NCBI RefSeq assembly: GCF_006148925.1 | Contig: NZ_VAWB01000001.1 | Location: 316,001 to 380,000 of the forward strand | From: Hyunsoonleella aestuarii | GTDB lineage: Bacteria; Bacteroidota; Bacteroidia; Flavobacteriales; Flavobacteriaceae | Reading direction: 5' to 3' | DNA length: 64,000 nucleotides | Notes under the pieces: generated by a model | Told to the model about the DNA's origin: nothing | The model's input: only the letters and a program-made list of their open reading frames with translations | The model's database searches: none | Program-made: the position numbers and the translations under genes | Shown: one piece after another, positions 1 to 64,000 of the stretch | How positions within the stretch are numbered: the first letter of the stretch is position 1 | How the letters are laid out: every line of letters begins with the position of its first letter

Positions 1-1
1 G

Positions 2-1027
2 CCACCTTTATCGCCTCCACTTGTTATTAAAACGTTTAAAAAATACTTTGGGAAACTGCCCTATGAACTATTTGATACTTTTAACGCAACTTCTGTTAAC
101 GCTGCTAGCATCGGTCAGGTGCATATGGCAACTAAGAATGGGAAAAAACTTGCTGTGAAAATCCAATATCCAGGAGTTGCGGAGAGTATCACTTCAGATT
201 TAGCTATGGTGAAGCCCATAGCTATGAGTATGTTCAACATCAAAGGAAAAGATTCCGATAAGTATTTCAAAGAAGTTGAATATAAGTTGATTGAGGAGAC
301 CAATTATATCTTAGAGATTGAGCAAAGCAAAGAAGTTTCAAAAGCGTGCGCCCATATTTCAAACTTGAAGTTTCCAAAGTATTATGAAGAACTATCTTCT
401 GAACGTATCATCACTATGGATTATATGGAAGGTGAACATCTTTCAGAATTTACTGCCCATAATACAGACCAACAGAAAGCACAAAAATTAGGACAAGCCC
501 TATGGGATTTCTACATGTACCAAATTCATAATTTGAAAAAAGTACATGCAGATCCACATCCTGGAAATTTCCTGGTTTCTGAAAAAGGAGAATTAATAGC
601 TTTAGATTTTGGGTGTATGAAGACTATCCCAATGGAGTTTTATTCACCCTATTTTGAGCTTGCATTACCGGAAAACATTAATAACCAGGCGTATTTTGTT
701 TCTAAATTATATGAGCTTGAAATTTTAAAAGAGGATGATAACAAAGAAGAATTGGAGTTTTTCACAGACATGTTCCATGAAATGTTAAGCCTATTTACAC
801 AACCTTTCCATAAAGAAACATTTGATTTTTCAGATAAAACTTTCTTTGGAAAGATTGCTGAATTAGGCGAACGTTACTCAAAAAGTACCGATTTAAAGAA
901 AATGAATGGAAATCGAGGATCAAAACATTTCATTTATATAAATAGAACTTTTTTCGGACTTTATAACTTAATGTTTGATTTAAAAGCTCAGCATATTAAA
1001 ATTAACAATTATTTGAGATTATTATAA
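2..1027 (+). CDS. ABC1/UbiB family atypical protein kinase (5' partial)
   Basis: The frame is open from the first bases of the window, so the N-terminus lies outside; about 341 codons are visible. The family signature AASIGQVH, which replaces a normal kinase glycine loop, lies just before the first internal ATG at 119, so that ATG is not the true start. The nucleotide-binding Lys sits in AVKIQYPG, the catalytic loop is HADPHPGNF and the metal-binding motif is LDFG. ABC1/UbiB proteins are ATPase/kinase-like proteins tied to quinone biology and stress; no substrate can be read here. The flavin reductase-like gene follows after 1 base, so the two are probably co-transcribed as the start of the light-stress island. 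Confidence 0.93.
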   Translation, partial: PPLSPPLVIKTFKKYFGKLPYELFDTFNATSVNAASIGQVHMATKNGKKLAVKIQYPGVAESITSDLAMVKPIAMSMFNIKGKDSDKYFKEVEYKLIEETNYILEIEQSKEVSKACAHISNLKFPKYYEELSSERIITMDYMEGEHLSEFTAHNTDQQKAQKLGQALWDFYMYQIHNLKKVHADPHPGNFLVSEKGELIALDFGCMKTIPMEFYSPYFELALPENINNQAYFVSKLYELEILKEDDNKEELEFFTDMFHEMLSLFTQPFHKETFDFSDKTFFGKIAELGERYSKSTDLKKMNGNRGSKHFIYINRTFFGLYNLMFDLKAQHIKINNYLRLL

Positions 1028-1028
1028 C

Positions 1029-1655
1029 ATGCTATACTTCAGCGAATTAGACATACAACAACTCAGTCACCTTTACAAAATCAATTTGATTAATAGTTGT
1101 TCTGGTTATAAATCTGCAAATTTAATTGGTTCTATTTCACAAGATGGCAAAGAGAATGTTGCAGTGTTTAGTTCTGTTACCCATATTGGTTCGAGTCCTG
1201 CAATGCTAGGATTCTTTTTACGTCCAACTACAGTTATTAGAAATACCTATGAAAATTTAAAAGAAACTGGATTTTATACAATTAACCATGTACATAAAAA
1301 TATAATACTCGATGCGCACCATACATCAGCAAAATACGATAGTGCTATCTCAGAATTTGATGTTACCAACTTAGAACCTGAATATAAACCTGAGTTTTCT
1401 GCCCCATTTGTAAAAAATGCACCAATTCAATTGGCAATGCAGTTTGTTGAAGAATACGATATAAAAGCAAATAAAACTATTTTGGTTATCGGTAAAGTTG
1501 TTGGTTTATATGTTAATGACTACCTTATAGAAAAAGATGGATTCATCAACTTGTCTAAAGCAGAAGTAGCTGCCATAAATGGATTGGATGGGTATGCTAT
1601 TCCTGAACAAAGAATACGGTATGGCTATCAAAGACCAAAGGAATTAATAAAATAA
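1029..1655 (+). CDS. Flavin reductase-like FMN-binding protein
   Basis: A 208-residue protein with the flavin reductase-like split-barrel pattern: a conserved N-terminal stretch NLIGSISQDGKENVAVFSS followed by TTVIRNTYENLKETGFYTIN. Family members bind FMN and often reduce free flavin with NAD(P)H, but some only bind flavin. Length is normal for the group. It starts 1 base after the ABC1 kinase stop and ends 5 bases before the next gene, so it sits inside a tight operon. Position beside four FAD-dependent photolyase-like proteins suggests a role in supplying or maintaining reduced flavin; that is inference. No odd features were seen. Confidence 0.85.
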   Translation: MLYFSELDIQQLSHLYKINLINSCSGYKSANLIGSISQDGKENVAVFSSVTHIGSSPAMLGFFLRPTTVIRNTYENLKETGFYTINHVHKNIILDAHHTSAKYDSAISEFDVTNLEPEYKPEFSAPFVKNAPIQLAMQFVEEYDIKANKTILVIGKVVGLYVNDYLIEKDGFINLSKAEVAAINGLDGYAIPEQRIRYGYQRPKELIK

Positions 1656-1660
1656 AAATT

Positions 1661-3130
1661 ATGACAATTCTTGTAACAGGGGCAACTGGCTATATAGGCA
1701 AACGGCTCATACCGTTCTTATTAAATCAAGGTCACACGGTGGTTTGCGTTGTAAGAGATAGACTTAGAGCAGATAAAAGTTTTTCTGAAGACGAGAACGT
1801 TTATGTTATTGAAGCCGACTTTTTAAAACCAGAAACCCTTGATAATATTCCAAAAAAAATAGACGTAGCGTATTACTTAATACACTCAATGTCTAATTCC
1901 TCAAAGGACTTTGAATCTTTAGAAGAACGATGTGCACTAAATTTCAAACACTATATAGAAACCACTGGGGCCGAACAAGTTATTTATTTGAGTGGTATCA
2001 CAAATGAAGATGAACTTTCTAAACACCTTCGCTCTAGAAAAAACGTAGAAAATCAGTTGTTTTCAGATAAGTATGCATTAACGATTTTCAAAGCAGGGAT
2101 AATTGTTGGTTCTGGAAGTTCTTCGTTTGAAATAATAAGAGATTTAGTTGAAAAACTCCCTTTTATGATTGCTCCAAAATGGTTAAATACTAAAACACAA
2201 CCTTTAGCTGTTAGGGATGTTTTAGCTTTTTTAACTAGAGCCGCAGGAAACACAAAACTTTACAATAAATCTTATGATGTTTTTGGTCCTAAAGTTATAA
2301 CGTATAAAGAAATGCTGCTTCAATTTGCAGAAGTTAGAGGACTAAAGCGATACATTTTGACGGTACCTGTAATGACACCAAAACTATCATCATACTGGTT
2401 ATATTTCGTGACATCAACATCATATAAGCTCGCAACTTCGTTAGTGGATAGCATGGGCGTGCAAATTATTGGACAACCAAGTAATATTAATGACATATTA
2501 GGAGTCAGCCCGATTACTTACAAAGAAGCAGTTGAACTGGCTTTTGAAAAAATTGAGCAAAATAGTATTGTATCTAGTTGGAAAGATTCTATGATAAGCA
2601 GTGGTAGATTAAGAAATCGATTGCATAAATATGTAAATGTTCCAAAGTATGGATGTTATAAAGATTATAAAGAACGTAGGGTTATTGACTCTGGTAAAAC
2701 CATTGAAAAAATCTGGAGCATCGGTGGAATTAACGGTTGGTATTTTGGTACTTTTTTGTGGCGCGTACGTGGTTATATTGACAAACTCTTTGGCGGTATT
2801 GGATTGAGACGAGGTCGCACAAGCCCAACAGAATTAAATGTTGGAGACGCCTTAGACTTTTGGCGTGTGATTTATGCCGATAAGGCAAAACATAAATTAC
2901 TGCTTTACGCAGAAATGCGATTACCAGGAGAGGCTTGGTTAGAATTTAAAATTGAGAATAATAAATTAAAACAAACCGCAACTTTTAGACCTCGTGGACT
3001 ATGGGGTAGACTGTATTGGTATGCGGTACTTCCATTCCACGGATTCATCTTTTCGGGAATGATTAATAAACTTGTTGAAGTTGAGTCACAAAAAGCAACA
3101 TTTACCTCAGAAAACATGTACAAAGTGTAA
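1661..3130 (+). CDS. NAD(P)-binding epimerase-like protein with C-terminal DUF2867
   Basis: A 489-residue two-domain protein. Residues 1 to about 300 are an atypical short-chain dehydrogenase/epimerase Rossmann domain, with GATGYIG at residues 7-13 as the dinucleotide loop and YYLIHSM further on. From about residue 345 to the end it carries a DUF2867 domain, recognisable by [32 protein letters not shown] and the aromatic-rich C-terminal stretch. The substrate is unknown. The same two-domain protein is commonly seen near photolyase genes, which fits this neighbourhood. Its 3' end overlaps the start of the DUF2256 mini-gene by 50 bases, in another frame, so translation is probably coupled. Confidence 0.88.
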
Positions 3131-3221
3131 TCGCCCATTTACTTGGAGAAAAAAATGGGAAAAAAATTGGGAACATGTTAAATATTGCAGTGAACAATGC
3201 AGAAGAAACAAAACACTATAG
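3081..3221 (+). CDS. DUF2256 zinc-ribbon-like mini-protein, TTG start
   Basis: This 46-codon gene has no ATG and overlaps both neighbours in other frames. Translated from TTG at 3081 it begins [11 protein letters not shown], then [19 protein letters not shown], then [15 protein letters not shown] and stop. That is the DUF2256 pattern: an N-terminal basic leader, a CxxC pair, the RPFTWRKKW core and a final CxxxC pair, so it should bind one zinc. The only in-frame starts after the upstream stop at 3060 are TTG codons at 3072, 3075 and 3081; the last gives the usual family N-terminus. It overlaps the DUF2867 gene by 50 bases and the DASH cryptochrome gene by 25. DUF2256 genes are typically found next to cryptochrome/photolyase genes; the function is unknown. 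Confidence 0.88.
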
Positions 3222-4507
3222 GGTTAGTTTGGTTTAGAAACGATTTAAGAGTTCATGATAATTATATTTTGCATGAAGCTTGTAATAACCATAACATCAT
3301 AATTGCCATTTATTTTTTCAATCCTGAACATTATAAACTTGATAAATTTGGTTTTAAAAAAACAGAAAAATATAGAACTCGATTCTTAATAGAAACGATT
3401 CAAGATTTAAAAAGAAACCTCAAATCACTGAACGTTGAATTATTTATATATTTTGATAAACCTGAAAACGTAATAAATCAATTCCTACTAGATTTTGGTA
3501 TAAAACAAATCTATCTTCAAAAAGAATGGACAAGTGAAGAGCAAACAGTTTTAAATAAAGTAAAAGCATCCATTTCAGGAGATTCTGCTTTCAACGAAAT
3601 TTATGACCAGTTTCTCTATAATCCAGAAGACATAAACATAAAGATTGAACAAATTCCACAAGTATTTACGAACTTTAGGGAAAAAGTTGAAAAGTTTAGC
3701 CAAATTAGACCACAAGCTCACCTAAAAGCCCTAAAGAAAATTGAATCGATTTCAAATGATACTAAAATTCCATCTCTGAACGATTTAGGTTTTGAAGATT
3801 TCAAAACCCATCTAAATTCATCGTTCCCATTTAAAGGCGGCGAAAATGCAGCCTTAAATCGTTTGGATGACTATTTCTTTCAATCTAAAAAATTGAGATT
3901 CTATAAGAAAACAAGAAATGGATTGGTTGGTACAGATTTTAGTTCCAAACTTTCACCATGGCTAGCCAATGGCAGCATCTCGGCGCGAACAATTTACTGG
4001 AACGTTAAGAAGTTTGAACAAGAGTATTATAAAAATCAATCTACATATTGGTTAATTTTTGAATTGATTTGGAGAGATTATTTCAAATATATTTCATTAA
4101 ACCATGGAAATGCCATTTTTAAGATTGATGGTATTTTAAAAAAAGATTATACGTGGAAAACTGACCTATCATTAATCGATAATTGGACTAATGGCGAAAC
4201 CCGCTCATCTTTTGTAAATGCTAATATGATTGAGCTGAAAGAAACAGGTTGGATGAGCAATAGAGGTAGGCAAAACGTGGCGTCGTTCTTTGCTAAAGAT
4301 TTGGAATTAGATTGGAGAATTGGCGCTGCGTATTTTGAAGCAATGCTTATAGATTACGACGTTCACAGTAATTATGGAAATTGGATGTACGTTGCTGGTG
4401 TTGGTAATGACCCACGAGACCGAAAGTTCAATGTGGATTTACAAGCTGAGCATTATGATGCAAATGGTAAGTTTCAGAATTTATGGTTGCAACGAACTCT
4501 ATTCTAA
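3197..4507 (+). CDS. DASH-family cryptochrome
   Basis: A 436-residue photolyase/cryptochrome. The N-terminal alpha/beta antenna domain starts with [14 protein letters not shown] (about 9-22). The FAD domain holds the DASH-type [14 protein letters not shown] (214-227), [10 protein letters not shown] (289-298) and [18 protein letters not shown] (357-374), then [22 protein letters not shown] (386-407). The Asn facing the flavin N5 and the first electron-transfer Trp are both kept. DASH proteins bind FAD plus a folate antenna and repair CPD lesions in single-stranded DNA; some also signal. The gene abuts the next photolyase gene (stop 4507, ATG 4508), so both are translated from one message. Confidence 0.95.
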
Positions 4508-6040
4508 ATGAAAACGCTCAGATTAATATTAGGCGATCAACTCAATATAAAACATTCGTGGTTTAAAGAAACTAACATTAATATTACCTATTGTCTTTTT
4601 GAAATGCGCCAAGAGACGGATTACGTAACGCATCATATTCAAAAAGTTATTGGCTTTTTTGCCGCAATGCGCCAATTTTCAGAAGATTTAAAATCTGAAA
4701 GACACAACGTTATCTACTTCAAAATTAATGATAAAAATAATACACATAGTTTAACCGAAAACCTTTCAAAATTAATAGAAGAACATCATATAAAAAATTT
4801 CGAATACATCTTTCCTGATGAATACAGATTGGATGAGCAACTACAAAAATTCTGTAACAAATTAAGCATCAAATCAAATGCAGTATCTGCGGAACATTTT
4901 TATACAAAAAGAGAGGATTTAAAAAACTTCTTTCATGGCAAAAAACAGTATATCATGGAGAACTTTTACAGAGACATGCGTAAGAAGCATAATATTTTGA
5001 TCGTTGCTGACCAACCAGAAGGTGGGAAATGGAACTACGATAAAAGCAACAGAAATAAATGGAAAGGCGACGTTGAAATTCCAAACTATAAGTTATTCAA
5101 AAATGACGTTACTGAAATTGTTAAGAATATTAAATATGCTGAAATCAAAACTATAGGTATATTTGAAACAAAAACATTCTCCTACCCTATTTCTCGAGCT
5201 CAAGCCTTAGAACAACTCAAATACTTTTGCAAGTACTTATTGATTCATTTTGGAGACTATCAAGATGCCATGCATACCGAACAGGAATATCTGTTTCATT
5301 CTAGATTATCCTTCGCTATGAATTTTAAACTGATCTCTCCCAAAGATGTAGTAAAAACGGTAATGAACTATTACCGAAAACACGCTGACGCTATAGATAT
5401 TTCTCAAATTGAAGGTTTTGTACGTCAAATTATTGGTTGGCGAGAGTATATGCGCGGTATGTATTGGGCCTTTATGCCAGAATATAAAAATTTAAACGAA
5501 CTCAACAATACTAATAAGTTGACTGAATTTTTCTGGACAGGTGATACCAAAATGAATTGCTTAAAACATGCCATAACAAATTCTTTAGATAATGGATATG
5601 CACACCATATTCAACGGTTAATGATTACTGGAAATTATGCGCTTTTAACACAAACCAATCCTGATGAAGTTGATGATTGGTATTTGGGCATTTATGTAGA
5701 TGCTATAGAATGGGTACAACTTACCAACACCAGAGGTATGAGTCAGTTTGCCGATGGTGGAAAAATTGCAACTAAACCCTATGTATCTTCAAGTTCATAT
5801 ATTAACAAAATGAGTAACTATTGTGAAGATTGCACATATAACAGAAATAAAAAAATAGGAGAGAATGCATGCCCCTTTAATAGTTTGTACTGGAATTTTT
5901 TAGATGAAAAAAGAGAACAACTAGGGAACAATTTCAGAATGAAAATGATGTATAGCTTATTAGATAAAATGGATAAGCAAGATTTACAAAATATAAAAGA
6001 AAGAGCACAACATATAATTGCGAATCAAGATGAATACTAA
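4508..6040 (+). CDS. Iron-sulfur bacterial cryptochrome/(6-4) photolyase, PhrB-type
   Basis: A 510-residue member of the deoxyribodipyrimidine photolyase-related group that begins LRLILGDQLN rather than with the classical FRxDLR motif. Four cysteines that can ligate a 4Fe-4S cluster are present at about C351 (KMNCLKHA), C439 and C442 (NYCEDC) and C455 (NACPFN), the same spacing as the four cluster ligands of Agrobacterium PhrB. The conserved GYAHHIQRLMITGN stretch (about 363-376) contains the His expected in (6-4) repair. Known members repair (6-4) photoproducts using FAD and a lumazine antenna. Substrate specificity here is inferred from the family. The start immediately follows the DASH gene stop, and the 3' end overlaps the next gene by 11 bases. 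Confidence 0.94.
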   Translation: MKTLRLILGDQLNIKHSWFKETNINITYCLFEMRQETDYVTHHIQKVIGFFAAMRQFSEDLKSERHNVIYFKINDKNNTHSLTENLSKLIEEHHIKNFEYIFPDEYRLDEQLQKFCNKLSIKSNAVSAEHFYTKREDLKNFFHGKKQYIMENFYRDMRKKHNILIVADQPEGGKWNYDKSNRNKWKGDVEIPNYKLFKNDVTEIVKNIKYAEIKTIGIFETKTFSYPISRAQALEQLKYFCKYLLIHFGDYQDAMHTEQEYLFHSRLSFAMNFKLISPKDVVKTVMNYYRKHADAIDISQIEGFVRQIIGWREYMRGMYWAFMPEYKNLNELNNTNKLTEFFWTGDTKMNCLKHAITNSLDNGYAHHIQRLMITGNYALLTQTNPDEVDDWYLGIYVDAIEWVQLTNTRGMSQFADGGKIATKPYVSSSSYINKMSNYCEDCTYNRNKKIGENACPFNSLYWNFLDEKREQLGNNFRMKMMYSLLDKMDKQDLQNIKERAQHIIANQDEY

Positions 6041-7502
6041 GCCCCACATAAACATTGTTTGGCTAAAACGTGATTTACGTTTGCATGATAATGAAGCGAT
6101 TTATAATGCTTTAAAAACTGGAAAAGCTACACTACTACTGTATTGTTTTGAGCCATTATTAATGAATGATTCGCATTATAGCGAACGTCATTGGAATTTT
6201 ATAAGAGAATCTATTATTGATTTAAATACAGCACTAGAAACTTACAATTCTAAAATACTTGCTGTACAATCTGATATTATCGCCGCAATTAACCAATTGC
6301 AATCGCGTTATCATATTTCAGATATCTACTCACATCAAGAAACAGGTATATTAGTAACTTTTGAGCGGGACAAGAATTTTAAAAGATATTGCAAAAACAA
6401 CCTTATTAATTGGCACGAAAATATTAATAATGGCGTACAGCGTGGTTTGAAAAATAGAGATAATTGGAACGAATTGGTAGATGCTTATTATGCTATTGAA
6501 CCCTTAAGTTTTGCTCCAAAAGAAAATCAGCTCATATCGAAAAAGGATATTGAGCTTTTAGAGATAAACTTCAATTTGCCTAATTTAGACACTCAAAAAT
6601 TTACACCATTTCAAAAAGGTGGACGCTCAACAGGTCTTAGATATTTAAAATCGTTTTTTGAGCAACGCTACCAGAATTACATGTTCAATATCTCTAAGCC
6701 AGAGCAAGCAAGAACAAGTTGTAGTAGAATTTCACCATACATAGCCTGGGGAAATTTATCGGTTAGAGAAGTGTATCATGAAGCTTATCATCTAAAAAAA
6801 GCATCGAAACATAAAAAAGCTTTGGAAGCATTTATGTCGCGCTTACGTTGGCAAACCCATTTTATTCAAAAGTTTGAAATGGAACACACCATGGAAGAAG
6901 CTAGTGTAAATAAAGGTTTTCATAAATTAAAAAAAAGTATTTCTTCTAAATATCAAGATGCTTGGAAAACAGGACAAACGGGTTATCCTCTGGTAGACGC
7001 CTGTATGCGATGTTTAAATGAAACTGGATATTTAAATTTTAGAATGAGAGCTTTAGTAGTATCGTTCTTTACACACAATCTTTGGCAACCTTGGCAAGAA
7101 GCAACTACGCATTTATCGCAAATGTTTTTAGATTTTGAACCCGGAATACATTTTCCACAACTACAAATGCAAGCTGGAGAAACTGGCATTAATATGCTTC
7201 GTATTTATAATCCAGTAAAAAATAGCTTAAAATATGATCCAGAGGCTTATTTCATAAAAAAATGGGTGCCGGAGCTTAAAAAACTAGATACACCTTTTGC
7301 ACACCAGCCGTATTTAATGACAGAAATGGAACAACAGCTCTATAATTTTAAGTTAGGCAAAGACTATCCAAAACCGATTGTGAATTTAGAAAGTACTAGA
7401 AAAAAAGCAGGAAACACACTTTGGAAACTGCGCAAGGACAAGACTGTTTTAGAAGAAAGCAAAAGAATTTTAAGAAAACATACTCTTAAAAGTCGTTTTT
7501 AA
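6030..7502 (+). CDS. Atypical photolyase/cryptochrome-fold FAD-binding protein
   Basis: A 490-residue protein starting at ATG 6030, inside the end of the preceding gene; an in-frame TTG at 6018 would add only four residues. The N-terminal antenna domain has VWLKRDLRLHDN. The FAD domain has GGRSTGLRYLKSFF (197-210), TSCSRISPYIAWGNLSVREV, RLRWQTHFIQKFE and TGYPLVDACMRCLNETGYLNFRMR. In the segment that normally reads DYxxASNxGNWQW it instead reads DFEPGIHFPQLQM (368-380), aligning without gaps to the class I gene downstream, then rejoins as RIYNP. The residue normally facing flavin N5 is therefore His, and both Trp of the WQW motif are Leu and Met. The fold and FAD binding are likely; repair activity is uncertain. 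Confidence 0.88.
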   Translation: MNTKPHINIVWLKRDLRLHDNEAIYNALKTGKATLLLYCFEPLLMNDSHYSERHWNFIRESIIDLNTALETYNSKILAVQSDIIAAINQLQSRYHISDIYSHQETGILVTFERDKNFKRYCKNNLINWHENINNGVQRGLKNRDNWNELVDAYYAIEPLSFAPKENQLISKKDIELLEINFNLPNLDTQKFTPFQKGGRSTGLRYLKSFFEQRYQNYMFNISKPEQARTSCSRISPYIAWGNLSVREVYHEAYHLKKASKHKKALEAFMSRLRWQTHFIQKFEMEHTMEEASVNKGFHKLKKSISSKYQDAWKTGQTGYPLVDACMRCLNETGYLNFRMRALVVSFFTHNLWQPWQEATTHLSQMFLDFEPGIHFPQLQMQAGETGINMLRIYNPVKNSLKYDPEAYFIKKWVPELKKLDTPFAHQPYLMTEMEQQLYNFKLGKDYPKPIVNLESTRKKAGNTLWKLRKDKTVLEESKRILRKHTLKSRF

Positions 7503-7574
7503 AACCGTTAAATGCTGTATATCATACACTTAACTTCTATTATAAATTTTTCTAATAGTAAAATATTCATTTTT

Positions 7575-7616
7575 GTTTAACTTTTTATATTTTTTGTTAA
7601 ACATTTTGTATATTTG
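7575..7616 (+). promoter_or_regulatory. Inverted repeat GTTTAAC-N14-GTTAAAC with TATATTTG -7 element
   Basis: In the 131-base gap before the 142-residue gene, GTTTAAC (7575-7581) and its reverse complement GTTAAAC (7596-7602) lie 14 bases apart. A perfect Bacteroidota -7 element TATATTTG follows at 7609-7616, 18 bases before the ATG at 7634. A candidate -33 TTG at 7594-7596 is only 12 bases away, too close for the usual 17-20 spacing, so an activator or alternative sigma factor may be needed. The repeat resembles a dimer-type operator. Its use is inferred from layout only. Confidence 0.5.
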
Positions 7617-7633
7617 AGTATCACAAGAAGTAA

Positions 7634-8062
7634 ATGATACTTAATACAACACATAACAATAAAGAACACAAGCAAATTATAAGTGATTTGGTGGGTAGAT
7701 CATTCACCTTATTGGAATCACTAAAAATGAAAGGAATTGGCTCTAAACGAATGATAATTGGTGAAGTTAGTCCAAATTTCATGTCTGTGCTTAATTCAGT
7801 GTCCGACATTAATTATGCGAACATAGAATTAAGAAAAAATGGCATTTTAATTTTTATCAATAAGGGTTTACAAAACTTTACATGGTTAATACCATACTAT
7901 CAGTTGGTAATTTATAAAACCAATGGAGCCAGCATTCATGCGCAAGGGAAATTTATACACTTTAAGAATAACAAGACATTCAAAGAAAACAAGCGCTTCT
8001 TTGACAAAATGTTAAATGAAAAGATAAGACATGACGAGCAATACAATTTTCAGTATGTATGA
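7634..8062 (+). CDS. Conserved hypothetical protein upstream of DUF2805 gene
   Basis: A 142-residue protein that I do not recognise as a named domain. It is soluble by composition, with no signal peptide or clear membrane segment. The centre is beta-rich (NGILIFINKGLQNFTWLIPYYQLVIYK) and the C-terminus is a charged helix (KTFKENKRFFDKMLNEKIRH). It starts the second half of the light-stress island, directly behind a promoter-like site. Its stop overlaps the DUF2805 start in an ATGA arrangement, so the two proteins are made together and may work together. It could be a PH-like or other small beta fold; that is a guess. Confidence 0.75.
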   Translation: MILNTTHNNKEHKQIISDLVGRSFTLLESLKMKGIGSKRMIIGEVSPNFMSVLNSVSDINYANIELRKNGILIFINKGLQNFTWLIPYYQLVIYKTNGASIHAQGKFIHFKNNKTFKENKRFFDKMLNEKIRHDEQYNFQYV

Positions 8063-8331
8063 AATTACCTACTGAGTCTATTGATAGAATCATTGAAATG
8101 GCATGGGAAGACAGAACAACGTTTGATTCCATAAAATTTCAATTTGGTTTGAAAGAACAAGAAGTCATTTCATTGATGCGGAGAGAAATGAAACCAAGTA
8201 GTTTCAAAATGTGGCGAAAGCGTGTTCAAGGTCGTTCAACAAAACATGAAAAACTAAGAGTTTTTCAAAAAGGGCGCTTTAAATGTAGCAGACAAAAACA
8301 AATAACACAAAATAAAATCTCAAAACGCTAA
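8059..8331 (+). CDS. DUF2805/TIGR03643 family small basic protein
   Basis: A 90-residue protein whose first 65 residues match the DUF2805/TIGR03643 pattern: IDRIIEMAWEDRTTFDSI, then FGLKEQEVISLMRREMKPSSF, then MWRKRVQGRSTKH. The layout looks like a helix-turn-helix fold with a basic tail, which would suit nucleic-acid binding, but no function is established. Members are repeatedly found with photolyase and cryptochrome genes, as here. It overlaps the preceding gene by 4 bases and folE follows shortly after. The C-terminal 25 residues are strongly basic and poorly conserved in character. Confidence 0.88.
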   Translation: MKLPTESIDRIIEMAWEDRTTFDSIKFQFGLKEQEVISLMRREMKPSSFKMWRKRVQGRSTKHEKLRVFQKGRFKCSRQKQITQNKISKR

Positions 8332-8377
8332 CGTGCTTTGTTTGGTTAATACTAAAACAGCACATAAAAAAGAAGCT

Positions 8378-9073
8378 ATGCAAATAGAAAAATTAGAAAA
8401 GAAAACAAACGGACACAGACTTAATGGATTTTCAATTGAAGATATTGGTGACGATCATCTTTACACGGGTTTAGAGACTCCAATGAAACCAGATGCGTTC
8501 AAATTAAGTGATACTGAAAAAAAGCACCGAATCGCGATCTTGTTCGAAGAAATTATGGACGTTATGGGACTCGATTTAACAGATGATTCACTTCAAGGAA
8601 CGCCGAATCGCGTTGCCAAAATGTACATTGATGAAATTTTCTCTGGATTAAATCCTGCCAACAAACCCAAAGTTGCACTTTTTGATAATAAATACCAATA
8701 CAACCAGATGTTGGTTGAAAAAAATATTACGTTTTATTCAAATTGTGAACATCATTTTGTTCCAATTATAGGTAAAGCCCATGTCGCGTATATTTCTTCT
8801 GGAAAGGTTATTGGCTTATCAAAGCTTAATAGAATTGTACAATACTATGCCAAACGCCCTCAAGTGCAGGAGCGATTAACAAACCAAATAGCTAACGAAT
8901 TAAAATCAATCTTAGACACTGAAGATGTCGCAGTTATAATTGATGCTAAGCATTTATGCGTGTCCTCCAGAGGTATAAAAGACGATACCTCAACGACGGT
9001 TACTGCCTATTATGGTGGAGAGTTTAATAATTCAGAAAAAATCACAGAATTACAAAATTATTTAAAGAGCTAG
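8378..9073 (+). CDS. folE: GTP cyclohydrolase I
   Basis: A 231-residue FolE starting at ATG 8378; an in-frame GTG at 8333 would add 15 residues without family resemblance. It converts GTP to 7,8-dihydroneopterin triphosphate, the first step toward folate and other pterins. Visible signatures are the zinc and active-site stretch SNCEHHFVPI, GLSKLNRIVQYYAKRPQVQERLTNQI, and HLCVSSRGI holding the second zinc Cys. The first 55 residues are a variable extension. Its placement between photolyase-linked genes, rather than in a folate operon, suggests it supplies pterin or folate antenna chromophore to the cryptochromes; this is inference. The gap to the next gene is 4 bases. Confidence 0.95.
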   Translation: MQIEKLEKKTNGHRLNGFSIEDIGDDHLYTGLETPMKPDAFKLSDTEKKHRIAILFEEIMDVMGLDLTDDSLQGTPNRVAKMYIDEIFSGLNPANKPKVALFDNKYQYNQMLVEKNITFYSNCEHHFVPIIGKAHVAYISSGKVIGLSKLNRIVQYYAKRPQVQERLTNQIANELKSILDTEDVAVIIDAKHLCVSSRGIKDDTSTTVTAYYGGEFNNSEKITELQNYLKS

Positions 9074-9077
9074 AAAA

Positions 9078-9302
9078 ATGGAATTAGAGTTAATTAATAA
9101 AGCGTTAGAATTTGAACAAAGAAAAATGAGATCTTTATCTACAAGCGATCGAGTTATGATTTCAAGAGAAGCTAAAACCTTAATCTTAGATCTAAATCAA
9201 ATCTACAAGAAAAAAAAGGATGATAATATTATGGATATCATGAAACGCTTAACAGCTATCAAAAGAAAAGTAGAGAAGCGTTTAAAAGGTCGATTAATAT
9301 AA
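9078..9302 (+). CDS. Small helical protein, paralogue A
   Basis: A 74-residue, highly charged, probably all-helical protein of unknown function. Recognisable blocks are INKALEFEQRK near the N-terminus, SREAKTLILDLNQIYKK in the middle and IMDIMKRLTAIKRKVEKRLKGR at the end. A second copy lies 155 bases downstream and is about two thirds identical by eye (46 of roughly 71 aligned positions). No cysteines, signal peptide or membrane segment are present. It begins 4 bases after folE and so is probably the last gene of that transcription unit. I do not recognise a named family. Confidence 0.78.
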   Translation: MELELINKALEFEQRKMRSLSTSDRVMISREAKTLILDLNQIYKKKKDDNIMDIMKRLTAIKRKVEKRLKGRLI

Positions 9303-9405
9303 TAGTAAATCTATCAAAAAAGCGATTTAGATTTAGTTAAATATTAAATTTTATCTAATAAATCGACATAAAAATAGCTAATCCTCTATATTTTATTATA
9401 TTGCA

Positions 9406-9431
9406 AAACTGCATGAATTTTAGTGCAGTTT
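9406..9431. promoter_or_regulatory. 8-bp inverted repeat between the tandem small paralogues
   Basis: AAACTGCA (9406-9413) and TGCAGTTT (9424-9431) form a perfect 8-bp stem with a 10-base loop, 27 bases before the second paralogue's ATG at 9458. No run of T follows, so it is not a standard intrinsic terminator. The sequence TTATATTGCA overlaps its left arm and resembles a weak -7 promoter element. It could be an operator or a 5' leader hairpin for the second copy. The rest of the 155-base gap shows only AT-rich sequence. Confidence 0.45.
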
Positions 9432-9457
9432 ATTAAAATTATAGTAAGATTAGAAAT

Positions 9458-9673
9458 ATGGAGATTATTGACAAAGCTTTAGAATTCGAACAACGCAAAC
9501 ATACGTTTAAAACAACAAGTGAGCGTATCGAATCATCTAGAGAAGTAAAGAGTTTAATATTAAGCTTAAACGACATCTATAAAGTAGACAAAGATCCTGA
9601 AATTATGGATTTAATGAAACGTTTAACTGTAATTAAACAAAAAATAGAAAAACGGCTGAAGGGCAGGCCATAA
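9458..9673 (+). CDS. Small helical protein, paralogue B
   Basis: A 71-residue homologue of the protein at 9078-9302, sharing the blocks KALEFEQRK, SREVKSLILSLNDIYK and IMDLMKRLTVIKQKIEKRLKGR. The differences are concentrated in residues 14-25, after the EFEQRK block. Like its neighbour it is charged, helical and without recognised domain. Unlike the rest of the island, which is packed with gaps of a few bases, it is separated from its paralogue by a 155-base spacer with its own inverted repeat. It may therefore be independently expressed after a tandem duplication. The SDR gene follows after 21 bases. Confidence 0.78.
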   Translation: MEIIDKALEFEQRKHTFKTTSERIESSREVKSLILSLNDIYKVDKDPEIMDLMKRLTVIKQKIEKRLKGRP

Positions 9674-9694
9674 AGACTAAATGCCCTGAAACCC

Positions 9695-10378
9695 ATGAAA
9701 ACAATAATAGTAGTCGGAGGAAGTAAGGGCATTGGAAAAGCTTTAGTTGAAAAGCTTTTGCCTAATTACAATGTAAAAAACATTAGTAGAAGTACTCCCG
9801 AAACATCACACAACAATTTAACTCATCATCAATGTGATGTTATACAAAATGAATTACCAGAGATAAAAAATGCTGACGGACTTGTATATTGTCCAGGAAG
9901 TATCAATCTAAAACCCATATCCAGATTAAGTATTGATGATTTTAAAGAGGACTTTGAAATTAATGTTCTTGGCGCTGTAAAAGTCATTCAAAAGTACTTG
10001 CCCATCTTAAAAAATGGAGATCACCCATCTATTGTTTTATTTAGTACAGTTGCTGCAAAACTTGGCATGCCATATCATGCGAGTATAGCAGTTTCTAAAG
10101 CGGGTATAGAGGGCTTAGTAAAATCTCTTGGTGCAGAATTAGCACCAACAATACGCATAAACGCAATTGCCCCTACGGTTACAGATACCGAATTGGCCTC
10201 AAAGCTACTAAGAAACGATAAAATGATTGAAAATATTACAGAACGTCACCCTTTGAAAAAATTCTTATCTCCTGAGGAAGTTGCAGGTATGGCAGAATTT
10301 TTGCTTTCCAAAAACTCATCCTCAATGTCGGGACAAGTACTTGAAATGGATTGTGGTATTGTAAGTTTTAAAATTTAA
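9695..10378 (+). CDS. SDR-family protein with non-canonical active site
   Basis: A 227-residue Rossmann protein with the dinucleotide loop GGSKGIG at 8-14 and the C-terminal IRINAIAPTVTDTELAS. The catalytic segment reads FSTVAAKLGMPYHASIAVSKAG. Set against FabG-type enzymes, the usual YxxxK Tyr position is Ile (IAVSK) and the catalytic Ser position appears to be Thr; the Lys is kept. The Tyr in MPYHAS lies four positions earlier. A subfamily with HASxAxxK in place of YxxxK is familiar from photolyase and carotenoid neighbourhoods, so this is probably not a mutation. Activity as a normal dehydrogenase is doubtful. It is flanked by glutathione peroxidase 4 bases downstream. Confidence 0.88.
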   Translation: MKTIIVVGGSKGIGKALVEKLLPNYNVKNISRSTPETSHNNLTHHQCDVIQNELPEIKNADGLVYCPGSINLKPISRLSIDDFKEDFEINVLGAVKVIQKYLPILKNGDHPSIVLFSTVAAKLGMPYHASIAVSKAGIEGLVKSLGAELAPTIRINAIAPTVTDTELASKLLRNDKMIENITERHPLKKFLSPEEVAGMAEFLLSKNSSSMSGQVLEMDCGIVSFKI

Positions 10379-10382
10379 ATAT

Positions 10383-10919
10383 ATGAATCCGCTAAAAGCA
10401 TTTATAGCTACTGCTGGCAATAGGTATACTGAGAAAAAATTGAATGTTGATTCAATATATAATATCAGTATAAACTCGCTACAAGGAAAACCTATAAACT
10501 TATCTAAATTTAAAGGCAAGCATATACTTTTTGTAAACGTAGCTTCTAAATGTGGCTTTACGCCACAATATAAAACATTACAACAGCTACATGGGAAATA
10601 CGGTGATAATATAGAAATTATTGGAGTGCCATGTAATCAATTTGGTGGTCAAGAACCTGGTAATGTTAGGGATATTGAAACATTTTGCGAAGTAAATTAT
10701 GGTGTGAATTTTTTGATTACAGAAAAAATTGATGTAAAAGGAAAACATCAACACCCACTTTACACATGGTTAACCCAAAAAGCAAATAATGGCGTAAAAG
10801 ATTCTTCTGTAAAGTGGAATTTTCAAAAATACTTAATTGACCCAAAGGGGAAATTGGTAGATTACTATTTTTCTGCTACCAGCCCATTGAGCTCAAAAAT
10901 CATTAAACATTTAAATTAA
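10383..10919 (+). CDS. Glutathione peroxidase-family thiol peroxidase
   Basis: A 178-residue Cys-type GPx-like peroxidase. The peroxidatic Cys is about C57 in ASKCGFTPQY, followed by the family motif PCNQFGGQEPG (about 83-93, with Q90) and KWNFQKYLI (W145, N146), completing the Cys-Gln-Trp-Asn tetrad. A second Cys near 102 (FCEVNYG) could be the resolving Cys, which would make it thioredoxin-dependent as in most bacterial and plant homologues. It reduces hydrogen peroxide and lipid hydroperoxides. The first 23 residues are an extension before the core fold. Its place in the photolyase island fits defence against photo-oxidative stress. Confidence 0.93.
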   Translation: MNPLKAFIATAGNRYTEKKLNVDSIYNISINSLQGKPINLSKFKGKHILFVNVASKCGFTPQYKTLQQLHGKYGDNIEIIGVPCNQFGGQEPGNVRDIETFCEVNYGVNFLITEKIDVKGKHQHPLYTWLTQKANNGVKDSSVKWNFQKYLIDPKGKLVDYYFSATSPLSSKIIKHLN

Positions 10920-10927
10920 AAATACCT

Positions 10928-11104
10928 ATGTTCCGTTTTTTCAAGAAAAAATCAAAGAGAGAAAAATTAGAAGCAAAATTTAAAAGATTAATGCAAGAAT
11001 GGCATGAACTATCAAGCATTAATAGAAGCAAAAGTGATGCAAAATATGCTGAGGCTCAATTGATAGCTCAACAAATCAATGAAATGAAACATGAAGCTGC
11101 TTAA
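10928..11104 (+). CDS. Lacal_2735 family mini-protein
   Basis: A 58-residue gene between glutathione peroxidase and TspO. It begins MFRFFKKKSKREKLEAK, continues with FKRLMQEWHELSSINRSKSD and AKYAEAQLIAQQINEM. This matches the small helical Lacal_2735 family of Bacteroidota: a short hydrophobic start, a Lys-rich stretch and an amphipathic helix with the LSxxNRxxSDxKYAEA pattern. Function is unknown. It starts 8 bases after the peroxidase stop and overlaps TspO by 14 bases in another frame, so translation is likely coupled. Confidence 0.87.
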   Translation: MFRFFKKKSKREKLEAKFKRLMQEWHELSSINRSKSDAKYAEAQLIAQQINEMKHEAA

Positions 11105-11552
11105 AAACATTTTCATCTTTCTTGTAATAAATTTTGGAGCCTTATATGTTGGAACGCTTCTCATGAATAATGGTCCACAAACCAATTGGTATATGAACTT
11201 AAATAAAGCACCATGGACACCTCCTGGATGGGTTTTTGGTATGGCTTGGACAACCATTATGTTTTGTTTTTCAATATATATGGCTTATCTCATTAATATA
11301 CTTCTCAATACCAAAATTATTATATTATTTTCAGTTCAATTTATTCTTAATGTCATTTGGAATTATATCTTTTTTAATCAACATTTAGTAAGTATTGGAC
11401 TGCTAGTTATTATTGCTTTAACGGCTATCGTTACGATTATGCTATATGACTATAGAAAAAAACTGAAATTAAAAAGTCTATTGATTCTACCCTATTTCAT
11501 TTGGCTATGCATAGCAACATCATTAAACATGTACATCCTTATTCATAATTAA
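11091..11552 (+). CDS. tspO: TspO/MBR family tryptophan-rich membrane protein
   Basis: A 153-residue integral membrane protein with five hydrophobic segments at about 5-22, 42-65, 73-93, 101-120 and 127-150. The family signature lies at the end of the first loop: LNKAPWTPPGWVFGMAWTTIMF. TspO proteins bind porphyrins and can photodegrade protoporphyrin; in several bacteria they respond to light, oxygen or stress. A place next to peroxidase and photolyases agrees with that. The length is normal. Its start overlaps the Lacal_2735 gene, and the SRPBCC gene follows after 3 bases. Confidence 0.94.
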   Translation: MKLLKNIFIFLVINFGALYVGTLLMNNGPQTNWYMNLNKAPWTPPGWVFGMAWTTIMFCFSIYMAYLINILLNTKIIILFSVQFILNVIWNYIFFNQHLVSIGLLVIIALTAIVTIMLYDYRKKLKLKSLLILPYFIWLCIATSLNMYILIHN

Positions 11553-11555
11553 ACG

Positions 11556-12017
11556 ATGAAAATTTACAGGTTACATAAAAAGCAGAATTTACCCATTACC
11601 ATTAATAAAGCATGGGATTTCCTGTCTGATCCAAAAAACTTAAAAACCATTACTCCAAATTATATGGGGTTTCATATTTTATCTGGTGCAGACAGACCCA
11701 TGTTCGCTGGTCAAATTATTCAATACATAGTAACACCTGTTCTGGGAATAAAAACAAAATGGGTTACTGAAATTACTCACATTGTTGATAAGCATTATTT
11801 CGTAGATGAACAACGTTTCGGTCCTTATTCACTTTGGCATCATAAACATTTTATTAAAGAAATAGATGGCGGGGTTGAAATGGAAGATATTATAGACTAT
11901 AAAGTTCCTTTTGGTTTGCTCGGTCAGTTAGTACATCCTATTTTAGTAAAACCTAAACTTGAAGAAATTTTTAATTATAGAACTGAAAAGTTAGAGGAAT
12001 TGTTTGGTAAATACTAA
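11556..12017 (+). CDS. SRPBCC (START/polyketide cyclase-like) protein
   Basis: A 153-residue single-domain helix-grip protein. The family look is in the N-terminal helix AWDFLSDPKNLKTITPNYMGFHI, the strand GQIIQYIVTPVLGIKTKWVTEI and the C-terminal helix EIFNYRTEKLEELFG. SRPBCC folds bind hydrophobic ligands in a deep pocket; no ligand can be assigned. It is soluble and lacks a signal peptide. It sits between tspO and the class I photolyase, the usual position for this family in flavobacterial light-stress clusters. Alternative assignments within the superfamily cannot be separated by reading. Confidence 0.88.
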   Translation: MKIYRLHKKQNLPITINKAWDFLSDPKNLKTITPNYMGFHILSGADRPMFAGQIIQYIVTPVLGIKTKWVTEITHIVDKHYFVDEQRFGPYSLWHHKHFIKEIDGGVEMEDIIDYKVPFGLLGQLVHPILVKPKLEEIFNYRTEKLEELFGKY

Positions 12018-12096
12018 CCGAAAATGTCTGTTAGAGTAATTCAAATGAAGATTGGAATTGATTGAGAACATTATCTATATGAAACAATGAAAAAGT

Positions 12097-13401
12097 ATGA
12101 AACAACCTATCAATATTTTTTGGTTTCGTAGAGATTTAAGACTTCACGATAACGTTGGTTTTTACGAAGCTTTAAAAGGAGGTCTTCCCGTTTTACCCGT
12201 TTTTATTTTTGATTCTGAAATATTACATAAACTTCCAGAAAATGACGCTCGCGTATCTTTCATTCATAAAACACTTCAAAATATGCGTCATGTTTTACAA
12301 AACGCTCATAACCATAACTTGGCCTTGTATTTTGGAAAACCAATTGACATTTACAATAAACTAATTAATAAGTATGAAATTAAAGAAGTTTACACGAATC
12401 ATGATTATGAACCTTATGCAATAAAACGAGATAAAGAAATTAAGAGCTTATTAAGCCAAAACAACATAGTATTTAATTCTTATAAAGATCAAGTCATTTT
12501 TGAAAAAGATGAGGTTGTTAAATCAGATGGTTCTCCATATGTGGTTTACACACCTTATATGAAAACATGGAAAGAAATTTTTAAAAAGGTCACTCTTAAA
12601 AATTATCCTTCAGAACAATATTTAGATCACCTTATTTCTGAAAATAACTTACCCAATCTAAGTCTATCAGATATTGGTTTTAAACCCTCAAATCAAAGCA
12701 TAGAGCCCTTTAAAATCTCTCCAAGCTTAATTCAAAATTATGAGGCTACAAGGAATTATCCTGCCCAAGACACTACCTCTAAATTAGGCCCTCATTTACG
12801 CTTTGGTACTGTTAGTATTCGAGAAATGATTGAAAAAGCTATTTCCGAAAAGAATGAAATTTTTTGGCAAGAACTCATCTGGCGTGAATTTTTCATGCAA
12901 ATTCTTTGGCACTTCCCCCATACCGTTAACGAAAGTTTTAAATCGAAATACGACCGCATTCAATGGCGTAATAATGAAACCGAATTTAAAGCATGGTGTG
13001 AAGGCAAAACAGGTTACCCATTTGTTGATGCAGGGATGCGCCAGCTAAACGAAACAGGTTTTATGCATAATCGTGTGCGTATGTTAGTGGGTAGTTTTCT
13101 CTGCAAACATTTATTAATTGACTGGCGCTGGGGCGAAGCTTACTTTGCAGAAAAACTGCACGATTACGAAATGGCCAGCAATGTAGGCAATTGGCAATGG
13201 GTTGCTGGTTCGGGTGTAGATGCAGCACCATACTTTAGAATTTTTAATCCTACGACTCAGATTCAAAAGTTCGATAAAAACTTGGAATACATCAAAAATT
13301 GGGTTCCAGATTTTCAAGAACTCACCTATCCGCAGCCTATAGTAGATCATAAATACGCACGCGAACGTTGTTTGTCGGTTTATAAAGAGGCTTTAAATTA
13401 A
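12097..13401 (+). CDS. phr: Class I CPD deoxyribodipyrimidine photolyase
   Basis: A 434-residue classical photolyase that splits cyclobutane pyrimidine dimers using light. The antenna domain begins FWFRRDLRLHDN (8-19). The FAD/DNA domain carries TSKLGPHLRFGTVSIREM (227-244), WQELIWREFFMQILWHFP (257-274), GYPFVDAGMRQLNETGFMHNRVRM (306-329), DWRWGEAYFAEKLHDYEMAS, and NVGNWQW (362-368). The Asn that contacts flavin N5 (about 362) and the nearby Trp residues (366, 368) are intact, unlike in the atypical homologue at 6030. Length is slightly short but complete. It closes the photolyase run; formate-THF ligase follows after 102 bases. Confidence 0.96.
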   Translation: MKQPINIFWFRRDLRLHDNVGFYEALKGGLPVLPVFIFDSEILHKLPENDARVSFIHKTLQNMRHVLQNAHNHNLALYFGKPIDIYNKLINKYEIKEVYTNHDYEPYAIKRDKEIKSLLSQNNIVFNSYKDQVIFEKDEVVKSDGSPYVVYTPYMKTWKEIFKKVTLKNYPSEQYLDHLISENNLPNLSLSDIGFKPSNQSIEPFKISPSLIQNYEATRNYPAQDTTSKLGPHLRFGTVSIREMIEKAISEKNEIFWQELIWREFFMQILWHFPHTVNESFKSKYDRIQWRNNETEFKAWCEGKTGYPFVDAGMRQLNETGFMHNRVRMLVGSFLCKHLLIDWRWGEAYFAEKLHDYEMASNVGNWQWVAGSGVDAAPYFRIFNPTTQIQKFDKNLEYIKNWVPDFQELTYPQPIVDHKYARERCLSVYKEALN

Positions 13402-13503
13402 ATAACTTCTCAACTCTTCTGAAAATGATAAAAATTACATAACATCATTTACAAATTTCATACATTTAAGTCAGTATAATTTTTTCATATAATTCTATAG
13501 CTT

Positions 13504-15171
13504 ATGACTGACTTAGAAATAGCCAAAACCATTACTCTAAAACATATATCGGAAATCTCAGAAAAATTTGGAATACCTTCTGATGATATTGAAATGTATG
13601 GTAAGCATAAAGCTAAGCTACCATTAAAAGCTATAGACAAACAGAAAGCTCTTGAAAGCAATCTTATTCTTGTTTCAGCTATTTCTCCAACGCCGGCAGG
13701 CGAAGGAAAAACAACTATGTCCATTGGCTTATCCGAAGGATTAAACCGCCTAAATAAAAAAACAACTGTAGTGCTAAGAGAACCATCTTTGGGGCCTGTT
13801 TTTGGCATAAAAGGCGGTGCTACAGGAGGTGGTAATTCACAAGTATTGCCTATGGAGGACATCAACCTTCATTTTACTGGAGATTTTTCTGCCATAGAGA
13901 AAGCTCATAATTTACTTTCTGCAATTATTGATAATAATATTCAAAATAAAACCAATTCACTCCGTATCGACCCACGAACAATTGGTTGGAAGCGGGTGGT
14001 TGATTTAAACGACCGAGCGCTACGGCGTATAATTGTAGGATTGGGTGGAACAACATCTGGAGTTCCAAGAGAAACAGGGTTTGATATTACAGCAGCTTCA
14101 GAAATAATGGCGATTCTTTGTTTAGCCGAAAACCTCACCGACCTAAAAAAACGATTAGGCAATATTTTCATTGGTTACACTTTCGATAAAGCACCTATTT
14201 ATGCTAAAGATTTAAAAGCTGAAGGCGCTATGACGGCCTTACTTAAAGATGCTATTAAACCCAATTTAGTTCAAACGATTGAGGGTAATCCTGCCATAAT
14301 ACACGGTGGGCCATTTGCTAATATTGCTCAAGGAACCAATACCGTTATTGCCACCTTGATGGGTATGACACATTCTGAATATACGGTTACCGAAGCTGGA
14401 TTTGGTTTTGACCTAGGCGCAGAAAAATTCTTTGATATTAAATGCCAAAGTGCTGGACTTAAACCAAAAGCTGTTGTGCTTACCACTACCATTCGCGCTT
14501 TAAAATACCATGGAGGAGCCGATTTGAAATCACTCACAACTCCAGACTTAGAAGCGTTAGAAAGAGGATTACCTAACTTAGAAAAGCATCTTGAAAACAT
14601 TTTTAAGTTTAAGGTATCACCAGTTATAGCCATTAATAAGTTTATTTCAGATAGTGATGCAGAGATTAATCTGATAAAAGCGTTTGCTAAAGAAAAAGGC
14701 ATTCGTGTTGCTTTAGCAGAGGTTTGGGCAAAGGGTGGCGAAGGCGCGCTTGAACTGGCTCAGCATGTGGTTAATATCGTTGAAGAAAATAAATCTGATT
14801 TCAAACCTCTTTACAAATGGGAATCTTCTGTGGAGGATAAAATCTCAACGATTGCCACAGAAATATACGGTGCTGAATATGTTGATTATACGGCAAAAGC
14901 AAAAGCACATTTAAGAAAAATCACAAATCTGGGCTTAGATCATTTGCCTGTTTGTATAGCAAAAACCCAAAAATCACTATCAGACAATCCAAAATTATTA
15001 GGCCGTCCCAAAGATTTTATCATCACGGTTAGAGAGATTGAAATTGCTGCTGGTGCAGGATTTTTAATTCCTATTACGGGGGATATTATGCGTATGCCCG
15101 GGCTACCGGCTCATCCTGCTTCAGAAAATATTGATATAAATGATGATGGTGAGATTACGGGCTTGTTTTAA
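13504..15171 (+). CDS. fhs: Formate--tetrahydrofolate ligase
   Basis: A 555-residue enzyme that joins formate to tetrahydrofolate with ATP, giving 10-formyl-THF for purines and formyl-Met and feeding methenyl-THF pools. The ATP loop is TPAGEGKTTMSIGLSEG at about 63-79, followed by REPSLGPVFGIKGGATGGG and, near the C-terminus, GAGFLIPITGDIMRMPGLP. Length equals the family norm. It lies on the same strand behind the class I photolyase with a 102-base gap in which I see no clear consensus promoter or terminator. Methenyl-THF is the antenna of many photolyases, so a functional link is possible but not shown; general one-carbon metabolism is the safe reading. Confidence 0.97.
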   Translation: MTDLEIAKTITLKHISEISEKFGIPSDDIEMYGKHKAKLPLKAIDKQKALESNLILVSAISPTPAGEGKTTMSIGLSEGLNRLNKKTTVVLREPSLGPVFGIKGGATGGGNSQVLPMEDINLHFTGDFSAIEKAHNLLSAIIDNNIQNKTNSLRIDPRTIGWKRVVDLNDRALRRIIVGLGGTTSGVPRETGFDITAASEIMAILCLAENLTDLKKRLGNIFIGYTFDKAPIYAKDLKAEGAMTALLKDAIKPNLVQTIEGNPAIIHGGPFANIAQGTNTVIATLMGMTHSEYTVTEAGFGFDLGAEKFFDIKCQSAGLKPKAVVLTTTIRALKYHGGADLKSLTTPDLEALERGLPNLEKHLENIFKFKVSPVIAINKFISDSDAEINLIKAFAKEKGIRVALAEVWAKGGEGALELAQHVVNIVEENKSDFKPLYKWESSVEDKISTIATEIYGAEYVDYTAKAKAHLRKITNLGLDHLPVCIAKTQKSLSDNPKLLGRPKDFIITVREIEIAAGAGFLIPITGDIMRMPGLPAHPASENIDINDDGEITGLF

Positions 15172-15236
15172 TTTTTATAAAGTAAGAATAGTCTTTTCCT
15201 TTTATTATATTTAAAGATAATCAGCAAAACTATCAA

Positions 15237-15494
15237 GTGATAAAAACTAAAATCATTCTAACTATTATAATTCAAATTGTTCTAAGTGTATTAGCATTCC
15301 CAGCGGCATTTATTATCATGTTTATGTTTAACATAGACATGAATTCTAAATTTATTTCAGCTGCTGATGGAAGCGTGGGATCCGGGTTTTATACTTACTT
15401 AAAAATATGTGGAATAATTTTAATAATTATTTGGCTCTCCTTTCCCTTATTTAAATTAACAAAATACTATTATAAAAAAACGAAGAAAAACTAA
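15237..15494 (+). CDS. Small two-helix membrane protein, GTG start
   Basis: An 85-residue ORF with GTG as the first codon. It has a hydrophobic helix at about 6-31, a polar stretch with SAADGSVGSGF, a second helix at about 54-72 and a Lys-rich tail (KYYYKKTKKN), implying two membrane spans with a basic cytoplasmic end. No family is recognised. Its stop overlaps the convergent murA stop by 4 bases, so no room remains for a separate terminator. The coding look (hydrophobic segments in frame, filling the gap exactly) supports reality, but there is no homology evidence. Confidence 0.55.
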   Translation: MIKTKIILTIIIQIVLSVLAFPAAFIIMFMFNIDMNSKFISAADGSVGSGFYTYLKICGIILIIIWLSFPLFKLTKYYYKKTKKN

Positions 15495-16801
15495 TCAAGA
15501 CGCTCAATCTTAGCCCCAATAGCACGCAAACGCTCGGCAATACGCTCGTAACCACGATCAATCTGCTCGATGTTTTGAATAGTGGAAGTCCCTTTTGCTG
15601 AAAGCGCAGCAATTAACAATGACACCCCAGCACGAATATCTGGAGATGTCATGGTAGTGGCTTTTAAAGTCGATTTATAATCATGCCCAATTACCGTTGC
15701 ACGATGTGGATCGCACAAAATGATTTTAGCTCCCATATCAATTAGCTTATCAACAAAGAATAAGCGGCTTTCAAACATTTTTTGATGAATTAAAACACTA
15801 CCTCTGGCTTGAGTTGCTACTACTAAAATGATACTCAACAAATCTGGCGTAAACCCAGGCCATGGTGCATCAGAAATAGTTAATATAGAACCATCAATAA
15901 AACTTTGTATTTCATAGCCATCAGTATGTGCGGGAATATGAATATCGTCCTCCTGTTTTTCAACAGTAATACCAAGTTTTCTAAATGTTTCTGGTATTAA
16001 TCCTAAGTCGTTCCATGACACATTGGTTATTGTAAGCTCACTTTTAGTCATCGCTGCAAGCCCAATCCAACTCCCAATTTCTATCATATCTGGAAGTAAC
16101 CTGTGGTCTGTTCCGCCTAACCTTTCAACGCCATCTATAATAAGTTTATTAGAACCTACTCCACTAATCTTAGCTCCCATTCTATTTAGCATCTTACATA
16201 ATTGCTGCAAATAAGGTTCGCAAGCTGCGTTGTAAATAGTTGTTTGTCCTTCTGCTAAAACAGCCGCCATAACAATATTTGCGGTGCCAGTAACAGACGC
16301 TTCTTCAAGAAGCATGTATGTCCCTTTTAATCTTTTAGCTTCAACACCATAAAATTGCTCTTCCTTGCTGTAACCAAATTTAGCTCCAAGCTTAATAAGC
16401 CCTTCAAAATGTGTATCCAAACGACGGCGACCAATTTTATCTCCTCCTGGTTTCGGGATATATCCTTTACCAAAACGTGCTAATAGAGGCCCAACTATCA
16501 TTATCGACCCTCTAAGTCCACGTCCATCTATTTTGAATTGGTCAGACTCTAAATATTCTAAATTAATATCGTCTGCTTGAAATGAATAGCTCCCTCGAGC
16601 ATGTTTTTCGACCTTAACCCCTAATTTCTTTAATAAGCTTATTAGTTTGTTAACATCGATTATATCTGGAATATTGTTTATCGTAACAACTTCTGGGGTT
16701 AACAGAACCGCACATAAAATCTGTAGGGCTTCATTCTTTGCACCTTGAGGTTGAATACTTCCTTTTAGTTGGTGGCCTCCTTCAATTTTAAATGTTCCCA
16801 T
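15491..16801 (-). CDS. murA: UDP-N-acetylglucosamine 1-carboxyvinyltransferase, Asp-variant
   Basis: A 436-residue MurA, which transfers enolpyruvate from PEP to UDP-GlcNAc as the first committed step of peptidoglycan synthesis. The substrate-binding Lys and Asn are in QPQGAKNEALQ (17-27). In the flexible catalytic loop the usual PGGCxIGxRP is PGGDKIGRRR, so the Cys that fosfomycin alkylates is Asp at about 121. Asp variants are active in other bacteria and are insensitive to fosfomycin. The C-terminal ALSAKGTSTIQNIEQIDRGYER is typical. It follows the DUF4290 gene by 6 bases and is probably co-transcribed with it. Confidence 0.97.
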   Translation of the reverse strand: MGTFKIEGGHQLKGSIQPQGAKNEALQILCAVLLTPEVVTINNIPDIIDVNKLISLLKKLGVKVEKHARGSYSFQADDINLEYLESDQFKIDGRGLRGSIMIVGPLLARFGKGYIPKPGGDKIGRRRLDTHFEGLIKLGAKFGYSKEEQFYGVEAKRLKGTYMLLEEASVTGTANIVMAAVLAEGQTTIYNAACEPYLQQLCKMLNRMGAKISGVGSNKLIIDGVERLGGTDHRLLPDMIEIGSWIGLAAMTKSELTITNVSWNDLGLIPETFRKLGITVEKQEDDIHIPAHTDGYEIQSFIDGSILTISDAPWPGFTPDLLSIILVVATQARGSVLIHQKMFESRLFFVDKLIDMGAKIILCDPHRATVIGHDYKSTLKATTMTSPDIRAGVSLLIAALSAKGTSTIQNIEQIDRGYERIAERLRAIGAKIERLD

Positions 16802-16807
16802 AAAATT

Positions 16808-17449
16808 TTAGTAGCGTTTTCTTTGGCGGTTGGAACTCTTCTTATGTCCACCTTTTTTATTGTTGCTGTACTTGCTTTTTACTCTCATCAAACTTGATGA
16901 TTCTGATAGGTCTTCACTTGAATTTCTTAAATCAATTTTTCCATTCGATAGCTCAAATAAATGACCAAAAATTACAGCATCCTCAACAGTATCTTTATTC
17001 CAGTTTAAAAAACACTTTTTCATATGATTAGCAATAGTATAGGTTAAGGCTTCCTTAAGTTCGCCATCTTCCCATGTATTCGCTACATCGATCATGGTTT
17101 TAATGTTATTACCGTAAAAACGATACTTCGGATGATTTTGTGGGTATTTTAAAGGCTCTGGTGCTTCTTCAAAAAGCTCCTTTGTTGGTTTGGGGTATGG
17201 AGAATCGGCATCCAATTCAAAATTTGACATTATGAATAACTGATCCCATAGTTTATGTTGAAAGTCTGGAACATCTCTTAAATGCGGTTGTAAATTACCC
17301 ATTACAGATATAATCGCCTTAGCTAATTTATTCCGTTCGTCTTTTGTTTCTCTGCTTTTAGCGTGATTAATCATTTTTTGTAAATGACGCCCGTACTCGG
17401 GAATAATTAAATGCTCACGCTCTGTGTTGTATTCTAGATTATCTATCAA
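16808..17449 (-). CDS. DUF4290 domain-containing protein
   Basis: A 213-residue protein matching the Bacteroidota-specific DUF4290 family: N-terminal LEYNTEREHLIIPEYGRHLQ, then HPKYRFYGNNIKTMIDVANTW and NHMKKCFLNWNKDTV. It is predicted to be soluble and mainly helical, with a basic low-complexity C-terminus (KSKYSNNKKGGHKKSSNRQRKRY) that could bind nucleic acid or acidic partners. Function is unknown. It stands directly upstream of murA with a 6-base gap, an arrangement I associate with many Flavobacteriaceae, so a cell-wall or ribosome-linked housekeeping role is conceivable but unproven. Confidence 0.92.
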   Translation of the reverse strand: MIDNLEYNTEREHLIIPEYGRHLQKMINHAKSRETKDERNKLAKAIISVMGNLQPHLRDVPDFQHKLWDQLFIMSNFELDADSPYPKPTKELFEEAPEPLKYPQNHPKYRFYGNNIKTMIDVANTWEDGELKEALTYTIANHMKKCFLNWNKDTVEDAVIFGHLFELSNGKIDLRNSSEDLSESSSLMRVKSKYSNNKKGGHKKSSNRQRKRY

Positions 17450-17515
17450 AATAAATGTGTAGAGTTATATATTTGTGCATGTAGTTGCTATGCTAGCGCA
17501 AAATACAAAAAAAAA

Positions 17516-17809
17516 CTAAAGGCTTATCACACCCTCAACTTTTTCTGTAACTTCTTTATACTTTTCTATAACGGCATCTGGATTTTTCATTTTAACATTT
17601 ATGGAAATGCTTGTATACTTACCGTTTTTTGATTCTTTGGTATTAATAACAGCCCCCATATTATTGAAAAGCGATTCCACTCGTTCAATTTTATTCGAGT
17701 CCGTAGAAACAATAAATTTATAAAGATATTCAGATGGCCATAAAGCTGTATCATACAATTGAGCTCTTAGTTTATTGTAAAATGCCTCTGATTCTGAAGA
17801 AGTACTCAT
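17516..17809 (-). CDS. DUF493 (YbeD-like) family protein
   Basis: A 97-residue small alpha/beta protein. The DUF493 pattern is visible in WPSEYLYKFIVSTDSNKIERVESLFNN and in the strand YTSISINVKMKNPDAVIEKYKEV, with the family's usual length. The fold resembles ACT-like regulatory domains; E. coli YbeD is implicated in lipoate-related regulation, but no role is known in flavobacteria. It precedes DUF4290-murA by 66 bases on the same strand and diverges from the NTPase gene. A -7 promoter element lies 18 bases upstream of its start. Confidence 0.9.
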   Translation of the reverse strand: MSTSSESEAFYNKLRAQLYDTALWPSEYLYKFIVSTDSNKIERVESLFNNMGAVINTKESKNGKYTSISINVKMKNPDAVIEKYKEVTEKVEGVISL

Positions 17810-17826
17810 AGTCTAATTTTAAGCCA

Positions 17827-17834
17827 CAAATATA
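17827..17834 (-). promoter_or_regulatory. TATATTTG -7 promoter element for the DUF493 gene
   Basis: On the minus strand the octamer TATATTTG (TAnnTTTG consensus of Bacteroidota) ends 18 bases upstream of the DUF493 start codon. No TTG is found at the right distance for a -33 element, so the match rests on the -7 box alone. It could drive the DUF493-DUF4290-murA run. Confidence 0.5.
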
Positions 17835-17897
17835 CAGTTTCCTTTCTATTTTTTTTATACCAGTTAAATTCCGATTTTTACGGCAAATATTGCAGAA

Positions 17898-18452
17898 TTG
17901 AAAACGAAAAAGATTGTAATTAGTGGTAGTGCAGGCACAGGTAAAACTTCGGTTATTAATGCCTTAAACACAAAAGGTTTTTATTGTTTTGAAGAAGTTA
18001 TTAGATCTTTAACTTCAGAACTTACAAAAGAAGTGGACACGGTGAATCAAATTTCAAATCCCATTGTTTTTGCAAAAGACCCTCTTGACTTTAACATGCG
18101 ACTTTTAAAAGGCAGAATTAATCAATTTAAAGAAGGAAGTTTGTTAAATGAAGCACTATGTTTTTTTGATCGTGGCATACCAGATGTTTTGGCTTACATG
18201 GATTTTTTTAATCAGAAATATGATGCATTATTTACAGACGCATGCAACGAACATGTTTACACCAATGTTTTCATTCTCCCCCCTTGGAAAGCTATCTATA
18301 AAACCGATAGCGCCCGATTTGAAAGTTTCGATGAAGTTTTAAAAATTCATAACCATTTAAGCGATACTTATAAAAAGTTTGGTTATAATGTTATTGAGGT
18401 TCCTTTTGGCACTATTGCCGAACGTACCGATTTCATTTTAAAAAATATTTAG
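17898..18452 (+). CDS. AAA-type small NTPase
   Basis: A 184-residue P-loop protein starting at TTG 17898, the only start-like codon before the Walker A motif GSAGTGKTS (about 10-18). Further features are FEEVIRSLTSEL and FFDRGIPDVLAYMDFF, which place it with the small AAA_28-like NTPases resembling nucleoside kinases. The catalytic substrate is unknown. It is followed by recQ after 6 bases, so the pair is probably transcribed together; a nucleotide-metabolism or repair link is possible. The protein ends at ILKNI with no further domain. Confidence 0.85.
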   Translation: MKTKKIVISGSAGTGKTSVINALNTKGFYCFEEVIRSLTSELTKEVDTVNQISNPIVFAKDPLDFNMRLLKGRINQFKEGSLLNEALCFFDRGIPDVLAYMDFFNQKYDALFTDACNEHVYTNVFILPPWKAIYKTDSARFESFDEVLKIHNHLSDTYKKFGYNVIEVPFGTIAERTDFILKNI

Positions 18453-18458
18453 GACCTA

Positions 18459-20363
18459 TTGTCACATCCTTTAAACATACTGGAACGCTATTGGAAGTTT
18501 ACATCTTTTAGACCGCAACAAGAACCTATAATAAATGCGGTTATTGAAGGTGAAGACACTTTTGCATTACTTCCTACTGGCGGTGGAAAATCGTTATGTT
18601 TTCAAATACCGGCATTAGCAAAGGAAGGCATCTGCGTTGTAATATCGCCATTAGTTGCATTAATGAAAGATCAGGTTAAAGCACTTAATGATAAGGGTAT
18701 AAAAGCCATGGCGCTTACCAGTGGTATTTCATATAACGAATTAGATACGTTATTGGATAATTGCATTTATGGAAATTACAAATTCCTATACTTATCGCCA
18801 GAACGCTTACAACAAGAATTAGTGCAAGACCGTATTCGACAGATGCCTGTAAATTTAATAGCTGTAGATGAAGCTCATTGCATATCTCAATGGGGTAACG
18901 ATTTTAGACCAGCCTATAAAAACATTAGGCTTTTAAGGCAACTACAACCGTCTGTAAATGTAATTGCTCTAACAGCATCAGCGAGATGGAACATTATTAA
19001 AGACATCACTGAAGAACTCGACTTTATTCAACCAAAGATCTTCAAACAATCTTTCTACAGATCAAATCTGGCTTACATGGTTTTTCATGAAAATGATAAA
19101 TATTATCGCATTGAAATCATCTTAAAAAAATATAAAGCATCCTCTATTATTTATGTTAGAAACAGAAAGTTAACTATCGATTTATCAACCTTTCTTAATT
19201 CAAAAAATATTTCTGCTACATTTTATCACGGCGGTCTGTCAAACGATGAAAAGGACACCAACATGTCCAAATGGCTCAATAATCAAACTCAGGTTATGGT
19301 TGCTACAAATGCTTTTGGAATGGGGATTGACAAACCAGATGTAAAAACGGTTATTCACATCAATCTACCCGAAAGCTTAGAAAGTTATTTTCAAGAAGCC
19401 GGTAGAGCAGGAAGAGATGGAAATAAGGCTTTTGCCATTCTCTTGAAAAATAATAGTGATGAAGTATTAGTCAAAAATCAATTTTTAAAAATTTTACCAT
19501 CGGTGGAATTTGTAAAACAAGTGTATCGAAAATTAAGTAGTTATTTCCAAATCTCATATGGTGAAGGCCCTTATTCAATACACGACTTTAACTTTAATGA
19601 TTTTTGCAAGACCTACAAATTTCCATCTGTATTAACCTATAACACGTTATTATTGTTAGACAGAAACAGCATTATTAGCCTATCTAAACAGTTTAAAAAT
19701 AACGTTACGGTACAGTTTATAATATCTAGCGCATCCCTTTTTAATTATTTAGAAACGCATCAGAATTTGGTGCTTATTGTTAAGTCTATGCTTCGTATTT
19801 ATGGCGGTATTTTTGATCACAAAACCAAGATAAATATGGATAAAGTAGCTGAAAAAGCGTCTACATCGGAATCCGATGTTATTAAAACATTGCAACAATT
19901 AGAACGTGACAATATTATTGATTTTCAGTTTTCAAAGACCGATGCTCAAATCACATTCATACAACCTCGTGAGGACGATAAAACTATTAACCGGATTGCC
20001 ACAGTAATTGAACAACAAAATCAGCTTAAACAAGAACAGGTTAAAGCCATACTTGACTATACCGAAAACAACATTGTTTGTAAAAGCATTCAATTACTTA
20101 AATATTTTGGTGAAGAAAACATAAAGTCTTGTGGTATATGCTCGGTTTGTTTAGAAACGAAAAAAAACACCAAGACAACCAATATAAATTCTGTAAAAAA
20201 GTGTATCATAGAATTATTGGAGACTAAAGATTTTTCATCAAGAGATCTAGTTTCCAACTTAGACTATTCAGAAAAAGAGATTATGGATACACTTGCTTTG
20301 TTATTAGAACACAATATTATAAGCTTAACTAAAACAAACACATATAAATTAAGTCATTTATGA
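18459..20363 (+). CDS. recQ: RecQ-family ATP-dependent DNA helicase (short form)
   Basis: A 634-residue SF2 helicase with TTG start at 18459. Motif I is LLPTGGGKSLCFQ (37-49), motif II DEAHCISQWG (137-146), and motif VI is in YFQEAGRAGRDG. The zinc-binding region of the RQC part is seen as CKSIQLLKYFG and SCGICSVC. After it there is a winged-helix-like end but no clear HRDC domain, making this the shorter RecQ type common in Bacteroidota. It unwinds DNA 3' to 5' in recombination and repair. Its last 4 bases overlap the fmt start. Confidence 0.94.
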   Translation: MSHPLNILERYWKFTSFRPQQEPIINAVIEGEDTFALLPTGGGKSLCFQIPALAKEGICVVISPLVALMKDQVKALNDKGIKAMALTSGISYNELDTLLDNCIYGNYKFLYLSPERLQQELVQDRIRQMPVNLIAVDEAHCISQWGNDFRPAYKNIRLLRQLQPSVNVIALTASARWNIIKDITEELDFIQPKIFKQSFYRSNLAYMVFHENDKYYRIEIILKKYKASSIIYVRNRKLTIDLSTFLNSKNISATFYHGGLSNDEKDTNMSKWLNNQTQVMVATNAFGMGIDKPDVKTVIHINLPESLESYFQEAGRAGRDGNKAFAILLKNNSDEVLVKNQFLKILPSVEFVKQVYRKLSSYFQISYGEGPYSIHDFNFNDFCKTYKFPSVLTYNTLLLLDRNSIISLSKQFKNNVTVQFIISSASLFNYLETHQNLVLIVKSMLRIYGGIFDHKTKINMDKVAEKASTSESDVIKTLQQLERDNIIDFQFSKTDAQITFIQPREDDKTINRIATVIEQQNQLKQEQVKAILDYTENNIVCKSIQLLKYFGEENIKSCGICSVCLETKKNTKTTNINSVKKCIIELLETKDFSSRDLVSNLDYSEKEIMDTLALLLEHNIISLTKTNTYKLSHL

Positions 20364-21307
20364 ACGATTTAAGAATTGTATTTATGGGCACCCCTGATTT
20401 TGCAGTTAACACCTTAAAAGTGTTGGTTGAGAATCAATATAATATTGTTGGGGTTATTACTGCACCAGATAAACCTGCTGGTCGAGGACGCAAATTACAT
20501 GAGAGTGAGGTAAAGCGATATGCTAAATCACAAAACTTAAACATTTTGCAACCTACAAACTTAAAGAGCGAAGATTTCTTGAAAGTTTTAAAAGATTTAA
20601 AAGCAAACCTTCAAATAGTTGTAGCTTTTAGAATGTTGCCAAAGGTTGTTTGGCAAATGCCGGAGTATGGTACATTTAATTTGCATGCCTCATTACTACC
20701 AAATTACCGCGGTGCTGCTCCAATAAATTGGGCGATTATTAATGGTGAAACAAAAACAGGAGTTACTACGTTTTTTATAGATGATAAAATTGACACTGGA
20801 GAAATGATTCTTCAAGAAGAAATACCAATTGATCAAGAAGAGGATGCTGGTAGTCTTCATGATAAATTAATGACATTAGGTAGTAATCTTGTTTTGAAAA
20901 CAGTTAATCTTATAAAAGAAGGTGAAGTTAAAACAACTCCCCAGCCAGATACTAGAAATTTAAAAACAGCATATAAACTTAATCGAGATAATTGCAGAAT
21001 TGATTGGACAGATACTATCGACAATATATATAATAAGATTCGTGGATTAAGTCCCTATCCGTCAGCATATACCACTTTAATTAACGGTGATGACCATTTT
21101 GACATTAAAGTTTATAGAGCAGAAAAGGAGTTTTCGAAACATGATTTACCCTCTGGAAGCATTATAGCTACCAAAAAAGATTTAAGAGTTGCAGTATCAA
21201 AAGGGTACATTAAATTAACCGAAATTAAACTTCCAGGAAAACGTAAAATGGATATTCAAGCACTTTTAAATGGATATCGATTTGATTCTAATGCTAAAGT
21301 TCGCTAA
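20360..21307 (+). CDS. fmt: Methionyl-tRNA formyltransferase
   Basis: A 315-residue enzyme that formylates initiator Met-tRNA using 10-formyl-THF. N-terminal MGTPDFAVNTLKVL and the catalytic stretch HASLLPNYRGAAPINWAIINGE with the downstream ITAPDKPAGRGRK are diagnostic, and the C-terminal anticodon-arm-binding domain (IRGLSPYPSAYT) is present. Length is typical. The start lies inside recQ, so translation is coupled. It uses the product of fhs in this same window, although the two genes are not in one operon. Confidence 0.97.
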   Translation: MNDLRIVFMGTPDFAVNTLKVLVENQYNIVGVITAPDKPAGRGRKLHESEVKRYAKSQNLNILQPTNLKSEDFLKVLKDLKANLQIVVAFRMLPKVVWQMPEYGTFNLHASLLPNYRGAAPINWAIINGETKTGVTTFFIDDKIDTGEMILQEEIPIDQEEDAGSLHDKLMTLGSNLVLKTVNLIKEGEVKTTPQPDTRNLKTAYKLNRDNCRIDWTDTIDNIYNKIRGLSPYPSAYTTLINGDDHFDIKVYRAEKEFSKHDLPSGSIIATKKDLRVAVSKGYIKLTEIKLPGKRKMDIQALLNGYRFDSNAKVR

Positions 21308-21411
21308 ACCCTTATTAATACTGATATCACGAAAACATCGACCAAAGACTCTTTCTTTATTAACAAATAGACGAAGTTATCAACAATAGCGGGTATTTCC
21401 CTTGCTATTAC

Positions 21412-21441
21412 TTGCATGGTTGCATAATCCGTATAAATTTG
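21412..21441 (+). promoter_or_regulatory. Bacteroidota promoter for the HU gene
   Basis: TTG (21412-21414), a 19-base spacer, then TAAATTTG (21434-21441) match the Bacteroidota -33/-7 consensus. The start codon of the HU gene follows 54 bases later, leaving an AT-rich untranslated leader. The 188-base gap before this gene otherwise shows no ORF. Confidence 0.7.
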
Positions 21442-21495
21442 TAGAGGATTTAACAAAAATGTTTAACCAATTTATTAATAATTAAAATTTATATT

Positions 21496-21768
21496 ATGAA
21501 CAAAACAGATTTAATCGACGCAATGGCAGAACACGCAGGAATTACTAAAGCTGCTGCAAAAAAAGCTTTAGAGTGTGCTCTTATTGAAATTGAAGGAGCT
21601 TTACAAAAAGGTAATAGAGTTTCTTTAGTAGGGTTCGGTTCTTGGTCAGTTTCTAAAAGAGCTGCAAGAGAAGGAAGAAACCCTCAAACTGGTGAAACTA
21701 TCAAAATAAAGGCTAAAAAAGTGGTTAAGTTTAAAGCTGGTTCAGATTTATCAAGCGCAGTAAACTAA
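21496..21768 (+). CDS. HU-family DNA-binding protein
   Basis: A 90-residue histone-like protein. The full HU pattern is present: MNKTDLIDAMAEHAGITKAAA, then VSLVGFGSWSVSKRAAREGRNPQTGETI (the DNA-embracing arm with the RNP motif), and IKAKKVVKFKAGSDL. It binds and bends DNA as a dimer and shapes the nucleoid. It is a single-gene unit with its own promoter and a strong terminator, as expected for an abundant protein. Confidence 0.97.
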   Translation: MNKTDLIDAMAEHAGITKAAAKKALECALIEIEGALQKGNRVSLVGFGSWSVSKRAAREGRNPQTGETIKIKAKKVVKFKAGSDLSSAVN

Positions 21769-21790
21769 TTTACTTCCTAAATATTTTAGA

Positions 21791-21817
21791 AAGCCTTCAT
21801 ATTTTGAAGGCTTTTTT
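21791..21817 (+). terminator. Intrinsic terminator of the HU gene
   Basis: A 9-bp stem AAGCCTTCA / TGAAGGCTT with a short loop is followed by a run of T up to 21817. It lies 22 bases after the HU stop. Confidence 0.9.
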
Positions 21818-21887
21818 ATTTAATAAATGTTGAAGTTGCATGTTTAATTAAAAAATCTTAGATTTAATTACTAATTTCTCATATTTA

Positions 21888-22448
21888 ATGATAACCACAA
21901 AACCAAAAAAAGGCGATCTTTTAATCGCGGAACCAGCGATAATCGGTGATGTTTCGTTTAATCGCTCTATTGTTTTATTGGCAGATCATAATTCGGATGG
22001 ATCTATTGGTTTTATTCTTAACAAACCATTGGAATATAATATTAATGACTTAGTACCGGAAATAGAAGCTAATTATAAAGTTTATAATGGTGGACCTGTG
22101 GAGCAGGATAATTTATATTTTATTCATAAGGTTCCTGAGTTGATTCCTAATAGTATCGAAATATCATTAGGCATATTTTGGGGTGGTGATTTTTCAAAAG
22201 TTTCAGAGTTGATTGCTACGAAGACTATCAAAGAAAATGATATAAGGTTTTTTCTTGGTTATTCTGGATGGGATTCTAACCAATTAGAAAGTGAATTAAA
22301 AGCAAACTCATGGTTGGTTTCTGAAAATATTTATGAAAAGAACATCATTGAAAAGGACTACGAAACGTTTTGGAAAGAAAAAATGCTAGAACTTGGCGGT
22401 GAATATAGCATTTGGTCCAATGCTCCTGAAAACCCAAGCTACAACTAG
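21888..22448 (+). CDS. YqgE/AlgH family protein
   Basis: A 186-residue member of the YqgE/AlgH family (DUF179). Typical blocks are KGDLLIAEPAIIGDVSFNRS, the conserved ADHNSDGSIGFILNKPLE and YNGGPVEQDNLYFIH, and FFLGYSGWDSNQLESEL. Its biochemical role is unknown; homologues have been linked to alginate regulation and to pilus-like functions without mechanism. Size matches the family. Its stop overlaps that of the convergent aminotransferase by 4 bases. Confidence 0.94.
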   Translation: MITTKPKKGDLLIAEPAIIGDVSFNRSIVLLADHNSDGSIGFILNKPLEYNINDLVPEIEANYKVYNGGPVEQDNLYFIHKVPELIPNSIEISLGIFWGGDFSKVSELIATKTIKENDIRFFLGYSGWDSNQLESELKANSWLVSENIYEKNIIEKDYETFWKEKMLELGGEYSIWSNAPENPSYN

Positions 22449-23287
22449 CCCAATCTTACTTTTACATTCAATTTTTGCAGCAATTCTTTAGATACTTCTT
22501 GGGAAAATTGTTTCTTTCTGTAATTTGTGATAGGTTGAATCCCAACAATAACATTTGTTATAAATAACTCATCTGCTTTTTGAAGTTCAAATGGCGAAAT
22601 AGATGCTTCCTCAAATTGATAATCAGGAATATGTTTTAAAATTTCAATAATTTGTTTCCGCATAACACCTTTTAAACAGCCGTCACTTAAAGGCGGTGTT
22701 TTAATAATATTATCCTTTACCAAAAAAACATTTCCATTAAGTGCTTCAACAACTTTTTTATCAGTATTTAAAATCAAACAATTATTCAAGTTATTTTCCT
22801 TAGCATAAACACTACCAACAACATTTAACACTTTATTGTTAGTTTTTAATGTAGACAGTAAACTTGGTGAAACGTAATAATCTTTGAAAAGATCAACAAC
22901 ATAATTCTCGTTAACATGTAAATAATAGTCGGAATCAATTGCCTTAGCAGAAATTACAAAGTTAACATCGTTAGATTCTGGCAAATATAATCCGCCTTCA
23001 ATTCTATGCACTAGTATCTTTATTCGTGCAGATGCATTATTTAATTGATTTGCGGTTAATGTATTCTGAATTTGTTCTTCAAGAAATTCCATGGTAAAAT
23101 TCATTGGAATCTCCATACGCATAATACGCATGGAAGCCATTAACCTAAAGTAATGGTCCTCCCAAAAAAAGAGCTTTCCATGAACCGCTTTTATCGTTTC
23201 AAACAAAGCATCGCCATAGGTATATCCTCTATTTTCTATTGATAAAATCTCTTTGTTTTCTTGAATATTCCCGTTAAAATTTATCAT
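22445..23287 (-). CDS. Class IV PLP-dependent aminotransferase (aminodeoxychorismate lyase-like)
   Basis: A 280-residue fold-type IV PLP protein. The N-terminal ENRGYTYGDALFETIKAVHG, the phosphate-binding region and LLSTLKTNNKVLNVVGSVYAKE with the Schiff-base Lys, followed by CLILNTDKKVVEALNGNVF, place it with aminodeoxychorismate lyase and branched-chain/D-amino acid aminotransferases. In Flavobacteriaceae such proteins are often annotated as PabC-like, which would make it a folate pathway enzyme, but reading cannot separate the alternatives. Its start codon directly follows a hairpin with a T run, an unusual arrangement described separately. Confidence 0.87.
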   Translation of the reverse strand: MINFNGNIQENKEILSIENRGYTYGDALFETIKAVHGKLFFWEDHYFRLMASMRIMRMEIPMNFTMEFLEEQIQNTLTANQLNNASARIKILVHRIEGGLYLPESNDVNFVISAKAIDSDYYLHVNENYVVDLFKDYYVSPSLLSTLKTNNKVLNVVGSVYAKENNLNNCLILNTDKKVVEALNGNVFLVKDNIIKTPPLSDGCLKGVMRKQIIEILKHIPDYQFEEASISPFELQKADELFITNVIVGIQPITNYRKKQFSQEVSKELLQKLNVKVRLG

Positions 23288-23322
23288 AAAAAAAATCCCG
23301 CTGTTTTAGCGGGACAAATATA
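23288..23322 (-). terminator. Terminator of the START-like gene overlapping a promoter
   Basis: Read on the minus strand, TCCCGCT-AAAAC-AGCGGGA is a 7-bp GC-rich hairpin followed by an unbroken run of eight T that ends at the ATG of the aminotransferase gene. Just upstream (23315-23322) the minus strand reads TATATTTG, a perfect -7 promoter element. A transcript begun from it would start inside the hairpin, so only read-through RNA from the START-like gene could fold it. Confidence 0.75.
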
Positions 23323-23342
23323 ATTTAAAATGTATTATAAAA

Positions 23343-23735
23343 TTAAACTGAACCTAATACCTGTTTTAAATCTGAAATTTGATTATCCCAAAGCATTTTA
23401 GCCTCATCAACTTCATCTTCTTCAGCAAAATCAGTGACCATTAGAGATACATCTTTAGTAATTTCATCAACTTGAATACGAATTTCAAAATAACATGACA
23501 GGTTTTCTTCTTCATCTTCTAGCCATCTAAATTTAACACGTTCACCACTTTTTTTACTTAATAACTTTGCTTGTTCTTCACTATCATCCCAAATAAAAGT
23601 AAATAATTCGCCCCTTGAATTTACATTATCTGAAAACCACTCAGATAAACCAGACGGTGTCGATATATACTGATACAACAACTGTGGTGAAGCATGAATA
23701 GGAAACTCTATTTCAAATTTAACTTTATCTTCCAT
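23343..23735 (-). CDS. START-like domain-containing protein
   Basis: A 130-residue protein of the START-like (AHSA1-related SRPBCC) family found throughout Bacteroidota. The typical N-terminus VKFEIEFPIHASPQLLYQYIS is followed by PSGLSEWFSDNV and FTFIWDDSEEQAKLLSKK, and the acidic C-terminal region FAEEDEVDEAKMLWDNQIS. It is a soluble helix-grip fold and the ligand is unknown. The gene stands alone, with a strong terminator 29 bases beyond its stop; the tRNA diverges upstream. Confidence 0.9.
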   Translation of the reverse strand: MEDKVKFEIEFPIHASPQLLYQYISTPSGLSEWFSDNVNSRGELFTFIWDDSEEQAKLLSKKSGERVKFRWLEDEEENLSCYFEIRIQVDEITKDVSLMVTDFAEEDEVDEAKMLWDNQISDLKQVLGSV

Positions 23736-23823
23736 AAGTAAACATTAAATATATGATGCTCAATATATACATTAATTGATAAGTTTTACAACTATTTTTA
23801 ATAATATTTTACTAAACTAATAT

Positions 23824-23853
23824 TTGTAGGCATTAATATTGTTTTTATATTTG
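23824..23853 (+). promoter_or_regulatory. Bacteroidota promoter for the tRNA gene
   Basis: TTG (23824-23826), a 19-base spacer and the perfect -7 element TATATTTG (23846-23853) precede the tRNA by 14 bases. The rest of the gap from 23736 is AT-rich without an ORF. Confidence 0.75.
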
Positions 23854-23867
23854 CAGCCTCAATTTAC

Positions 23868-23941
23868 GGCGAGGTAGCTCAGTTGGTTAGAGCGTCGGAT
23901 TCATAACCCGGAGGTCGGGGGATCGTGCCCCCCTCTCGCTA
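23868..23941 (+). tRNA. tRNA with CAT anticodon (tRNA-Met type)
   Basis: A 74-base cloverleaf with anticodon CAT at 23902-23904 in the loop TTCATAA. The acceptor stem GGCGAGG pairs with TCTCGCT with G-T pairs at 1-72 and 7-66. The D arm is GCTC/GAGC with the loop AGTTGGTTA, the T stem is five G-C pairs and the discriminator is A; CCA is not encoded. The D arm (C11-G24) is elongator-like, while the anticodon arm, with CATAACCCG, resembles bacterial initiators and has an A-C mismatch at 31-39. The T loop reads ATCGTGC instead of the usual TTCRANY. Elongator Met, initiator Met and Ile2 cannot be fully separated by eye. Confidence 0.88.
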
Positions 23942-23947
23942 CTAAAT

Positions 23948-23982
23948 AAAAAAACCCAAGATTAAATTTCATGGGTTTTTTT
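23948..23982 (+). terminator. Bidirectional terminator after the tRNA
   Basis: AAAAAAACCCA and TGGGTTTTTTT form an inverted repeat with a 13-base loop. The T run on one strand ends the tRNA transcript and that on the other can end the ion-channel transcript arriving from the right. Confidence 0.8.
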
Positions 23983-24035
23983 ATTGGTTTAAACCTAGCT
24001 TACTTAATGAGCTAAACCAAAACAATACTAATTAA

Positions 24036-24752
24036 TTATTCATCTTGTTTTTTATCAACTGACTTTGTCAATGCCGATGAGATTATTCCCGTTGGAATTG
24101 CCACAATACCTAAACCTATCATGAGAATAAAGAAAGTAAAAACTTTCCCTCCTACTGTTATAGGATAAACATCGCCATAACCAACTGTTGTTAGGGTAAT
24201 TATAGCCCACCACAAACTATCAAATATGGAAGTGAAATGTTCTGGTTGTGCTTGATTTTCAAAATAATATATGCCAACCGCAGAAAAATAAATCAGTATC
24301 AAAGTTATGAATAAGAAAAGTAAGATTTCTTCCTTAGCTGATTTTATAGCACGCGTAAAATGATTCATGGCTCTGTTATAGCGCACTAACTTCAAAATTC
24401 TAAATAACCTTAAAAATCGGAGTGCTCTTAAAGATCTTAAATCAACTCCAAAAGAAAGATAAAATGGTAAAATAGCCAGTAAGTCTATAATCCCAAAAAA
24501 ACTAAAAACAAATTTTGGCTTACTATCGGCTACATAAATTCTTAATATATATTCAATACTAAAAACAATAACACTAAACCACTCAATTACCTTCAGAACA
24601 ATACGTGTTCTTGGTTTTAAGTTTGGAATGGTTTCAATTGAAAAAGTAATAACAGATAATAAAATTAATGCTTGAATAAAAAACCCGAAGCTACTACTAA
24701 CTTTATTATCATTAATTTCTACAATACTCTTAATGCGCTCTTTCATAAGCAA
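24036..24752 (-). CDS. Voltage-gated-type potassium channel / ion transporter
   Basis: A 238-residue six-helix cation channel subunit. Hydrophobic segments S1-S3 span about 20-100. S4 (107-124) carries Arg or Lys at every third position (RSLRALRFLRLFRILKLVR), which is the voltage sensor. S5, a pore loop and S6 follow, with the selectivity filter TVGYGD at 189-194, typical of K+ channels. It would form tetramers in the inner membrane. The polar N-terminus has no cytoplasmic regulatory domain, and the C-terminus ends soon after S6. It starts 29 bases after the obgE stop and is probably co-transcribed with it. Confidence 0.93.
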   Translation of the reverse strand: MLMKERIKSIVEINDNKVSSSFGFFIQALILLSVITFSIETIPNLKPRTRIVLKVIEWFSVIVFSIEYILRIYVADSKPKFVFSFFGIIDLLAILPFYLSFGVDLRSLRALRFLRLFRILKLVRYNRAMNHFTRAIKSAKEEILLFLFITLILIYFSAVGIYYFENQAQPEHFTSIFDSLWWAIITLTTVGYGDVYPITVGGKVFTFFILMIGLGIVAIPTGIISSALTKSVDKKQDE

Positions 24753-24781
24753 ATCAGGTTAAGAAGTACAAAAAATTAAAT

Positions 24782-25780
24782 TTAATTATTCAAAATACGC
24801 CAAAGCATATCTTTTAATTCTTTCAGTCCTTGTTGCGCTACCGAAGATATAAATAAATACGGAATTGGTAATTCGTTATCTAACTCTGTCTGCAACTCAC
24901 TTTTCAACTCTTCATCAAGCATATCACATTTAGAAATGGCAATTATTCGTTCTTTATCCAACATTTCTGGATTATAGCGTCTTAGTTCATCCAGCAAAAT
25001 ATCATATTGTTTCTTAATATTATCGGCATCCGCAGGAATTAAAAACAGTAATACCGAATTACGTTCAATATGACGAAGAAAATAATATCCTAAACCCTTA
25101 CCTTCCGCAGCTCCTTCTATAATACCTGGAATATCTGCCATGACAAAGGTTTGAAATTCGCGATACTTTACAATTCCCAAATTAGGTTTTAGTGTTGTAA
25201 ACTCGTAATCTGCAATTTTTGGTTTCGCAGATGTAATCACTGACAGCAATGTAGATTTCCCCGCATTAGGAAAACCAACCAACCCAACATCAGCTAACAA
25301 TTTAAGCTCCATGGTAACATGCTTCTCTTCCATGGGCAAACCAGGTTGTGCATAACGCGGTGTTTGGTTTGTCGAACTTTTAAAATGCCAATTACCTAAT
25401 CCTCCTTTACCGCCTTCAACTAAGATTTTCTCTTCACCATCTTCAGTAATTTCGAAAAGTATATTATTGGTTTCGGTGTCTCTTATAACAGTGCCTAATG
25501 GTACATCAACATAAACATCTGCTCCATCGGCTCCAGTACTTCTACTTTTGCTACCATGTTCACCATGACCTGCTCGAATATGCTTTTTAAACTTTAGATG
25601 AAGAAGTGTCCAAAGATTAGATTTACCGCGAACTATTATATGCCCTCCTCGACCGCCATCTCCTCCATCGGGACCGCCTTTTTCAATATATTTTTCACGA
25701 TGTAAATGCGCCGAACCTTGCCCTCCTTTTCCAGAGCTAACAAACATCTTTACGTAGTCTACAAAATTCCCTTCAGTCAT
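24782..25780 (-). CDS. obgE: GTPase Obg
   Basis: A 332-residue essential ribosome-associated GTPase. The N-terminal Obg fold (about 1-158) is glycine-rich, with [22 protein letters not shown]. The G domain begins with G1 [11 protein letters not shown], then G3 [16 protein letters not shown] and G4 SKCDML. There is no long C-terminal OCT extension, as is usual in Bacteroidota. Obg works in 50S subunit maturation and stress signalling. The 68-base gap upstream separates it from the HPRT-adenylate kinase gene. Confidence 0.97.
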
Positions 25781-25848
25781 TTTTTATGTTTATTTGTTTT
25801 TGTGTTGTTTAGTTGAGAATAAGTGTTCTAAACAACTAAACGAATAAA

Positions 25849-26958
25849 CTAAAGTTTGTCAATAACGCTGCTTAACCTAATCGTAATATCTTCAATACTC
25901 CCTACGCCATCGACACCATAATATTTGTCTTGAGCCGAATAATAGTCTTTAAGGATAGCCGTTTTATTGTAATATTCTTTAATTCTGTTTCTTATAATAG
26001 ATTCGTCAGCATCATCCGCCCTTCCACTCGATTTACCTCTTTCTAACAGGCGCTCAACCAAAATTTCATCATCAACTTCAAGGGCAATCATAGCATTAAT
26101 TTGAGAATCCTTACTATCCATTAAAGTATCAAGAGCATCTGCCTGAGCATTTGTTCTTGGAAATCCATCGAAAATAAACCCATTCGCATCGGCATTTTTT
26201 TCAACTTCAGCATTAAGCATGTCGATTGTTACTTGGTCTGGAACTAATTCACCTTTATCCATGTAAGATTTGGCTAACATCCCTAAAGCTGTTTCATTTT
26301 TTATGTTATATCTAAATACATCTCCGGTAGAAATATGAACTAAATTATATTTTTCTTTTAAAAAATTTGCCTGCGTTCCCTTTCCTGCTCCCGGAGGTCC
26401 AAATAGCACTAAGTTTGTCATGTGTTGCGTTTCTTTTATTTGATAAATTTCTGGCAAATCTCTTCCTAAATTATCATAGTCCAATCCATAGCCTACAATA
26501 AATTTATTCGGAATTTCTATACCAATGTAATGAAGTTTAAAATCTTTCTTATACGCATCTGGTTTATAAAATAAGGTCGCAATCTTTAAGGATTTCACCT
26601 TTTCGTTTTTAAAAATACGATGCACTTCAGCAAGTGTTTTTCCTGTATCTATTATATCTTCAAGAATAACAACCGTTCGACCCGTAAGATCCTGTGTTAA
26701 TCCTATTAAACGTTGAATATCCTCGGAAGACTTCACACCTTCATAAGAAGCTAACTTAATAAATGTTACTTCACAAGGTTTTGGATATTTTTTCACAAAA
26801 TCACTTACCACCATAAAAGACCCATTCAAAATCCCTATAAAAACCGGAATTTCATCTCCTAAGTCATTGGAAATTTGGGCTACCAATTTATCAATAGCTT
26901 TTTCTATTTCTTCGGCAGAAATAAATGGTTTAAAAATTTTATCGTGAAGCTTAATCAC
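25849..26958 (-). CDS. Fused hypoxanthine phosphoribosyltransferase-adenylate kinase
   Basis: One uninterrupted 369-residue frame holding two complete enzymes. Residues 1-179 are HPRT, with the PRPP loop VVILEDIIDTGKTL (97-110) and the C-terminal GYGLDYDNLGRDLPEIYQI. Residues 180-369 are adenylate kinase, starting at an in-frame Met (codon at 26419-26421) and giving the 190 residues usual for the free enzyme, with Walker A FGPPGAGKGTQ, DGFPRTNAQA and a short LID without zinc Cys. The junction has no linker beyond KETQH. It couples purine salvage to AMP phosphorylation. Internal initiation could also yield free adenylate kinase. Confidence 0.95.
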   Translation of the reverse strand: MIKLHDKIFKPFISAEEIEKAIDKLVAQISNDLGDEIPVFIGILNGSFMVVSDFVKKYPKPCEVTFIKLASYEGVKSSEDIQRLIGLTQDLTGRTVVILEDIIDTGKTLAEVHRIFKNEKVKSLKIATLFYKPDAYKKDFKLHYIGIEIPNKFIVGYGLDYDNLGRDLPEIYQIKETQHMTNLVLFGPPGAGKGTQANFLKEKYNLVHISTGDVFRYNIKNETALGMLAKSYMDKGELVPDQVTIDMLNAEVEKNADANGFIFDGFPRTNAQADALDTLMDSKDSQINAMIALEVDDEILVERLLERGKSSGRADDADESIIRNRIKEYYNKTAILKDYYSAQDKYYGVDGVGSIEDITIRLSSVIDKL

Positions 26959-27053
26959 TTACTTAAAGTTTTGAAAGATGCAAAGATAATCAATAGATTA
27001 AGGAATACCGATTTTTTGATTTAGGATTTCTAAAGTAATATGATATTAAAATG

Positions 27054-27061
27054 TATTTTTG
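27054..27061 (+). promoter_or_regulatory. TATTTTTG -7 element for purKE
   Basis: The octamer TATTTTTG fits TAnnTTTG and lies 36 bases before the purK start. I find no TTG at the proper -33 distance, so the support is the -7 box and position only. Confidence 0.45.
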
Positions 27062-27097
27062 CAAAAAGATTAATTGATTTAAGTTAAACAGGTCTTC

Positions 27098-28252
27098 ATG
27101 AACTATTTTTCATCTAATTTTAAGCTTGGAATTCTGGGTGGTGGGCAATTAGGCAAAATGTTACTATACAACACCCGAAAATTTGATATTCACACATCGG
27201 TTTTAGAGCCTAGTGCAGATGCGCCATGTAAAATTGCTTGCAACGAATTTCATATAGGTGATTTAATGGATTATGAAACAGTTGTTAACTTTGGAAAAGA
27301 TGTTGATGTCTTAACTTTTGAAATTGAAAATGTAAATGTTGATGCCCTAGAAACATTAGAAAAAAGAGGGATAAAAGTATTTCCTTCTTCGAGAAATTTA
27401 CGAGTCATTCAAAATAAAGCAACGCAGAAACTTTTTTATAGGGATCATGAAATCCCTACATCAGCATTTTCTCGTTTTGCCTATCTATCTGAAATTGAAG
27501 ACGCCATTGAAAATGGTGGGTTAGAATTTCCATTTGTATGGAAAGCTGCTCAATTTGGTTATGATGGTAATGGCGTTAAAGTTGTAAAACATCTTTCGGA
27601 TTTAGAAGGTTTACCGAATGGAGAATGTATTGCGGAAGAGTTAGTTAATTTTAAAAATGAATTGGCAGTTATTGTGGCTAGAAATGAAGTTGGAGAAGTA
27701 AAAACATATCCAGTAGTTGAAATGGAATTTCACGCTGAAGCAAATCAAGTTGAATATGTTATTTGCCCTGCAAGAATAGATGATGAAATTGCAGAAAAAG
27801 CCCAAAATGTTGCTTTAAAAGTTTCTAAAGCATTTAATCATGTTGGATTATTAGCAGTTGAAATGTTTCAAACACATGATGGAGACGTTTTAGTTAATGA
27901 AGTGGCCCCGAGACCGCATAACTCTGGTCACCAAACTATTGAAGCAAGTTACACCTCCCAGTTTGAACAGCATCTAAGAGCTATATTGAATTTACCGTTG
28001 GGGCGTACAGATAGCAAAGTGGGTGGTATTATGGTTAATTTGGTTGGCGCCGAAGGGCATCATGGAAATGTTGTCTATCAAAACATAGAGACAATAATGA
28101 ATATGGATGGTGTAACCCCTCATATTTATGGTAAAAAAAACACAAGACCTTTTAGAAAAATGGGTCATGTTACTATTGTAAATGAAGATTTAAATAAAGC
28201 GCGTCGTATTGCGGCAGAAGTTAAGAAAGCTATTAAAGTAATAAGTGAATAA
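27098..28252 (+). CDS. purK: 5-(carboxyamino)imidazole ribonucleotide synthase
   Basis: A 384-residue ATP-grasp enzyme that carboxylates AIR to N5-CAIR using ATP and bicarbonate in purine synthesis. It starts KLGILGGGQLGKMLLYNTRK. The ATP-grasp domain has WKAAQFGYDGNGVKVV and the metal-binding VNEVAPRPHNSGHQTIEAS, and the C-terminal lid contains NLVGAEGHHGNV. Length is normal. purE follows after 2 bases, forming the usual purKE pair. The gene diverges from the HPRT-adenylate kinase gene, grouping purine synthesis with salvage. Confidence 0.97.
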   Translation: MNYFSSNFKLGILGGGQLGKMLLYNTRKFDIHTSVLEPSADAPCKIACNEFHIGDLMDYETVVNFGKDVDVLTFEIENVNVDALETLEKRGIKVFPSSRNLRVIQNKATQKLFYRDHEIPTSAFSRFAYLSEIEDAIENGGLEFPFVWKAAQFGYDGNGVKVVKHLSDLEGLPNGECIAEELVNFKNELAVIVARNEVGEVKTYPVVEMEFHAEANQVEYVICPARIDDEIAEKAQNVALKVSKAFNHVGLLAVEMFQTHDGDVLVNEVAPRPHNSGHQTIEASYTSQFEQHLRAILNLPLGRTDSKVGGIMVNLVGAEGHHGNVVYQNIETIMNMDGVTPHIYGKKNTRPFRKMGHVTIVNEDLNKARRIAAEVKKAIKVISE

Positions 28253-28254
28253 TT

Positions 28255-28734
28255 ATGAGTAAAGTTGGCGTTATTATGGGAAGTAAAAGTGATCTTCCCA
28301 TTATGCAAGATGCAATAGACATCTTAAAAGGATTTGATATAGAAGTAGAAGTTGATATTGTTTCTGCACACCGCACACCTGAAAAACTATTTGATTATGG
28401 CAAAAATGCACATACAAGAGGTTTTTCTGTTATAATTGCTGGTGCTGGAGGAGCAGCCCACCTACCTGGAATGATTGCTTCCTTATCACCGCTGCCAGTA
28501 ATTGGCGTTCCAGTAAAAAGCAGCAATTCTATTGATGGATGGGATTCTATACTATCTATTTTACAAATGCCTGGTGGGGTCCCCGTAGCAACTGTAGCCC
28601 TTAATGGTGCAAAAAATGCAGGAATTCTTGGTGCTCAAATAATTGGATCAAGTGATAAATGTGTGCTTGATAAAGTTATTGCTTACAAAGAAGGCTTAAA
28701 AATAAAAGTTATCGAGTCCGCAAAGGATCTTTAA
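28255..28734 (+). CDS. purE: 5-(carboxyamino)imidazole ribonucleotide mutase
   Basis: A 159-residue class I PurE that converts N5-CAIR to CAIR. The signature MGSKSDLPIMQDA, the SAHRTPE loop and GAGGAAHLPGMIAS are all present. It directly follows purK, whose product it uses. An inverted repeat lies 7 bases behind the stop. Confidence 0.97.
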   Translation: MSKVGVIMGSKSDLPIMQDAIDILKGFDIEVEVDIVSAHRTPEKLFDYGKNAHTRGFSVIIAGAGGAAHLPGMIASLSPLPVIGVPVKSSNSIDGWDSILSILQMPGGVPVATVALNGAKNAGILGAQIIGSSDKCVLDKVIAYKEGLKIKVIESAKDL

Positions 28735-28740
28735 ATAAAA

Positions 28741-28764
28741 AATCCTCGAATAAATTCGAGGATT
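28741..28764 (+). terminator. Hairpin after purE
   Basis: AATCCTCGAAT and ATTCGAGGATT form a perfect 11-bp stem with a 2-base loop 7 bases after the purE stop. The T run behind it is poor, so it may act as an RNA-stabilising hairpin as well as a weak terminator. Confidence 0.65.
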
Positions 28765-28828
28765 CTTAGCTATTAACAATAATTCCTGAGTTAGTCACTC
28801 CTATAATTATCGCGGCAAATATAATAAA

Positions 28829-28849
28829 ATTATGCTATGCGCGCATAAT
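28829..28849. promoter_or_regulatory. Nested palindrome upstream of the M3 peptidase
   Basis: ATTATGC-TATGCGC-GCATAAT is a 7-bp inverted repeat with a 7-base spacer, and inside it TATGCGCGCATA is itself a perfect 12-base palindrome. The GC-rich core stands out from the AT-rich gap, 31 bases before the ATG at 28880. A dimeric regulator could bind it, but none is indicated nearby. Confidence 0.4.
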
Positions 28850-28879
28850 ACAATTAAAATTTAACATATCCTCTTACTA

Positions 28880-30922
28880 ATGACAAAAAATCCATTATTA
28901 GAACCATTCAACACGGCATATAATACAGCTCCTTTTTCTAAAATTAATGATGAGCATTTTCTACCTGCATTTAAAAACGCTATTGCAAAAGCAAAGGCTG
29001 AAATTGATGATATAGTGAATAGTCCAGAAGCAGCAACATTTCAAAACACAATTGAAGCACTTGATTTTTCTGGAGAACAATTAGATAGGATCTCAAGTAT
29101 TTTCTTTAACTTAAATTCTGCCGAAACGAATGAAACCATTCAAAAAATAGCACAAGAAGTATCACCTCTACTTTCAGAATTTAGTAACGACATTACGTTG
29201 AATGAAGATTTGTTTAAACGTGTTAAAGCCGTTTATAATTCGAAAGATGAACTAAATCTAACAACCGAACAACAAACATTATTAGATAAGAAATACAAAA
29301 GTTTTTCTCGCAATGGTGCTAATTTAATTCAAGATAAAAAAGAAAAACTAAGAGAAATTGATAAAATTTTGAGTCAACTAAAACTAAAATTTGGCGAGAA
29401 TGTTTTAGCTGAAACTAATAAGTTTGAAATGCTCATTACAAAGGAATCTGATTTATCTGGGCTACCTGATGGCGCCAAAGAAGCTGCATTGCAACTTGCA
29501 GAATCCAAAAAGAAAGAAGGCTGGTTATTTACTTTAGACTACCCAAGTTATATTCCTTTTGTAACCTATGCTGATAATCGTGAATTACGAAAAAATATTA
29601 CCCTTGCAGCCGGAAGCAAATCATTTAAAGGAGACGATTTAGACAACCAAAATATTGTACTTGAAATAGTAAAACTTAGACACGAACGAGCAACCCTTTT
29701 AGGCTACAAAACCCATGCTCATTTTGTTTTAGAAGAGCGTATGGCAGAGACCCCAAAAAATGTTCTCAATTTTTCAAACGAATTATTACTTAAAGCAAAA
29801 CCTGCCGCAGAGCGTGAATTTAAAAACTTAGGAAACTTCGCTAAAACACTAGATAATATTGAAAGATTAGAAAAATGGGATGGCTCTTATTATTCAGAAA
29901 AATTAAAACAGAAATTATTTAGTTTAGACGATGAGCTTCTAAAGCCTTATTTCAAGCTTGAAAATGTTATTAACGGCGCTTTTACAATAGCCAATAAGTT
30001 ATTCGATTTAAACTTTCAAGAAATTGATACTATTGATAAATATCATGAGGATGTCTTAACATATAAAGTTACGAATCCAAAAGGCGAATTGATTTCTATT
30101 TTTTATGCCGATTTCTTTCCGAGGTCTGGAAAACGTAATGGCGCATGGATGACCTCTTTTAAACCACAATACATCAAGAATGGAGAGAATAGCAGACCTC
30201 ATGTTTCCATTGTATGTAATTTCACAAAACCTACAAAAACAAAACCTTCTTTATTAACGTTTAATGAGGTAACCACACTCTTTCATGAATTTGGGCATGC
30301 ACTGCACGGCATGTTAGCAAATACGACCTACCCTAGTTTATCTGGGACAAGTGTCTATTGGGATTTTGTAGAATTACCAAGTCAAGTTATGGAAAATTGG
30401 TGCTACGAAAAAGAAGCTTTAGAGCTCTTTGCTAAACATTATGAAACTGGAGAAGTTATACCAATGGACTTGATTGATAAAATTAAGGCTTCTGCAACCT
30501 TTCATGAAGGCATGCAAACTTTAAGACAACTAAGTTTTGGTTTATTAGATATGAGCTGGCATGCTGGCGAGTCTCCAGAGGTAATAAAAAGTGTAAAAGC
30601 TTTTGAATCTGATGTTTTCAAAAACACCTCGCTTTACCCTGAAATCAAAGAAACTTGCATGAGTACAGCATTCTCACATATTTTCCAAGGCGGGTATTCC
30701 TCTGGATATTACAGCTACAAATGGGCCGAAGTTTTAGATGCCGATGCCTTTGAATATTTTAAAGAAAATGGTGTTTTCAACAAGACTATAGCCAATAAAT
30801 TTAAAGAGTGTGTTTTAAGCCAAGGTGGTACCGATAATCCTATGACTCTTTATAAACGTTTTAGAGGGCAAAAACCAAGACCAGAGGCATTATTAAAACG
30901 TGCGGGTTTAATTGAAGTATAG
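28880..30922 (+). CDS. M3-family metallopeptidase (Dcp/oligopeptidase A-like)
   Basis: A 680-residue zinc peptidase with no signal peptide, so probably cytoplasmic. The active site FHEFGHALHGM is at about 467-477 (HExxH), and the downstream third-ligand region GTSVYWDFVELPSQVMENW and the C-terminal FSHIFQGGYSSGYYSYKWAEVL are typical of M3A enzymes such as peptidyl-dipeptidase Dcp. It degrades short peptides. Length fits Dcp. The sigma factor gene begins 41 bases downstream from its own promoter. Confidence 0.94.
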   Translation: MTKNPLLEPFNTAYNTAPFSKINDEHFLPAFKNAIAKAKAEIDDIVNSPEAATFQNTIEALDFSGEQLDRISSIFFNLNSAETNETIQKIAQEVSPLLSEFSNDITLNEDLFKRVKAVYNSKDELNLTTEQQTLLDKKYKSFSRNGANLIQDKKEKLREIDKILSQLKLKFGENVLAETNKFEMLITKESDLSGLPDGAKEAALQLAESKKKEGWLFTLDYPSYIPFVTYADNRELRKNITLAAGSKSFKGDDLDNQNIVLEIVKLRHERATLLGYKTHAHFVLEERMAETPKNVLNFSNELLLKAKPAAEREFKNLGNFAKTLDNIERLEKWDGSYYSEKLKQKLFSLDDELLKPYFKLENVINGAFTIANKLFDLNFQEIDTIDKYHEDVLTYKVTNPKGELISIFYADFFPRSGKRNGAWMTSFKPQYIKNGENSRPHVSIVCNFTKPTKTKPSLLTFNEVTTLFHEFGHALHGMLANTTYPSLSGTSVYWDFVELPSQVMENWCYEKEALELFAKHYETGEVIPMDLIDKIKASATFHEGMQTLRQLSFGLLDMSWHAGESPEVIKSVKAFESDVFKNTSLYPEIKETCMSTAFSHIFQGGYSSGYYSYKWAEVLDADAFEYFKENGVFNKTIANKFKECVLSQGGTDNPMTLYKRFRGQKPRPEALLKRAGLIEV

Positions 30923-30940
30923 AAAATTTACTTATTTTTG
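30912..30940 (+). promoter_or_regulatory. Bacteroidota promoter for the sigma factor gene
   Basis: TTG (30912-30914), an 18-base spacer and TATTTTTG (30933-30940) match the -33/-7 consensus and lie 23 bases before the sigma gene start. The upstream half is inside the end of the M3 peptidase gene. Confidence 0.65.
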
Positions 30941-30963
30941 AAATTCAAAAAAAGAGCTAACCA

Positions 30964-31518
30964 ATGCCCGAACATAAAATTAATCCTAATAAGTGGATCG
31001 ATTTATATTCTGATTATCTTTTCAATTACACCATCACACGTGTAAGTGATAGAGAAATTGCTCAAGATTTAGTCCAAGATACTTTTTTAGCTGGATTAAA
31101 ATCTATGAAAAATTTCAAGGGCGAGGCAAGCGAGCGTACTTGGTTAATTTCTATCCTAAAGCGCAAAATCATAGATTATTATCGCAAGATTAATTCCACT
31201 AAAGGAAAAGCAGAAGTTAGGATAAATTACAGTACCGACTCAGAATCTGAAGGGGATTGGCTTGAAGAACGCGTTGCAGATCCATTTGATAAAACAGCTG
31301 AAGACACATTACAAAATAGTGAATTAGGAGATGCAATTCATAATTGTTTAGGTAAACTTCCGCAAAAACAAGCAGACGTTTTTAAAATGAAAACAATTTT
31401 AGGTTACGAAACCGAAGTTATTTGTAATGAACTAAATATTACAGCGTCTAACCTTTGGGTAATTATTCATAGAGCAAGAACTGCAATGGCTGATTGCCTA
31501 AAAGAAAATTGGTTTTAG
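30964..31518 (+). CDS. RNA polymerase sigma-70 family (ECF-type) sigma factor
   Basis: A 184-residue ECF-type sigma factor. Region 2 spans about 14-75, with EIAQDLVQDTFLAGLKSM and ASERTWLISILKRKIIDYYRK. A variable acidic linker follows (STDSESEGDWLEERVADPFDK). Region 4 (about 118-178) has LPQKQADVFKMKTILGYETEVICNEL and ITASNLWVIIHRARTAM as the helix-turn-helix. It redirects RNA polymerase in response to an unidentified signal. The next gene, 2 bases downstream, encodes a small Cys/His-rich protein, the usual position for an anti-sigma factor. Confidence 0.95.
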   Translation: MPEHKINPNKWIDLYSDYLFNYTITRVSDREIAQDLVQDTFLAGLKSMKNFKGEASERTWLISILKRKIIDYYRKINSTKGKAEVRINYSTDSESEGDWLEERVADPFDKTAEDTLQNSELGDAIHNCLGKLPQKQADVFKMKTILGYETEVICNELNITASNLWVIIHRARTAMADCLKENWF

Positions 31519-31520
31519 TT

Positions 31521-31781
31521 ATGAGTAAGTTTAAAATTACTATTCCTTGTGATGAAGCAAATCATGTTTGTGATAAAACACAATATAATAATGCCACCTT
31601 GTGGGAAAAAATAAAACTTAACATACATTTAATCTACTGCAGAGCTTGTAGAAAATACACCGCTAATAACTCGAAGCTTACAAAAGCAATAAAAAAATCT
31701 GATGTTGAGTGTTTGGACAAAACATCTAAAGACTTAATGAAAAGAGATTTCGAAAAAGCTCTGAAAGAAGTTGCTAATTAA
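31521..31781 (+). CDS. Small putative zinc-binding anti-sigma-like protein
   Basis: An 86-residue protein starting at ATG 31521; an in-frame upstream extension to 31494 lies inside the sigma gene and is unlikely. Cys and His residues are arranged as CDEANHVCDKTQY and HLIYCRACRKY, resembling the zinc-binding anti-sigma fold (zf-HC2-like) reduced to its cytoplasmic part. No transmembrane segment follows, unlike many anti-sigmas, so it would be soluble. Placement 2 bases behind the ECF sigma gene supports a role in controlling it. The 3' end overlaps the convergent membrane-protein gene by 8 bases. Confidence 0.8.
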   Translation: MSKFKITIPCDEANHVCDKTQYNNATLWEKIKLNIHLIYCRACRKYTANNSKLTKAIKKSDVECLDKTSKDLMKRDFEKALKEVAN

Positions 31782-32589
31782 ATATTAAAATTAGCATTAA
31801 CCATAATATGGGTATTCCTTCGACCCAAAAAGAACTATAATATTTATTTTGTTCCACTTTACTGAATTGCACTAATAAGCCAGTTATTAAGGCTACAATA
31901 AACATTACAAGAATGTGATTTTCGGCGGTTGAATCTTTAAAAAACTCCAAGAAAAACAAGCTCATTAGAATCAACAAACCAAGAAGCTTTGTTTTTTTTA
32001 AACCAAGCTTTTGAGGAATTGTAGACAATTCATTAGAATCAAACTTCAAATCTCTAATTTCAAATGGCAACATCAGTGCAATAACCAATAAAAAGCGTTG
32101 AATCCCAAGTATTATAACATCCAAATTAATCTTATAGTCTAAAGTAATCAAAGGAAGAAACACTGTAACACTAACCCAGACTAAAGCAATGATATAAACT
32201 TTTAAGCCGCCAATCGTTCTTAAAGTTTGCGATTTTGAAAAAAACGGAATCGCATAAAAAAAAGTTAGTAACATTAATAATACAATGAAAGTAAGTGCTT
32301 TTAAAGTTAATTGTGCTGCATAAAAGCACATGAGAATGAAACAAACAAAAGATAATATTTGAATAAATTTTAACCAATTGGCTAATTGTCTATGATGAAA
32401 CTTCGCAATTGCAAAATACTTAACAAAATTATAGCCAGTTATCGAAGCATAAAACACAAAATAAAGTACAGATTCTGTATAACTTAAATCGAATGAAAGT
32501 AAGGTAATCCATGCTAATGAAAATACCGATAAAGCCACGTGAATACTACTATTAATGTAAAAATTAAAAAGCTTCCTTAAAAAACGCAT
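31774..32589 (-). CDS. UbiA-like polytopic membrane protein
   Basis: I chose ATG at 32589, giving 271 residues beginning MRFLRKLFNFYINSS; the longer open frame to 32763 runs over the gcvP start and is not protein-like. There are seven to nine hydrophobic segments. The loop EIRDLKFDSNELSTIPQKLG resembles the second Asp-rich motif of UbiA prenyltransferases, but the first NxxxDxxxD motif is replaced by GYNFVKYFAIAKFHHRQ, so prenyltransferase activity is doubtful. Homologues of unknown function lie next to gcvP in other flavobacteria. It is divergent from gcvP with a 120-base gap. Confidence 0.78.
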   Translation of the reverse strand: MRFLRKLFNFYINSSIHVALSVFSLAWITLLSFDLSYTESVLYFVFYASITGYNFVKYFAIAKFHHRQLANWLKFIQILSFVCFILMCFYAAQLTLKALTFIVLLMLLTFFYAIPFFSKSQTLRTIGGLKVYIIALVWVSVTVFLPLITLDYKINLDVIILGIQRFLLVIALMLPFEIRDLKFDSNELSTIPQKLGLKKTKLLGLLILMSLFFLEFFKDSTAENHILVMFIVALITGLLVQFSKVEQNKYYSSFWVEGIPILWLMLILIFN

Positions 32590-32675
32590 AAAACAAAAGT
32601 AGTTAAAGTGTTGATAACGTTTGCGAATAGTTAAAAACTTTCCATTTCGCTCAATAAAACACACTAAATATTGCG

Positions 32676-32683
32676 TATTTTTG
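32676..32683 (+). promoter_or_regulatory. TATTTTTG -7 element for gcvP
   Basis: TATTTTTG matches TAnnTTTG and lies 26 bases upstream of the gcvP start. No well-spaced -33 TTG is seen. Confidence 0.45.
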
Positions 32684-32709
32684 CGAATTATATAAAAAAT
32701 CGTTGCTAG

Positions 32710-35559
32710 ATGAATACAAACGCCTTTGCATTGCGTCATATTGGTCCGAGAGAAGAAGACCAAAAACTTATGCTAAAAACCTTAGGTTTAGACTCTTTAG
32801 ATCAGCTTATTTATGAAACCATACCAAACGATATCCGTTTAAAAAATGGATTGAACTTGGATGACCCAATGACCGAGCACGAGTATTTATTGCATATTCA
32901 TGATTTATCGAAGAAGAACAAAGCGCGTAAAACGTATATCGGCTTGGGTTACCATCCAACTATTATGCCTGCTGTAATTCAAAGAAATATTCTAGAAAAC
33001 CCAGGATGGTACACAGCTTATACACCTTATCAAGCTGAAATTGCACAAGGAAGGCTGGAGGCCTTATTGAATTTCCAAACTATGGTAATCGACCTAACAG
33101 GAATGGAGATTGCTAATGCTTCTCTGTTAGATGAAAGTACTGCTGCAGCAGAGGCTATGAGTTTACTTTTCGCAGTAAGAGAGCGTGATCAGAAAAAAGC
33201 AGGCATCAACAAGTTTTTTGTATCTGAAAATATTTTACCACAAACATTATCATTGCTTCAAACTCGAGCAACTCCAATAGGTATCGAGCTTGTTATTGGT
33301 AAAGAAGAAGCTTTTGCTTATTCTGAAGATTTCTTTGGAGCTATTCTACAATACCCTGGAAAAGACGGTCAAATTACAGACATAAAATCTTTCATTTCCA
33401 AAGCAAATAACTCAAGAATTAAAGTAGCCGTTGCGGCTGATATTTTAAGTTTGGTAAAATTAGAAGCACCAGGGAAATTTGGAGCCGATGTTGTGGTTGG
33501 AACCACACAACGTTTTGGTATCCCGATGGGTTATGGTGGTCCTCATGCTGCGTACTTCGCTACCAAGGAAGCTTACAAACGAGATCTACCAGGTCGCATT
33601 ATTGGTGTAACCAAAGATGCCAATAGTAATAGAGCTCTCCGTATGGCCTTACAAACCAGAGAGCAACACATAAAAAGAGATAAAGCCACTTCAAATATCT
33701 GTACAGCTCAAGTATTATTAGCTGTTATGGCTAGCATGTATGGTGTTTATCATGGGCCTCAAGGTTTAAAATTCATTGCTAATAAAGTTCATAGTAAAAC
33801 CGCTAAACTTGCGGTTGTTCTAGAGAGTTTGGGATATAATCAAGTTAACACGTCTTACTTTGATACGCTTCAAATAAAAACGAATGCTAAAGCAATAAAG
33901 AAAGTTGCTACTGAAAAAAAAGTTAATCTGCACTACCCTAACAAAGACACGGTAACCTTATCAGTAAACGAAACAACCTCTATTAGAGACATCAATTATT
34001 TAATTTCAATTTTTGCAGAAGCAGCTGAAAAAGAAACTACTATAATTTCTTTGGTTGAAGAAGCCAATTATATTTCAGAACCTTTACAAAGGCAATCAGA
34101 TTTTTTAACCGACCCAGTATTCAACACTTATCATTCCGAAACCGAGTTGATGCGTTATATAAAATCTTTAGAGCGTAAAGATTTAGCCTTAAATCATTCT
34201 ATGATTTCTTTAGGGTCTTGTACGATGAAGTTGAATGCCGCTTCAGAAATGCTGCCTCTAAGCTGGTTCAAATGGGGAAACATTCATCCTTTTGCCCCAC
34301 TTAAACAAGCCAAGGGTTACTTAACAGTTCTTAAAGAATTGGAAGATCAATTAACTGAAATCACTGGGTTTGCAGCTACGTCTTTGCAACCCAATTCTGG
34401 TGCTCAAGGAGAATTTGCTGGTCTAATGGTTATAAAAGCTTACCATGAATCCCGTGGCGACCATCATAGAAATATATGTTTAATTCCGTCTTCTGCTCAT
34501 GGCACTAATCCTGCAAGTGCGGTAATGGCGGGCATGAAAGTTGTTGTTACAAAATCTACCGAAGAAGGAAATATTGACGTTGAAGATTTAAGAGAAAAAG
34601 CCGAATTACATAAAGGCAATCTTTCTGCCTTAATGGTAACTTACCCATCAACTCATGGTGTTTATGAGTCTGCTATTAAAGAAGTAACTCAAATTATTCA
34701 TGATAACGGTGGACAGGTTTATATGGATGGCGCTAATATGAATGCCCAAGTAGGATTAACCAATCCAGGAAATATTGGCGCGGATGTTTGCCACCTTAAC
34801 TTACATAAAACCTTTGCTATTCCTCATGGAGGTGGTGGTCCCGGTGTAGGCCCTATTTGTGTTGCCAAACAACTCGTTCCTTTTTTACCTGGTAATCCCT
34901 TAGTGAAAACAGGAGGAGACAATGCCATAACCGCTATTTCTGGAGCACCATTTGGTTCTGCTTTAGCATGCTTAATTTCCTATGGCTATATAAAGATGCT
35001 TGGCGCAAAAGGCTTAACAGAATCCACGAAAATAGCTATTTTAAATGCGAACTATATCAAACATCGCTTACAAGGAAGTTTTGACACCCTGTATTCAGGT
35101 GAGCGTGGCAGAGCAGCGCACGAAATGATTGTTGATTGTCGTCCTTTTAAAGCACATGGCATTGAAGTTACCGATATAGCAAAACGCCTTATCGACTATG
35201 GGTTCCATGCGCCTACCGTCTCATTTCCCGTTGCCGGAACCATGATGATTGAACCCACCGAAAGCGAAAGTAAGGCTGAAATGGATCGTTTTTGTGATGC
35301 TATGATTTCAATTAAAAACGAAATTGATAATGTTTCTAAAGACAATGATAATAATGTTTTAAAGAATGCGCCACATACATTGAACATGATAACGGCAAAT
35401 GAGTGGCAATTCACGTATACACGTGAAGAGGCTGCGTTTCCATTAGACTATGTAAGAAACAATAAGTTTTGGCCAAGCGTAAGGCGAGTTGATGATGCCT
35501 ATGGAGACCGAAATTTAATTTGTTCATGTACACCTATTGAGGCTTATGCTGAAGCATAA
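32710..35559 (+). CDS. gcvP: Glycine dehydrogenase (aminomethyl-transferring), P protein
   Basis: A 949-residue single-chain P protein of the glycine cleavage system, which decarboxylates glycine with PLP and passes the aminomethyl group to lipoyl-H protein. It begins FALRHIGPREEDQKLMLKTLG. The N-terminal half has YTPYQAEIAQGRLEALLNFQ and the C-terminal half LNLHKTFAIPHGGGGPGVGP with the PLP Lys near residue 700. It ends with the usual LICSCTPIEAYAEA. Length is normal. The other gcv genes are not in the window. It contributes 5,10-methylene-THF to one-carbon metabolism. Confidence 0.98.
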   Translation: MNTNAFALRHIGPREEDQKLMLKTLGLDSLDQLIYETIPNDIRLKNGLNLDDPMTEHEYLLHIHDLSKKNKARKTYIGLGYHPTIMPAVIQRNILENPGWYTAYTPYQAEIAQGRLEALLNFQTMVIDLTGMEIANASLLDESTAAAEAMSLLFAVRERDQKKAGINKFFVSENILPQTLSLLQTRATPIGIELVIGKEEAFAYSEDFFGAILQYPGKDGQITDIKSFISKANNSRIKVAVAADILSLVKLEAPGKFGADVVVGTTQRFGIPMGYGGPHAAYFATKEAYKRDLPGRIIGVTKDANSNRALRMALQTREQHIKRDKATSNICTAQVLLAVMASMYGVYHGPQGLKFIANKVHSKTAKLAVVLESLGYNQVNTSYFDTLQIKTNAKAIKKVATEKKVNLHYPNKDTVTLSVNETTSIRDINYLISIFAEAAEKETTIISLVEEANYISEPLQRQSDFLTDPVFNTYHSETELMRYIKSLERKDLALNHSMISLGSCTMKLNAASEMLPLSWFKWGNIHPFAPLKQAKGYLTVLKELEDQLTEITGFAATSLQPNSGAQGEFAGLMVIKAYHESRGDHHRNICLIPSSAHGTNPASAVMAGMKVVVTKSTEEGNIDVEDLREKAELHKGNLSALMVTYPSTHGVYESAIKEVTQIIHDNGGQVYMDGANMNAQVGLTNPGNIGADVCHLNLHKTFAIPHGGGGPGVGPICVAKQLVPFLPGNPLVKTGGDNAITAISGAPFGSALACLISYGYIKMLGAKGLTESTKIAILNANYIKHRLQGSFDTLYSGERGRAAHEMIVDCRPFKAHGIEVTDIAKRLIDYGFHAPTVSFPVAGTMMIEPTESESKAEMDRFCDAMISIKNEIDNVSKDNDNNVLKNAPHTLNMITANEWQFTYTREEAAFPLDYVRNNKFWPSVRRVDDAYGDRNLICSCTPIEAYAEA

Positions 35560-35657
35560 ATTGCTCTTTGAACATCGTAAATTAAAACCAACTCACTTTA
35601 ACATTTAATTAAAAGCATTTATATTGGTTTTATATTAATTAATGGCAATTACAATCT

Positions 35658-36716
35658 ATGAATATTAAGATAACAGGTACAGGTAGTTACATTCCTGCCA
35701 TTGTTGAGAAAAATGAAAACTTTTACAATCACGAATTTCTAAACAGTGATGGTTCCAGTATAAACGCACCAAACGAAGTCATTGTAAAAAAGTTTAAAGC
35801 CATCACTGGAATAGATGAAAGGCGCTATACTAAGAACCATTTAAACACCTCGGATATAGCTTCTTTTGCGGCTGAAAAAGCCATTGAAAAAGCAAAAGTA
35901 GATCGTGAAGAGCTCGATTATATAATTGTCGCGCATAATTATGGAGATGTTAGACATGGTAGTAACCAAAGCGATACCGTACCGAGTATCGCCTCAAGAG
36001 TAAAACACCTTTTACGCATTAAAAACCCAAAATGTGTTGGTTACGATTTATTATTTGGATGCCCTGGTTGGGTTGAAGGTGTTATTCAAGCCAATGCTTT
36101 TATAAAAGCTGGTTTAGCAAAAAAATGTTTGGTTATAGGTGCGGAAACATTATCACGCGTAATAGACCCACATGATCGTGATTCTATGATATATAGCGAT
36201 GGTGCTGGAGCCGTAATCATAGAAGCAACCAACGATGAGGGTGGTATTATAACTCATGACACTGCAACCTTTGCATTAGATGAGGCTCATTTTATTTATT
36301 TCGGTGAAACCAACAACCAAGAAATAACAGACAATTGTCGTTACATAAAAATGTATGGACGCAAAATTTACGAATTCGCGCTTACCAATGTGCCTTTAGC
36401 AATGAAATCTTGCCTAGACGAAAGTGGTGTTGATATTTCTGAAGTAAAAAAAATATTAATTCATCAAGCGAATGAGAAAATGGATGAGGCCATCGTAAAA
36501 CGTTTTTATGAGTTGTACAACCTAGAAATGCCAGAAGGCATTATGCCAATGACAATTGGTAAATTAGGAAACTCTAGCGTAGCAACGGTACCAACATTAT
36601 ACGACATGATTTTGAATGATTCTTTAGAGAATCAAGAAATAAAAAAAGGAGATGTTATCATTTTCGCTAGCGTTGGTGCTGGAATGAACATTAATGCTAT
36701 TGTATACAAACAATAA
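35658..36716 (+). CDS. 3-oxoacyl-ACP synthase III (KASIII) family protein
   Basis: A 352-residue thiolase-fold condensing enzyme. The catalytic Cys is about C135 in LLFGCPGWVEGV, the His is in ILIHQANEKM and the Asn in KLGNSSVATVPTL, completing the Cys-His-Asn triad. It resembles FabH but is longer at the N-terminus, with the insertion LNSDGSSINAPNEVIVKKF before GIDERRY. It may act on a dedicated acyl substrate rather than in primary fatty acid initiation. A methyltransferase and a glycosyltransferase follow on the same strand with gaps of 2 and 25 bases, suggesting a three-gene unit. Confidence 0.92.
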   Translation: MNIKITGTGSYIPAIVEKNENFYNHEFLNSDGSSINAPNEVIVKKFKAITGIDERRYTKNHLNTSDIASFAAEKAIEKAKVDREELDYIIVAHNYGDVRHGSNQSDTVPSIASRVKHLLRIKNPKCVGYDLLFGCPGWVEGVIQANAFIKAGLAKKCLVIGAETLSRVIDPHDRDSMIYSDGAGAVIIEATNDEGGIITHDTATFALDEAHFIYFGETNNQEITDNCRYIKMYGRKIYEFALTNVPLAMKSCLDESGVDISEVKKILIHQANEKMDEAIVKRFYELYNLEMPEGIMPMTIGKLGNSSVATVPTLYDMILNDSLENQEIKKGDVIIFASVGAGMNINAIVYKQ

Positions 36717-36718
36717 CC

Positions 36719-37240
36719 ATGTACGAGCAAAGCTACCCCAATAAACGCTTTAAGCATACCATTAAATTTTTAGAAAAACACGTCACAAAAGACCATTCCA
36801 TTTTAGATTTAGGAGTTGAAAATCCGTTTACGACAATAATGCAAGATCATGGTTATAGGGTCGAAAATACTGCTGGTGAAGATTTGGATTTAGATACTTC
36901 TAAAATAGAAAGGTCAACTGCTGATGCAGTAACAGCCTTTGAAATCTTTGAACACTTACTGTCACCATTTACTGTTTTAAAATCCATAAGAACAAATAAA
37001 CTTGTGGCAAGTGTGCCTCTTAAGCTCTGGTTTTCTTCGGCCTATAGAAGTAAAACCGATATGCTAGATAGGCATTATCATGAGTTCGAAGATTGGCAAT
37101 TCGATTGGCTATTGCAGAAGTCTGGTTGGAAAATTATTGATCGGAAGAAATGGACCAACCCAACAAAAAAGTTTGGTGTTCGCCCCATTTTAAGATGGTT
37201 TACACCAAGATATTATATTGTTTACGCCGAAAGGGTTTAA
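36719..37240 (+). CDS. Class I SAM-dependent methyltransferase-like protein
   Basis: A 173-residue Rossmann protein resembling SAM methyltransferases. The motif I position reads ILDLGVENPFTTIM, without the usual GxGxG, and the motif IV-like region is ADAVTAFEIFEHLLSPFTVL. The later DRHYHEFEDWQFDWLLQKSGW is typical of the family's C-terminal part. It is shorter than most (usual length is over 200). The substrate is unknown. It is sandwiched between the KASIII and GT2 genes with near-zero gaps, so it likely modifies the same lipid or glycan. Confidence 0.85.
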   Translation: MYEQSYPNKRFKHTIKFLEKHVTKDHSILDLGVENPFTTIMQDHGYRVENTAGEDLDLDTSKIERSTADAVTAFEIFEHLLSPFTVLKSIRTNKLVASVPLKLWFSSAYRSKTDMLDRHYHEFEDWQFDWLLQKSGWKIIDRKKWTNPTKKFGVRPILRWFTPRYYIVYAERV

Positions 37241-37265
37241 CTTTACGTTTTAAATCTAATATCTA

Positions 37266-38120
37266 TTGGACTTTTATATTATCATTCCTGCTCATAACGA
37301 AGAAAGTTCCATAGGACGAACTTTAGATTCATTAGTAAATCAAACGCTATTACCAAAAAAGTTAGTTGTAGTTAATGATAATTCAACCGATAATACTCAA
37401 GATATTGTTGAAGCTTTTTCGTCAAGACATTCTTGGATTTCCTTACTAAATGTAACCTCTTCAAATCAACATTTACCAGGATCAAAAATTATAAATGCTT
37501 TCTACAAAGGTTATAATGAACTGGATAATTACTACGATATAATTTGTAAATATGACGCCGATTTAATCTTTCCTAAAAATTATTTGGAACATATATCTAT
37601 TCATTTCAATAAGAACCAAAAACTAGGTATGGTCGCCGGTTTTTGTTTAATTGAAAAAAACGGAAATTGGATTTTAGAAAACCTTACAAGAAAAGACCAC
37701 ATTCGCGGGGCTTTGAAAGCATATAGAAAACAATGCTTTTATGATATTGGTAAACTGAAACCATCTATGGGATGGGACACCGTTGATGAATTACTGGCAA
37801 AGTATCATGGTTGGGAACTTTTAACCGATGAAAAGCTCCATGTTAAACATTTAAAACCCACTGGTCAGAGCTACAACAAAGCTTCTAAATACTTACAAGG
37901 AGAAGCAATGTACAAAATGCGTTATGGTTTCGTAATAACCCTTCTTTCAGCATTGAAACTAGCTTTTAAAAAAGGTAGGTTTATTCTTTTTAAAGATTAT
38001 ATGGCTGGATATTTTAAGGCCAAAAAAGAAAAAATGGAATTTCTTGTAACTGATGCCGAAGGTCTATATATACGGAATTTAAGATGGAAAGGTATATTAA
38101 ACAAAAAGGGTTCTAAATAA
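37266..38120 (+). CDS. Family 2 glycosyltransferase
   Basis: A 284-residue GT-A glycosyltransferase starting at TTG 37266 (the ORF begins MDFYIIIPAHNEESSIGRTL). The nucleotide-sugar site VVNDNSTDNTQDIV and the DxD-type metal motif in CKYDADLIFPKNYLE are clear. There are no strong transmembrane helices apart from a moderately hydrophobic C-terminal segment around ITLLSALKLAFKKG, so it is probably membrane-associated. It ends the KASIII-methyltransferase-GT2 unit; its TAA lies within the downstream hairpin. Donor and acceptor are unknown. Confidence 0.93.
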   Translation: MDFYIIIPAHNEESSIGRTLDSLVNQTLLPKKLVVVNDNSTDNTQDIVEAFSSRHSWISLLNVTSSNQHLPGSKIINAFYKGYNELDNYYDIICKYDADLIFPKNYLEHISIHFNKNQKLGMVAGFCLIEKNGNWILENLTRKDHIRGALKAYRKQCFYDIGKLKPSMGWDTVDELLAKYHGWELLTDEKLHVKHLKPTGQSYNKASKYLQGEAMYKMRYGFVITLLSALKLAFKKGRFILFKDYMAGYFKAKKEKMEFLVTDAEGLYIRNLRWKGILNKKGSK

Positions 38121-38136
38121 AATTTAGAACCCTTTT
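38103..38136. terminator. Bidirectional terminator between convergent genes
   Basis: AAAAAGGGTTCTAAAT and ATTTAGAACCCTTTTT form a perfect 16-bp stem with a 2-base loop. Runs of T on both strands let it end the glycosyltransferase transcript and, from the right, the repeat-protein transcript. The glycosyltransferase stop codon is inside the stem. Confidence 0.92.
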
Positions 38137-38155
38137 TAAAAATTTTAATAGCAAT

Positions 38156-40561
38156 TTACTCAATAACTAATCGCTTTATAGAACTTTCACCTGTTACTTT
38201 ATCAGTTACTCTAATAAAGTAAAGGCCTTGTTCATAATTCTCTACATTTAGCTTTGCTCTTTTAATTCTAGTACTATAATCTTTGCTGCTCAATTGAAGG
38301 CTTCTCAAATTAAATATTCTTATATTAACCTCGCTCCCATTAAATCCAGAATAGTCAACATTAACAGAGCTCTTTGCTGGATTTGGAAATACCGAAACTT
38401 TTGAGCTACTAGGAGCTGTTCTATTAACTGTTATTGGATTTGAAAGGCTAAAACAGCCTTCTAAACCAGAGACTAAATGATCTCCTTCCTCAGGTGGGAC
38501 AGTTCCTATTAATCCGTCCTCATAACTTAAGTGCCATATTTTACATACGCCTACCCCAGCAGCATTAAAATCAACATCGGCATAGTTTGCTGGTAAACCA
38601 AGAATTATTGTTCCATCTTCATTTGTTACAACCCATGCAGAATTTGTTCCGATGTTACCTTCTAATGTAATGGCATCAGCTGGAATTTTATCCTCGGTAT
38701 CATCAACCGTAAAGTTAAAAGTATTATCTGTCCCTCCAGTTAGTGTACCTCCATTAACACCATTTCTTGTAACTGTAATTGGATTAGACAAATCATAACA
38801 ACCCATTAAATCTCCTGCATTTGTAACACCTTCTAAGCTTACATTTTCAGCATAGCTTAAATGCCATATTAAACAAACACCATCACCAGCTCCTTCCAAA
38901 TCAAAGCTATTATCATTAGATACATCTAATATATTGGCATCTGCATCAGTAATTACCCAAAGCATATTTACACCTTGCCCTCCACTTTCACCTGTTAAGG
39001 TTATCTCAAATAGGTCTGAATTTCCATCACCAGCACATATCTCTATTGCAGTAGAACCATCTGCTAAAGCTATATCGCCGCCTTCAGGTTGTTGTATTCT
39101 AGTTACAGTAATAGGATTAGATAAATCATAGCATCCCATTAAATCTCCAGCATTTGTAACGCCATCTAAACTTACATTTTCAGCATAGCTTAGATGCCAA
39201 ATTAAGCAAACACCTTCTGGAGCTCCTTCTAAGTCAAAAGTATTAGTATCAGATGTATCTAATATATTTGCATCTGCATCGGTAATTACCCAAAGCATTT
39301 GCACATCTTGTCCTCCGCTAGCTCCTGTTAGGGTAACATCAAAGGCGTCTGAAATACCATCACCAGCGCATATCTCTATTGCAGTAGATCCATCAGATAA
39401 AGCTATGTCGCCTCCTTCTGGCTGTTGAATTCTGTTAACAGTAATTGGGTTTGATAAGTCGTAACAGCCCATTAACTGACCTGCATTTGTTACGCCTTCT
39501 AGACTTACGTTTTCAGCGTAGCTTAAATTCCAAATTAAACAAATACCTTCACCAGCACCTTCTAAATCAAAGCTATTATCATTAGAAACAGCAAGTATAT
39601 TGGCATCTGCATCGGTAATAACCCATAGCATCTGTACGCCTTGTCCGCCACTTGCTCCGGTTAAAGTAACTTCAAACAAATCTGAAACACCGTCACCAGC
39701 ACAAATTTCTATCTCCGTAGAGCCATCCGCTAAGGCAATATCGCCGCCTTCCGGTTGTTGTATTCTATTAACGCTAATTGGATTTGATAATTCGAAACAA
39801 CCCATTAAGTCATTGGCATTTGTAACGCCATCAAAACTTACATTATCTTCATACCCAAGATGCCAAACTAAGCAAACACCTTCTGGAGCTTCATCAAAAT
39901 TAACATCATAAGGCGTTGGAGGAAGTCCTAAAATATTACCATCGGAATCTGTAACTACCCACGCTTCATTAGTACTACTATTTCCAGAAAGTGTAATAGC
40001 GCCCTCTGGTATGTAATCGGGTTCACCATCGTTTACACAAAATTCAAAAGGTCCTCCTTCTAATACTCCTGGGGTAGGTTGCAGAAATCTTTCAACCATA
40101 ATAGGTTCAGATAAATCAAACCTTCCAACAATATCATTCACGTTTTTGGTGAACTTACCTTGACCTGATGGGTCTACTAAGGGTTTAATTCCATTATAAG
40201 AAAGGTGGTAAATGTAACAAATACCAACACCTGCTCCATCAAAATTCACATCTGAAGGATTATCGGGTAAACCGAGAATATCGCCATCTTCGTTAGTAAC
40301 AATCCATTGCTTTACTCGACCAGATGCATTTTCGAGAACTACTTGTACATAATCTGCTTCTCCATCCCCTACACAAACGCTAGTGTATTTTTCACCATCC
40401 ATAAACGTAATTTCGCCACCATAAACTGTAGCATTTTCATTTGCATTAGGATTTTGTGCTAAAAGAGCATTTGAAGTTCCCATGAATAAAGCTATTATAA
40501 ACGTAGCTTTTAAAATCTGTACTATTCGATTTGGGGAATCAATAAGTACTTTTCTTTTCAT
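38156..40561 (-). CDS. Secreted repeat protein with type IX sorting domain
   Basis: An 801-residue secreted protein. A signal peptide (about 1-36, ending LLAQ) is followed by six related repeats of about 110 residues, then a C-terminal T9SS type A domain from about 715 (VSVFPNPAKSSVNVDY to SSIKRLVIE). Each repeat has an EICAGDG or equivalent start, a central WVITDADANIL strand, GVCLIWHLSYAENV and LMGCYDLSNPITV. Repeats 3-5 are nearly identical at protein and DNA level; 1, 2 and 6 are diverged. Three Cys per unit suggest disulfide stabilisation. It is probably a surface or adhesin-like protein exported by the T9SS whose genes (porU, porV, gldJ) are in this window. Confidence 0.93.
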   Translation of the reverse strand: MKRKVLIDSPNRIVQILKATFIIALFMGTSNALLAQNPNANENATVYGGEITFMDGEKYTSVCVGDGEADYVQVVLENASGRVKQWIVTNEDGDILGLPDNPSDVNFDGAGVGICYIYHLSYNGIKPLVDPSGQGKFTKNVNDIVGRFDLSEPIMVERFLQPTPGVLEGGPFEFCVNDGEPDYIPEGAITLSGNSSTNEAWVVTDSDGNILGLPPTPYDVNFDEAPEGVCLVWHLGYEDNVSFDGVTNANDLMGCFELSNPISVNRIQQPEGGDIALADGSTEIEICAGDGVSDLFEVTLTGASGGQGVQMLWVITDADANILAVSNDNSFDLEGAGEGICLIWNLSYAENVSLEGVTNAGQLMGCYDLSNPITVNRIQQPEGGDIALSDGSTAIEICAGDGISDAFDVTLTGASGGQDVQMLWVITDADANILDTSDTNTFDLEGAPEGVCLIWHLSYAENVSLDGVTNAGDLMGCYDLSNPITVTRIQQPEGGDIALADGSTAIEICAGDGNSDLFEITLTGESGGQGVNMLWVITDADANILDVSNDNSFDLEGAGDGVCLIWHLSYAENVSLEGVTNAGDLMGCYDLSNPITVTRNGVNGGTLTGGTDNTFNFTVDDTEDKIPADAITLEGNIGTNSAWVVTNEDGTIILGLPANYADVDFNAAGVGVCKIWHLSYEDGLIGTVPPEEGDHLVSGLEGCFSLSNPITVNRTAPSSSKVSVFPNPAKSSVNVDYSGFNGSEVNIRIFNLRSLQLSSKDYSTRIKRAKLNVENYEQGLYFIRVTDKVTGESSIKRLVIE
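38765..39763 (-). repeat. Three tandem 333-bp coding repeats
   Basis: Units at 39431-39763, 39098-39430 and 38765-39097 are exactly 333 bp each (111 codons), all starting with the codons for IQQPEGG. They differ by scattered substitutions, many of them silent, with no length change. This suggests recent duplication or ongoing recombination within the coding frame. The flanking units at the two ends of the gene are more divergent and not in this exact register. Confidence 0.92.
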
Positions 40562-40614
40562 AACTATTTGATTTTAAAATTTTTGGAAAGATAAGATACA
40601 TAAAAGACCTTATT

Positions 40615-40630
40615 TGTTAGCTATCTAACA
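40615..40630. promoter_or_regulatory. Inverted repeat TGTTAG-CTAT-CTAACA
   Basis: A perfect 6-bp inverted repeat with a 4-base spacer lies 54 bases upstream of the repeat-protein start and within the 94-base gap to the endonuclease gene. No T run follows on either strand, so it is more likely an operator than a terminator. It is a candidate control site for the secreted repeat protein. Confidence 0.4.
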
Positions 40631-40655
40631 TTTTAAGCGCAAATATTTTCGTTGA

Positions 40656-41465
40656 TTAGTAAAAACTCCATGATTTGTAGCTATTTGAAGTTTCAAGCTG
40701 ACGTTCTAAAGCATCTTCTAAACTTGGAAAAAAGTCAATTCCTGTGGTCTTTTCTAAACTATCTACAGAAACAACAAACTCGTACAATGGTTTTCTAGAG
40801 TCTCTATTTGGTAGGAGAAAACCTATCATTTTAGGATTGTCTGAATTGTAGTCTAAGAGTACTTTATAAAATTGGTTTGGTACGGCAACATATTCATCTC
40901 CTATGGTTTCCATTTCTCCATTTAAAACACCTCCTGTTACAACAAATACACCGTCATATTTTCTGGCCCAATATCTTACCTTTTGTTCTAACCGATTCCA
41001 CACACCAGCGTTAAAATCATGGTCTTGTGGGCTAATGTTACTCGTTAAAAAAGTTTCGTCATGAGCTTCTTGACTGTATCTTCTATCTCCTGCTGGACAT
41101 AAGTGCCCACGATCAAATCCAGAATTTTTATAGTTCCGCCAATGAGACGCACCAGTCTTTACGGCAAGATCAATCTCAAAAAAAGGACGCTTATACTTTG
41201 ATTTTGAAAGATGAGATTTTTTTAATTCGTAAGCTACCCATTCAGCCTGCTCATATTTCTCTTTATAGGATAGGGAATAACCTTCGTGATGAATAACCTG
41301 TCCTGTAGTACTTGAAGGTAGAAAGTAAGACTTTGTGTCATTTTTTTCAATTTCGCCTGTCTCAATTGCAATATTTACCTCTTCCTCTTTTAAAAAATGT
41401 TCATATCCATAAACACCAATTATAATAAATATGGAAACTATAATATAGGTTGTTTTCCTCTTCAA
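40656..41465 (-). CDS. DNA/RNA non-specific endonuclease (NUC1-type)
   Basis: A 269-residue beta-beta-alpha metal nuclease. The active site GFDRGHLCPAGDRR (about 117-129) contains the catalytic His in DRGH, and NISPQDHDFNAGVWNRLE (143-160) has the Asn that binds the metal. One hydrophobic N-terminal segment (about 7-21) acts as a signal anchor, so the enzyme is exported or periplasmic. It probably digests extracellular nucleic acid for nutrients. Its start is 1 base from the stop of the phosphatase gene, so the two are probably co-transcribed, a phosphate-scavenging pair by inference. Confidence 0.94.
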   Translation of the reverse strand: MKRKTTYIIVSIFIIIGVYGYEHFLKEEEVNIAIETGEIEKNDTKSYFLPSSTTGQVIHHEGYSLSYKEKYEQAEWVAYELKKSHLSKSKYKRPFFEIDLAVKTGASHWRNYKNSGFDRGHLCPAGDRRYSQEAHDETFLTSNISPQDHDFNAGVWNRLEQKVRYWARKYDGVFVVTGGVLNGEMETIGDEYVAVPNQFYKVLLDYNSDNPKMIGFLLPNRDSRKPLYEFVVSVDSLEKTTGIDFFPSLEDALERQLETSNSYKSWSFY

Positions 41466-41466
41466 A

Positions 41467-43152
41467 CTAATCTAAAACAAAGTCTAAAGGTTCACCAACA
41501 CAACCATTAGGAAAACTAATTCCCAAAAGAGCGGAAATGGTAGGCGCTATATCTGTAATTTCAGTTTTTCTTATTGTTTGCCCACGCTTAATCCCTTTTC
41601 CAAAAAATAATAGCGGCACATGAGTATCGTAACTCAACCATGAATGATGGTCTGTACCTGTTCGATTCCAAGGTGTATCCTTAAATACTGAAGGATTGAA
41701 TACAAACAAAATATCCCCTGAACGTTTTTGATGATGTCCATTATCCAATAAGGTTTCTAAATAACCGTTTCCTGAAGTATTAACGAATTGGTTTATTTGT
41801 GAAGTCACATATACTTTATCTATTAACTTGTACTGAAGTAATTGAAGAGAGATCTCTTCTTTTAATTGTTTTAGGTTTATCTTATAATCATTAATCTTCT
41901 TATGATCCAGAAATATCTGATTATTTATTCTACTTAAAATCAAATTTAAAACACCATATTTTTCAAATAGAAATTGATTTAATGCAACTCTCATAGCTGA
42001 AGCATCAAAAAACCCTGCTGGTATCTTTTTAGATTTTAAATAACCTGGAGCATAAGGTGCTCCATGGTCAGAAGTTAAAAAAACAGTGTATTGTCCTTCT
42101 CCAACCTTTTCATCTAAAGCTTCTAATAATCTTTTTATATCTAAATCCAACCGCAAATAGGTGTCTTGTGTTTCAATAGCATTAACTCCAAAATTATGAC
42201 CAACTTTATCAGTGCTTGAATAACTTATGGTAAGTACATCCGTAAAACGATCTTGTCCTAGTTGTTCTCCTTCAATCGCTTCTAAAGCGAAATCTGTTAA
42301 TAAACTATTTCCATAGGGCGATTCGGCAATAATTTTGAAATTTTCATTTTGATCTTTCAACACTTCTAAATCATAAGGGAAAATTGGTGAATCTTTTCCT
42401 TTAAACCCCCCTTCAAACTTGTTTAAATCTGAGCCACTCTCAGTATAAGAGTCTATATTATATAATGTATTCCATGGCTTAAAATAAGATTCAGCAATAT
42501 TCGATTCGTTAAAATTCTTAACCCATTGAGGCAAATCATTAATGTAAAAAGAGCTTGAAATCCAGTTACCACTTCCATCATGTTCATAATCCCACCAAAA
42601 AGCTGCATTTGCTGTATGACCTGCTGGTAAAATGGCGCCTCTATGTTTTAACGAAATACCAATTGTTTTGCCTTTCATTTGTGTGAATAACCTATTCTCG
42701 TCTGCAAAGGTTGTTGTTAAAAGTCTGTGAGGCGATTTCATACCATCTTTACTATCGGTTCCTATTGGCAAAACAGATTTATCTTCAACACAATTAACAT
42801 TATGACTTAATGTTTTATCAAACCAATCGTTTCCAATTACCCCATGATATTTGGGTGTTGTTCCCGTGAAAATGGAGGCATGACCTGGTCCGGTTTTGGT
42901 TGTGATATAATTGAAATGATTGTTTTTACAATTAAAGCCTTCATGCACTAATCGTTTAAATCCACCTTCACTAAATTTAGAATAATATCGTGTTAAATAA
43001 TCATAACGCATTTGATCAATCACAATCCCGACAACCAATTTTGGGACATCACTATAAGCAGAATCTATGTTTGCCTTATTTGAAGCATCTTGAGCCTTTG
43101 TAGACAAACAGGATATACCTACCAATAAAACAATAATAATTTTCTTAAGCAT
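41467..43152 (-). CDS. PafA-like alkaline phosphatase family protein
   Basis: A 561-residue alkaline phosphatase superfamily enzyme with a signal peptide ending near ISCLSTKAQ. It has metal site residues in VVGIVIDQMRYDYL (Asp near 46), the Thr-nucleophile region TTKTGPGHASIFTGT (about 84-98), and the second metal site FLTSDHGAPYAPG and TGTDHHSWLSYD. The Thr nucleophile class matches PafA of related Flavobacteriia, a broad, Ca-activated phosphomonoesterase. It would release phosphate in the periplasm. It is grouped with the endonuclease gene, consistent with nucleotide phosphate recovery. Confidence 0.93.
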   Translation of the reverse strand: MLKKIIIVLLVGISCLSTKAQDASNKANIDSAYSDVPKLVVGIVIDQMRYDYLTRYYSKFSEGGFKRLVHEGFNCKNNHFNYITTKTGPGHASIFTGTTPKYHGVIGNDWFDKTLSHNVNCVEDKSVLPIGTDSKDGMKSPHRLLTTTFADENRLFTQMKGKTIGISLKHRGAILPAGHTANAAFWWDYEHDGSGNWISSSFYINDLPQWVKNFNESNIAESYFKPWNTLYNIDSYTESGSDLNKFEGGFKGKDSPIFPYDLEVLKDQNENFKIIAESPYGNSLLTDFALEAIEGEQLGQDRFTDVLTISYSSTDKVGHNFGVNAIETQDTYLRLDLDIKRLLEALDEKVGEGQYTVFLTSDHGAPYAPGYLKSKKIPAGFFDASAMRVALNQFLFEKYGVLNLILSRINNQIFLDHKKINDYKINLKQLKEEISLQLLQYKLIDKVYVTSQINQFVNTSGNGYLETLLDNGHHQKRSGDILFVFNPSVFKDTPWNRTGTDHHSWLSYDTHVPLLFFGKGIKRGQTIRKTEITDIAPTISALLGISFPNGCVGEPLDFVLD

Positions 43153-43261
43153 AATTTAGATAAATTTAGTAACCAAAAATACATAATTTAAAACATCATA
43201 ATTTTATTTTTAAGATAATAAAGACTAAGTTTTTTTTACTTTAGCGCTAACAAATTTTTAT

Positions 43262-43999
43262 ATGAGTTACATTCATAATATTGGCGCCTATTTTTTAATG
43301 ATTGCCGAAATGTTTCGTAAACCAACAAAATGGTCGGTGATGAAAACATTAATCTTAAAAGATATTGACGATTTAATTATTGGCTCTTTAGGTATTATTG
43401 CTTTTATTTCATTTTTTGTTGGCGGCGTTATTACCATACAAACGGCACTTAACATTGACAATCCACTCATACCAAAATACCTTGTTGGATTTGCGACAAG
43501 GCAATCTGTTATTTTAGAATTTGCACCTACTTTCACATCTATTATTATGGCCGGAAAAGTAGGGTCTTTTATAACCTCTAGCATAGGGACAATGCGCGTT
43601 ACCGAGCAAATTGACGCTCTTGAAGTTATGGGAATTAATTCACTTAATTACCTCGTATTTCCTAAAACAATCGCACTGCTATTATACCCTTTTGCGATTG
43701 CCATTGGTATGTTTTTAGGAATTCTTGGTGGGATGGCCGCATGCGTATTTGGAGGCTATTCTACTCTAGCCGATTATATAATTGGCATACAAACAGACTT
43801 CGACACTTTTCATATTTTTTATGCTTTTATAAAGACTTTTGTTTTTGCTTTTATTTTAGCAACAATACCATCTTTTCATGGTTATTATATGAAAGGTGGA
43901 GCATTAGAAGTTGGTAAGGCTAGTACAACAGCATTCGTTTGGACTAGTGTTGCCATAATACTTCTTAACTATATATTAACAGATATGATGTTAGGCTAA
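43262..43999 (+). CDS. MlaE-type ABC transporter permease
   Basis: A 245-residue permease of the MlaE family with five to six hydrophobic segments. The conserved blocks are GGVITIQTALNI, ARS-like RQSVILEFAPTFTSIIMAGKVGSFITSSIGTM, and RVTEQIDALEVMGINSLNYLVFPK, which is the coupling-helix motif. Family members move phospholipids or hydrophobic molecules between membranes. The ATPase gene follows with a 1-base overlap. The substrate-binding MCE protein is not next door, as is usual in Bacteroidota. Confidence 0.95.
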   Translation: MSYIHNIGAYFLMIAEMFRKPTKWSVMKTLILKDIDDLIIGSLGIIAFISFFVGGVITIQTALNIDNPLIPKYLVGFATRQSVILEFAPTFTSIIMAGKVGSFITSSIGTMRVTEQIDALEVMGINSLNYLVFPKTIALLLYPFAIAIGMFLGILGGMAACVFGGYSTLADYIIGIQTDFDTFHIFYAFIKTFVFAFILATIPSFHGYYMKGGALEVGKASTTAFVWTSVAIILLNYILTDMMLG

Positions 44000-44766
44000 T
44001 GATAGAGGTTAAAGGATTACATAAATCGTTTGGAGACGCCCATATTTTAAAGGGCATTAGCACCTCTTTCTCTAAAGGTAAAACGAACCTCATTATTGGA
44101 CAAAGTGGTTCCGGTAAAACAGTTTTTATCAAATGCCTTTTAGGGTTATTTGATTATGAAGAAGGTTCTATATCATACGATGGTAAAATATTTTCACAGT
44201 TAACTGAAGATGAAAAACGAAATTTACGAGCGGAAATTGGTATGGTTTTTCAAGGAAGCGCTTTGTTCGATTCCATGACCATTGCAGAAAACGTCATGTT
44301 TCCTCTCCAAATGTTTACTAAAATGAGTAAAGTTGAAATGGAAGAACGTGCAGATTTTGTCCTTAAACGCGTTAATCTTCCTGATGCCCATAAAAAGATG
44401 CCAAGTGAGGCCTCTGGAGGTATGCAGAAGCGTGTGGCCATTGCACGAGCTATTGTTAATAATCCTAAATATTTATTTTGTGATGAACCAAACTCCGGTT
44501 TAGATCCAAATACTGCCATAGTCATAGATAACCTCATCCAGGAAATTACAGATGAATATCAAATAACAACTGTTATTAACTCTCACGATATGAATTCCGT
44601 AATGGAAATAGGGGAGAAAATTGTATTCTTAAAAGATGGTTTAAAGGCTTGGGAAGGCTCAAAAGAAACAATTTTTAAAACCGATAACAAAATTGTTACC
44701 GATTTTGTTTATTCTTCCAACCTATTCAAGAAAGTAAGAAGAATGTACATTGAAGAAAATAGTTAA
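43999..44766 (+). CDS. MlaF-type ABC transporter ATP-binding protein
   Basis: A 255-residue ATPase. Walker A is GQSGSGKTVF (about 34-43), the Q loop is VFQGSALFDSMTIAENV, the signature is ASGGMQKRVAIARA and Walker B is YLFCDEPNSGLDP. The GSALFDS stretch and SGGMQKR signature are typical of MlaF. It powers the adjacent MlaE-like permease, with which it shares an overlapping TAATG start. Its 3' end overlaps the convergent DUF389 gene by 4 bases. Confidence 0.96.
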   Translation: MIEVKGLHKSFGDAHILKGISTSFSKGKTNLIIGQSGSGKTVFIKCLLGLFDYEEGSISYDGKIFSQLTEDEKRNLRAEIGMVFQGSALFDSMTIAENVMFPLQMFTKMSKVEMEERADFVLKRVNLPDAHKKMPSEASGGMQKRVAIARAIVNNPKYLFCDEPNSGLDPNTAIVIDNLIQEITDEYQITTVINSHDMNSVMEIGEKIVFLKDGLKAWEGSKETIFKTDNKIVTDFVYSSNLFKKVRRMYIEENS

Positions 44767-46229
44767 TTAACCCGCTTTATAACGAGGGTATCCAATTCTA
44801 ACTTTTGCTTAAACCACTTCTCCAACCTATCTCTTTCATCTTTTCTAGTAGCATCCTTAGTAAGCGAATCAATCCATTTTACTTCAAAAACCGAAATAGT
44901 ATCCATTTTTGAGAAATTGGAACTGATTACGTTTGAAAAACTAATTCTTTCTATATTCTGATAATTAATCTTTACCTCTTTAGATAACTCCTCAAACTCT
45001 ATATAATTCTTTTCTAACTTGGACAATTGCGAAACTTTACTTTCAAGAAAAGCTATTTTTTGAGTTTGTGTTAACAAATCCAAAGAATCTCTTGTTCGCA
45101 ACTCCTCCATATATTTAAAGTTATCTAGATTCTTTGATCGGTTTTGGTTTACAATCAACTTTACATCTGCTAACGCAGAATAGTCTGCCATTCTGCTTTG
45201 CAATAAAACAATAGTTTCATCCGATATTTCATCTAAACCAAAAGTACTTAGCTCGATAACAGATTCGCTATCATCAAAATACTTATAAACTGCATTATTT
45301 TTTAAATAATCGTAATGTGGCAATGTTTTTAATTCCTCTTTTACAAAATTGGCCGCATCACGTTTAAAATTGCTCTCCTTTAAAACATTTAAAAAGGTCC
45401 AAACGGCAGGTACCATCACAATAATTGCTAGTAAAGTCGCCATTCTTGATATAAAAAGACGCTTTTTTGAATTCGCATACTTAAGCATCGGAAATCTTAA
45501 AAGCTTTAAAACTAGAAAAGTTGCCAGCGCAATAAATATGGTATTAATGGTAAATAAATACATGGCGCCTCCAAAGTATATCCAATTTCCTTTTGCTAAT
45601 CCATAACCAGCAGTACAGAGGGGAGGCATTAAAGCTGTAGCAATAGCAACACCAAAAATTACGGAAGCTATGGTCCCCTTTTTTGTTCTCGCTATAATAA
45701 GTGCTAGACCACCAAAAAATGCAATTAATACATCCCGAATATCTGGTTTTACTCGACCTAAAAGTTCTGATGTGTCTTCACTTAATGGGAACAGCCAAAA
45801 AAACAAAAAAGCAGTTAATAAACTAAGCACTATCATAGTGGCTAAGTTTATTAAAGAACGTTTGAGTGTATCTATATCATTAATTGCTATTGAAAGTCCA
45901 ACCCCTAAAATAGGCCCCATAAGAGGAGAAATCAACATGGCACCAATCACAACCGCCGTAGAATTTGCATTTAGGCCTACAGATGCAACAAAAATTGAAC
46001 AAATTAAAATCCAAGCCGTAGCACCCTTGAAAGGTATATCGCCCTTTATGGCTTGAATGGTGGCATCTCTATCGGTATCCTCACGAAAATCCAATAAATC
46101 ACTAAAGAATTTTTTAATGCTTTGCATTAACCCTTGAGCATCTTTTTTAACAGCTTGTTTTGAAGCTTCTACTGCTTGCTCTTTTTTGGATTCTTCTTCA
46201 GAAAAATTGAATTTACTTTCTTGAGTCAT
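44763..46229 (-). CDS. DUF389/TIGR00341 family membrane protein
   Basis: A 488-residue protein. Residues 1-65 are a charged cytoplasmic segment. Six or seven hydrophobic helices follow at about 70-280, including the family's GATAWILICSIFVASVGLNANSTAVVIGAMLISPLMGPILGVGL-type core (here about 69-112) and MPPLCTAGYGLAKG. The last 190 residues are soluble, rich in coiled-coil-like sequence (LTQTQKIAFLESKVSQLSKLE). Function is unknown. It ends against the Mla ATPase and starts 2 bases behind the guanylyltransferase stop. Confidence 0.92.
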   Translation of the reverse strand: MTQESKFNFSEEESKKEQAVEASKQAVKKDAQGLMQSIKKFFSDLLDFREDTDRDATIQAIKGDIPFKGATAWILICSIFVASVGLNANSTAVVIGAMLISPLMGPILGVGLSIAINDIDTLKRSLINLATMIVLSLLTAFLFFWLFPLSEDTSELLGRVKPDIRDVLIAFFGGLALIIARTKKGTIASVIFGVAIATALMPPLCTAGYGLAKGNWIYFGGAMYLFTINTIFIALATFLVLKLLRFPMLKYANSKKRLFISRMATLLAIIVMVPAVWTFLNVLKESNFKRDAANFVKEELKTLPHYDYLKNNAVYKYFDDSESVIELSTFGLDEISDETIVLLQSRMADYSALADVKLIVNQNRSKNLDNFKYMEELRTRDSLDLLTQTQKIAFLESKVSQLSKLEKNYIEFEELSKEVKINYQNIERISFSNVISSNFSKMDTISVFEVKWIDSLTKDATRKDERDRLEKWFKQKLELDTLVIKRVN

Positions 46230-46231
46230 TG

Positions 46232-47317
46232 TTAACCGTATTGCTCTCCAAATTTGTCTTTAACACTTTGGAGCGTTTTCTTTATATCTTGTTCTTTTGA
46301 TTTAGGAAAGATAAGTAAAACTTCATCTTTATCCACAATAATATAATCACTCAAACCATCGATTACTACAATTTTATCATCATTTGTTCGAATCATGTTG
46401 CCAGAGGCATCAGCAACTAGTGTTCTAGAATTAACAACTGCATTTTTAGATTCGTCCTTGTCTAATTTATCATATAAACTGCCCCATGTTCCCAAATCAT
46501 TCCAATCAAATTCTGCTGCAACCACATACACATTAGTGGACTTTTCCATAATGGCATAATCCACAGAAATATTCTCCGCCTTAGGGTAATTATCTTTTAT
46601 AAAATCATTTTCGAAATTAGTATTATAAGTAGAAATACCTTTTTCAAATAGTTCATATAACCTTGGCTGACTACTCTTAAAAGCATTAACTACAGTTGTT
46701 GCACTCCACATAAAAATTCCAGCATTCCATAAAAAATTTCCTTGATTAATAAACTCCTTTGCCATCTCATAATCGGGTTTTTCCCTAAACTGTTTAACAG
46801 ATTTTATACCCTTTGTGGAAAATTTATCGTATTCAATATAGCCATACCCCGTATTTGGAAATGTTGGCTGAATACCTAACGTCATAAGCGCATTATTTTC
46901 TGAACAAAAATCGAATGCCTGTTGTACATTTTTTGAAAATGTTTTTTCATCTTCAATCCAATGATCGCTTGGAGCTACAATCATCACGGCATCAGGGTTT
47001 TCTTTTTGAATTTTTAACGATGCATATAAAATACAAGGTGCCGTATTTCGCATTGCAGGTTCTAAAACTACTTGCCTTTGTTTAACCTGTGGTAGTTGCT
47101 GTAAAACTAAATCATTGTATCGTTCATTGGTTAAAATAAAAATATTCTCAACAGGAATTAGATCAGTAAGCCTAGTAAATGTTTTTTGAATTAGGGTATC
47201 GCCAGTTCCCAACATATCATGAAATTGCTTTGGGAAATCCTCCGTACTCACTGGCCAAAATCTTGATCCAACACCACCTGCCATTAAAATGGCGTAATAA
47301 TTTTTATTCATTTGCAT
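46232..47317 (-). CDS. manC: Mannose-1-phosphate guanylyltransferase
   Basis: A 361-residue nucleotidyltransferase that makes GDP-mannose. The pyrophosphorylase signature MAGGVGSRFWPVSTEDFPKQF is at about 13-33, followed by EPAMRNTAPCILYASL, VAPSDHWIEDE and FWNAGIFMW-like NFLWNAGIFMW. It lacks the cupin isomerase domain of bifunctional ManC. GDP-mannose feeds surface polysaccharide or glycoprotein synthesis. Its start overlaps the SprT-like gene by 14 bases, and DUF389 follows it by 2 bases, so the three minus-strand genes form one unit. Confidence 0.96.
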   Translation of the reverse strand: MQMNKNYYAILMAGGVGSRFWPVSTEDFPKQFHDMLGTGDTLIQKTFTRLTDLIPVENIFILTNERYNDLVLQQLPQVKQRQVVLEPAMRNTAPCILYASLKIQKENPDAVMIVAPSDHWIEDEKTFSKNVQQAFDFCSENNALMTLGIQPTFPNTGYGYIEYDKFSTKGIKSVKQFREKPDYEMAKEFINQGNFLWNAGIFMWSATTVVNAFKSSQPRLYELFEKGISTYNTNFENDFIKDNYPKAENISVDYAIMEKSTNVYVVAAEFDWNDLGTWGSLYDKLDKDESKNAVVNSRTLVADASGNMIRTNDDKIVVIDGLSDYIIVDKDEVLLIFPKSKEQDIKKTLQSVKDKFGEQYG

Positions 47318-47912
47318 TATTTATAAGTTCTACTTCTGCATTAGGATTAAATAAATATAATCGTCCTGTTTTAACTTCAACACATTCAAAACGCTTAACG
47401 CGCTTCTTTCCCATTTTAAAAACTTTGCCATTATATAAACGAAATGTTTGTCCCAACGGTACTTCAAAAATAAAGGTTTTATCGTTAGGTTCGTCATAAT
47501 CCTTTAAAGCCAATGCCAATTGAACATCTGTATCGCTAGAAGCCTTAGGGTTTATAAAGTGTTTAGCTAATAATGGTAATAAATGGTTTGGAAATATTTC
47601 TGGGTTTAAAAAAGGTAGCATTAAATGCTGAAAGGTGCGCTTCCATTCCATTCCATGTGGCTTTATAAGCCTACCATAATTCTTATAGGCCTCAAAATGG
47701 GCTATCTCATGAATTAGGGTAATTAAAAACCTATATGGGTTTAAATTTGAATTAACCGTTATTTGATGTTTGCCATTTGATAAAGGCTTATAATCTCCAT
47801 GACGTGTTTTACGTTCCTTTTTTATCTTCAGAATAAGACCATCATACTTTAATAGGTTTTCAATTAAAGGGCTGGCAGATTTTGGTATAAAATCCAAAAG
47901 AGGCTTTTGCAT
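47304..47912 (-). CDS. SprT-like zinc metallopeptidase-fold protein
   Basis: A 202-residue protein with a SprT-like HExxH motif in LIHEIAHFEAYKNYGRLIKPHG (about 67-88) and a downstream conserved FQHLMLP. The C-terminal region KMGKKRVKRFECVEVKTGRLYLF lacks the double CxxC zinc ribbon of classical SprT/Spartan. Related eukaryotic proteins cleave DNA-protein crosslinks; a bacterial role is not established. Soluble, with no signal peptide. It is the first gene of a three-gene minus-strand unit with the guanylyltransferase. Confidence 0.9.
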   Translation of the reverse strand: MQKPLLDFIPKSASPLIENLLKYDGLILKIKKERKTRHGDYKPLSNGKHQITVNSNLNPYRFLITLIHEIAHFEAYKNYGRLIKPHGMEWKRTFQHLMLPFLNPEIFPNHLLPLLAKHFINPKASSDTDVQLALALKDYDEPNDKTFIFEVPLGQTFRLYNGKVFKMGKKRVKRFECVEVKTGRLYLFNPNAEVELINNANE

Positions 47913-48026
47913 AGAAGCAAAAATACTATAATTGTTATTGTCTGAAAATTGATTTATTTAAAATTAGGTTATATTAGTTACCACTTTAAATGTCATCGAA
48001 GCATTCCATATAAAGTGTCGTAGTTA

Positions 48027-50009
48027 ATGAAATTAATCCTTTACATATTTATGTGCCTAATGTTGTTACAAAGCTGTAAAGAAAAACCTAGTTATAAATC
48101 TTTTTCAGAATTTACCCAACCAACCAAAAGCGACTTATGGTTAAACTACAATGAAGGATTATGTGAATTTAAAATTTGGTCTCCTACAGCCACTAATGTC
48201 AGATTACATCTTTATAAAAATGGTGATGGTAACAACCACATAAATACTTACGACCTAAATTCAACAAGCGATGGTATTTGGACCATTAAAATCAACTCAA
48301 ATTTAAAAGGACTTTATTACACTTACCAAACCAAAATAAATTACGAATGGCAAGAAGAAACACCCGGCATTTATGCTAGGGCCGTTGGAGTAAATGGAAA
48401 AAGAGCTATGGTATTGGATTTAGAATCGACTAATCCTATGGATTGGAAAAATGATACCGGCCCTGATTTAAAATCTCCAAATGAAGCCATTATTTATGAA
48501 ATGCATATTCGAGATTTTAGTATTCACGAAACGTCTGGAATTCGCAATAAAGGAAAGTTTCTCGGTGTTGTTGAAAAAGGCACCAAAACTTCTGATGGTC
48601 TAAAAACTGGTTTGGATCATTTAAAAGAATTAGGAATTACACATGTTCATTTACTTCCTAGTTTTGATTACTTTACAGTAGATGAATCTAATCTCGACCG
48701 AGAACAATATAATTGGGGTTATGATCCTTTAAACTACAATGTGCCTGAAGGTTCTTATTCTACAAATCCTTATGACGCTGCGTTAAGAATTAAGGAGTTT
48801 AAGCAAATGGTAAAATCACTTCATGATAATGGTATTGGGGTTATTATGGACGTAGTTTACAACCATACAGGCAAAACACAGAACTCTAATTTTAATTTAG
48901 AAGTTCCGGATTACTACTATAGGCAGTGGGATGATGGTTCATACTCTGATGCTTCGGCATGTGGCAATGAGGTAGCGTCTGAGCGTGCAATGGTAAGAAA
49001 ATTTATTGTTGAATCTGTTTCTTATTGGGCTAAGGAATATCATATGGACGGCTTTCGTTTCGATTTGATGGGTATTCATGACATTGAAACTATGAATGCT
49101 ATTTCGGAATCACTTTATAAGATAAACCCTAATATTCTATTATATGGGGAAGGATGGCTAGCCTCCAATTCACCCTTACCCAAAAAACAGCGAGCAACAA
49201 AAGCTAATGTTTCTAAAATTTCAAAGATTGCTGCTTTTTCTGATGAATTAAGAGATGGCCTAAAAGGTTCTGTTTTTGAAAAAGAAAGTCAAGGGTTTGT
49301 TAGTGGTGCAAAAAATGAAGAAACCTCGATTCAATTTGGTATTGTTGGAGCTATTAAACATCCTCAAATTGCTTTTACAAAGGTGAATTACTCAAATAAA
49401 GCTTGGGCAAAAGAACCTTGGCAATCTGTTTCTTATGTATCATGCCACGACAACCATACCGCCTTCGATAAACTTAAACTTTCTAATCCTAATACTAGTA
49501 AAAAAGACATTATAGCCATGCAAAAACTCGCTAATGCTATAGTTTTAACATCACAAGGCATTTCTTTTTTACATTCGGGAAGCGATTTCTTAAGAACAAA
49601 AAATGGCATAGAGAATTCTTATAAAAGTCCCGATTCAATAAATCAAATTGATTGGAATAGAAAATCCGAATATTTGGATGTTTTTAATTATTATAAAAAT
49701 CTAATAACTCTTAGAAAGTTGCATCCTGCTTTTAGAATGACAAATGCTGAAGACGTAATTAATAATCTTCATTTTGAAAAAATCGCAAATGGAATTATTA
49801 GCTACACCCTTAATAATAATGCAAACGAAGATACTTGGAAGCGTATTTTAGTTGTTTATAATGCTAATCCAGACCCAATTTTATATCAACTAGAAGATTC
49901 TTGGAATCTAGTCCTTGAAGGAGATGCTTTTGATTTTCAAGGTGAAAAAGTTATAAATGACACTATAAAAGTGCCTCCTATTTCAACTTTGATTGCCTTT
50001 CAAAAGTAA
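48027..50009 (+). CDS. pulA: Type I pullulanase (lipoprotein)
   Basis: A 660-residue GH13 debranching enzyme. The lipoprotein signal is MKLILYIFMCLMLLQSC, with Cys 17 as the lipidation site. A CBM48-like beta domain (about 40-115) precedes the barrel. The four GH13 regions are visible: MDVVYNHTG, GFRFDLMGIH (nucleophile Asp near 345), LYGEGW (acid Glu near 373) and SCHDNHT. The YNWGYDP motif marks pullulanases. It hydrolyses alpha-1,6 branches in pullulan or glycogen-like glucans at the cell surface or in the periplasm. It stands alone, diverging from the SprT-like gene. Confidence 0.95.
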   Translation: MKLILYIFMCLMLLQSCKEKPSYKSFSEFTQPTKSDLWLNYNEGLCEFKIWSPTATNVRLHLYKNGDGNNHINTYDLNSTSDGIWTIKINSNLKGLYYTYQTKINYEWQEETPGIYARAVGVNGKRAMVLDLESTNPMDWKNDTGPDLKSPNEAIIYEMHIRDFSIHETSGIRNKGKFLGVVEKGTKTSDGLKTGLDHLKELGITHVHLLPSFDYFTVDESNLDREQYNWGYDPLNYNVPEGSYSTNPYDAALRIKEFKQMVKSLHDNGIGVIMDVVYNHTGKTQNSNFNLEVPDYYYRQWDDGSYSDASACGNEVASERAMVRKFIVESVSYWAKEYHMDGFRFDLMGIHDIETMNAISESLYKINPNILLYGEGWLASNSPLPKKQRATKANVSKISKIAAFSDELRDGLKGSVFEKESQGFVSGAKNEETSIQFGIVGAIKHPQIAFTKVNYSNKAWAKEPWQSVSYVSCHDNHTAFDKLKLSNPNTSKKDIIAMQKLANAIVLTSQGISFLHSGSDFLRTKNGIENSYKSPDSINQIDWNRKSEYLDVFNYYKNLITLRKLHPAFRMTNAEDVINNLHFEKIANGIISYTLNNNANEDTWKRILVVYNANPDPILYQLEDSWNLVLEGDAFDFQGEKVINDTIKVPPISTLIAFQK

Positions 50010-50011
50010 TT

Positions 50012-50650
50012 TTAATCGAGCATAGCTAAGAGTTTATCCATGCTACTAAATGTTTTCGTAGCAATAGGGTTTAGCTCATTTTTGTAATCATGTTCGGTAT
50101 AACCAAAAACATCAAATCCGCCAGCTAAAGCACCTTTAACCCCTGAAACACTATCCTCAATGACTAAACATTCATGAGGTTTAAAACCCATGGTTTCTGC
50201 TGCCCACAAATATACTTCGGGTTCTGGTTTCCATTTTTGTATGGCATAACAACTAAATATATTACCTTCAAAATGAGGCAATAAACCCGTTACGTCCAGG
50301 TTTAATCTTATTTTATTTTCTGGACCACTAGAAGCCACGCAAAATGGAATTTGTAATTTGTTCAGCACATCTGTTATACCCTTTATGGGTTGAATATTTT
50401 TCCTAAAAGCCTCAAATGTATTAATGCGGTAATCTGGCTCAAAATTCATGGGTAAAGGTTTCCCAATCTTATCTTCAATTAATTGCATGCAAGAATTTAA
50501 TGACTTCCCTTTTAAACCAATAAGCGATTCTTCAAAATTCATATTAGCTCCTAAATCGTTAGCCATATCGACCAAAACGCCAATAGCAATAGATTCACTA
50601 TCTATTAAAACACCATCACAATCGAAAATGATGCATTTATATTTACTCAT
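50012..50650 (-). CDS. HAD-family phosphatase/phosphoglucomutase-like hydrolase
   Basis: A 212-residue HAD hydrolase of subfamily IA. Motif I is IFDCDGVLIDSE (about 8-19), motif II is CVASSGPENKIRLNL and motif IV is CLVIEDSVSGVKGALAGG. The cap is four-helical, as in beta-phosphoglucomutase and sugar-phosphate phosphatases such as YieH. The substrate is unknown. The gene follows the SDR gene by 3 bases on the same strand and ends 2 bases from the pullulanase stop; a sugar-phosphate substrate would suit the neighbourhood but is not shown. Confidence 0.92.
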   Translation of the reverse strand: MSKYKCIIFDCDGVLIDSESIAIGVLVDMANDLGANMNFEESLIGLKGKSLNSCMQLIEDKIGKPLPMNFEPDYRINTFEAFRKNIQPIKGITDVLNKLQIPFCVASSGPENKIRLNLDVTGLLPHFEGNIFSCYAIQKWKPEPEVYLWAAETMGFKPHECLVIEDSVSGVKGALAGGFDVFGYTEHDYKNELNPIATKTFSSMDKLLAMLD

Positions 50651-50653
50651 AAA

Positions 50654-51337
50654 TTAAGGCGTAGAATTTGAAACTTGAAGCAACTTGCCGTTATAGTATT
50701 TGTTTCCGTTAAGACCGAAATTAAAAATATACTCTGCCATTTCCAGTGCTGTCGTAGGTGCTTTATATCCTGGAAAAGCTTCTTCTAACATTTCGGTTTG
50801 TACGGCACCTAAAGCTAAAACATTAAACGAAATCCCTGACTCTTTATATTCCTCAGCTAAAAGTTCGGTTAAAGTTATAACGGCAGCTTTACTAGAACTA
50901 TATGCTGCCAACCCAGGAAATTTCATGCTTCCTTGCACACCTCCCATGGAACTTATTGTTACCACGTGGCTCTCATTTTTCATATAGGGCAATACTATTC
51001 TTGTAAGTTCTGAAACGCCATACACATTGGTTTTATATACTGTTTCAAAATCACCAATTGTAGTTTCAGAAAATGGCTTATTTAAAAGCGTCCCTGCGTT
51101 ATTAATTAAAATATCAACCTTCCCCCATTTCTCATTAACAAAATCTTTAATCTTTTTATAAGCATTGTTATCATTTAAATCAAAAGAAAAACAAGTAACG
51201 TTCCCTAATTTTAAACTTTGGATCGGTTTTTCATTCCGCGAAAGTGCTAAGACATTATGTCCTGCTTTTGAAAATAGTTGCACCAATTCAAAACCAATTC
51301 CTCTGCTAGTACCTGTAATAATGATATTTTTAGTCAT
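50654..51337 (-). CDS. Short-chain dehydrogenase/reductase
   Basis: A 227-residue classical SDR. The cofactor loop is TGTSRGIGFEL (8-18), the structural NAG is in LINNAGTLLNKPF, and the catalytic Ser and YxxxK are in TISSMGGVQGSMKFPGLAAYSSSKAAV. The Arg after the cofactor loop and the SRNEKP segment favour NADP(H). Substrate is unknown. It overlaps the M28 peptidase gene by 8 bases and is followed by the HAD gene, so peptidase, SDR and HAD lie in one minus-strand run. In contrast to the SDR at 9695, all active-site residues are present. Confidence 0.94.
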   Translation of the reverse strand: MTKNIIITGTSRGIGFELVQLFSKAGHNVLALSRNEKPIQSLKLGNVTCFSFDLNDNNAYKKIKDFVNEKWGKVDILINNAGTLLNKPFSETTIGDFETVYKTNVYGVSELTRIVLPYMKNESHVVTISSMGGVQGSMKFPGLAAYSSSKAAVITLTELLAEEYKESGISFNVLALGAVQTEMLEEAFPGYKAPTTALEMAEYIFNFGLNGNKYYNGKLLQVSNSTP

Positions 51338-52301
51338 GATTCATTTTAATTTCTTGAGAAGCAGAATTCACCATTCCTTCAATCGGAGGAATCATTTTAG
51401 TGATAAAGTTAGTCATGTGCTTAAAATCCATTTTATCCGCTTCATCATCAACATGATGATAATAATCAAAGTTTGTAAAATCAAAAGTAGAAATGGCATG
51501 TGCTGGAACCTTAAATGCCTCGTAGAATGGATAATTATCTGATCGCATAAATAAATTAAACTCCTTCGCTTTAGGGAAAAAACCTATAATTTCAGAATGA
51601 GCATAAGTGTTTAGTTTTTCTGTAATATTAGATTTCTCATAACCAGAGATATAAGCCATAATCTCATTTTCATTTCTTGGTACGCCAATCATTTCGAAAT
51701 TAATCATTGTATATAAATTAATCCCTTCTTTTTTTAGCCGCTTTGCAAGGTGTCCAGAACCTTTAAGTCCCATTTCTTCTGCAGAAAAAAGTGTAAATAG
51801 TATACTTCTTTTATTAGATTTAGTCTTTGAGAAATACTTTGCCCACTCTAAAACAGCAACGGTTCCAGAGGCATCATCATTAGCGCCATTAGCAATGATA
51901 TCTCCATTTACTTCTTTCGCTGTACCAATATGATCGTAGTGTGCTCCAAGAATTACAAACTCATTTTTAAGGATTGAGTCATTCCCTTCTATATAACCAA
52001 CAACATTATAACCAACTATATCCTTTAAATTGAAACTGTCTCTATAAGTTTCGAAATATGGCTTAACATTATTTTCTTGAAATACCTTCTCAATGAAGAT
52101 TGCTGCTTTTTCTATACCAAGCGTTCCAGTATTCCTTCCTTCAAGCTCATCTGATGCTAAGTACTCTAGACTCGTCCTTACCTGTGATTCTTTAATACTT
52201 AAATCGTTAATAGATGAATCTTTTTGATCTTGGAAAGTACCATTTTTGCTTTTACAGCTAACAATGCATAAAGCACTTAAAATAAATAAGAATTTTTTCA
52301 T
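51330..52301 (-). CDS. M28-family zinc metallopeptidase (lipoprotein)
   Basis: A 323-residue aminopeptidase-like protein with lipobox Cys in FILSALCIVSCKSK (Cys 16). The co-catalytic zinc sites are in LGAHYDHIG, GANDDASGTVAVLEWA and LFSAEEMGLKGSGHL, and HVDDEADKMDF ends the domain. M28 enzymes release N-terminal amino acids or act on cyclised glutamine; the specificity is not readable. It is anchored in the membrane facing the periplasm or surface. It starts an operon with the SDR and HAD genes. Confidence 0.94.
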   Translation of the reverse strand: MKKFLFILSALCIVSCKSKNGTFQDQKDSSINDLSIKESQVRTSLEYLASDELEGRNTGTLGIEKAAIFIEKVFQENNVKPYFETYRDSFNLKDIVGYNVVGYIEGNDSILKNEFVILGAHYDHIGTAKEVNGDIIANGANDDASGTVAVLEWAKYFSKTKSNKRSILFTLFSAEEMGLKGSGHLAKRLKKEGINLYTMINFEMIGVPRNENEIMAYISGYEKSNITEKLNTYAHSEIIGFFPKAKEFNLFMRSDNYPFYEAFKVPAHAISTFDFTNFDYYHHVDDEADKMDFKHMTNFITKMIPPIEGMVNSASQEIKMNHD

Positions 52302-52427
52302 TTTTTATTAAAAGAAGCTAAAGATATGAAATTAGTCAATGATACTTCTTAGAACTACTCGATTCTCACTATTGATTATGATGTTAATTTTTTATAACTT
52401 GTGTAAATCACAGAAAATTAAACTGTT

Positions 52428-53516
52428 ATGCCAATATATATGGATAGGCACGATTTGCCTGGAGTAACTTTAAAAGATGCTGCCGAAGCGCATTTAAAGG
52501 ATTTAATTCATCAAGATAAATATAGCTGCAAAGCCCTTACATATTGGGTTGACGAAGAAAGAGAAAATGCTTTTTGTTTAATCGAGGCACCTAATAAAGA
52601 TGCTGTAACAGAACTTCATCTGCATACACATGGGTTAATTTCACACGAAATAATTGAAGTAGACAGCAATTTAGTTAAATCGTTTTTGGGCAGATTACAC
52701 GATCCTGAATCAGAAAATGACATTATTGATTCTGCCTTCAGAGCAATAATGGTTATTGAATCAAGCAATTATATTCATAGAATGAATAATAATCAGTTTG
52801 ATCTTTTTTATCAACGTTATCATAAAAGTGTTGGAAAATGTATTAGTAAATGTAATGGAAAGGTGGTTCTTCTTAAGAGCAACAGCTATCTCGTTTCCTT
52901 TAAAACTATGGACGATGCTATTCTTTGCGCACAAAACATTAAACATAACACTAAATATATAACCCCTAATTTTGACAGTTCTTACAAGGAAATAAATATT
53001 GGAATTAGCACGGGAGAGCCTGTTACAGATAAAAAAGAATTGTTCCAAGATGCTATAGCCCTATCAACTTATTTATGTGAAATTGTTCAAGGAGATATTG
53101 TTATATCATCTGAAGCCGAGGAACAATATCGAAAAGAACACGAACATGCTTTAATAGATAAATCGTTGATACGATCTTTAATCCCAAGAGAGGAATTATT
53201 CTTAATCAATTTGATGAAGTATGTTGAATTACATTGGAATAATCCTCTATTTAACGTGAATGATTTCAGTAAAAAAATGGGGTTTAGTAAATCTCAACTT
53301 AATCGGAATATTAAAAAACTTACGGGTTGTTCCCCAAATAATTTTATTAAAAAGTTACGTTTGCAACGTGCTATGAAGTTATTATACAATCAAAAAGGAA
53401 ATATTTCGCAAGTAGCTTTTGAAACAGGTTTTAATACACCTGCTTATTTTTCGAAATGTTTTTCTGAAGAATTTGGTTTATTACCTTCAACATTTACCAA
53501 ACAATATATTGATTAA
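52428..53516 (+). CDS. Three-domain regulator: DUF4242, degenerate cyclase-like, AraC HTH
   Basis: A 362-residue transcription factor with an unusual sensor part. Residues 1 to about 85 match the DUF4242 (SCO4226-like nickel-binding) fold: MDRHDLPGVTLKDAAEAH and YWVDEERENAFCLIEAP. Residues about 105-240 resemble a class III nucleotide cyclase domain (FKTMDDAILCAQNI, INIGISTGEPV, DAIALSTYLCEIVQGDIVIS), but the metal-binding Asp residues are not seen, so it probably only senses a ligand. Residues about 258-360 are an AraC HTH (FSKKMGFSKSQLNRNIKKLTG and VAFETGFNTPAYFSKCFSEEFG). Ligand and targets are unknown. It is monocistronic and followed by the tiny ORF at 53623. Confidence 0.9.
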   Translation: MPIYMDRHDLPGVTLKDAAEAHLKDLIHQDKYSCKALTYWVDEERENAFCLIEAPNKDAVTELHLHTHGLISHEIIEVDSNLVKSFLGRLHDPESENDIIDSAFRAIMVIESSNYIHRMNNNQFDLFYQRYHKSVGKCISKCNGKVVLLKSNSYLVSFKTMDDAILCAQNIKHNTKYITPNFDSSYKEINIGISTGEPVTDKKELFQDAIALSTYLCEIVQGDIVISSEAEEQYRKEHEHALIDKSLIRSLIPREELFLINLMKYVELHWNNPLFNVNDFSKKMGFSKSQLNRNIKKLTGCSPNNFIKKLRLQRAMKLLYNQKGNISQVAFETGFNTPAYFSKCFSEEFGLLPSTFTKQYID

Positions 53517-53589
53517 AAAGCCCCTTATAAATGTTTGATATTTTAATTTTTTTGAACCAATAATAGAATTCACGCCTTCGCGATACATA

Positions 53590-53597
53590 TAATTTTG
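53590..53597 (+). promoter_or_regulatory. TAATTTTG -7 element before the 32-codon ORF
   Basis: TAATTTTG fits TAnnTTTG and lies 25 bases upstream of the ATG at 53623. No TTG is found at a suitable -33 distance. It would drive a short transcript ending at the hairpin at 53732-53763. Confidence 0.45.
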
Positions 53598-53622
53598 GGT
53601 TATTAATCTTTAACTCTTTATT

Positions 53623-53721
53623 ATGAAAACACTAATAGAGGAGCATCCGAAAATGGGTGGATTCACCGCAGACAACATTTTTACTGTAAGTTCTATAATA
53701 GAGCCCTATACGGCAAAATAA
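53623..53721 (+). CDS. Possible 32-residue small protein
   Basis: A 32-codon ORF in the 295-base gap between the AraC-type regulator and pdhC, reading MKTLIEEHPKMGG, then FTADNIFTVSSIIEPYTAK. It has mixed composition with a plausible helix and strand, unlike random AT-rich translation. A promoter-like element precedes it and a hairpin follows 10 bases after its stop, so it could be a complete small transcription unit. I recognise no family. It may instead be a remnant or the coding-looking part of a small RNA. Confidence 0.35.
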   Translation: MKTLIEEHPKMGGFTADNIFTVSSIIEPYTAK

Positions 53722-53731
53722 TAATTAATAA

Positions 53732-53763
53732 AAAACCTATTTCAAACAAATGAAACAGGTTTT
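53732..53763. terminator. Bidirectional hairpin terminator near pdhC
   Basis: AAAACCTATTTCA and TGAAACAGGTTTT form a 13-bp stem with one mismatch and a 6-base loop. The minus strand has the stronger T run (TTTTTT), so its main job is probably ending the pdhA-pdhC transcript 49 bases past the pdhC stop. It can also end a short plus-strand RNA. Confidence 0.75.
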
Positions 53764-53811
53764 CGATATTTATTTTGCCTATTCGACAGAGCTTAGGGTG
53801 GCATCTATAAT

Positions 53812-55434
53812 TTAAACTAACATCGTCACAGGATTCTCAATATATCCTTTTAATGTTTGAAGGAATTGTGCCCCTGTGGCACCATCAACCGTTCTGTGGT
53901 CGCAAGCAAGTGTTAACTTCATGGTATTTCCAACCACGATTTCTCCATTTTTAACTACTGGCTTTTGAACAATAGCTCCAACAGATAAAATTGCTGAATT
54001 AGGCTGATTGATAATCGATGTAAAATAATCGATACCAAACATACCTAAGTTAGAAACCGTGAATGTGCTTCCAGACATTTCATCTGGAGTTAATTTTTTA
54101 TTTCTAGCTTTACCAGCTAATTCTTTGACCTCAGCACCGATTTGTGGTAAGTTTTGCTCGTTTGCAAAGCGAACTACTGGTACAACCAATCCATCTGGGA
54201 CAGCAACAGCCACACCAATATGAACGTGGTTATTCAAGCGCATTTTATCATCAAACCACTGAGAATTTACTTGTGGATGTTGCTTTAAAGCTAAGGCACA
54301 AGCTTTAACTACCATGTCGTTAAATGATATTTTAGTATCTGGAATTGAGTTGAACTGTGTTCTAAAAGCAATCGCATTATCCATATCATATTCAACTGCC
54401 AAATAATAATGTGGTGCAGAGAATTTAGATTTAGTTAACGACTTAGCAATAGCTTTACGCATTTGAGAATTTGGCACCTCATCAAAATCTTCCTGACCTG
54501 AAGGTACAAATTTACCAACTGAAGCTGCTCCAGCTGCTGGTTCGTAATTTTCAATATCTCGTTTTATTATACGCCCTTTTTCACCAGATCCTTGAACTTT
54601 AGTCAAGTTAATGCCTTTTTCCTCAGCCAATTTTTTAGCTAATGGCGACACATATAAACGCCCATTTTCTGTGACTGGAGTCGGTGATGGTGCTTTTGAT
54701 TTTGTTTCCGTTTTAGCGGGTGCCGCTTTAGGAGCTTCAGCCTTAACTTTTGGTGCTTCTTCTTTTTTAGCCGGCGCAGATGTTGCAGAGAAGTTTGAAG
54801 CTACTCCAGAAACATCTGTTCCTGCTGGACCTATGATTGCTAAGAGTGCATCTACTTTAGCAGATTCTCCTTCTTGTAATCCGATTTCTAATAAAGTACC
54901 CGACTGGAATGATTCAAATTCCATCGTTGCCTTATCCGTTTCTATTTCGGCTAAAATATCTCCTTCTTCAACAGTATCACCAACTTTCTTCAACCAAGTG
55001 GCTACGGTTCCTTCTTCCATGGTATCACTTAAGCGTGGCATGGTTACAACTATAACGCCTTCTGGAAATTCTGCTGATTCAGTTTGAGTTTCCTCAGACT
55101 CGACTGCGCTCGGAGTGACAACCTCATCTGCTTTCTCTTCTTTGGCTTCTTCTGTAGAAGCTCCAGCACCATTTAAAATACCTGAAATATCTTCACCTTC
55201 ATCACCAATAATGGCTAAAAGCTCATCTACTTTTGTAGTTTCTCCTTCTTGAACACCAATATGAAGCAATGTCCCTTCATTGAAAGATTCAAACTCCATA
55301 GTAGCTTTGTCCGTTTCAATTTCAGCTAAAATATCTCCTTCTTCAATTTTATCACCTACTTTTTTCAACCAAGCAGCAACCGTTCCTTCTTCCATTGTGT
55401 CGCTCAAACGCGGCATATTTACAACTATTGCCAT
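53812..55434 (-). CDS. pdhC: Pyruvate dehydrogenase E2, dihydrolipoamide acetyltransferase
   Basis: A 540-residue E2. Two N-terminal lipoyl domains are visible, each starting with PRLSDTMEEGTVA and each with the lipoylated Lys in ETDKATMEFESF (about 42 and 171). They are joined by Ala/Pro/Lys-rich linkers. A subunit-binding domain (YVSPLAKKLAEEKGINLTKV, about 261-280) and the catalytic core follow, ending with the active-site DHRTVDGATGAQFLQ. It transfers acetyl groups to CoA and forms the core of the complex. The two lipoyl regions are nearly identical in places, which also produces long antisense open frames. It follows pdhA after 3 bases. Confidence 0.97.
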   Translation of the reverse strand: MAIVVNMPRLSDTMEEGTVAAWLKKVGDKIEEGDILAEIETDKATMEFESFNEGTLLHIGVQEGETTKVDELLAIIGDEGEDISGILNGAGASTEEAKEEKADEVVTPSAVESEETQTESAEFPEGVIVVTMPRLSDTMEEGTVATWLKKVGDTVEEGDILAEIETDKATMEFESFQSGTLLEIGLQEGESAKVDALLAIIGPAGTDVSGVASNFSATSAPAKKEEAPKVKAEAPKAAPAKTETKSKAPSPTPVTENGRLYVSPLAKKLAEEKGINLTKVQGSGEKGRIIKRDIENYEPAAGAASVGKFVPSGQEDFDEVPNSQMRKAIAKSLTKSKFSAPHYYLAVEYDMDNAIAFRTQFNSIPDTKISFNDMVVKACALALKQHPQVNSQWFDDKMRLNNHVHIGVAVAVPDGLVVPVVRFANEQNLPQIGAEVKELAGKARNKKLTPDEMSGSTFTVSNLGMFGIDYFTSIINQPNSAILSVGAIVQKPVVKNGEIVVGNTMKLTLACDHRTVDGATGAQFLQTLKGYIENPVTMLV

Positions 55435-55437
55435 ATT

Positions 55438-56436
55438 CTATAATTTATGTGGGATGAATGGATAATCTTCTTGTTCATAAACAACATCATATAATTGTTG
55501 TTTTTCTGGGAATGGAGATTCCTCAGCAAACTTCTCGCATTCAATTACTCTCGCTTTAACACGCTTGTCAATTACTTTTATTTCTTCTTCGGTAGCATAT
55601 TTCTTTTCAAGAATAACATCCTTAACCTGAGTAATTGGATCTATTTTTTTGTACTCTTCTACTTCATCCTTCGTTCTATAATGCTGTGCATCAGACATTG
55701 AATGCCCTCTGTAACGATATGTTTTTAATTCTAAAAATGTTGGTCCGCCGCCACTTCTTGCTCTTTTAATAGCTTCATCAAAAGCTTCTGCAACTTTAAC
55801 TGGATTCATACCATCAACAGGACCACTTGGCATTTCATAACCTAAACCTAACTTCCAAATATCATCATGATTTGCTGTTCGTTCTACTGATGTTCCCATC
55901 GCGTATCCGTTGTTTTCACAAACGAATACTACAGGTAAATTCCAAAGCATTGCCAAGTTAAAGGTTTCGTGCAATGATCCTTGTCTCGCAGCTCCATCAC
56001 CAAAACAACACAAGGTAACCCCGTCAACTCCATGATATTTATCTCCAAAAGCAATACCTGCTCCTAAAGGAATCTGGCCACCAACGATACCATGACCACC
56101 ATAAAAGCGGTGTTCTTTCGAAAAAATATGCATCGAGCCTCCCATACCTTTGGATGTCCCTGTTACTTTACCGTATAACTCAGCCATAACACGTCTAGGA
56201 TCCACACCCATTCCTATAGGTTGAACGTGGTTGCGGTATGCCGTAATCATTTTATCTTTAGTCAAATCCATAGCATGTAAAGCACCTGCTAAAACTGCTT
56301 CTTGACCATTATATAAATGAAGAAATCCTCTTACTTTTTGTTGAATGTATACTGCAGCAAGTTTATCTTCAAACTTTCTCCAGAATAACATGTCTTCGTA
56401 CCATTTTAGGTAAACCTCTTTTGTGATTTTTTGCAT
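55438..56436 (-). CDS. pdhA: Pyruvate dehydrogenase E1 component, alpha subunit
   Basis: A 332-residue thiamine diphosphate enzyme that decarboxylates pyruvate together with a beta subunit (not in this window). The TPP motif is CCFGDGAARQGSLHETFNLAMLWNLPVVFVCENN-type, here from about 132 to 165, and the GGSMHIFSKEHRFYGGHGIVGGQIPLGAG region precedes it. The phosphorylation-loop-like YRYRGHSMSDAQHYR is present. It is the first gene of the pdhA-pdhC pair, with a promoter 33 bases upstream. Confidence 0.97.
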   Translation of the reverse strand: MQKITKEVYLKWYEDMLFWRKFEDKLAAVYIQQKVRGFLHLYNGQEAVLAGALHAMDLTKDKMITAYRNHVQPIGMGVDPRRVMAELYGKVTGTSKGMGGSMHIFSKEHRFYGGHGIVGGQIPLGAGIAFGDKYHGVDGVTLCCFGDGAARQGSLHETFNLAMLWNLPVVFVCENNGYAMGTSVERTANHDDIWKLGLGYEMPSGPVDGMNPVKVAEAFDEAIKRARSGGGPTFLELKTYRYRGHSMSDAQHYRTKDEVEEYKKIDPITQVKDVILEKKYATEEEIKVIDKRVKARVIECEKFAEESPFPEKQQLYDVVYEQEDYPFIPHKL

Positions 56437-56468
56437 TGACTATTTCTAGGTTTTAATTATGCGGAATA

Positions 56469-56497
56469 CAAAAGTAATACATTGTTAGTTATTGCAA
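56469..56497 (-). promoter_or_regulatory. Bacteroidota promoter for pdhA-pdhC
   Basis: On the minus strand, TTG (plus-strand CAA at 56495-56497), an 18-base spacer and TACTTTTG (56469-56476) match the -33/-7 consensus, ending 33 bases before the pdhA start. The remaining 176-base gap to cdd has no ORF. Confidence 0.65.
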
Positions 56498-56612
56498 AAA
56501 CGCAAGCACATTTAAAGTAAAAAAATATTAAAAAACAGTCTCTTCAAATAGATTTTTGAGGTTTCAATACTATTATTAAGAAATATTTTAAACTTTTTAA
56601 AATTAGTAAAAA

Positions 56613-57095
56613 TTATAGTTGAGATTTATCGAAAACTAAGGGTAATAAATCACTCAAAGAATTGGATCGCATTACATTTCCTGTCTTACCCATAAAATAT
56701 ATTTCAATGGGTACGTTTTGCTTTATTTCATACTCTGCAATTGCTTGTCTACATGCTCCACAAGGTGGTATTGGTTTTGTTGTTATATTATTATTTGAAC
56801 TCGCAGAAATTGCCATTCTTACTATTTTAGCATCTGGATAATTAGCTCCAGCGTAATAAATAGCAGTGCGTTCTGCACATAATCCGGATGGGTATGAGGC
56901 GTTCTCTTGATTATTACCTGTTACAACCTCTCCATTATCTAAAAGAATAGCTGCACCTACCTTAAATTCAGAATATGGCGCATAAGCCATTTCTCTAGAT
57001 TTTATAGCCTTCTGAATTAATAAAAAAACGTCTTCTGAAAGTTCATCAATAGATTCATAAACAAATAAGGTGGATTCTATTTTAACTTCCTTCAT
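56613..57095 (-). CDS. cdd: Cytidine deaminase
   Basis: A 160-residue zinc enzyme that deaminates cytidine and deoxycytidine for pyrimidine salvage. Zinc and catalytic residues are in SGLCAERTAIYYAG (the CAE motif) and PPCGACRQAIAEY. The conserved AYAPYSEFKVGAAIL and ENASYPSGLC are present. It has an N-terminal extension of about 25 residues over the 130-residue homotetrameric form. It lies between pdhA and porV on the same strand, separated from porV by a hairpin terminator; this order is familiar from other Flavobacteriaceae. Confidence 0.96.
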   Translation of the reverse strand: MKEVKIESTLFVYESIDELSEDVFLLIQKAIKSREMAYAPYSEFKVGAAILLDNGEVVTGNNQENASYPSGLCAERTAIYYAGANYPDAKIVRMAISASSNNNITTKPIPPCGACRQAIAEYEIKQNVPIEIYFMGKTGNVMRSNSLSDLLPLVFDKSQL

Positions 57096-57136
57096 AATTT
57101 AAAGACATTTTAAAATGTGCACTAAATTTAAACAAA

Positions 57137-57165
57137 AAAACTATTGCCCGATGAACAATAGTTTT
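57137..57165 (-). terminator. Terminator after porV
   Basis: AAAACTATTG and CAATAGTTTT form a 10-bp stem with a 9-base loop and T-rich flanks on both strands. It lies about 25 bases beyond the porV stop and before cdd. Confidence 0.82.
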
Positions 57166-57189
57166 TGTTTTAAAGAATAACTTTAAATT

Positions 57190-58431
57190 TTAGTATTCTG
57201 TATACTCCCCAGCGCCTATATTGAAAGTTAGTGAGAAACGTAGTGTGTTTTCTAAAGGACTTTGCACTTTTGATGCAGAAAACAAATACGATAAATCAAT
57301 ATTTACAACATTATATTTGAATCCAGCTCCTAAAGCTAAAAATTTTCGTGCTCCTTTCTCCTCTGCTTCATTAAAATATCCAGCTCTAAAAGCAAAAGAA
57401 TCTTGATACATATATTCAGCACCCAGTGCCCATGTAAATTCTTCTAATTCTTCACTGAAACCTCCTGGTGCATCCCCGAAAGACTGAAAAATACCAGATA
57501 AGAAATTAACATCTTGAGATTGCCCTTCAAAAATAACATTATCAGTTTCACTAATGAGCTCATCATCAGCAGGGCCATCATAAGTTCCATTTCCATTTAA
57601 ATCGTTATAAACAACCTCCGTACCTAATATCGGGGGAGTAGGCACTAATAGTTTCGCCACCTCTGCTGTAACAGATACTTTATTATAATCGTCGAAAATA
57701 AAATCGAAACCAGCTCCTAAACGTAAATTTGTCGGCTGAAAATTTTCTTGTCCTCCTTCATCGTATTTAAATTTTGGCCCGATATTCTGGATGGCAAATC
57801 CCATTCTCCAACGTCCATTAAAATCGTTATAAGCCTCTTCTTCACTTTGATAATATCCAGATATATCGACGCCAAAAGTACTTGCTGCCGTTATGTCTCC
57901 ATCGACTCCTTGTAATCTCAAATCTGATCTTAAATAACGCATTGCTACGGACATGGCGAATTGATCCGTAAGTCTTAGCGCATATGAGGCGTCTATAGTT
58001 AATTCATTTGGTCTTTGTATTAAAGGTGTAGCGAATTCATCTGGAACAAACTCAATATCTCCTAATGAAAAATACTTTAAGCTTGCTGCAAAAGCGCTAC
58101 GTTCATCTAAACGATTGAAGTAAGTAATGTTACCCAAGAAAATATCATTAACTAATTTGCTCAAGTAAGGTGTATAACTCACTCCAATTCCCGATTTTGT
58201 TTCAGAAAATACATATTTGGCAGAATTCCATTGTTGTGAAAAGGCATCTACAGATGTTGCAACACCCATATCTCCCATACCTGCCGCTCGTGCATCTGGC
58301 GCTATCAAAACAAAAGGGATACCTGTAGTTATAACTCTTGAGTCATTTTCATTTGGTATGATAACAGTTGATTGTGCTTCAACTTTCAAAAAAGCAATCA
58401 GGACTGCTAGTATTAATAGTTTATTCTTCAT
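57190..58431 (-). CDS. porV: Type IX secretion outer membrane protein PorV (LptO)
   Basis: A 413-residue FadL-like beta-barrel protein with a signal peptide (KLLILAVLIAFLKVEAQ). The conserved N-terminal part reads GIPFVLIAPDARAAGMGDMGVATS, followed by QQWNSAKYVFSETKSGIGVSYTPYL. The chain ends with aromatic beta strands (SLTFNIGAGEYTEY). PorV shuttles cargo in the type IX secretion system, delivering C-terminal-domain proteins to the PorU sortase and attachment complex. It directly follows porU on the same strand with an 84-base gap, the canonical order. Confidence 0.97.
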   Translation of the reverse strand: MKNKLLILAVLIAFLKVEAQSTVIIPNENDSRVITTGIPFVLIAPDARAAGMGDMGVATSVDAFSQQWNSAKYVFSETKSGIGVSYTPYLSKLVNDIFLGNITYFNRLDERSAFAASLKYFSLGDIEFVPDEFATPLIQRPNELTIDASYALRLTDQFAMSVAMRYLRSDLRLQGVDGDITAASTFGVDISGYYQSEEEAYNDFNGRWRMGFAIQNIGPKFKYDEGGQENFQPTNLRLGAGFDFIFDDYNKVSVTAEVAKLLVPTPPILGTEVVYNDLNGNGTYDGPADDELISETDNVIFEGQSQDVNFLSGIFQSFGDAPGGFSEELEEFTWALGAEYMYQDSFAFRAGYFNEAEEKGARKFLALGAGFKYNVVNIDLSYLFSASKVQSPLENTLRFSLTFNIGAGEYTEY

Positions 58432-58515
58432 GAATCAGTTTTATTTAGCAAATATATATTTTATTTTAAAAGTCATTTCTAAATCCGTTGAACCAACCAA
58501 AAATATCGGTTATTG

Positions 58516-61500
58516 TTAAAGAATGACTAGTTTTTCTATTTTTTCAACTTTTTTATTTAGAAGAGGTGATCTTACCGTTAGCTTATAAATATAGACCCCT
58601 TTTCCTATTTTATCACCAAAATCATCCCTTCCATCCCAAACCATGTCTCGAGATAGTGAGCTTGTTACTTTTGCTCCTCCGTTGGTTTGTCCATTTAGTG
58701 TTTTAACTAGCTTACCTGAAACGGTGAATATCTGTATAGAAACGTCTAAAGCATCTGAACTATTGTGGTTAAACCAAAATTCTGTATAATTAACAAATGG
58801 ATTCGGGTAATTTAAAACGTTGTTAATGACCAATTCTTGATCTTCATCGAATACAATAAACTGAATTTCTGATGTCGATGAGTTATTATAAACATCCCAT
58901 GCTTTTAGAGTTAAGGTATGAAGTCCAGGTTCTAAATCTCTAAATGGGAAACTAACAATTCCTTTTTGATAACTATCTACTTCTGTTTGATAATAATCAT
59001 TCAAAACATAGGGATTGGTTTCATCTCCATCTATAATAGCAATAATATCATGACCTATACCACTAGCAGTATTAATACCATTACTATCTTCTAGTTTTGC
59101 TAATAGTGTAGGTGATTCATTGGTAATTCCTCCAGAAACAAAGTTTTCATCGTTCATGAATAAGGAAATTACTGGACCTATATTATCTTCTTCAGCATTT
59201 TCATTCAATCCACCTATCCTTACTGTATTTATACTAGCTCCTGTATAATCTAACAATAATTCTTCATTATTAGCATAAAAGCTTACTTTACCAAACCCTA
59301 TTGGAATAGATACATCTCTTGGGACTATAAAGTCAAATTCAAATTGACCATTAACTACTGAAGCTTGACCTCTAAAAATTACAGAGCCCAAAGTTGTAAA
59401 GTCCATTTTGATTAATTGATCACTAGAATCTCTCGTACCATCATTAGCTAAAGTTTGTCTTTCTATTGATTTATCATATATCGTGGTACTAAGGATTCCA
59501 TTAAAATTATTTAAAATATTGCCAGAGAAATCTGTAACTTCTCCTTTTAATTTAGCATAGCCCAATGCTTGCAGCACATCTGTAGATTGGTTTATTGGAA
59601 CGTCATTAATTTCAGTTAATCTAATGTTTGGTTTAGGGATAGCCAACTTCATTGCTGGATCACCAATAAAATAAACTAAACGCCTTTGAGTTTGACTTGA
59701 CAACGAAGGATCATTTTTTGCAAGCCTTAAGGCTTCTGCCATAGTTGGATATTCAAAATCACTGAAGCGATCATTATCACTAAACGAAAATAGATATTGC
59801 TCCAAAATAATGTTAAATGTAGTGCCAAATAGCACAAATACTTGTCTTGTAGTCGTAATTAATCCAATTGCTCCGGCCTCCTTATTCCAGTAGGTAAGTT
59901 CTCCTGCAGTTTCCCTAAGTGGATTATCAAATTTTGTGAATTCACAAGTAACCGTTACAAAACAATTTAGCTTACAAACATTCTGGAAATTTAAAATATC
60001 TGGTTTTCGAAGAATTCGTTCACCAGCCAACCCTTCTTCACCTCCATGACCAAAATAATTAACAACCAATGCTCCCTTATCAATTGCATTTATCATGGCT
60101 TCCGTAACCTCGGGATAGGCATCTCCACCTGCACTAGAACTTTGTTGAAAAGCATCACTATGAAGCTTTAACACATTAATAAAGGACTTTTCCCGTGCCA
60201 CTTCATTACTAAGGCTATCGGTTGTTCTTTGCAAGCGTTCCTCCCATTCTACATCTACGTCATCAGAAACGGCAATAAAATTATTCCTCCAACTTCCAAA
60301 GGCTTCTTTTGCATGGTACAACTCAACTTTATCAACCATTTCCTTTGCACGTTGTGGCGTATCAACAAGCATTCTACCAACAGCTATATCGAGTTTATCA
60401 CTGTTAACCATGGTTCCTTCATTCGTGTCCATCATACCATAAAAATCGTCGGATACAAATGAAAATACAAGACTGTAACTATTATAGGAATACCATGAAG
60501 GCACAATGTTCGTATTATTTCTGATTCTATCTTTATAATCGAAAGAACCATCACCAAATAAACACAAGTACTTTATTCTATTTTCTGGAGAACTAGCATT
60601 ATCGTAAATATACTTAACTAAATTTCTAATAGCTCCAATATCTTGATTGCCTGTACTAAACTCATTATAAATTTCATTTAATCCTACAACTTTCACATTA
60701 AGACCATATTGTCTCTTATTTATGTCTGCTAATCGTTGTGCCTCACCTAACATATTATTAGGAGATACTATCAAATAATCTATGTCTTGGAACTCCCCAA
60801 GATCATTATTAAAAATGGTACCCTTTAAATTTTGATTTCTAACAGTAGTTGTAGCATCGAACTGCGGCTCAAAATAATCTAATGAAGTCACAGCTACATA
60901 GGTTTTAAGTGTTCCCCTAGCGGCTGTAAAACTTAAGTTATCACTGGCATCTACATTACCAAAATTAGTTACATTATAAATATCGGTTATATCCCAAATT
61001 TCTGATATTCTTGAAGCATTTGAAATATTATATTGAGCGATACCAGAATCAGATGCAACATCTCTATTTTTAAATTGAAATTGTTTATCCAAAAAATTCA
61101 AAGCCCGCGTAGCTTCAACCGAAATATAATCCAAATATCCCAGAGCACTTGGGTTTCCTTGATTATCATAATCCAATGTAACTTTTACTGTGGATGAATT
61201 GATATTTAAAATACCATTGTACCCACCCCCATTAACTAAATTAGTTCCAGTTACTGCCGCCATGTTGATATTGGAAACCGGCATATCATTAACACTAATT
61301 TGCATTGAGCTTTCAGCATCAGAAGTTGCAGCAACCTCTACCTTTACATTAACGGGTTCAGTAGTTATAATGTCTGGAAAATCAAATTCAAATATTTTTT
61401 GACTTTCTACATCAAATCGGTCACCAAACCAACGCCTTCCAACCGTAGCTATATTGTACTCATCTATTTCATGAAATTTATAATCTTGATAGCTTTCAAT

Positions 61501-62406
61501 TATTAAATTAGGGGTACCGGTAGGCTGATTAAATGCTTGAATACGCTTTCCAGGGCCTGAACTAACATTAATGTAATAATATGTTTTATCGGTATAACAA
61601 TTTATATTGGTATTGCTTTCCTCGTTAAACTCCCGAGGACCCTGAGCATAAAATAAAATATGATCTTCATTGTTGAACAGCCCATCTTCCTCACCAACAA
61701 ATTTTATAGCATTCTCAACTACATCAAAAGGATAAGGAATCGCATTAGAATATGGTATCATACGACCCCCATTACCGTAAAGTTTAATGTTTCTTGGGTC
61801 AACACCATTTACATTTACACCTAACCTTTGTAAAAAACTTTTAGACAATCGAAAAACTCCTGTTGTATCCACGTAAAAGCGATACCATTCACCAGAACTC
61901 AATACTGAGTTGGATATAGTTTTACCTATATTAAAGTTTTTGCTAGTCAATCCTCTTTTACTTGATATAGATTGGTTTGAATAATTAATCTGAAAGGAAA
62001 CAACTCTTTTAAAAGTTCCATTGGCCTCCTTTAAAATTGGTGATAATTGAAAATAAGCATAACGTTTATTTCTAGCTTTTGACTTTTTAAGACTGTAATT
62101 AAGTTCGTCATCAATTTCATCAGGCTTTAAATCACCTAAATCACTTTTGTTAATAACTTCGAACTTAATATTACTTAATTTAACGGAAGACTCATCTATA
62201 TCTCTATTTATTGCCCATTGGGCAATAAATAAAAGTCCTTGATCACCATGATAACTGAAATTTTCTTTATTAAAAGAAGGCACATTAAAAGTGTAACTCC
62301 CCGTAGATAAAGGTTGAATGCCTTTCCACTCAATATTATACTTCTTTTGTTGAGCAAAGGTGATTAAACCAAAACATAATAAAAAAACTAATATTTTCTC
62401 TTTCAT
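58516..62406 (-). CDS. porU: Type IX secretion system sortase PorU
   Basis: A 1296-residue gingipain-like (C25) sortase that removes the C-terminal signal of T9SS cargo and attaches the protein to the surface. I chose ATG at 62406, giving the signal peptide KILVFLLCFGLITFAQ; an ATG 24 bases upstream would spoil it. The catalytic His is in VNYFGHGGEEGLAGERIL (about residue 787) and the Cys in VTVTCEFTKFDNPLRETAGE (about 819). The C-terminal domain VLNYPNPFVNYTEFWFNHN to KIEKLVIL is a type IX signal-like end of its own. It lies upstream of porV and diverges from gldJ. Confidence 0.97.
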   Translation of the reverse strand: MKEKILVFLLCFGLITFAQQKKYNIEWKGIQPLSTGSYTFNVPSFNKENFSYHGDQGLLFIAQWAINRDIDESSVKLSNIKFEVINKSDLGDLKPDEIDDELNYSLKKSKARNKRYAYFQLSPILKEANGTFKRVVSFQINYSNQSISSKRGLTSKNFNIGKTISNSVLSSGEWYRFYVDTTGVFRLSKSFLQRLGVNVNGVDPRNIKLYGNGGRMIPYSNAIPYPFDVVENAIKFVGEEDGLFNNEDHILFYAQGPREFNEESNTNINCYTDKTYYYINVSSGPGKRIQAFNQPTGTPNLIIESYQDYKFHEIDEYNIATVGRRWFGDRFDVESQKIFEFDFPDIITTEPVNVKVEVAATSDAESSMQISVNDMPVSNINMAAVTGTNLVNGGGYNGILNINSSTVKVTLDYDNQGNPSALGYLDYISVEATRALNFLDKQFQFKNRDVASDSGIAQYNISNASRISEIWDITDIYNVTNFGNVDASDNLSFTAARGTLKTYVAVTSLDYFEPQFDATTTVRNQNLKGTIFNNDLGEFQDIDYLIVSPNNMLGEAQRLADINKRQYGLNVKVVGLNEIYNEFSTGNQDIGAIRNLVKYIYDNASSPENRIKYLCLFGDGSFDYKDRIRNNTNIVPSWYSYNSYSLVFSFVSDDFYGMMDTNEGTMVNSDKLDIAVGRMLVDTPQRAKEMVDKVELYHAKEAFGSWRNNFIAVSDDVDVEWEERLQRTTDSLSNEVAREKSFINVLKLHSDAFQQSSSAGGDAYPEVTEAMINAIDKGALVVNYFGHGGEEGLAGERILRKPDILNFQNVCKLNCFVTVTCEFTKFDNPLRETAGELTYWNKEAGAIGLITTTRQVFVLFGTTFNIILEQYLFSFSDNDRFSDFEYPTMAEALRLAKNDPSLSSQTQRRLVYFIGDPAMKLAIPKPNIRLTEINDVPINQSTDVLQALGYAKLKGEVTDFSGNILNNFNGILSTTIYDKSIERQTLANDGTRDSSDQLIKMDFTTLGSVIFRGQASVVNGQFEFDFIVPRDVSIPIGFGKVSFYANNEELLLDYTGASINTVRIGGLNENAEEDNIGPVISLFMNDENFVSGGITNESPTLLAKLEDSNGINTASGIGHDIIAIIDGDETNPYVLNDYYQTEVDSYQKGIVSFPFRDLEPGLHTLTLKAWDVYNNSSTSEIQFIVFDEDQELVINNVLNYPNPFVNYTEFWFNHNSSDALDVSIQIFTVSGKLVKTLNGQTNGGAKVTSSLSRDMVWDGRDDFGDKIGKGVYIYKLTVRSPLLNKKVEKIEKLVIL

Positions 62407-62670
62407 TGCATGAATAACGTCATTAATCAACTGATATTATTAAAAAAATAACAATTTTTGAAACGAGTTCAAAAATACAATAATAAATTATCAAAATAGA
62501 CGTTAATACAACACAAATCATCGTTCAAAAACATTAAAAACATCGACGAAATGCATAAAAAATAAGGTGAAATACACTTTTTTTTAGTCAAAATGCACAA
62601 ATTAGCTTGCAATCTTGGGTTTAATTCTTATATTGCAGCACCAAAACAGAATTTTAGCTTACTTAAAAAT

Positions 62671-64000
62671 ATGGATATGAAAAAAGTAATAACGTTCAGA
62701 GCACTCCTAATACTAGGGTTGTCGTTAGCAGCAGTTAGCTGCAAGAAGTCTACCAGCTCTAAAAATAGTTCCAGAGCTACAGGATGGCAAATTAACGATA
62801 GAGAAGGTGGTTTCCAATACAACACCCGCTTTGAAGAACAAGAAACGTCTCCAGGATTAGTATTTGTTGAAGGAGGTACATTTACCATGGGTAAAGTACA
62901 AGATGATGTTATGCATGATTGGAATAACACTCCAAACCAACAACACGTGCAATCGTTCTACATGGATGAAACAGAAGTAACAAATGTTATGTACTTGGAG
63001 TACTTAGATTGGATAAAAAGGGTTTACCCACCAACTGATGAAAATTTCAAAGCTATTTATCATGGTGCACTTCCGGATACTTTAGTTTGGAGAAACCGTT
63101 TAGGTTTTAATGAAATTATGACCGAAAACTATTTACGCCACCCAGGTTATGCAGAATACCCTGTTGTTGGTGTTAGTTGGATTCAAGCTGTTGAGTTTGC
63201 TAATTGGAGATCAGACCGTGTAGGTGAAATGTCCTTACAAAAAGCTGGATACACAAAAAGAGGGTCTCATTTAACAGATGTTTCGGCAGATGCAACTTTT
63301 AATATTGATACTTATATTAATGCGCCTACTTTAACTTATGGAGGTAATGAAGAGGTTATAAACCCAGAAGGTGGAAGAAATAGAAATGCTCAAGTAGATG
63401 CAGACGGCAACCCAATTAATATTTATGCTAAACGAGAGTCTGGTATTCTTCCTTTAAAATATAGACTACCTACTGAAGCAGAATGGGAATATGCCGCACT
63501 TGGTTTAAGTGAAATAAGAAGCTATAATGTTTACCGAGGTCGTAAAAAATATCCTTGGGATGGTCAGTACACGCGTGCTGGAAAACGTAGAATTCGAGGT
63601 GACCAAATGGCTAACTTTAAACAAGGTAAAGGTGATTACGGTGGAATTGCAGGATGGTCTGATGATGGTGCAGATATTACTAATGCTGTTAAATCTTATG
63701 ATCCAAATGATTACGGTCTATATGATATGGCTGGTAATGTAGCCGAATGGGTTGCAGATGTTTACAGACCTATTGTAGACGATGAGTTTAACGACTTTAA
63801 CTACTACCGTGGTAATGTTTATACAAAAAACTCTATTAGCGAAGATGGAACTGTTGAAATAGTTACTTCTGAAGATATTGTTTATGACACGCTTTCTACT
63901 GGTAAATTAGTCGCAAGAAACTTACCTGGTGAAATTTTACAAATAGCAGTTGATGACAATGAAACTTATTTAAGAACAAATTTCGATAAAAGTAACGAAA
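62671..64000 (+). CDS. gldJ: Gliding motility lipoprotein GldJ (3' partial)
   Basis: The frame runs off the window end after 443 codons. The signal is MDMKKVITFRALLILGLS followed by the lipobox AAVSC. The body is a formylglycine-generating enzyme (SUMF1)-like domain: GLVFVEGGTFTMG, YMDETEVTNVMYLEYL, YPVVGVSWIQAVEFANWR, YRLPTEAEWEYAALG and YDMAGNVAEWVADVYRP. GldJ works with GldK in the outer-membrane ring of the gliding/T9SS machine. The start could also be ATG 62677. An in-frame ATG at 62593 would put the lipobox too far inside. The 264-base gap to porU holds divergent promoters, including a weak TATATTG element at 62629. Confidence 0.96.
   Translation, partial: MDMKKVITFRALLILGLSLAAVSCKKSTSSKNSSRATGWQINDREGGFQYNTRFEEQETSPGLVFVEGGTFTMGKVQDDVMHDWNNTPNQQHVQSFYMDETEVTNVMYLEYLDWIKRVYPPTDENFKAIYHGALPDTLVWRNRLGFNEIMTENYLRHPGYAEYPVVGVSWIQAVEFANWRSDRVGEMSLQKAGYTKRGSHLTDVSADATFNIDTYINAPTLTYGGNEEVINPEGGRNRNAQVDADGNPINIYAKRESGILPLKYRLPTEAEWEYAALGLSEIRSYNVYRGRKKYPWDGQYTRAGKRRIRGDQMANFKQGKGDYGGIAGWSDDGADITNAVKSYDPNDYGLYDMAGNVAEWVADVYRPIVDDEFNDFNYYRGNVYTKNSISEDGTVEIVTSEDIVYDTLSTGKLVARNLPGEILQIAVDDNETYLRTNFDKSNE

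Follow-up and report, generated by a model that had tools for sequence, protein, structure and literature searches.

In the main lineages of photolyases and cryptochromes, the Asn that faces flavin N5 and the triad of Trp residues are standard points of reference, and the locus considered here raises the question of what a conserved member of this superfamily could do without them. The locus lies in a stretch of 64,000 nucleotides of Hyunsoonleella aestuarii DNA, which was analysed as a whole and is called the window. The protein is encoded at 6030..7502 (forward strand, ATG start, 490 amino acids); the TTG start at 6018 in the list of open reading frames is located upstream of the actual ATG at 6030. 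It is a photolyase-family flavoprotein referred to below as H-type, the name used for the EPGIH subfamily. Both of its Pfam domains, the N-terminal DNA_photolyase (PF00875, 69.4 bits) and the C-terminal FAD_binding_7 (PF03441, 213.1 bits), exceed the cut-offs, and together with the predicted fold and the FAD-contact residues they assign the protein to the cryptochrome/photolyase superfamily.

Residues are compared with E. coli Phr, for which the literature number equals the gene number minus 1 (initial Met uncounted). The motif D368-F-E-P-G-I-H-F-P-Q-L-Q-M380 (DFEPGIHFPQLQM, residues 368-380, encoded at 7131..7169, forward strand) is aligned without gaps to DYEMASNVGNWQW of the class I enzyme at 12097-13401. 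The gap-free alignment claimed in the earlier note is thus valid over the motif, but not for the whole proteins, which are 28% identical and have gaps outside it. Two further claims of that note, replacement of the N5-facing Asn by His and of both Trp of WQW, are confirmed in the alignment, where E. coli N378 corresponds to His374, W382 to Leu378 and W384 to Met380. By sequence, the start of the Trp chain is lost, as had been proposed, and the distal triad residue W306 is gone as well (Lys302 in the window protein, at a position unconserved in the clade). An alignment shift as the source of the odd motif was ruled out by D368/E370 and R391/P395, which fix the register on either side of it. Chance or a sequencing error is likewise excluded for His374 at the level of the alignment, because His stands at the N5 position in 119 of the 120 family members and in 39 of the 40 non-redundant ones, across phyla; the exception among the latter is a long-branch Methylobacterium protein with Thr.

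A photolyase fold is predicted for the H-type protein with fair confidence. Two AlphaFold2 runs (40 and 81 rows) gave mean pLDDT values of 78.5 and 78.7, and a Foldseek search with the first model matched photolyases and cryptochromes (TM 0.67-0.82, about 0.78). Residues 370-402 have a pLDDT below 50 in both runs, so that the predicted orientation of His374 towards flavin N5 is based on the alignment.

The non-redundant set, which spans Bacteroidota, Gamma- and Alphaproteobacteria and Deinococcus (Deinococcota), forms a single clade in the tree (support 100/99). After removal of the motif and pocket columns, a single branch (SH-aLRT 98) still separates the His-bearing proteins from the rest, with one change. 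Since the clade remains intact without these columns, the tree indicates that His at N5 arose once. The suggestion that EPGIHFPQ could be a clade marker is upheld in the generalized form EPGIH[FYW]xQ. A high-scoring copy of the gene is present in about 40 of 296 Bacteroidota genomes, counting the genome of the window itself. No relatives of the H-type protein were found among the viral contigs searched; phage matches were distant photolyases only. A Nostoc plasmid (locus L150, 2863-3477) carries a 204-residue fragment comprising only the FAD domain, with the motif INNWQWQM, in which Asn and W382 are kept and W384 is replaced by Met.

Members of the clade are named in public records 'deoxyribodipyrimidine photo-lyase' or 'FAD-binding domain-containing protein'. 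Searches of the open-access literature by motif, by DUF2256/TIGR03643 context and by Ung-photolyase fusion returned no paper describing the clade. It is a widespread and apparently unstudied branch. It might be covered by the 'DASH-like' group that Xu et al. 2021 defined, and it might take in the cyanobacterial Phr1 of PMC9426592.

The flavin site itself is retained. The FAD contacts Y217, S232, S235, R340, D368 and E370 (Y222, S235, S238, R344, D372 and D374 in E. coli, the last Asp being replaced by Glu) are conserved. The middle triad residue W359 is kept as Trp355 (7092..7094, forward strand; 37/40 in the clade), W277 as Trp274 (38/40), and Trp at the W316 position is invariant (40/40). 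The earlier note, which had described the other FAD-domain motifs as retained, is correct for the FAD contacts, W359 and W277; E274, N341 and M345 are lost, like W306. The position of the lesion-contact Glu274 is taken by Arg271, encoded with Trp274 at 6840..6851 (forward strand), and Arg is found there in all 40 members. N341 and M345 are replaced by Phe337 (39/40) and Ala341 (37/40), which lie at 7038..7052 (forward strand) on either side of Arg340 (40/40), the equivalent of the FAD salt-bridge residue R344. Met stands for W384 in 37 of the 40.

The absence of several catalytic residues could be explained by a degenerate photolyase under relaxed selection. The frames are open across phyla and the replacement residues are fixed, which makes this reading most improbable. 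The mean entropy of the five substituted pocket positions is 0.26 bits versus 1.71 bits for the FAD domain and 0.11 bits for the FAD contacts; random quintets were as low in 0.08% of draws (permutation p about 0.0008). The W382 column, with 2.37 bits, is among the less constrained and contains Phe, Val, Leu, Ile, Cys or Met. Pocket entropy close to that of the FAD contacts, together with a free W382 column, indicates at the level of sequence that selection acts on the H-type pocket rather than decay: the Trp was lost and not replaced, His was fixed, and the cavity is strongly selected. The pairs tabulated for the substrate positions in PMC7560933 are M/W for CPD, H/W for (6-4), Q/Y for DASH and V/Y for plant cryptochrome enzymes; the Ala/Met pair of the H-type protein is absent from them.

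The gene is part of a long run opened just upstream by a gene for a TetR-type regulator, followed by those for an ABC1 kinase, a flavin reductase, an SDR, DUF2256, Cry-DASH, the PhrB-type, the H-type and DUF2805 proteins, then by folE and by genes for an SDR, a glutathione peroxidase-like, a TspO-like and an SRPBCC protein and a class I photolyase; part of these names are what we take the products to be from reading the sequences. The features with coordinates all lie on the forward strand. The small cysteine protein DUF2256 (3063..3209, tblastn span; PF10013 is matched by the Salinivibrio homologue) is encoded between the SDR and DASH genes, and its frame overlaps the end of the former and the start of the latter. 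Cry-DASH (3197..4507; TIGR02765, 498.7 bits, cut-off 317) is followed by the PhrB/DPRP-type, i.e., prokaryotic (6-4) photolyase-like, protein (4508..6040; PF04244; Fe-S Cys351, 439, 442 and 455 conserved). Downstream of the H-type gene are the small protein DUF2805/TIGR03643 (8059..8331; kept in 68 of 70 close loci), the GTP cyclohydrolase I-like gene folE (8333..9073; an ORF named from sequence and kept in 65/70), and the fourth family member of the cluster, a class I CPD photolyase-like protein (12097..13401; PF03441/PF00875; best NCBIfam model TIGR03556), which groups with class I. The interval between folE and the SDR gene contains tandem paralogous ORFs (9078-9302 and 9458-9673; 74 and 71 residues), each of which has KRLKGR close to its end. 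Promoter and terminator scans gave results at chance level.

The run is kept in nearly all of the 70 close loci, the TetR gene lying outside most of the stretches compared. In each of the 42 Fe-S-type loci, the last 11 bp of the PhrB-type gene are also the first 11 bp of the H-type gene. Conserved gene order and this exact overlap are further points against degeneration. Other Flavobacteriaceae have a cysteine-less PhrB-type gene (about 33% identical) in the same place, with a variable overlap length; 44 PhrB-type sequences at the locus have the four Fe-S cysteines and 39 do not, an apparent in-place swap between relatives. DUF2256 is a recurring neighbour of H-type genes far outside Flavobacteriaceae as well, including other phyla (Salinivibrio, Tritonibacter and several Bacteroidota).

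This content bears on the substrate. For ordinary CPD and for ordinary (6-4) products, the cluster already contains an enzyme type of its own, which, on sequence grounds, suggests that the H-type substrate is another one. All 39 H-type Bacteroidota genomes encode at least one further PF03441 protein, and the PhrB-type (PF04244) is present in 38 of the 39 versus 12 of 44 other Bacteroidota, in a non-random draw and with phylogeny ignored. As H-type genomes nearly always carry a PhrB-type and another photolyase, the H-type protein is probably a non-redundant function added to the CPD- and (6-4)-type enzymes.

Alternatively, the H-type protein could repair one of the ordinary lesions, CPD or (6-4), with different residues, its substrate perhaps being single-stranded DNA or RNA. 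This reading is consistent with the retained W277 equivalent and with the FeS-type (6-4) enzymes, which are active with a residue other than Asn at N5, SePhrB even with a broken aromatic chain (PMC9178010). It remains doubtful, as the CPD signature (E274, N341, M345, W384), the (6-4) His pair and the DASH Q/Y pair are all missing and the same genomes already contain CPD and (6-4) enzymes.

The strongest clue to work of the H-type protein on DNA damage is provided by seven Deinococcus plasmids, in which it runs on into a family-1 uracil-DNA glycosylase (Ung). The fusion protein of strain QL22 has 759 amino acids; the other six are 57-81% identical to it, and 98-100% of the length is covered in all seven. 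The Ung portion satisfies the curated ung models, its nearest solved enzyme is 2boo, and the two fusions that were read have complete GQDPYHG and HPSPLS motifs. These proteins are annotated merely as uracil-DNA glycosylase. In cytosine-containing CPDs, cytosine deaminates to uracil. The fusion partner gives a DNA context and not a substrate; it fits, without proving, a role on deaminated-cytosine dimers.

Light-driven repair is also the reading to which an even chance can be given on the sequence evidence: the H-type proteins would be a photolyase subfamily in their own right, flavoenzymes that repair DNA by acting on a different substrate, and not degenerate photolyases. A more specific version, put forward tentatively, is a photolyase class not described before, having its own flavin chemistry and its own lesion, e.g., uracil-containing or atypical pyrimidine dimers, and working alongside Ung and (6-4) photolyases. 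In such an enzyme, FADH- could arise with no use of the canonical W382-W359-W306 chain, through an external reductant or via Trp355 or Trp312. Under blue light, an electron would pass from excited FADH- to a lesion bound by Trp274, Arg271, Phe337, Ala341 and Met380. Arg271 could stabilise the reduced lesion in place of Glu274, and His374 at N5 would tune the flavin and might also protonate it. The Ung fusion suggests a cytosine-derived (deaminated, uracil-containing) dimer as the candidate substrate; light would split the dimer, and Ung could then remove the uracil.

The earlier note had proposed altered flavin chemistry with a sensor role or a different substrate among the outcomes. The changed substrate is well supported by the new fixed lesion-facing residues and by the Ung fusion, and a sensor is hinted at by chemoreceptor neighbours. 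Genes for methyl-accepting chemotaxis receptors adjoin the H-type gene or that of a near relative in Duffyella, on an Enterobacter kobei plasmid (where the copy is a fragment among IS elements) and in Methylobacterium (where the member has EPGITW, with Thr at N5, and a bacteriorhodopsin gene is close by). On a Marinobacter adhaerens plasmid, a divergent member (DYMPGIHWPIIQV) is located downstream of genes for a SpoIIE phosphatase, an ATP-binding and a STAS protein, i.e., a partner-switching set. The chemoreceptor-linked members could form a light-taxis branch.

With these neighbours, and given that the lesion residues and the canonical triad are lost, the protein could be taken for a bacterial cryptochrome, one that has lost repair and senses blue light or redox state, signalling via a partner. 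Such neighbours are limited to a few divergent side-branch members, however, and the main clade is found beside repair and antenna/stress genes. The window protein has no signalling domain and no long C-terminal tail, the pocket is almost as fixed as the FAD contacts, which is unexpected for an unused lesion cavity, and the Ung fusion points to DNA damage. A sensor is therefore unlikely, and less likely than a repair role. A repair enzyme for another lesion would represent a third kind of photorepair, and the neighbours and the Ung fusion show where to look for it. In any case, a conserved clade that lacks the Asn, the triad and most residues for CPD and (6-4) binding is a natural experiment on the needs of repair.

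Among the known families, class I CPD photolyases (E. coli Phr; the window enzyme at 12097-13401) share with the H-type protein the two-domain fold, the FAD contacts and the W277 and W359 equivalents. The H-type protein differs in E274, N341, M345, N378, W382, W384 and W306 and forms a separate clade. Assignment to class I was rejected: of the CPD-binding residues E274, W277, N341, M345 and W384, which read R, W, F, A and M, only W277 is kept; NF007955 gives 150.7 bits against a cut-off of 506; and with His374, Leu378, Trp355 and Lys302 there is no N5 Asn and no triad. Asn378 is crucial in the E. coli enzyme according to the title of Xu 2008 as cited in PMC9178010, so that His at this position should alter flavin behaviour measurably.

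Cry-DASH provides the best PDB sequence and fold match (1np7) and the best NCBIfam model (TIGR02765) for the H-type protein, which unlike DASH lacks the N5 Asn, the triad and the Q/Y pair. It is not a Cry-DASH: TIGR02765 scores 157.8 against 317 bits, and it falls outside the DASH clade (support 100/99). Eukaryotic (6-4) photolyases and animal cryptochromes require His at M345 and Trp at W384 according to the table in PMC7560933, where the H-type protein has Ala341 and Met380. Plant cryptochromes require Asp at N5, where His374 is found, and TIGR02766 scores 149.6 against 603.9 bits. The classification of PMC9178010 also has a poorly known 'DASH-like' group near DASH, taken from Xu et al. 2021, of which the H-type clade may be a part.

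The prokaryotic (6-4) photolyases (FeS-BCP: Agrobacterium PhrB, Rhodobacter CryB, SePhrB) resemble the H-type protein in that they can work with an interrupted aromatic chain and with a residue other than Asn at N5 (PMC9178010). FeS-type (6-4) photolyases have Glu or Met near N5, and other FeS-BCP subgroups have Glu; SePhrB has Met and an interrupted chain, yet repairs (6-4) products (PMC9178010), so that loss of the triad need not abolish repair. The H-type protein was not assigned to this group, as it matches PF00875 instead of PF04244; it also lacks the Fe-S cysteines, and a separate gene of that type adjoins its own.

The sister clade of the H-type is haloarchaeal (three plasmid-borne loci) and is annotated as 'FAD-binding domain / cryptochrome-photolyase family'. 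These proteins already have Arg for E274, Phe for N341 and Ala for M345, as well as Gln for G381. Unlike the H-type, they keep Asn at N5 and W382, with Leu or Ser at W384. The new cavity beside the old Asn and Trp suggests, by sequence comparison, that the lesion cavity probably changed before the N5 Asn and W382 were lost. The haloarchaeal sisters would thus represent an intermediate state, usable for stepwise mutagenesis.
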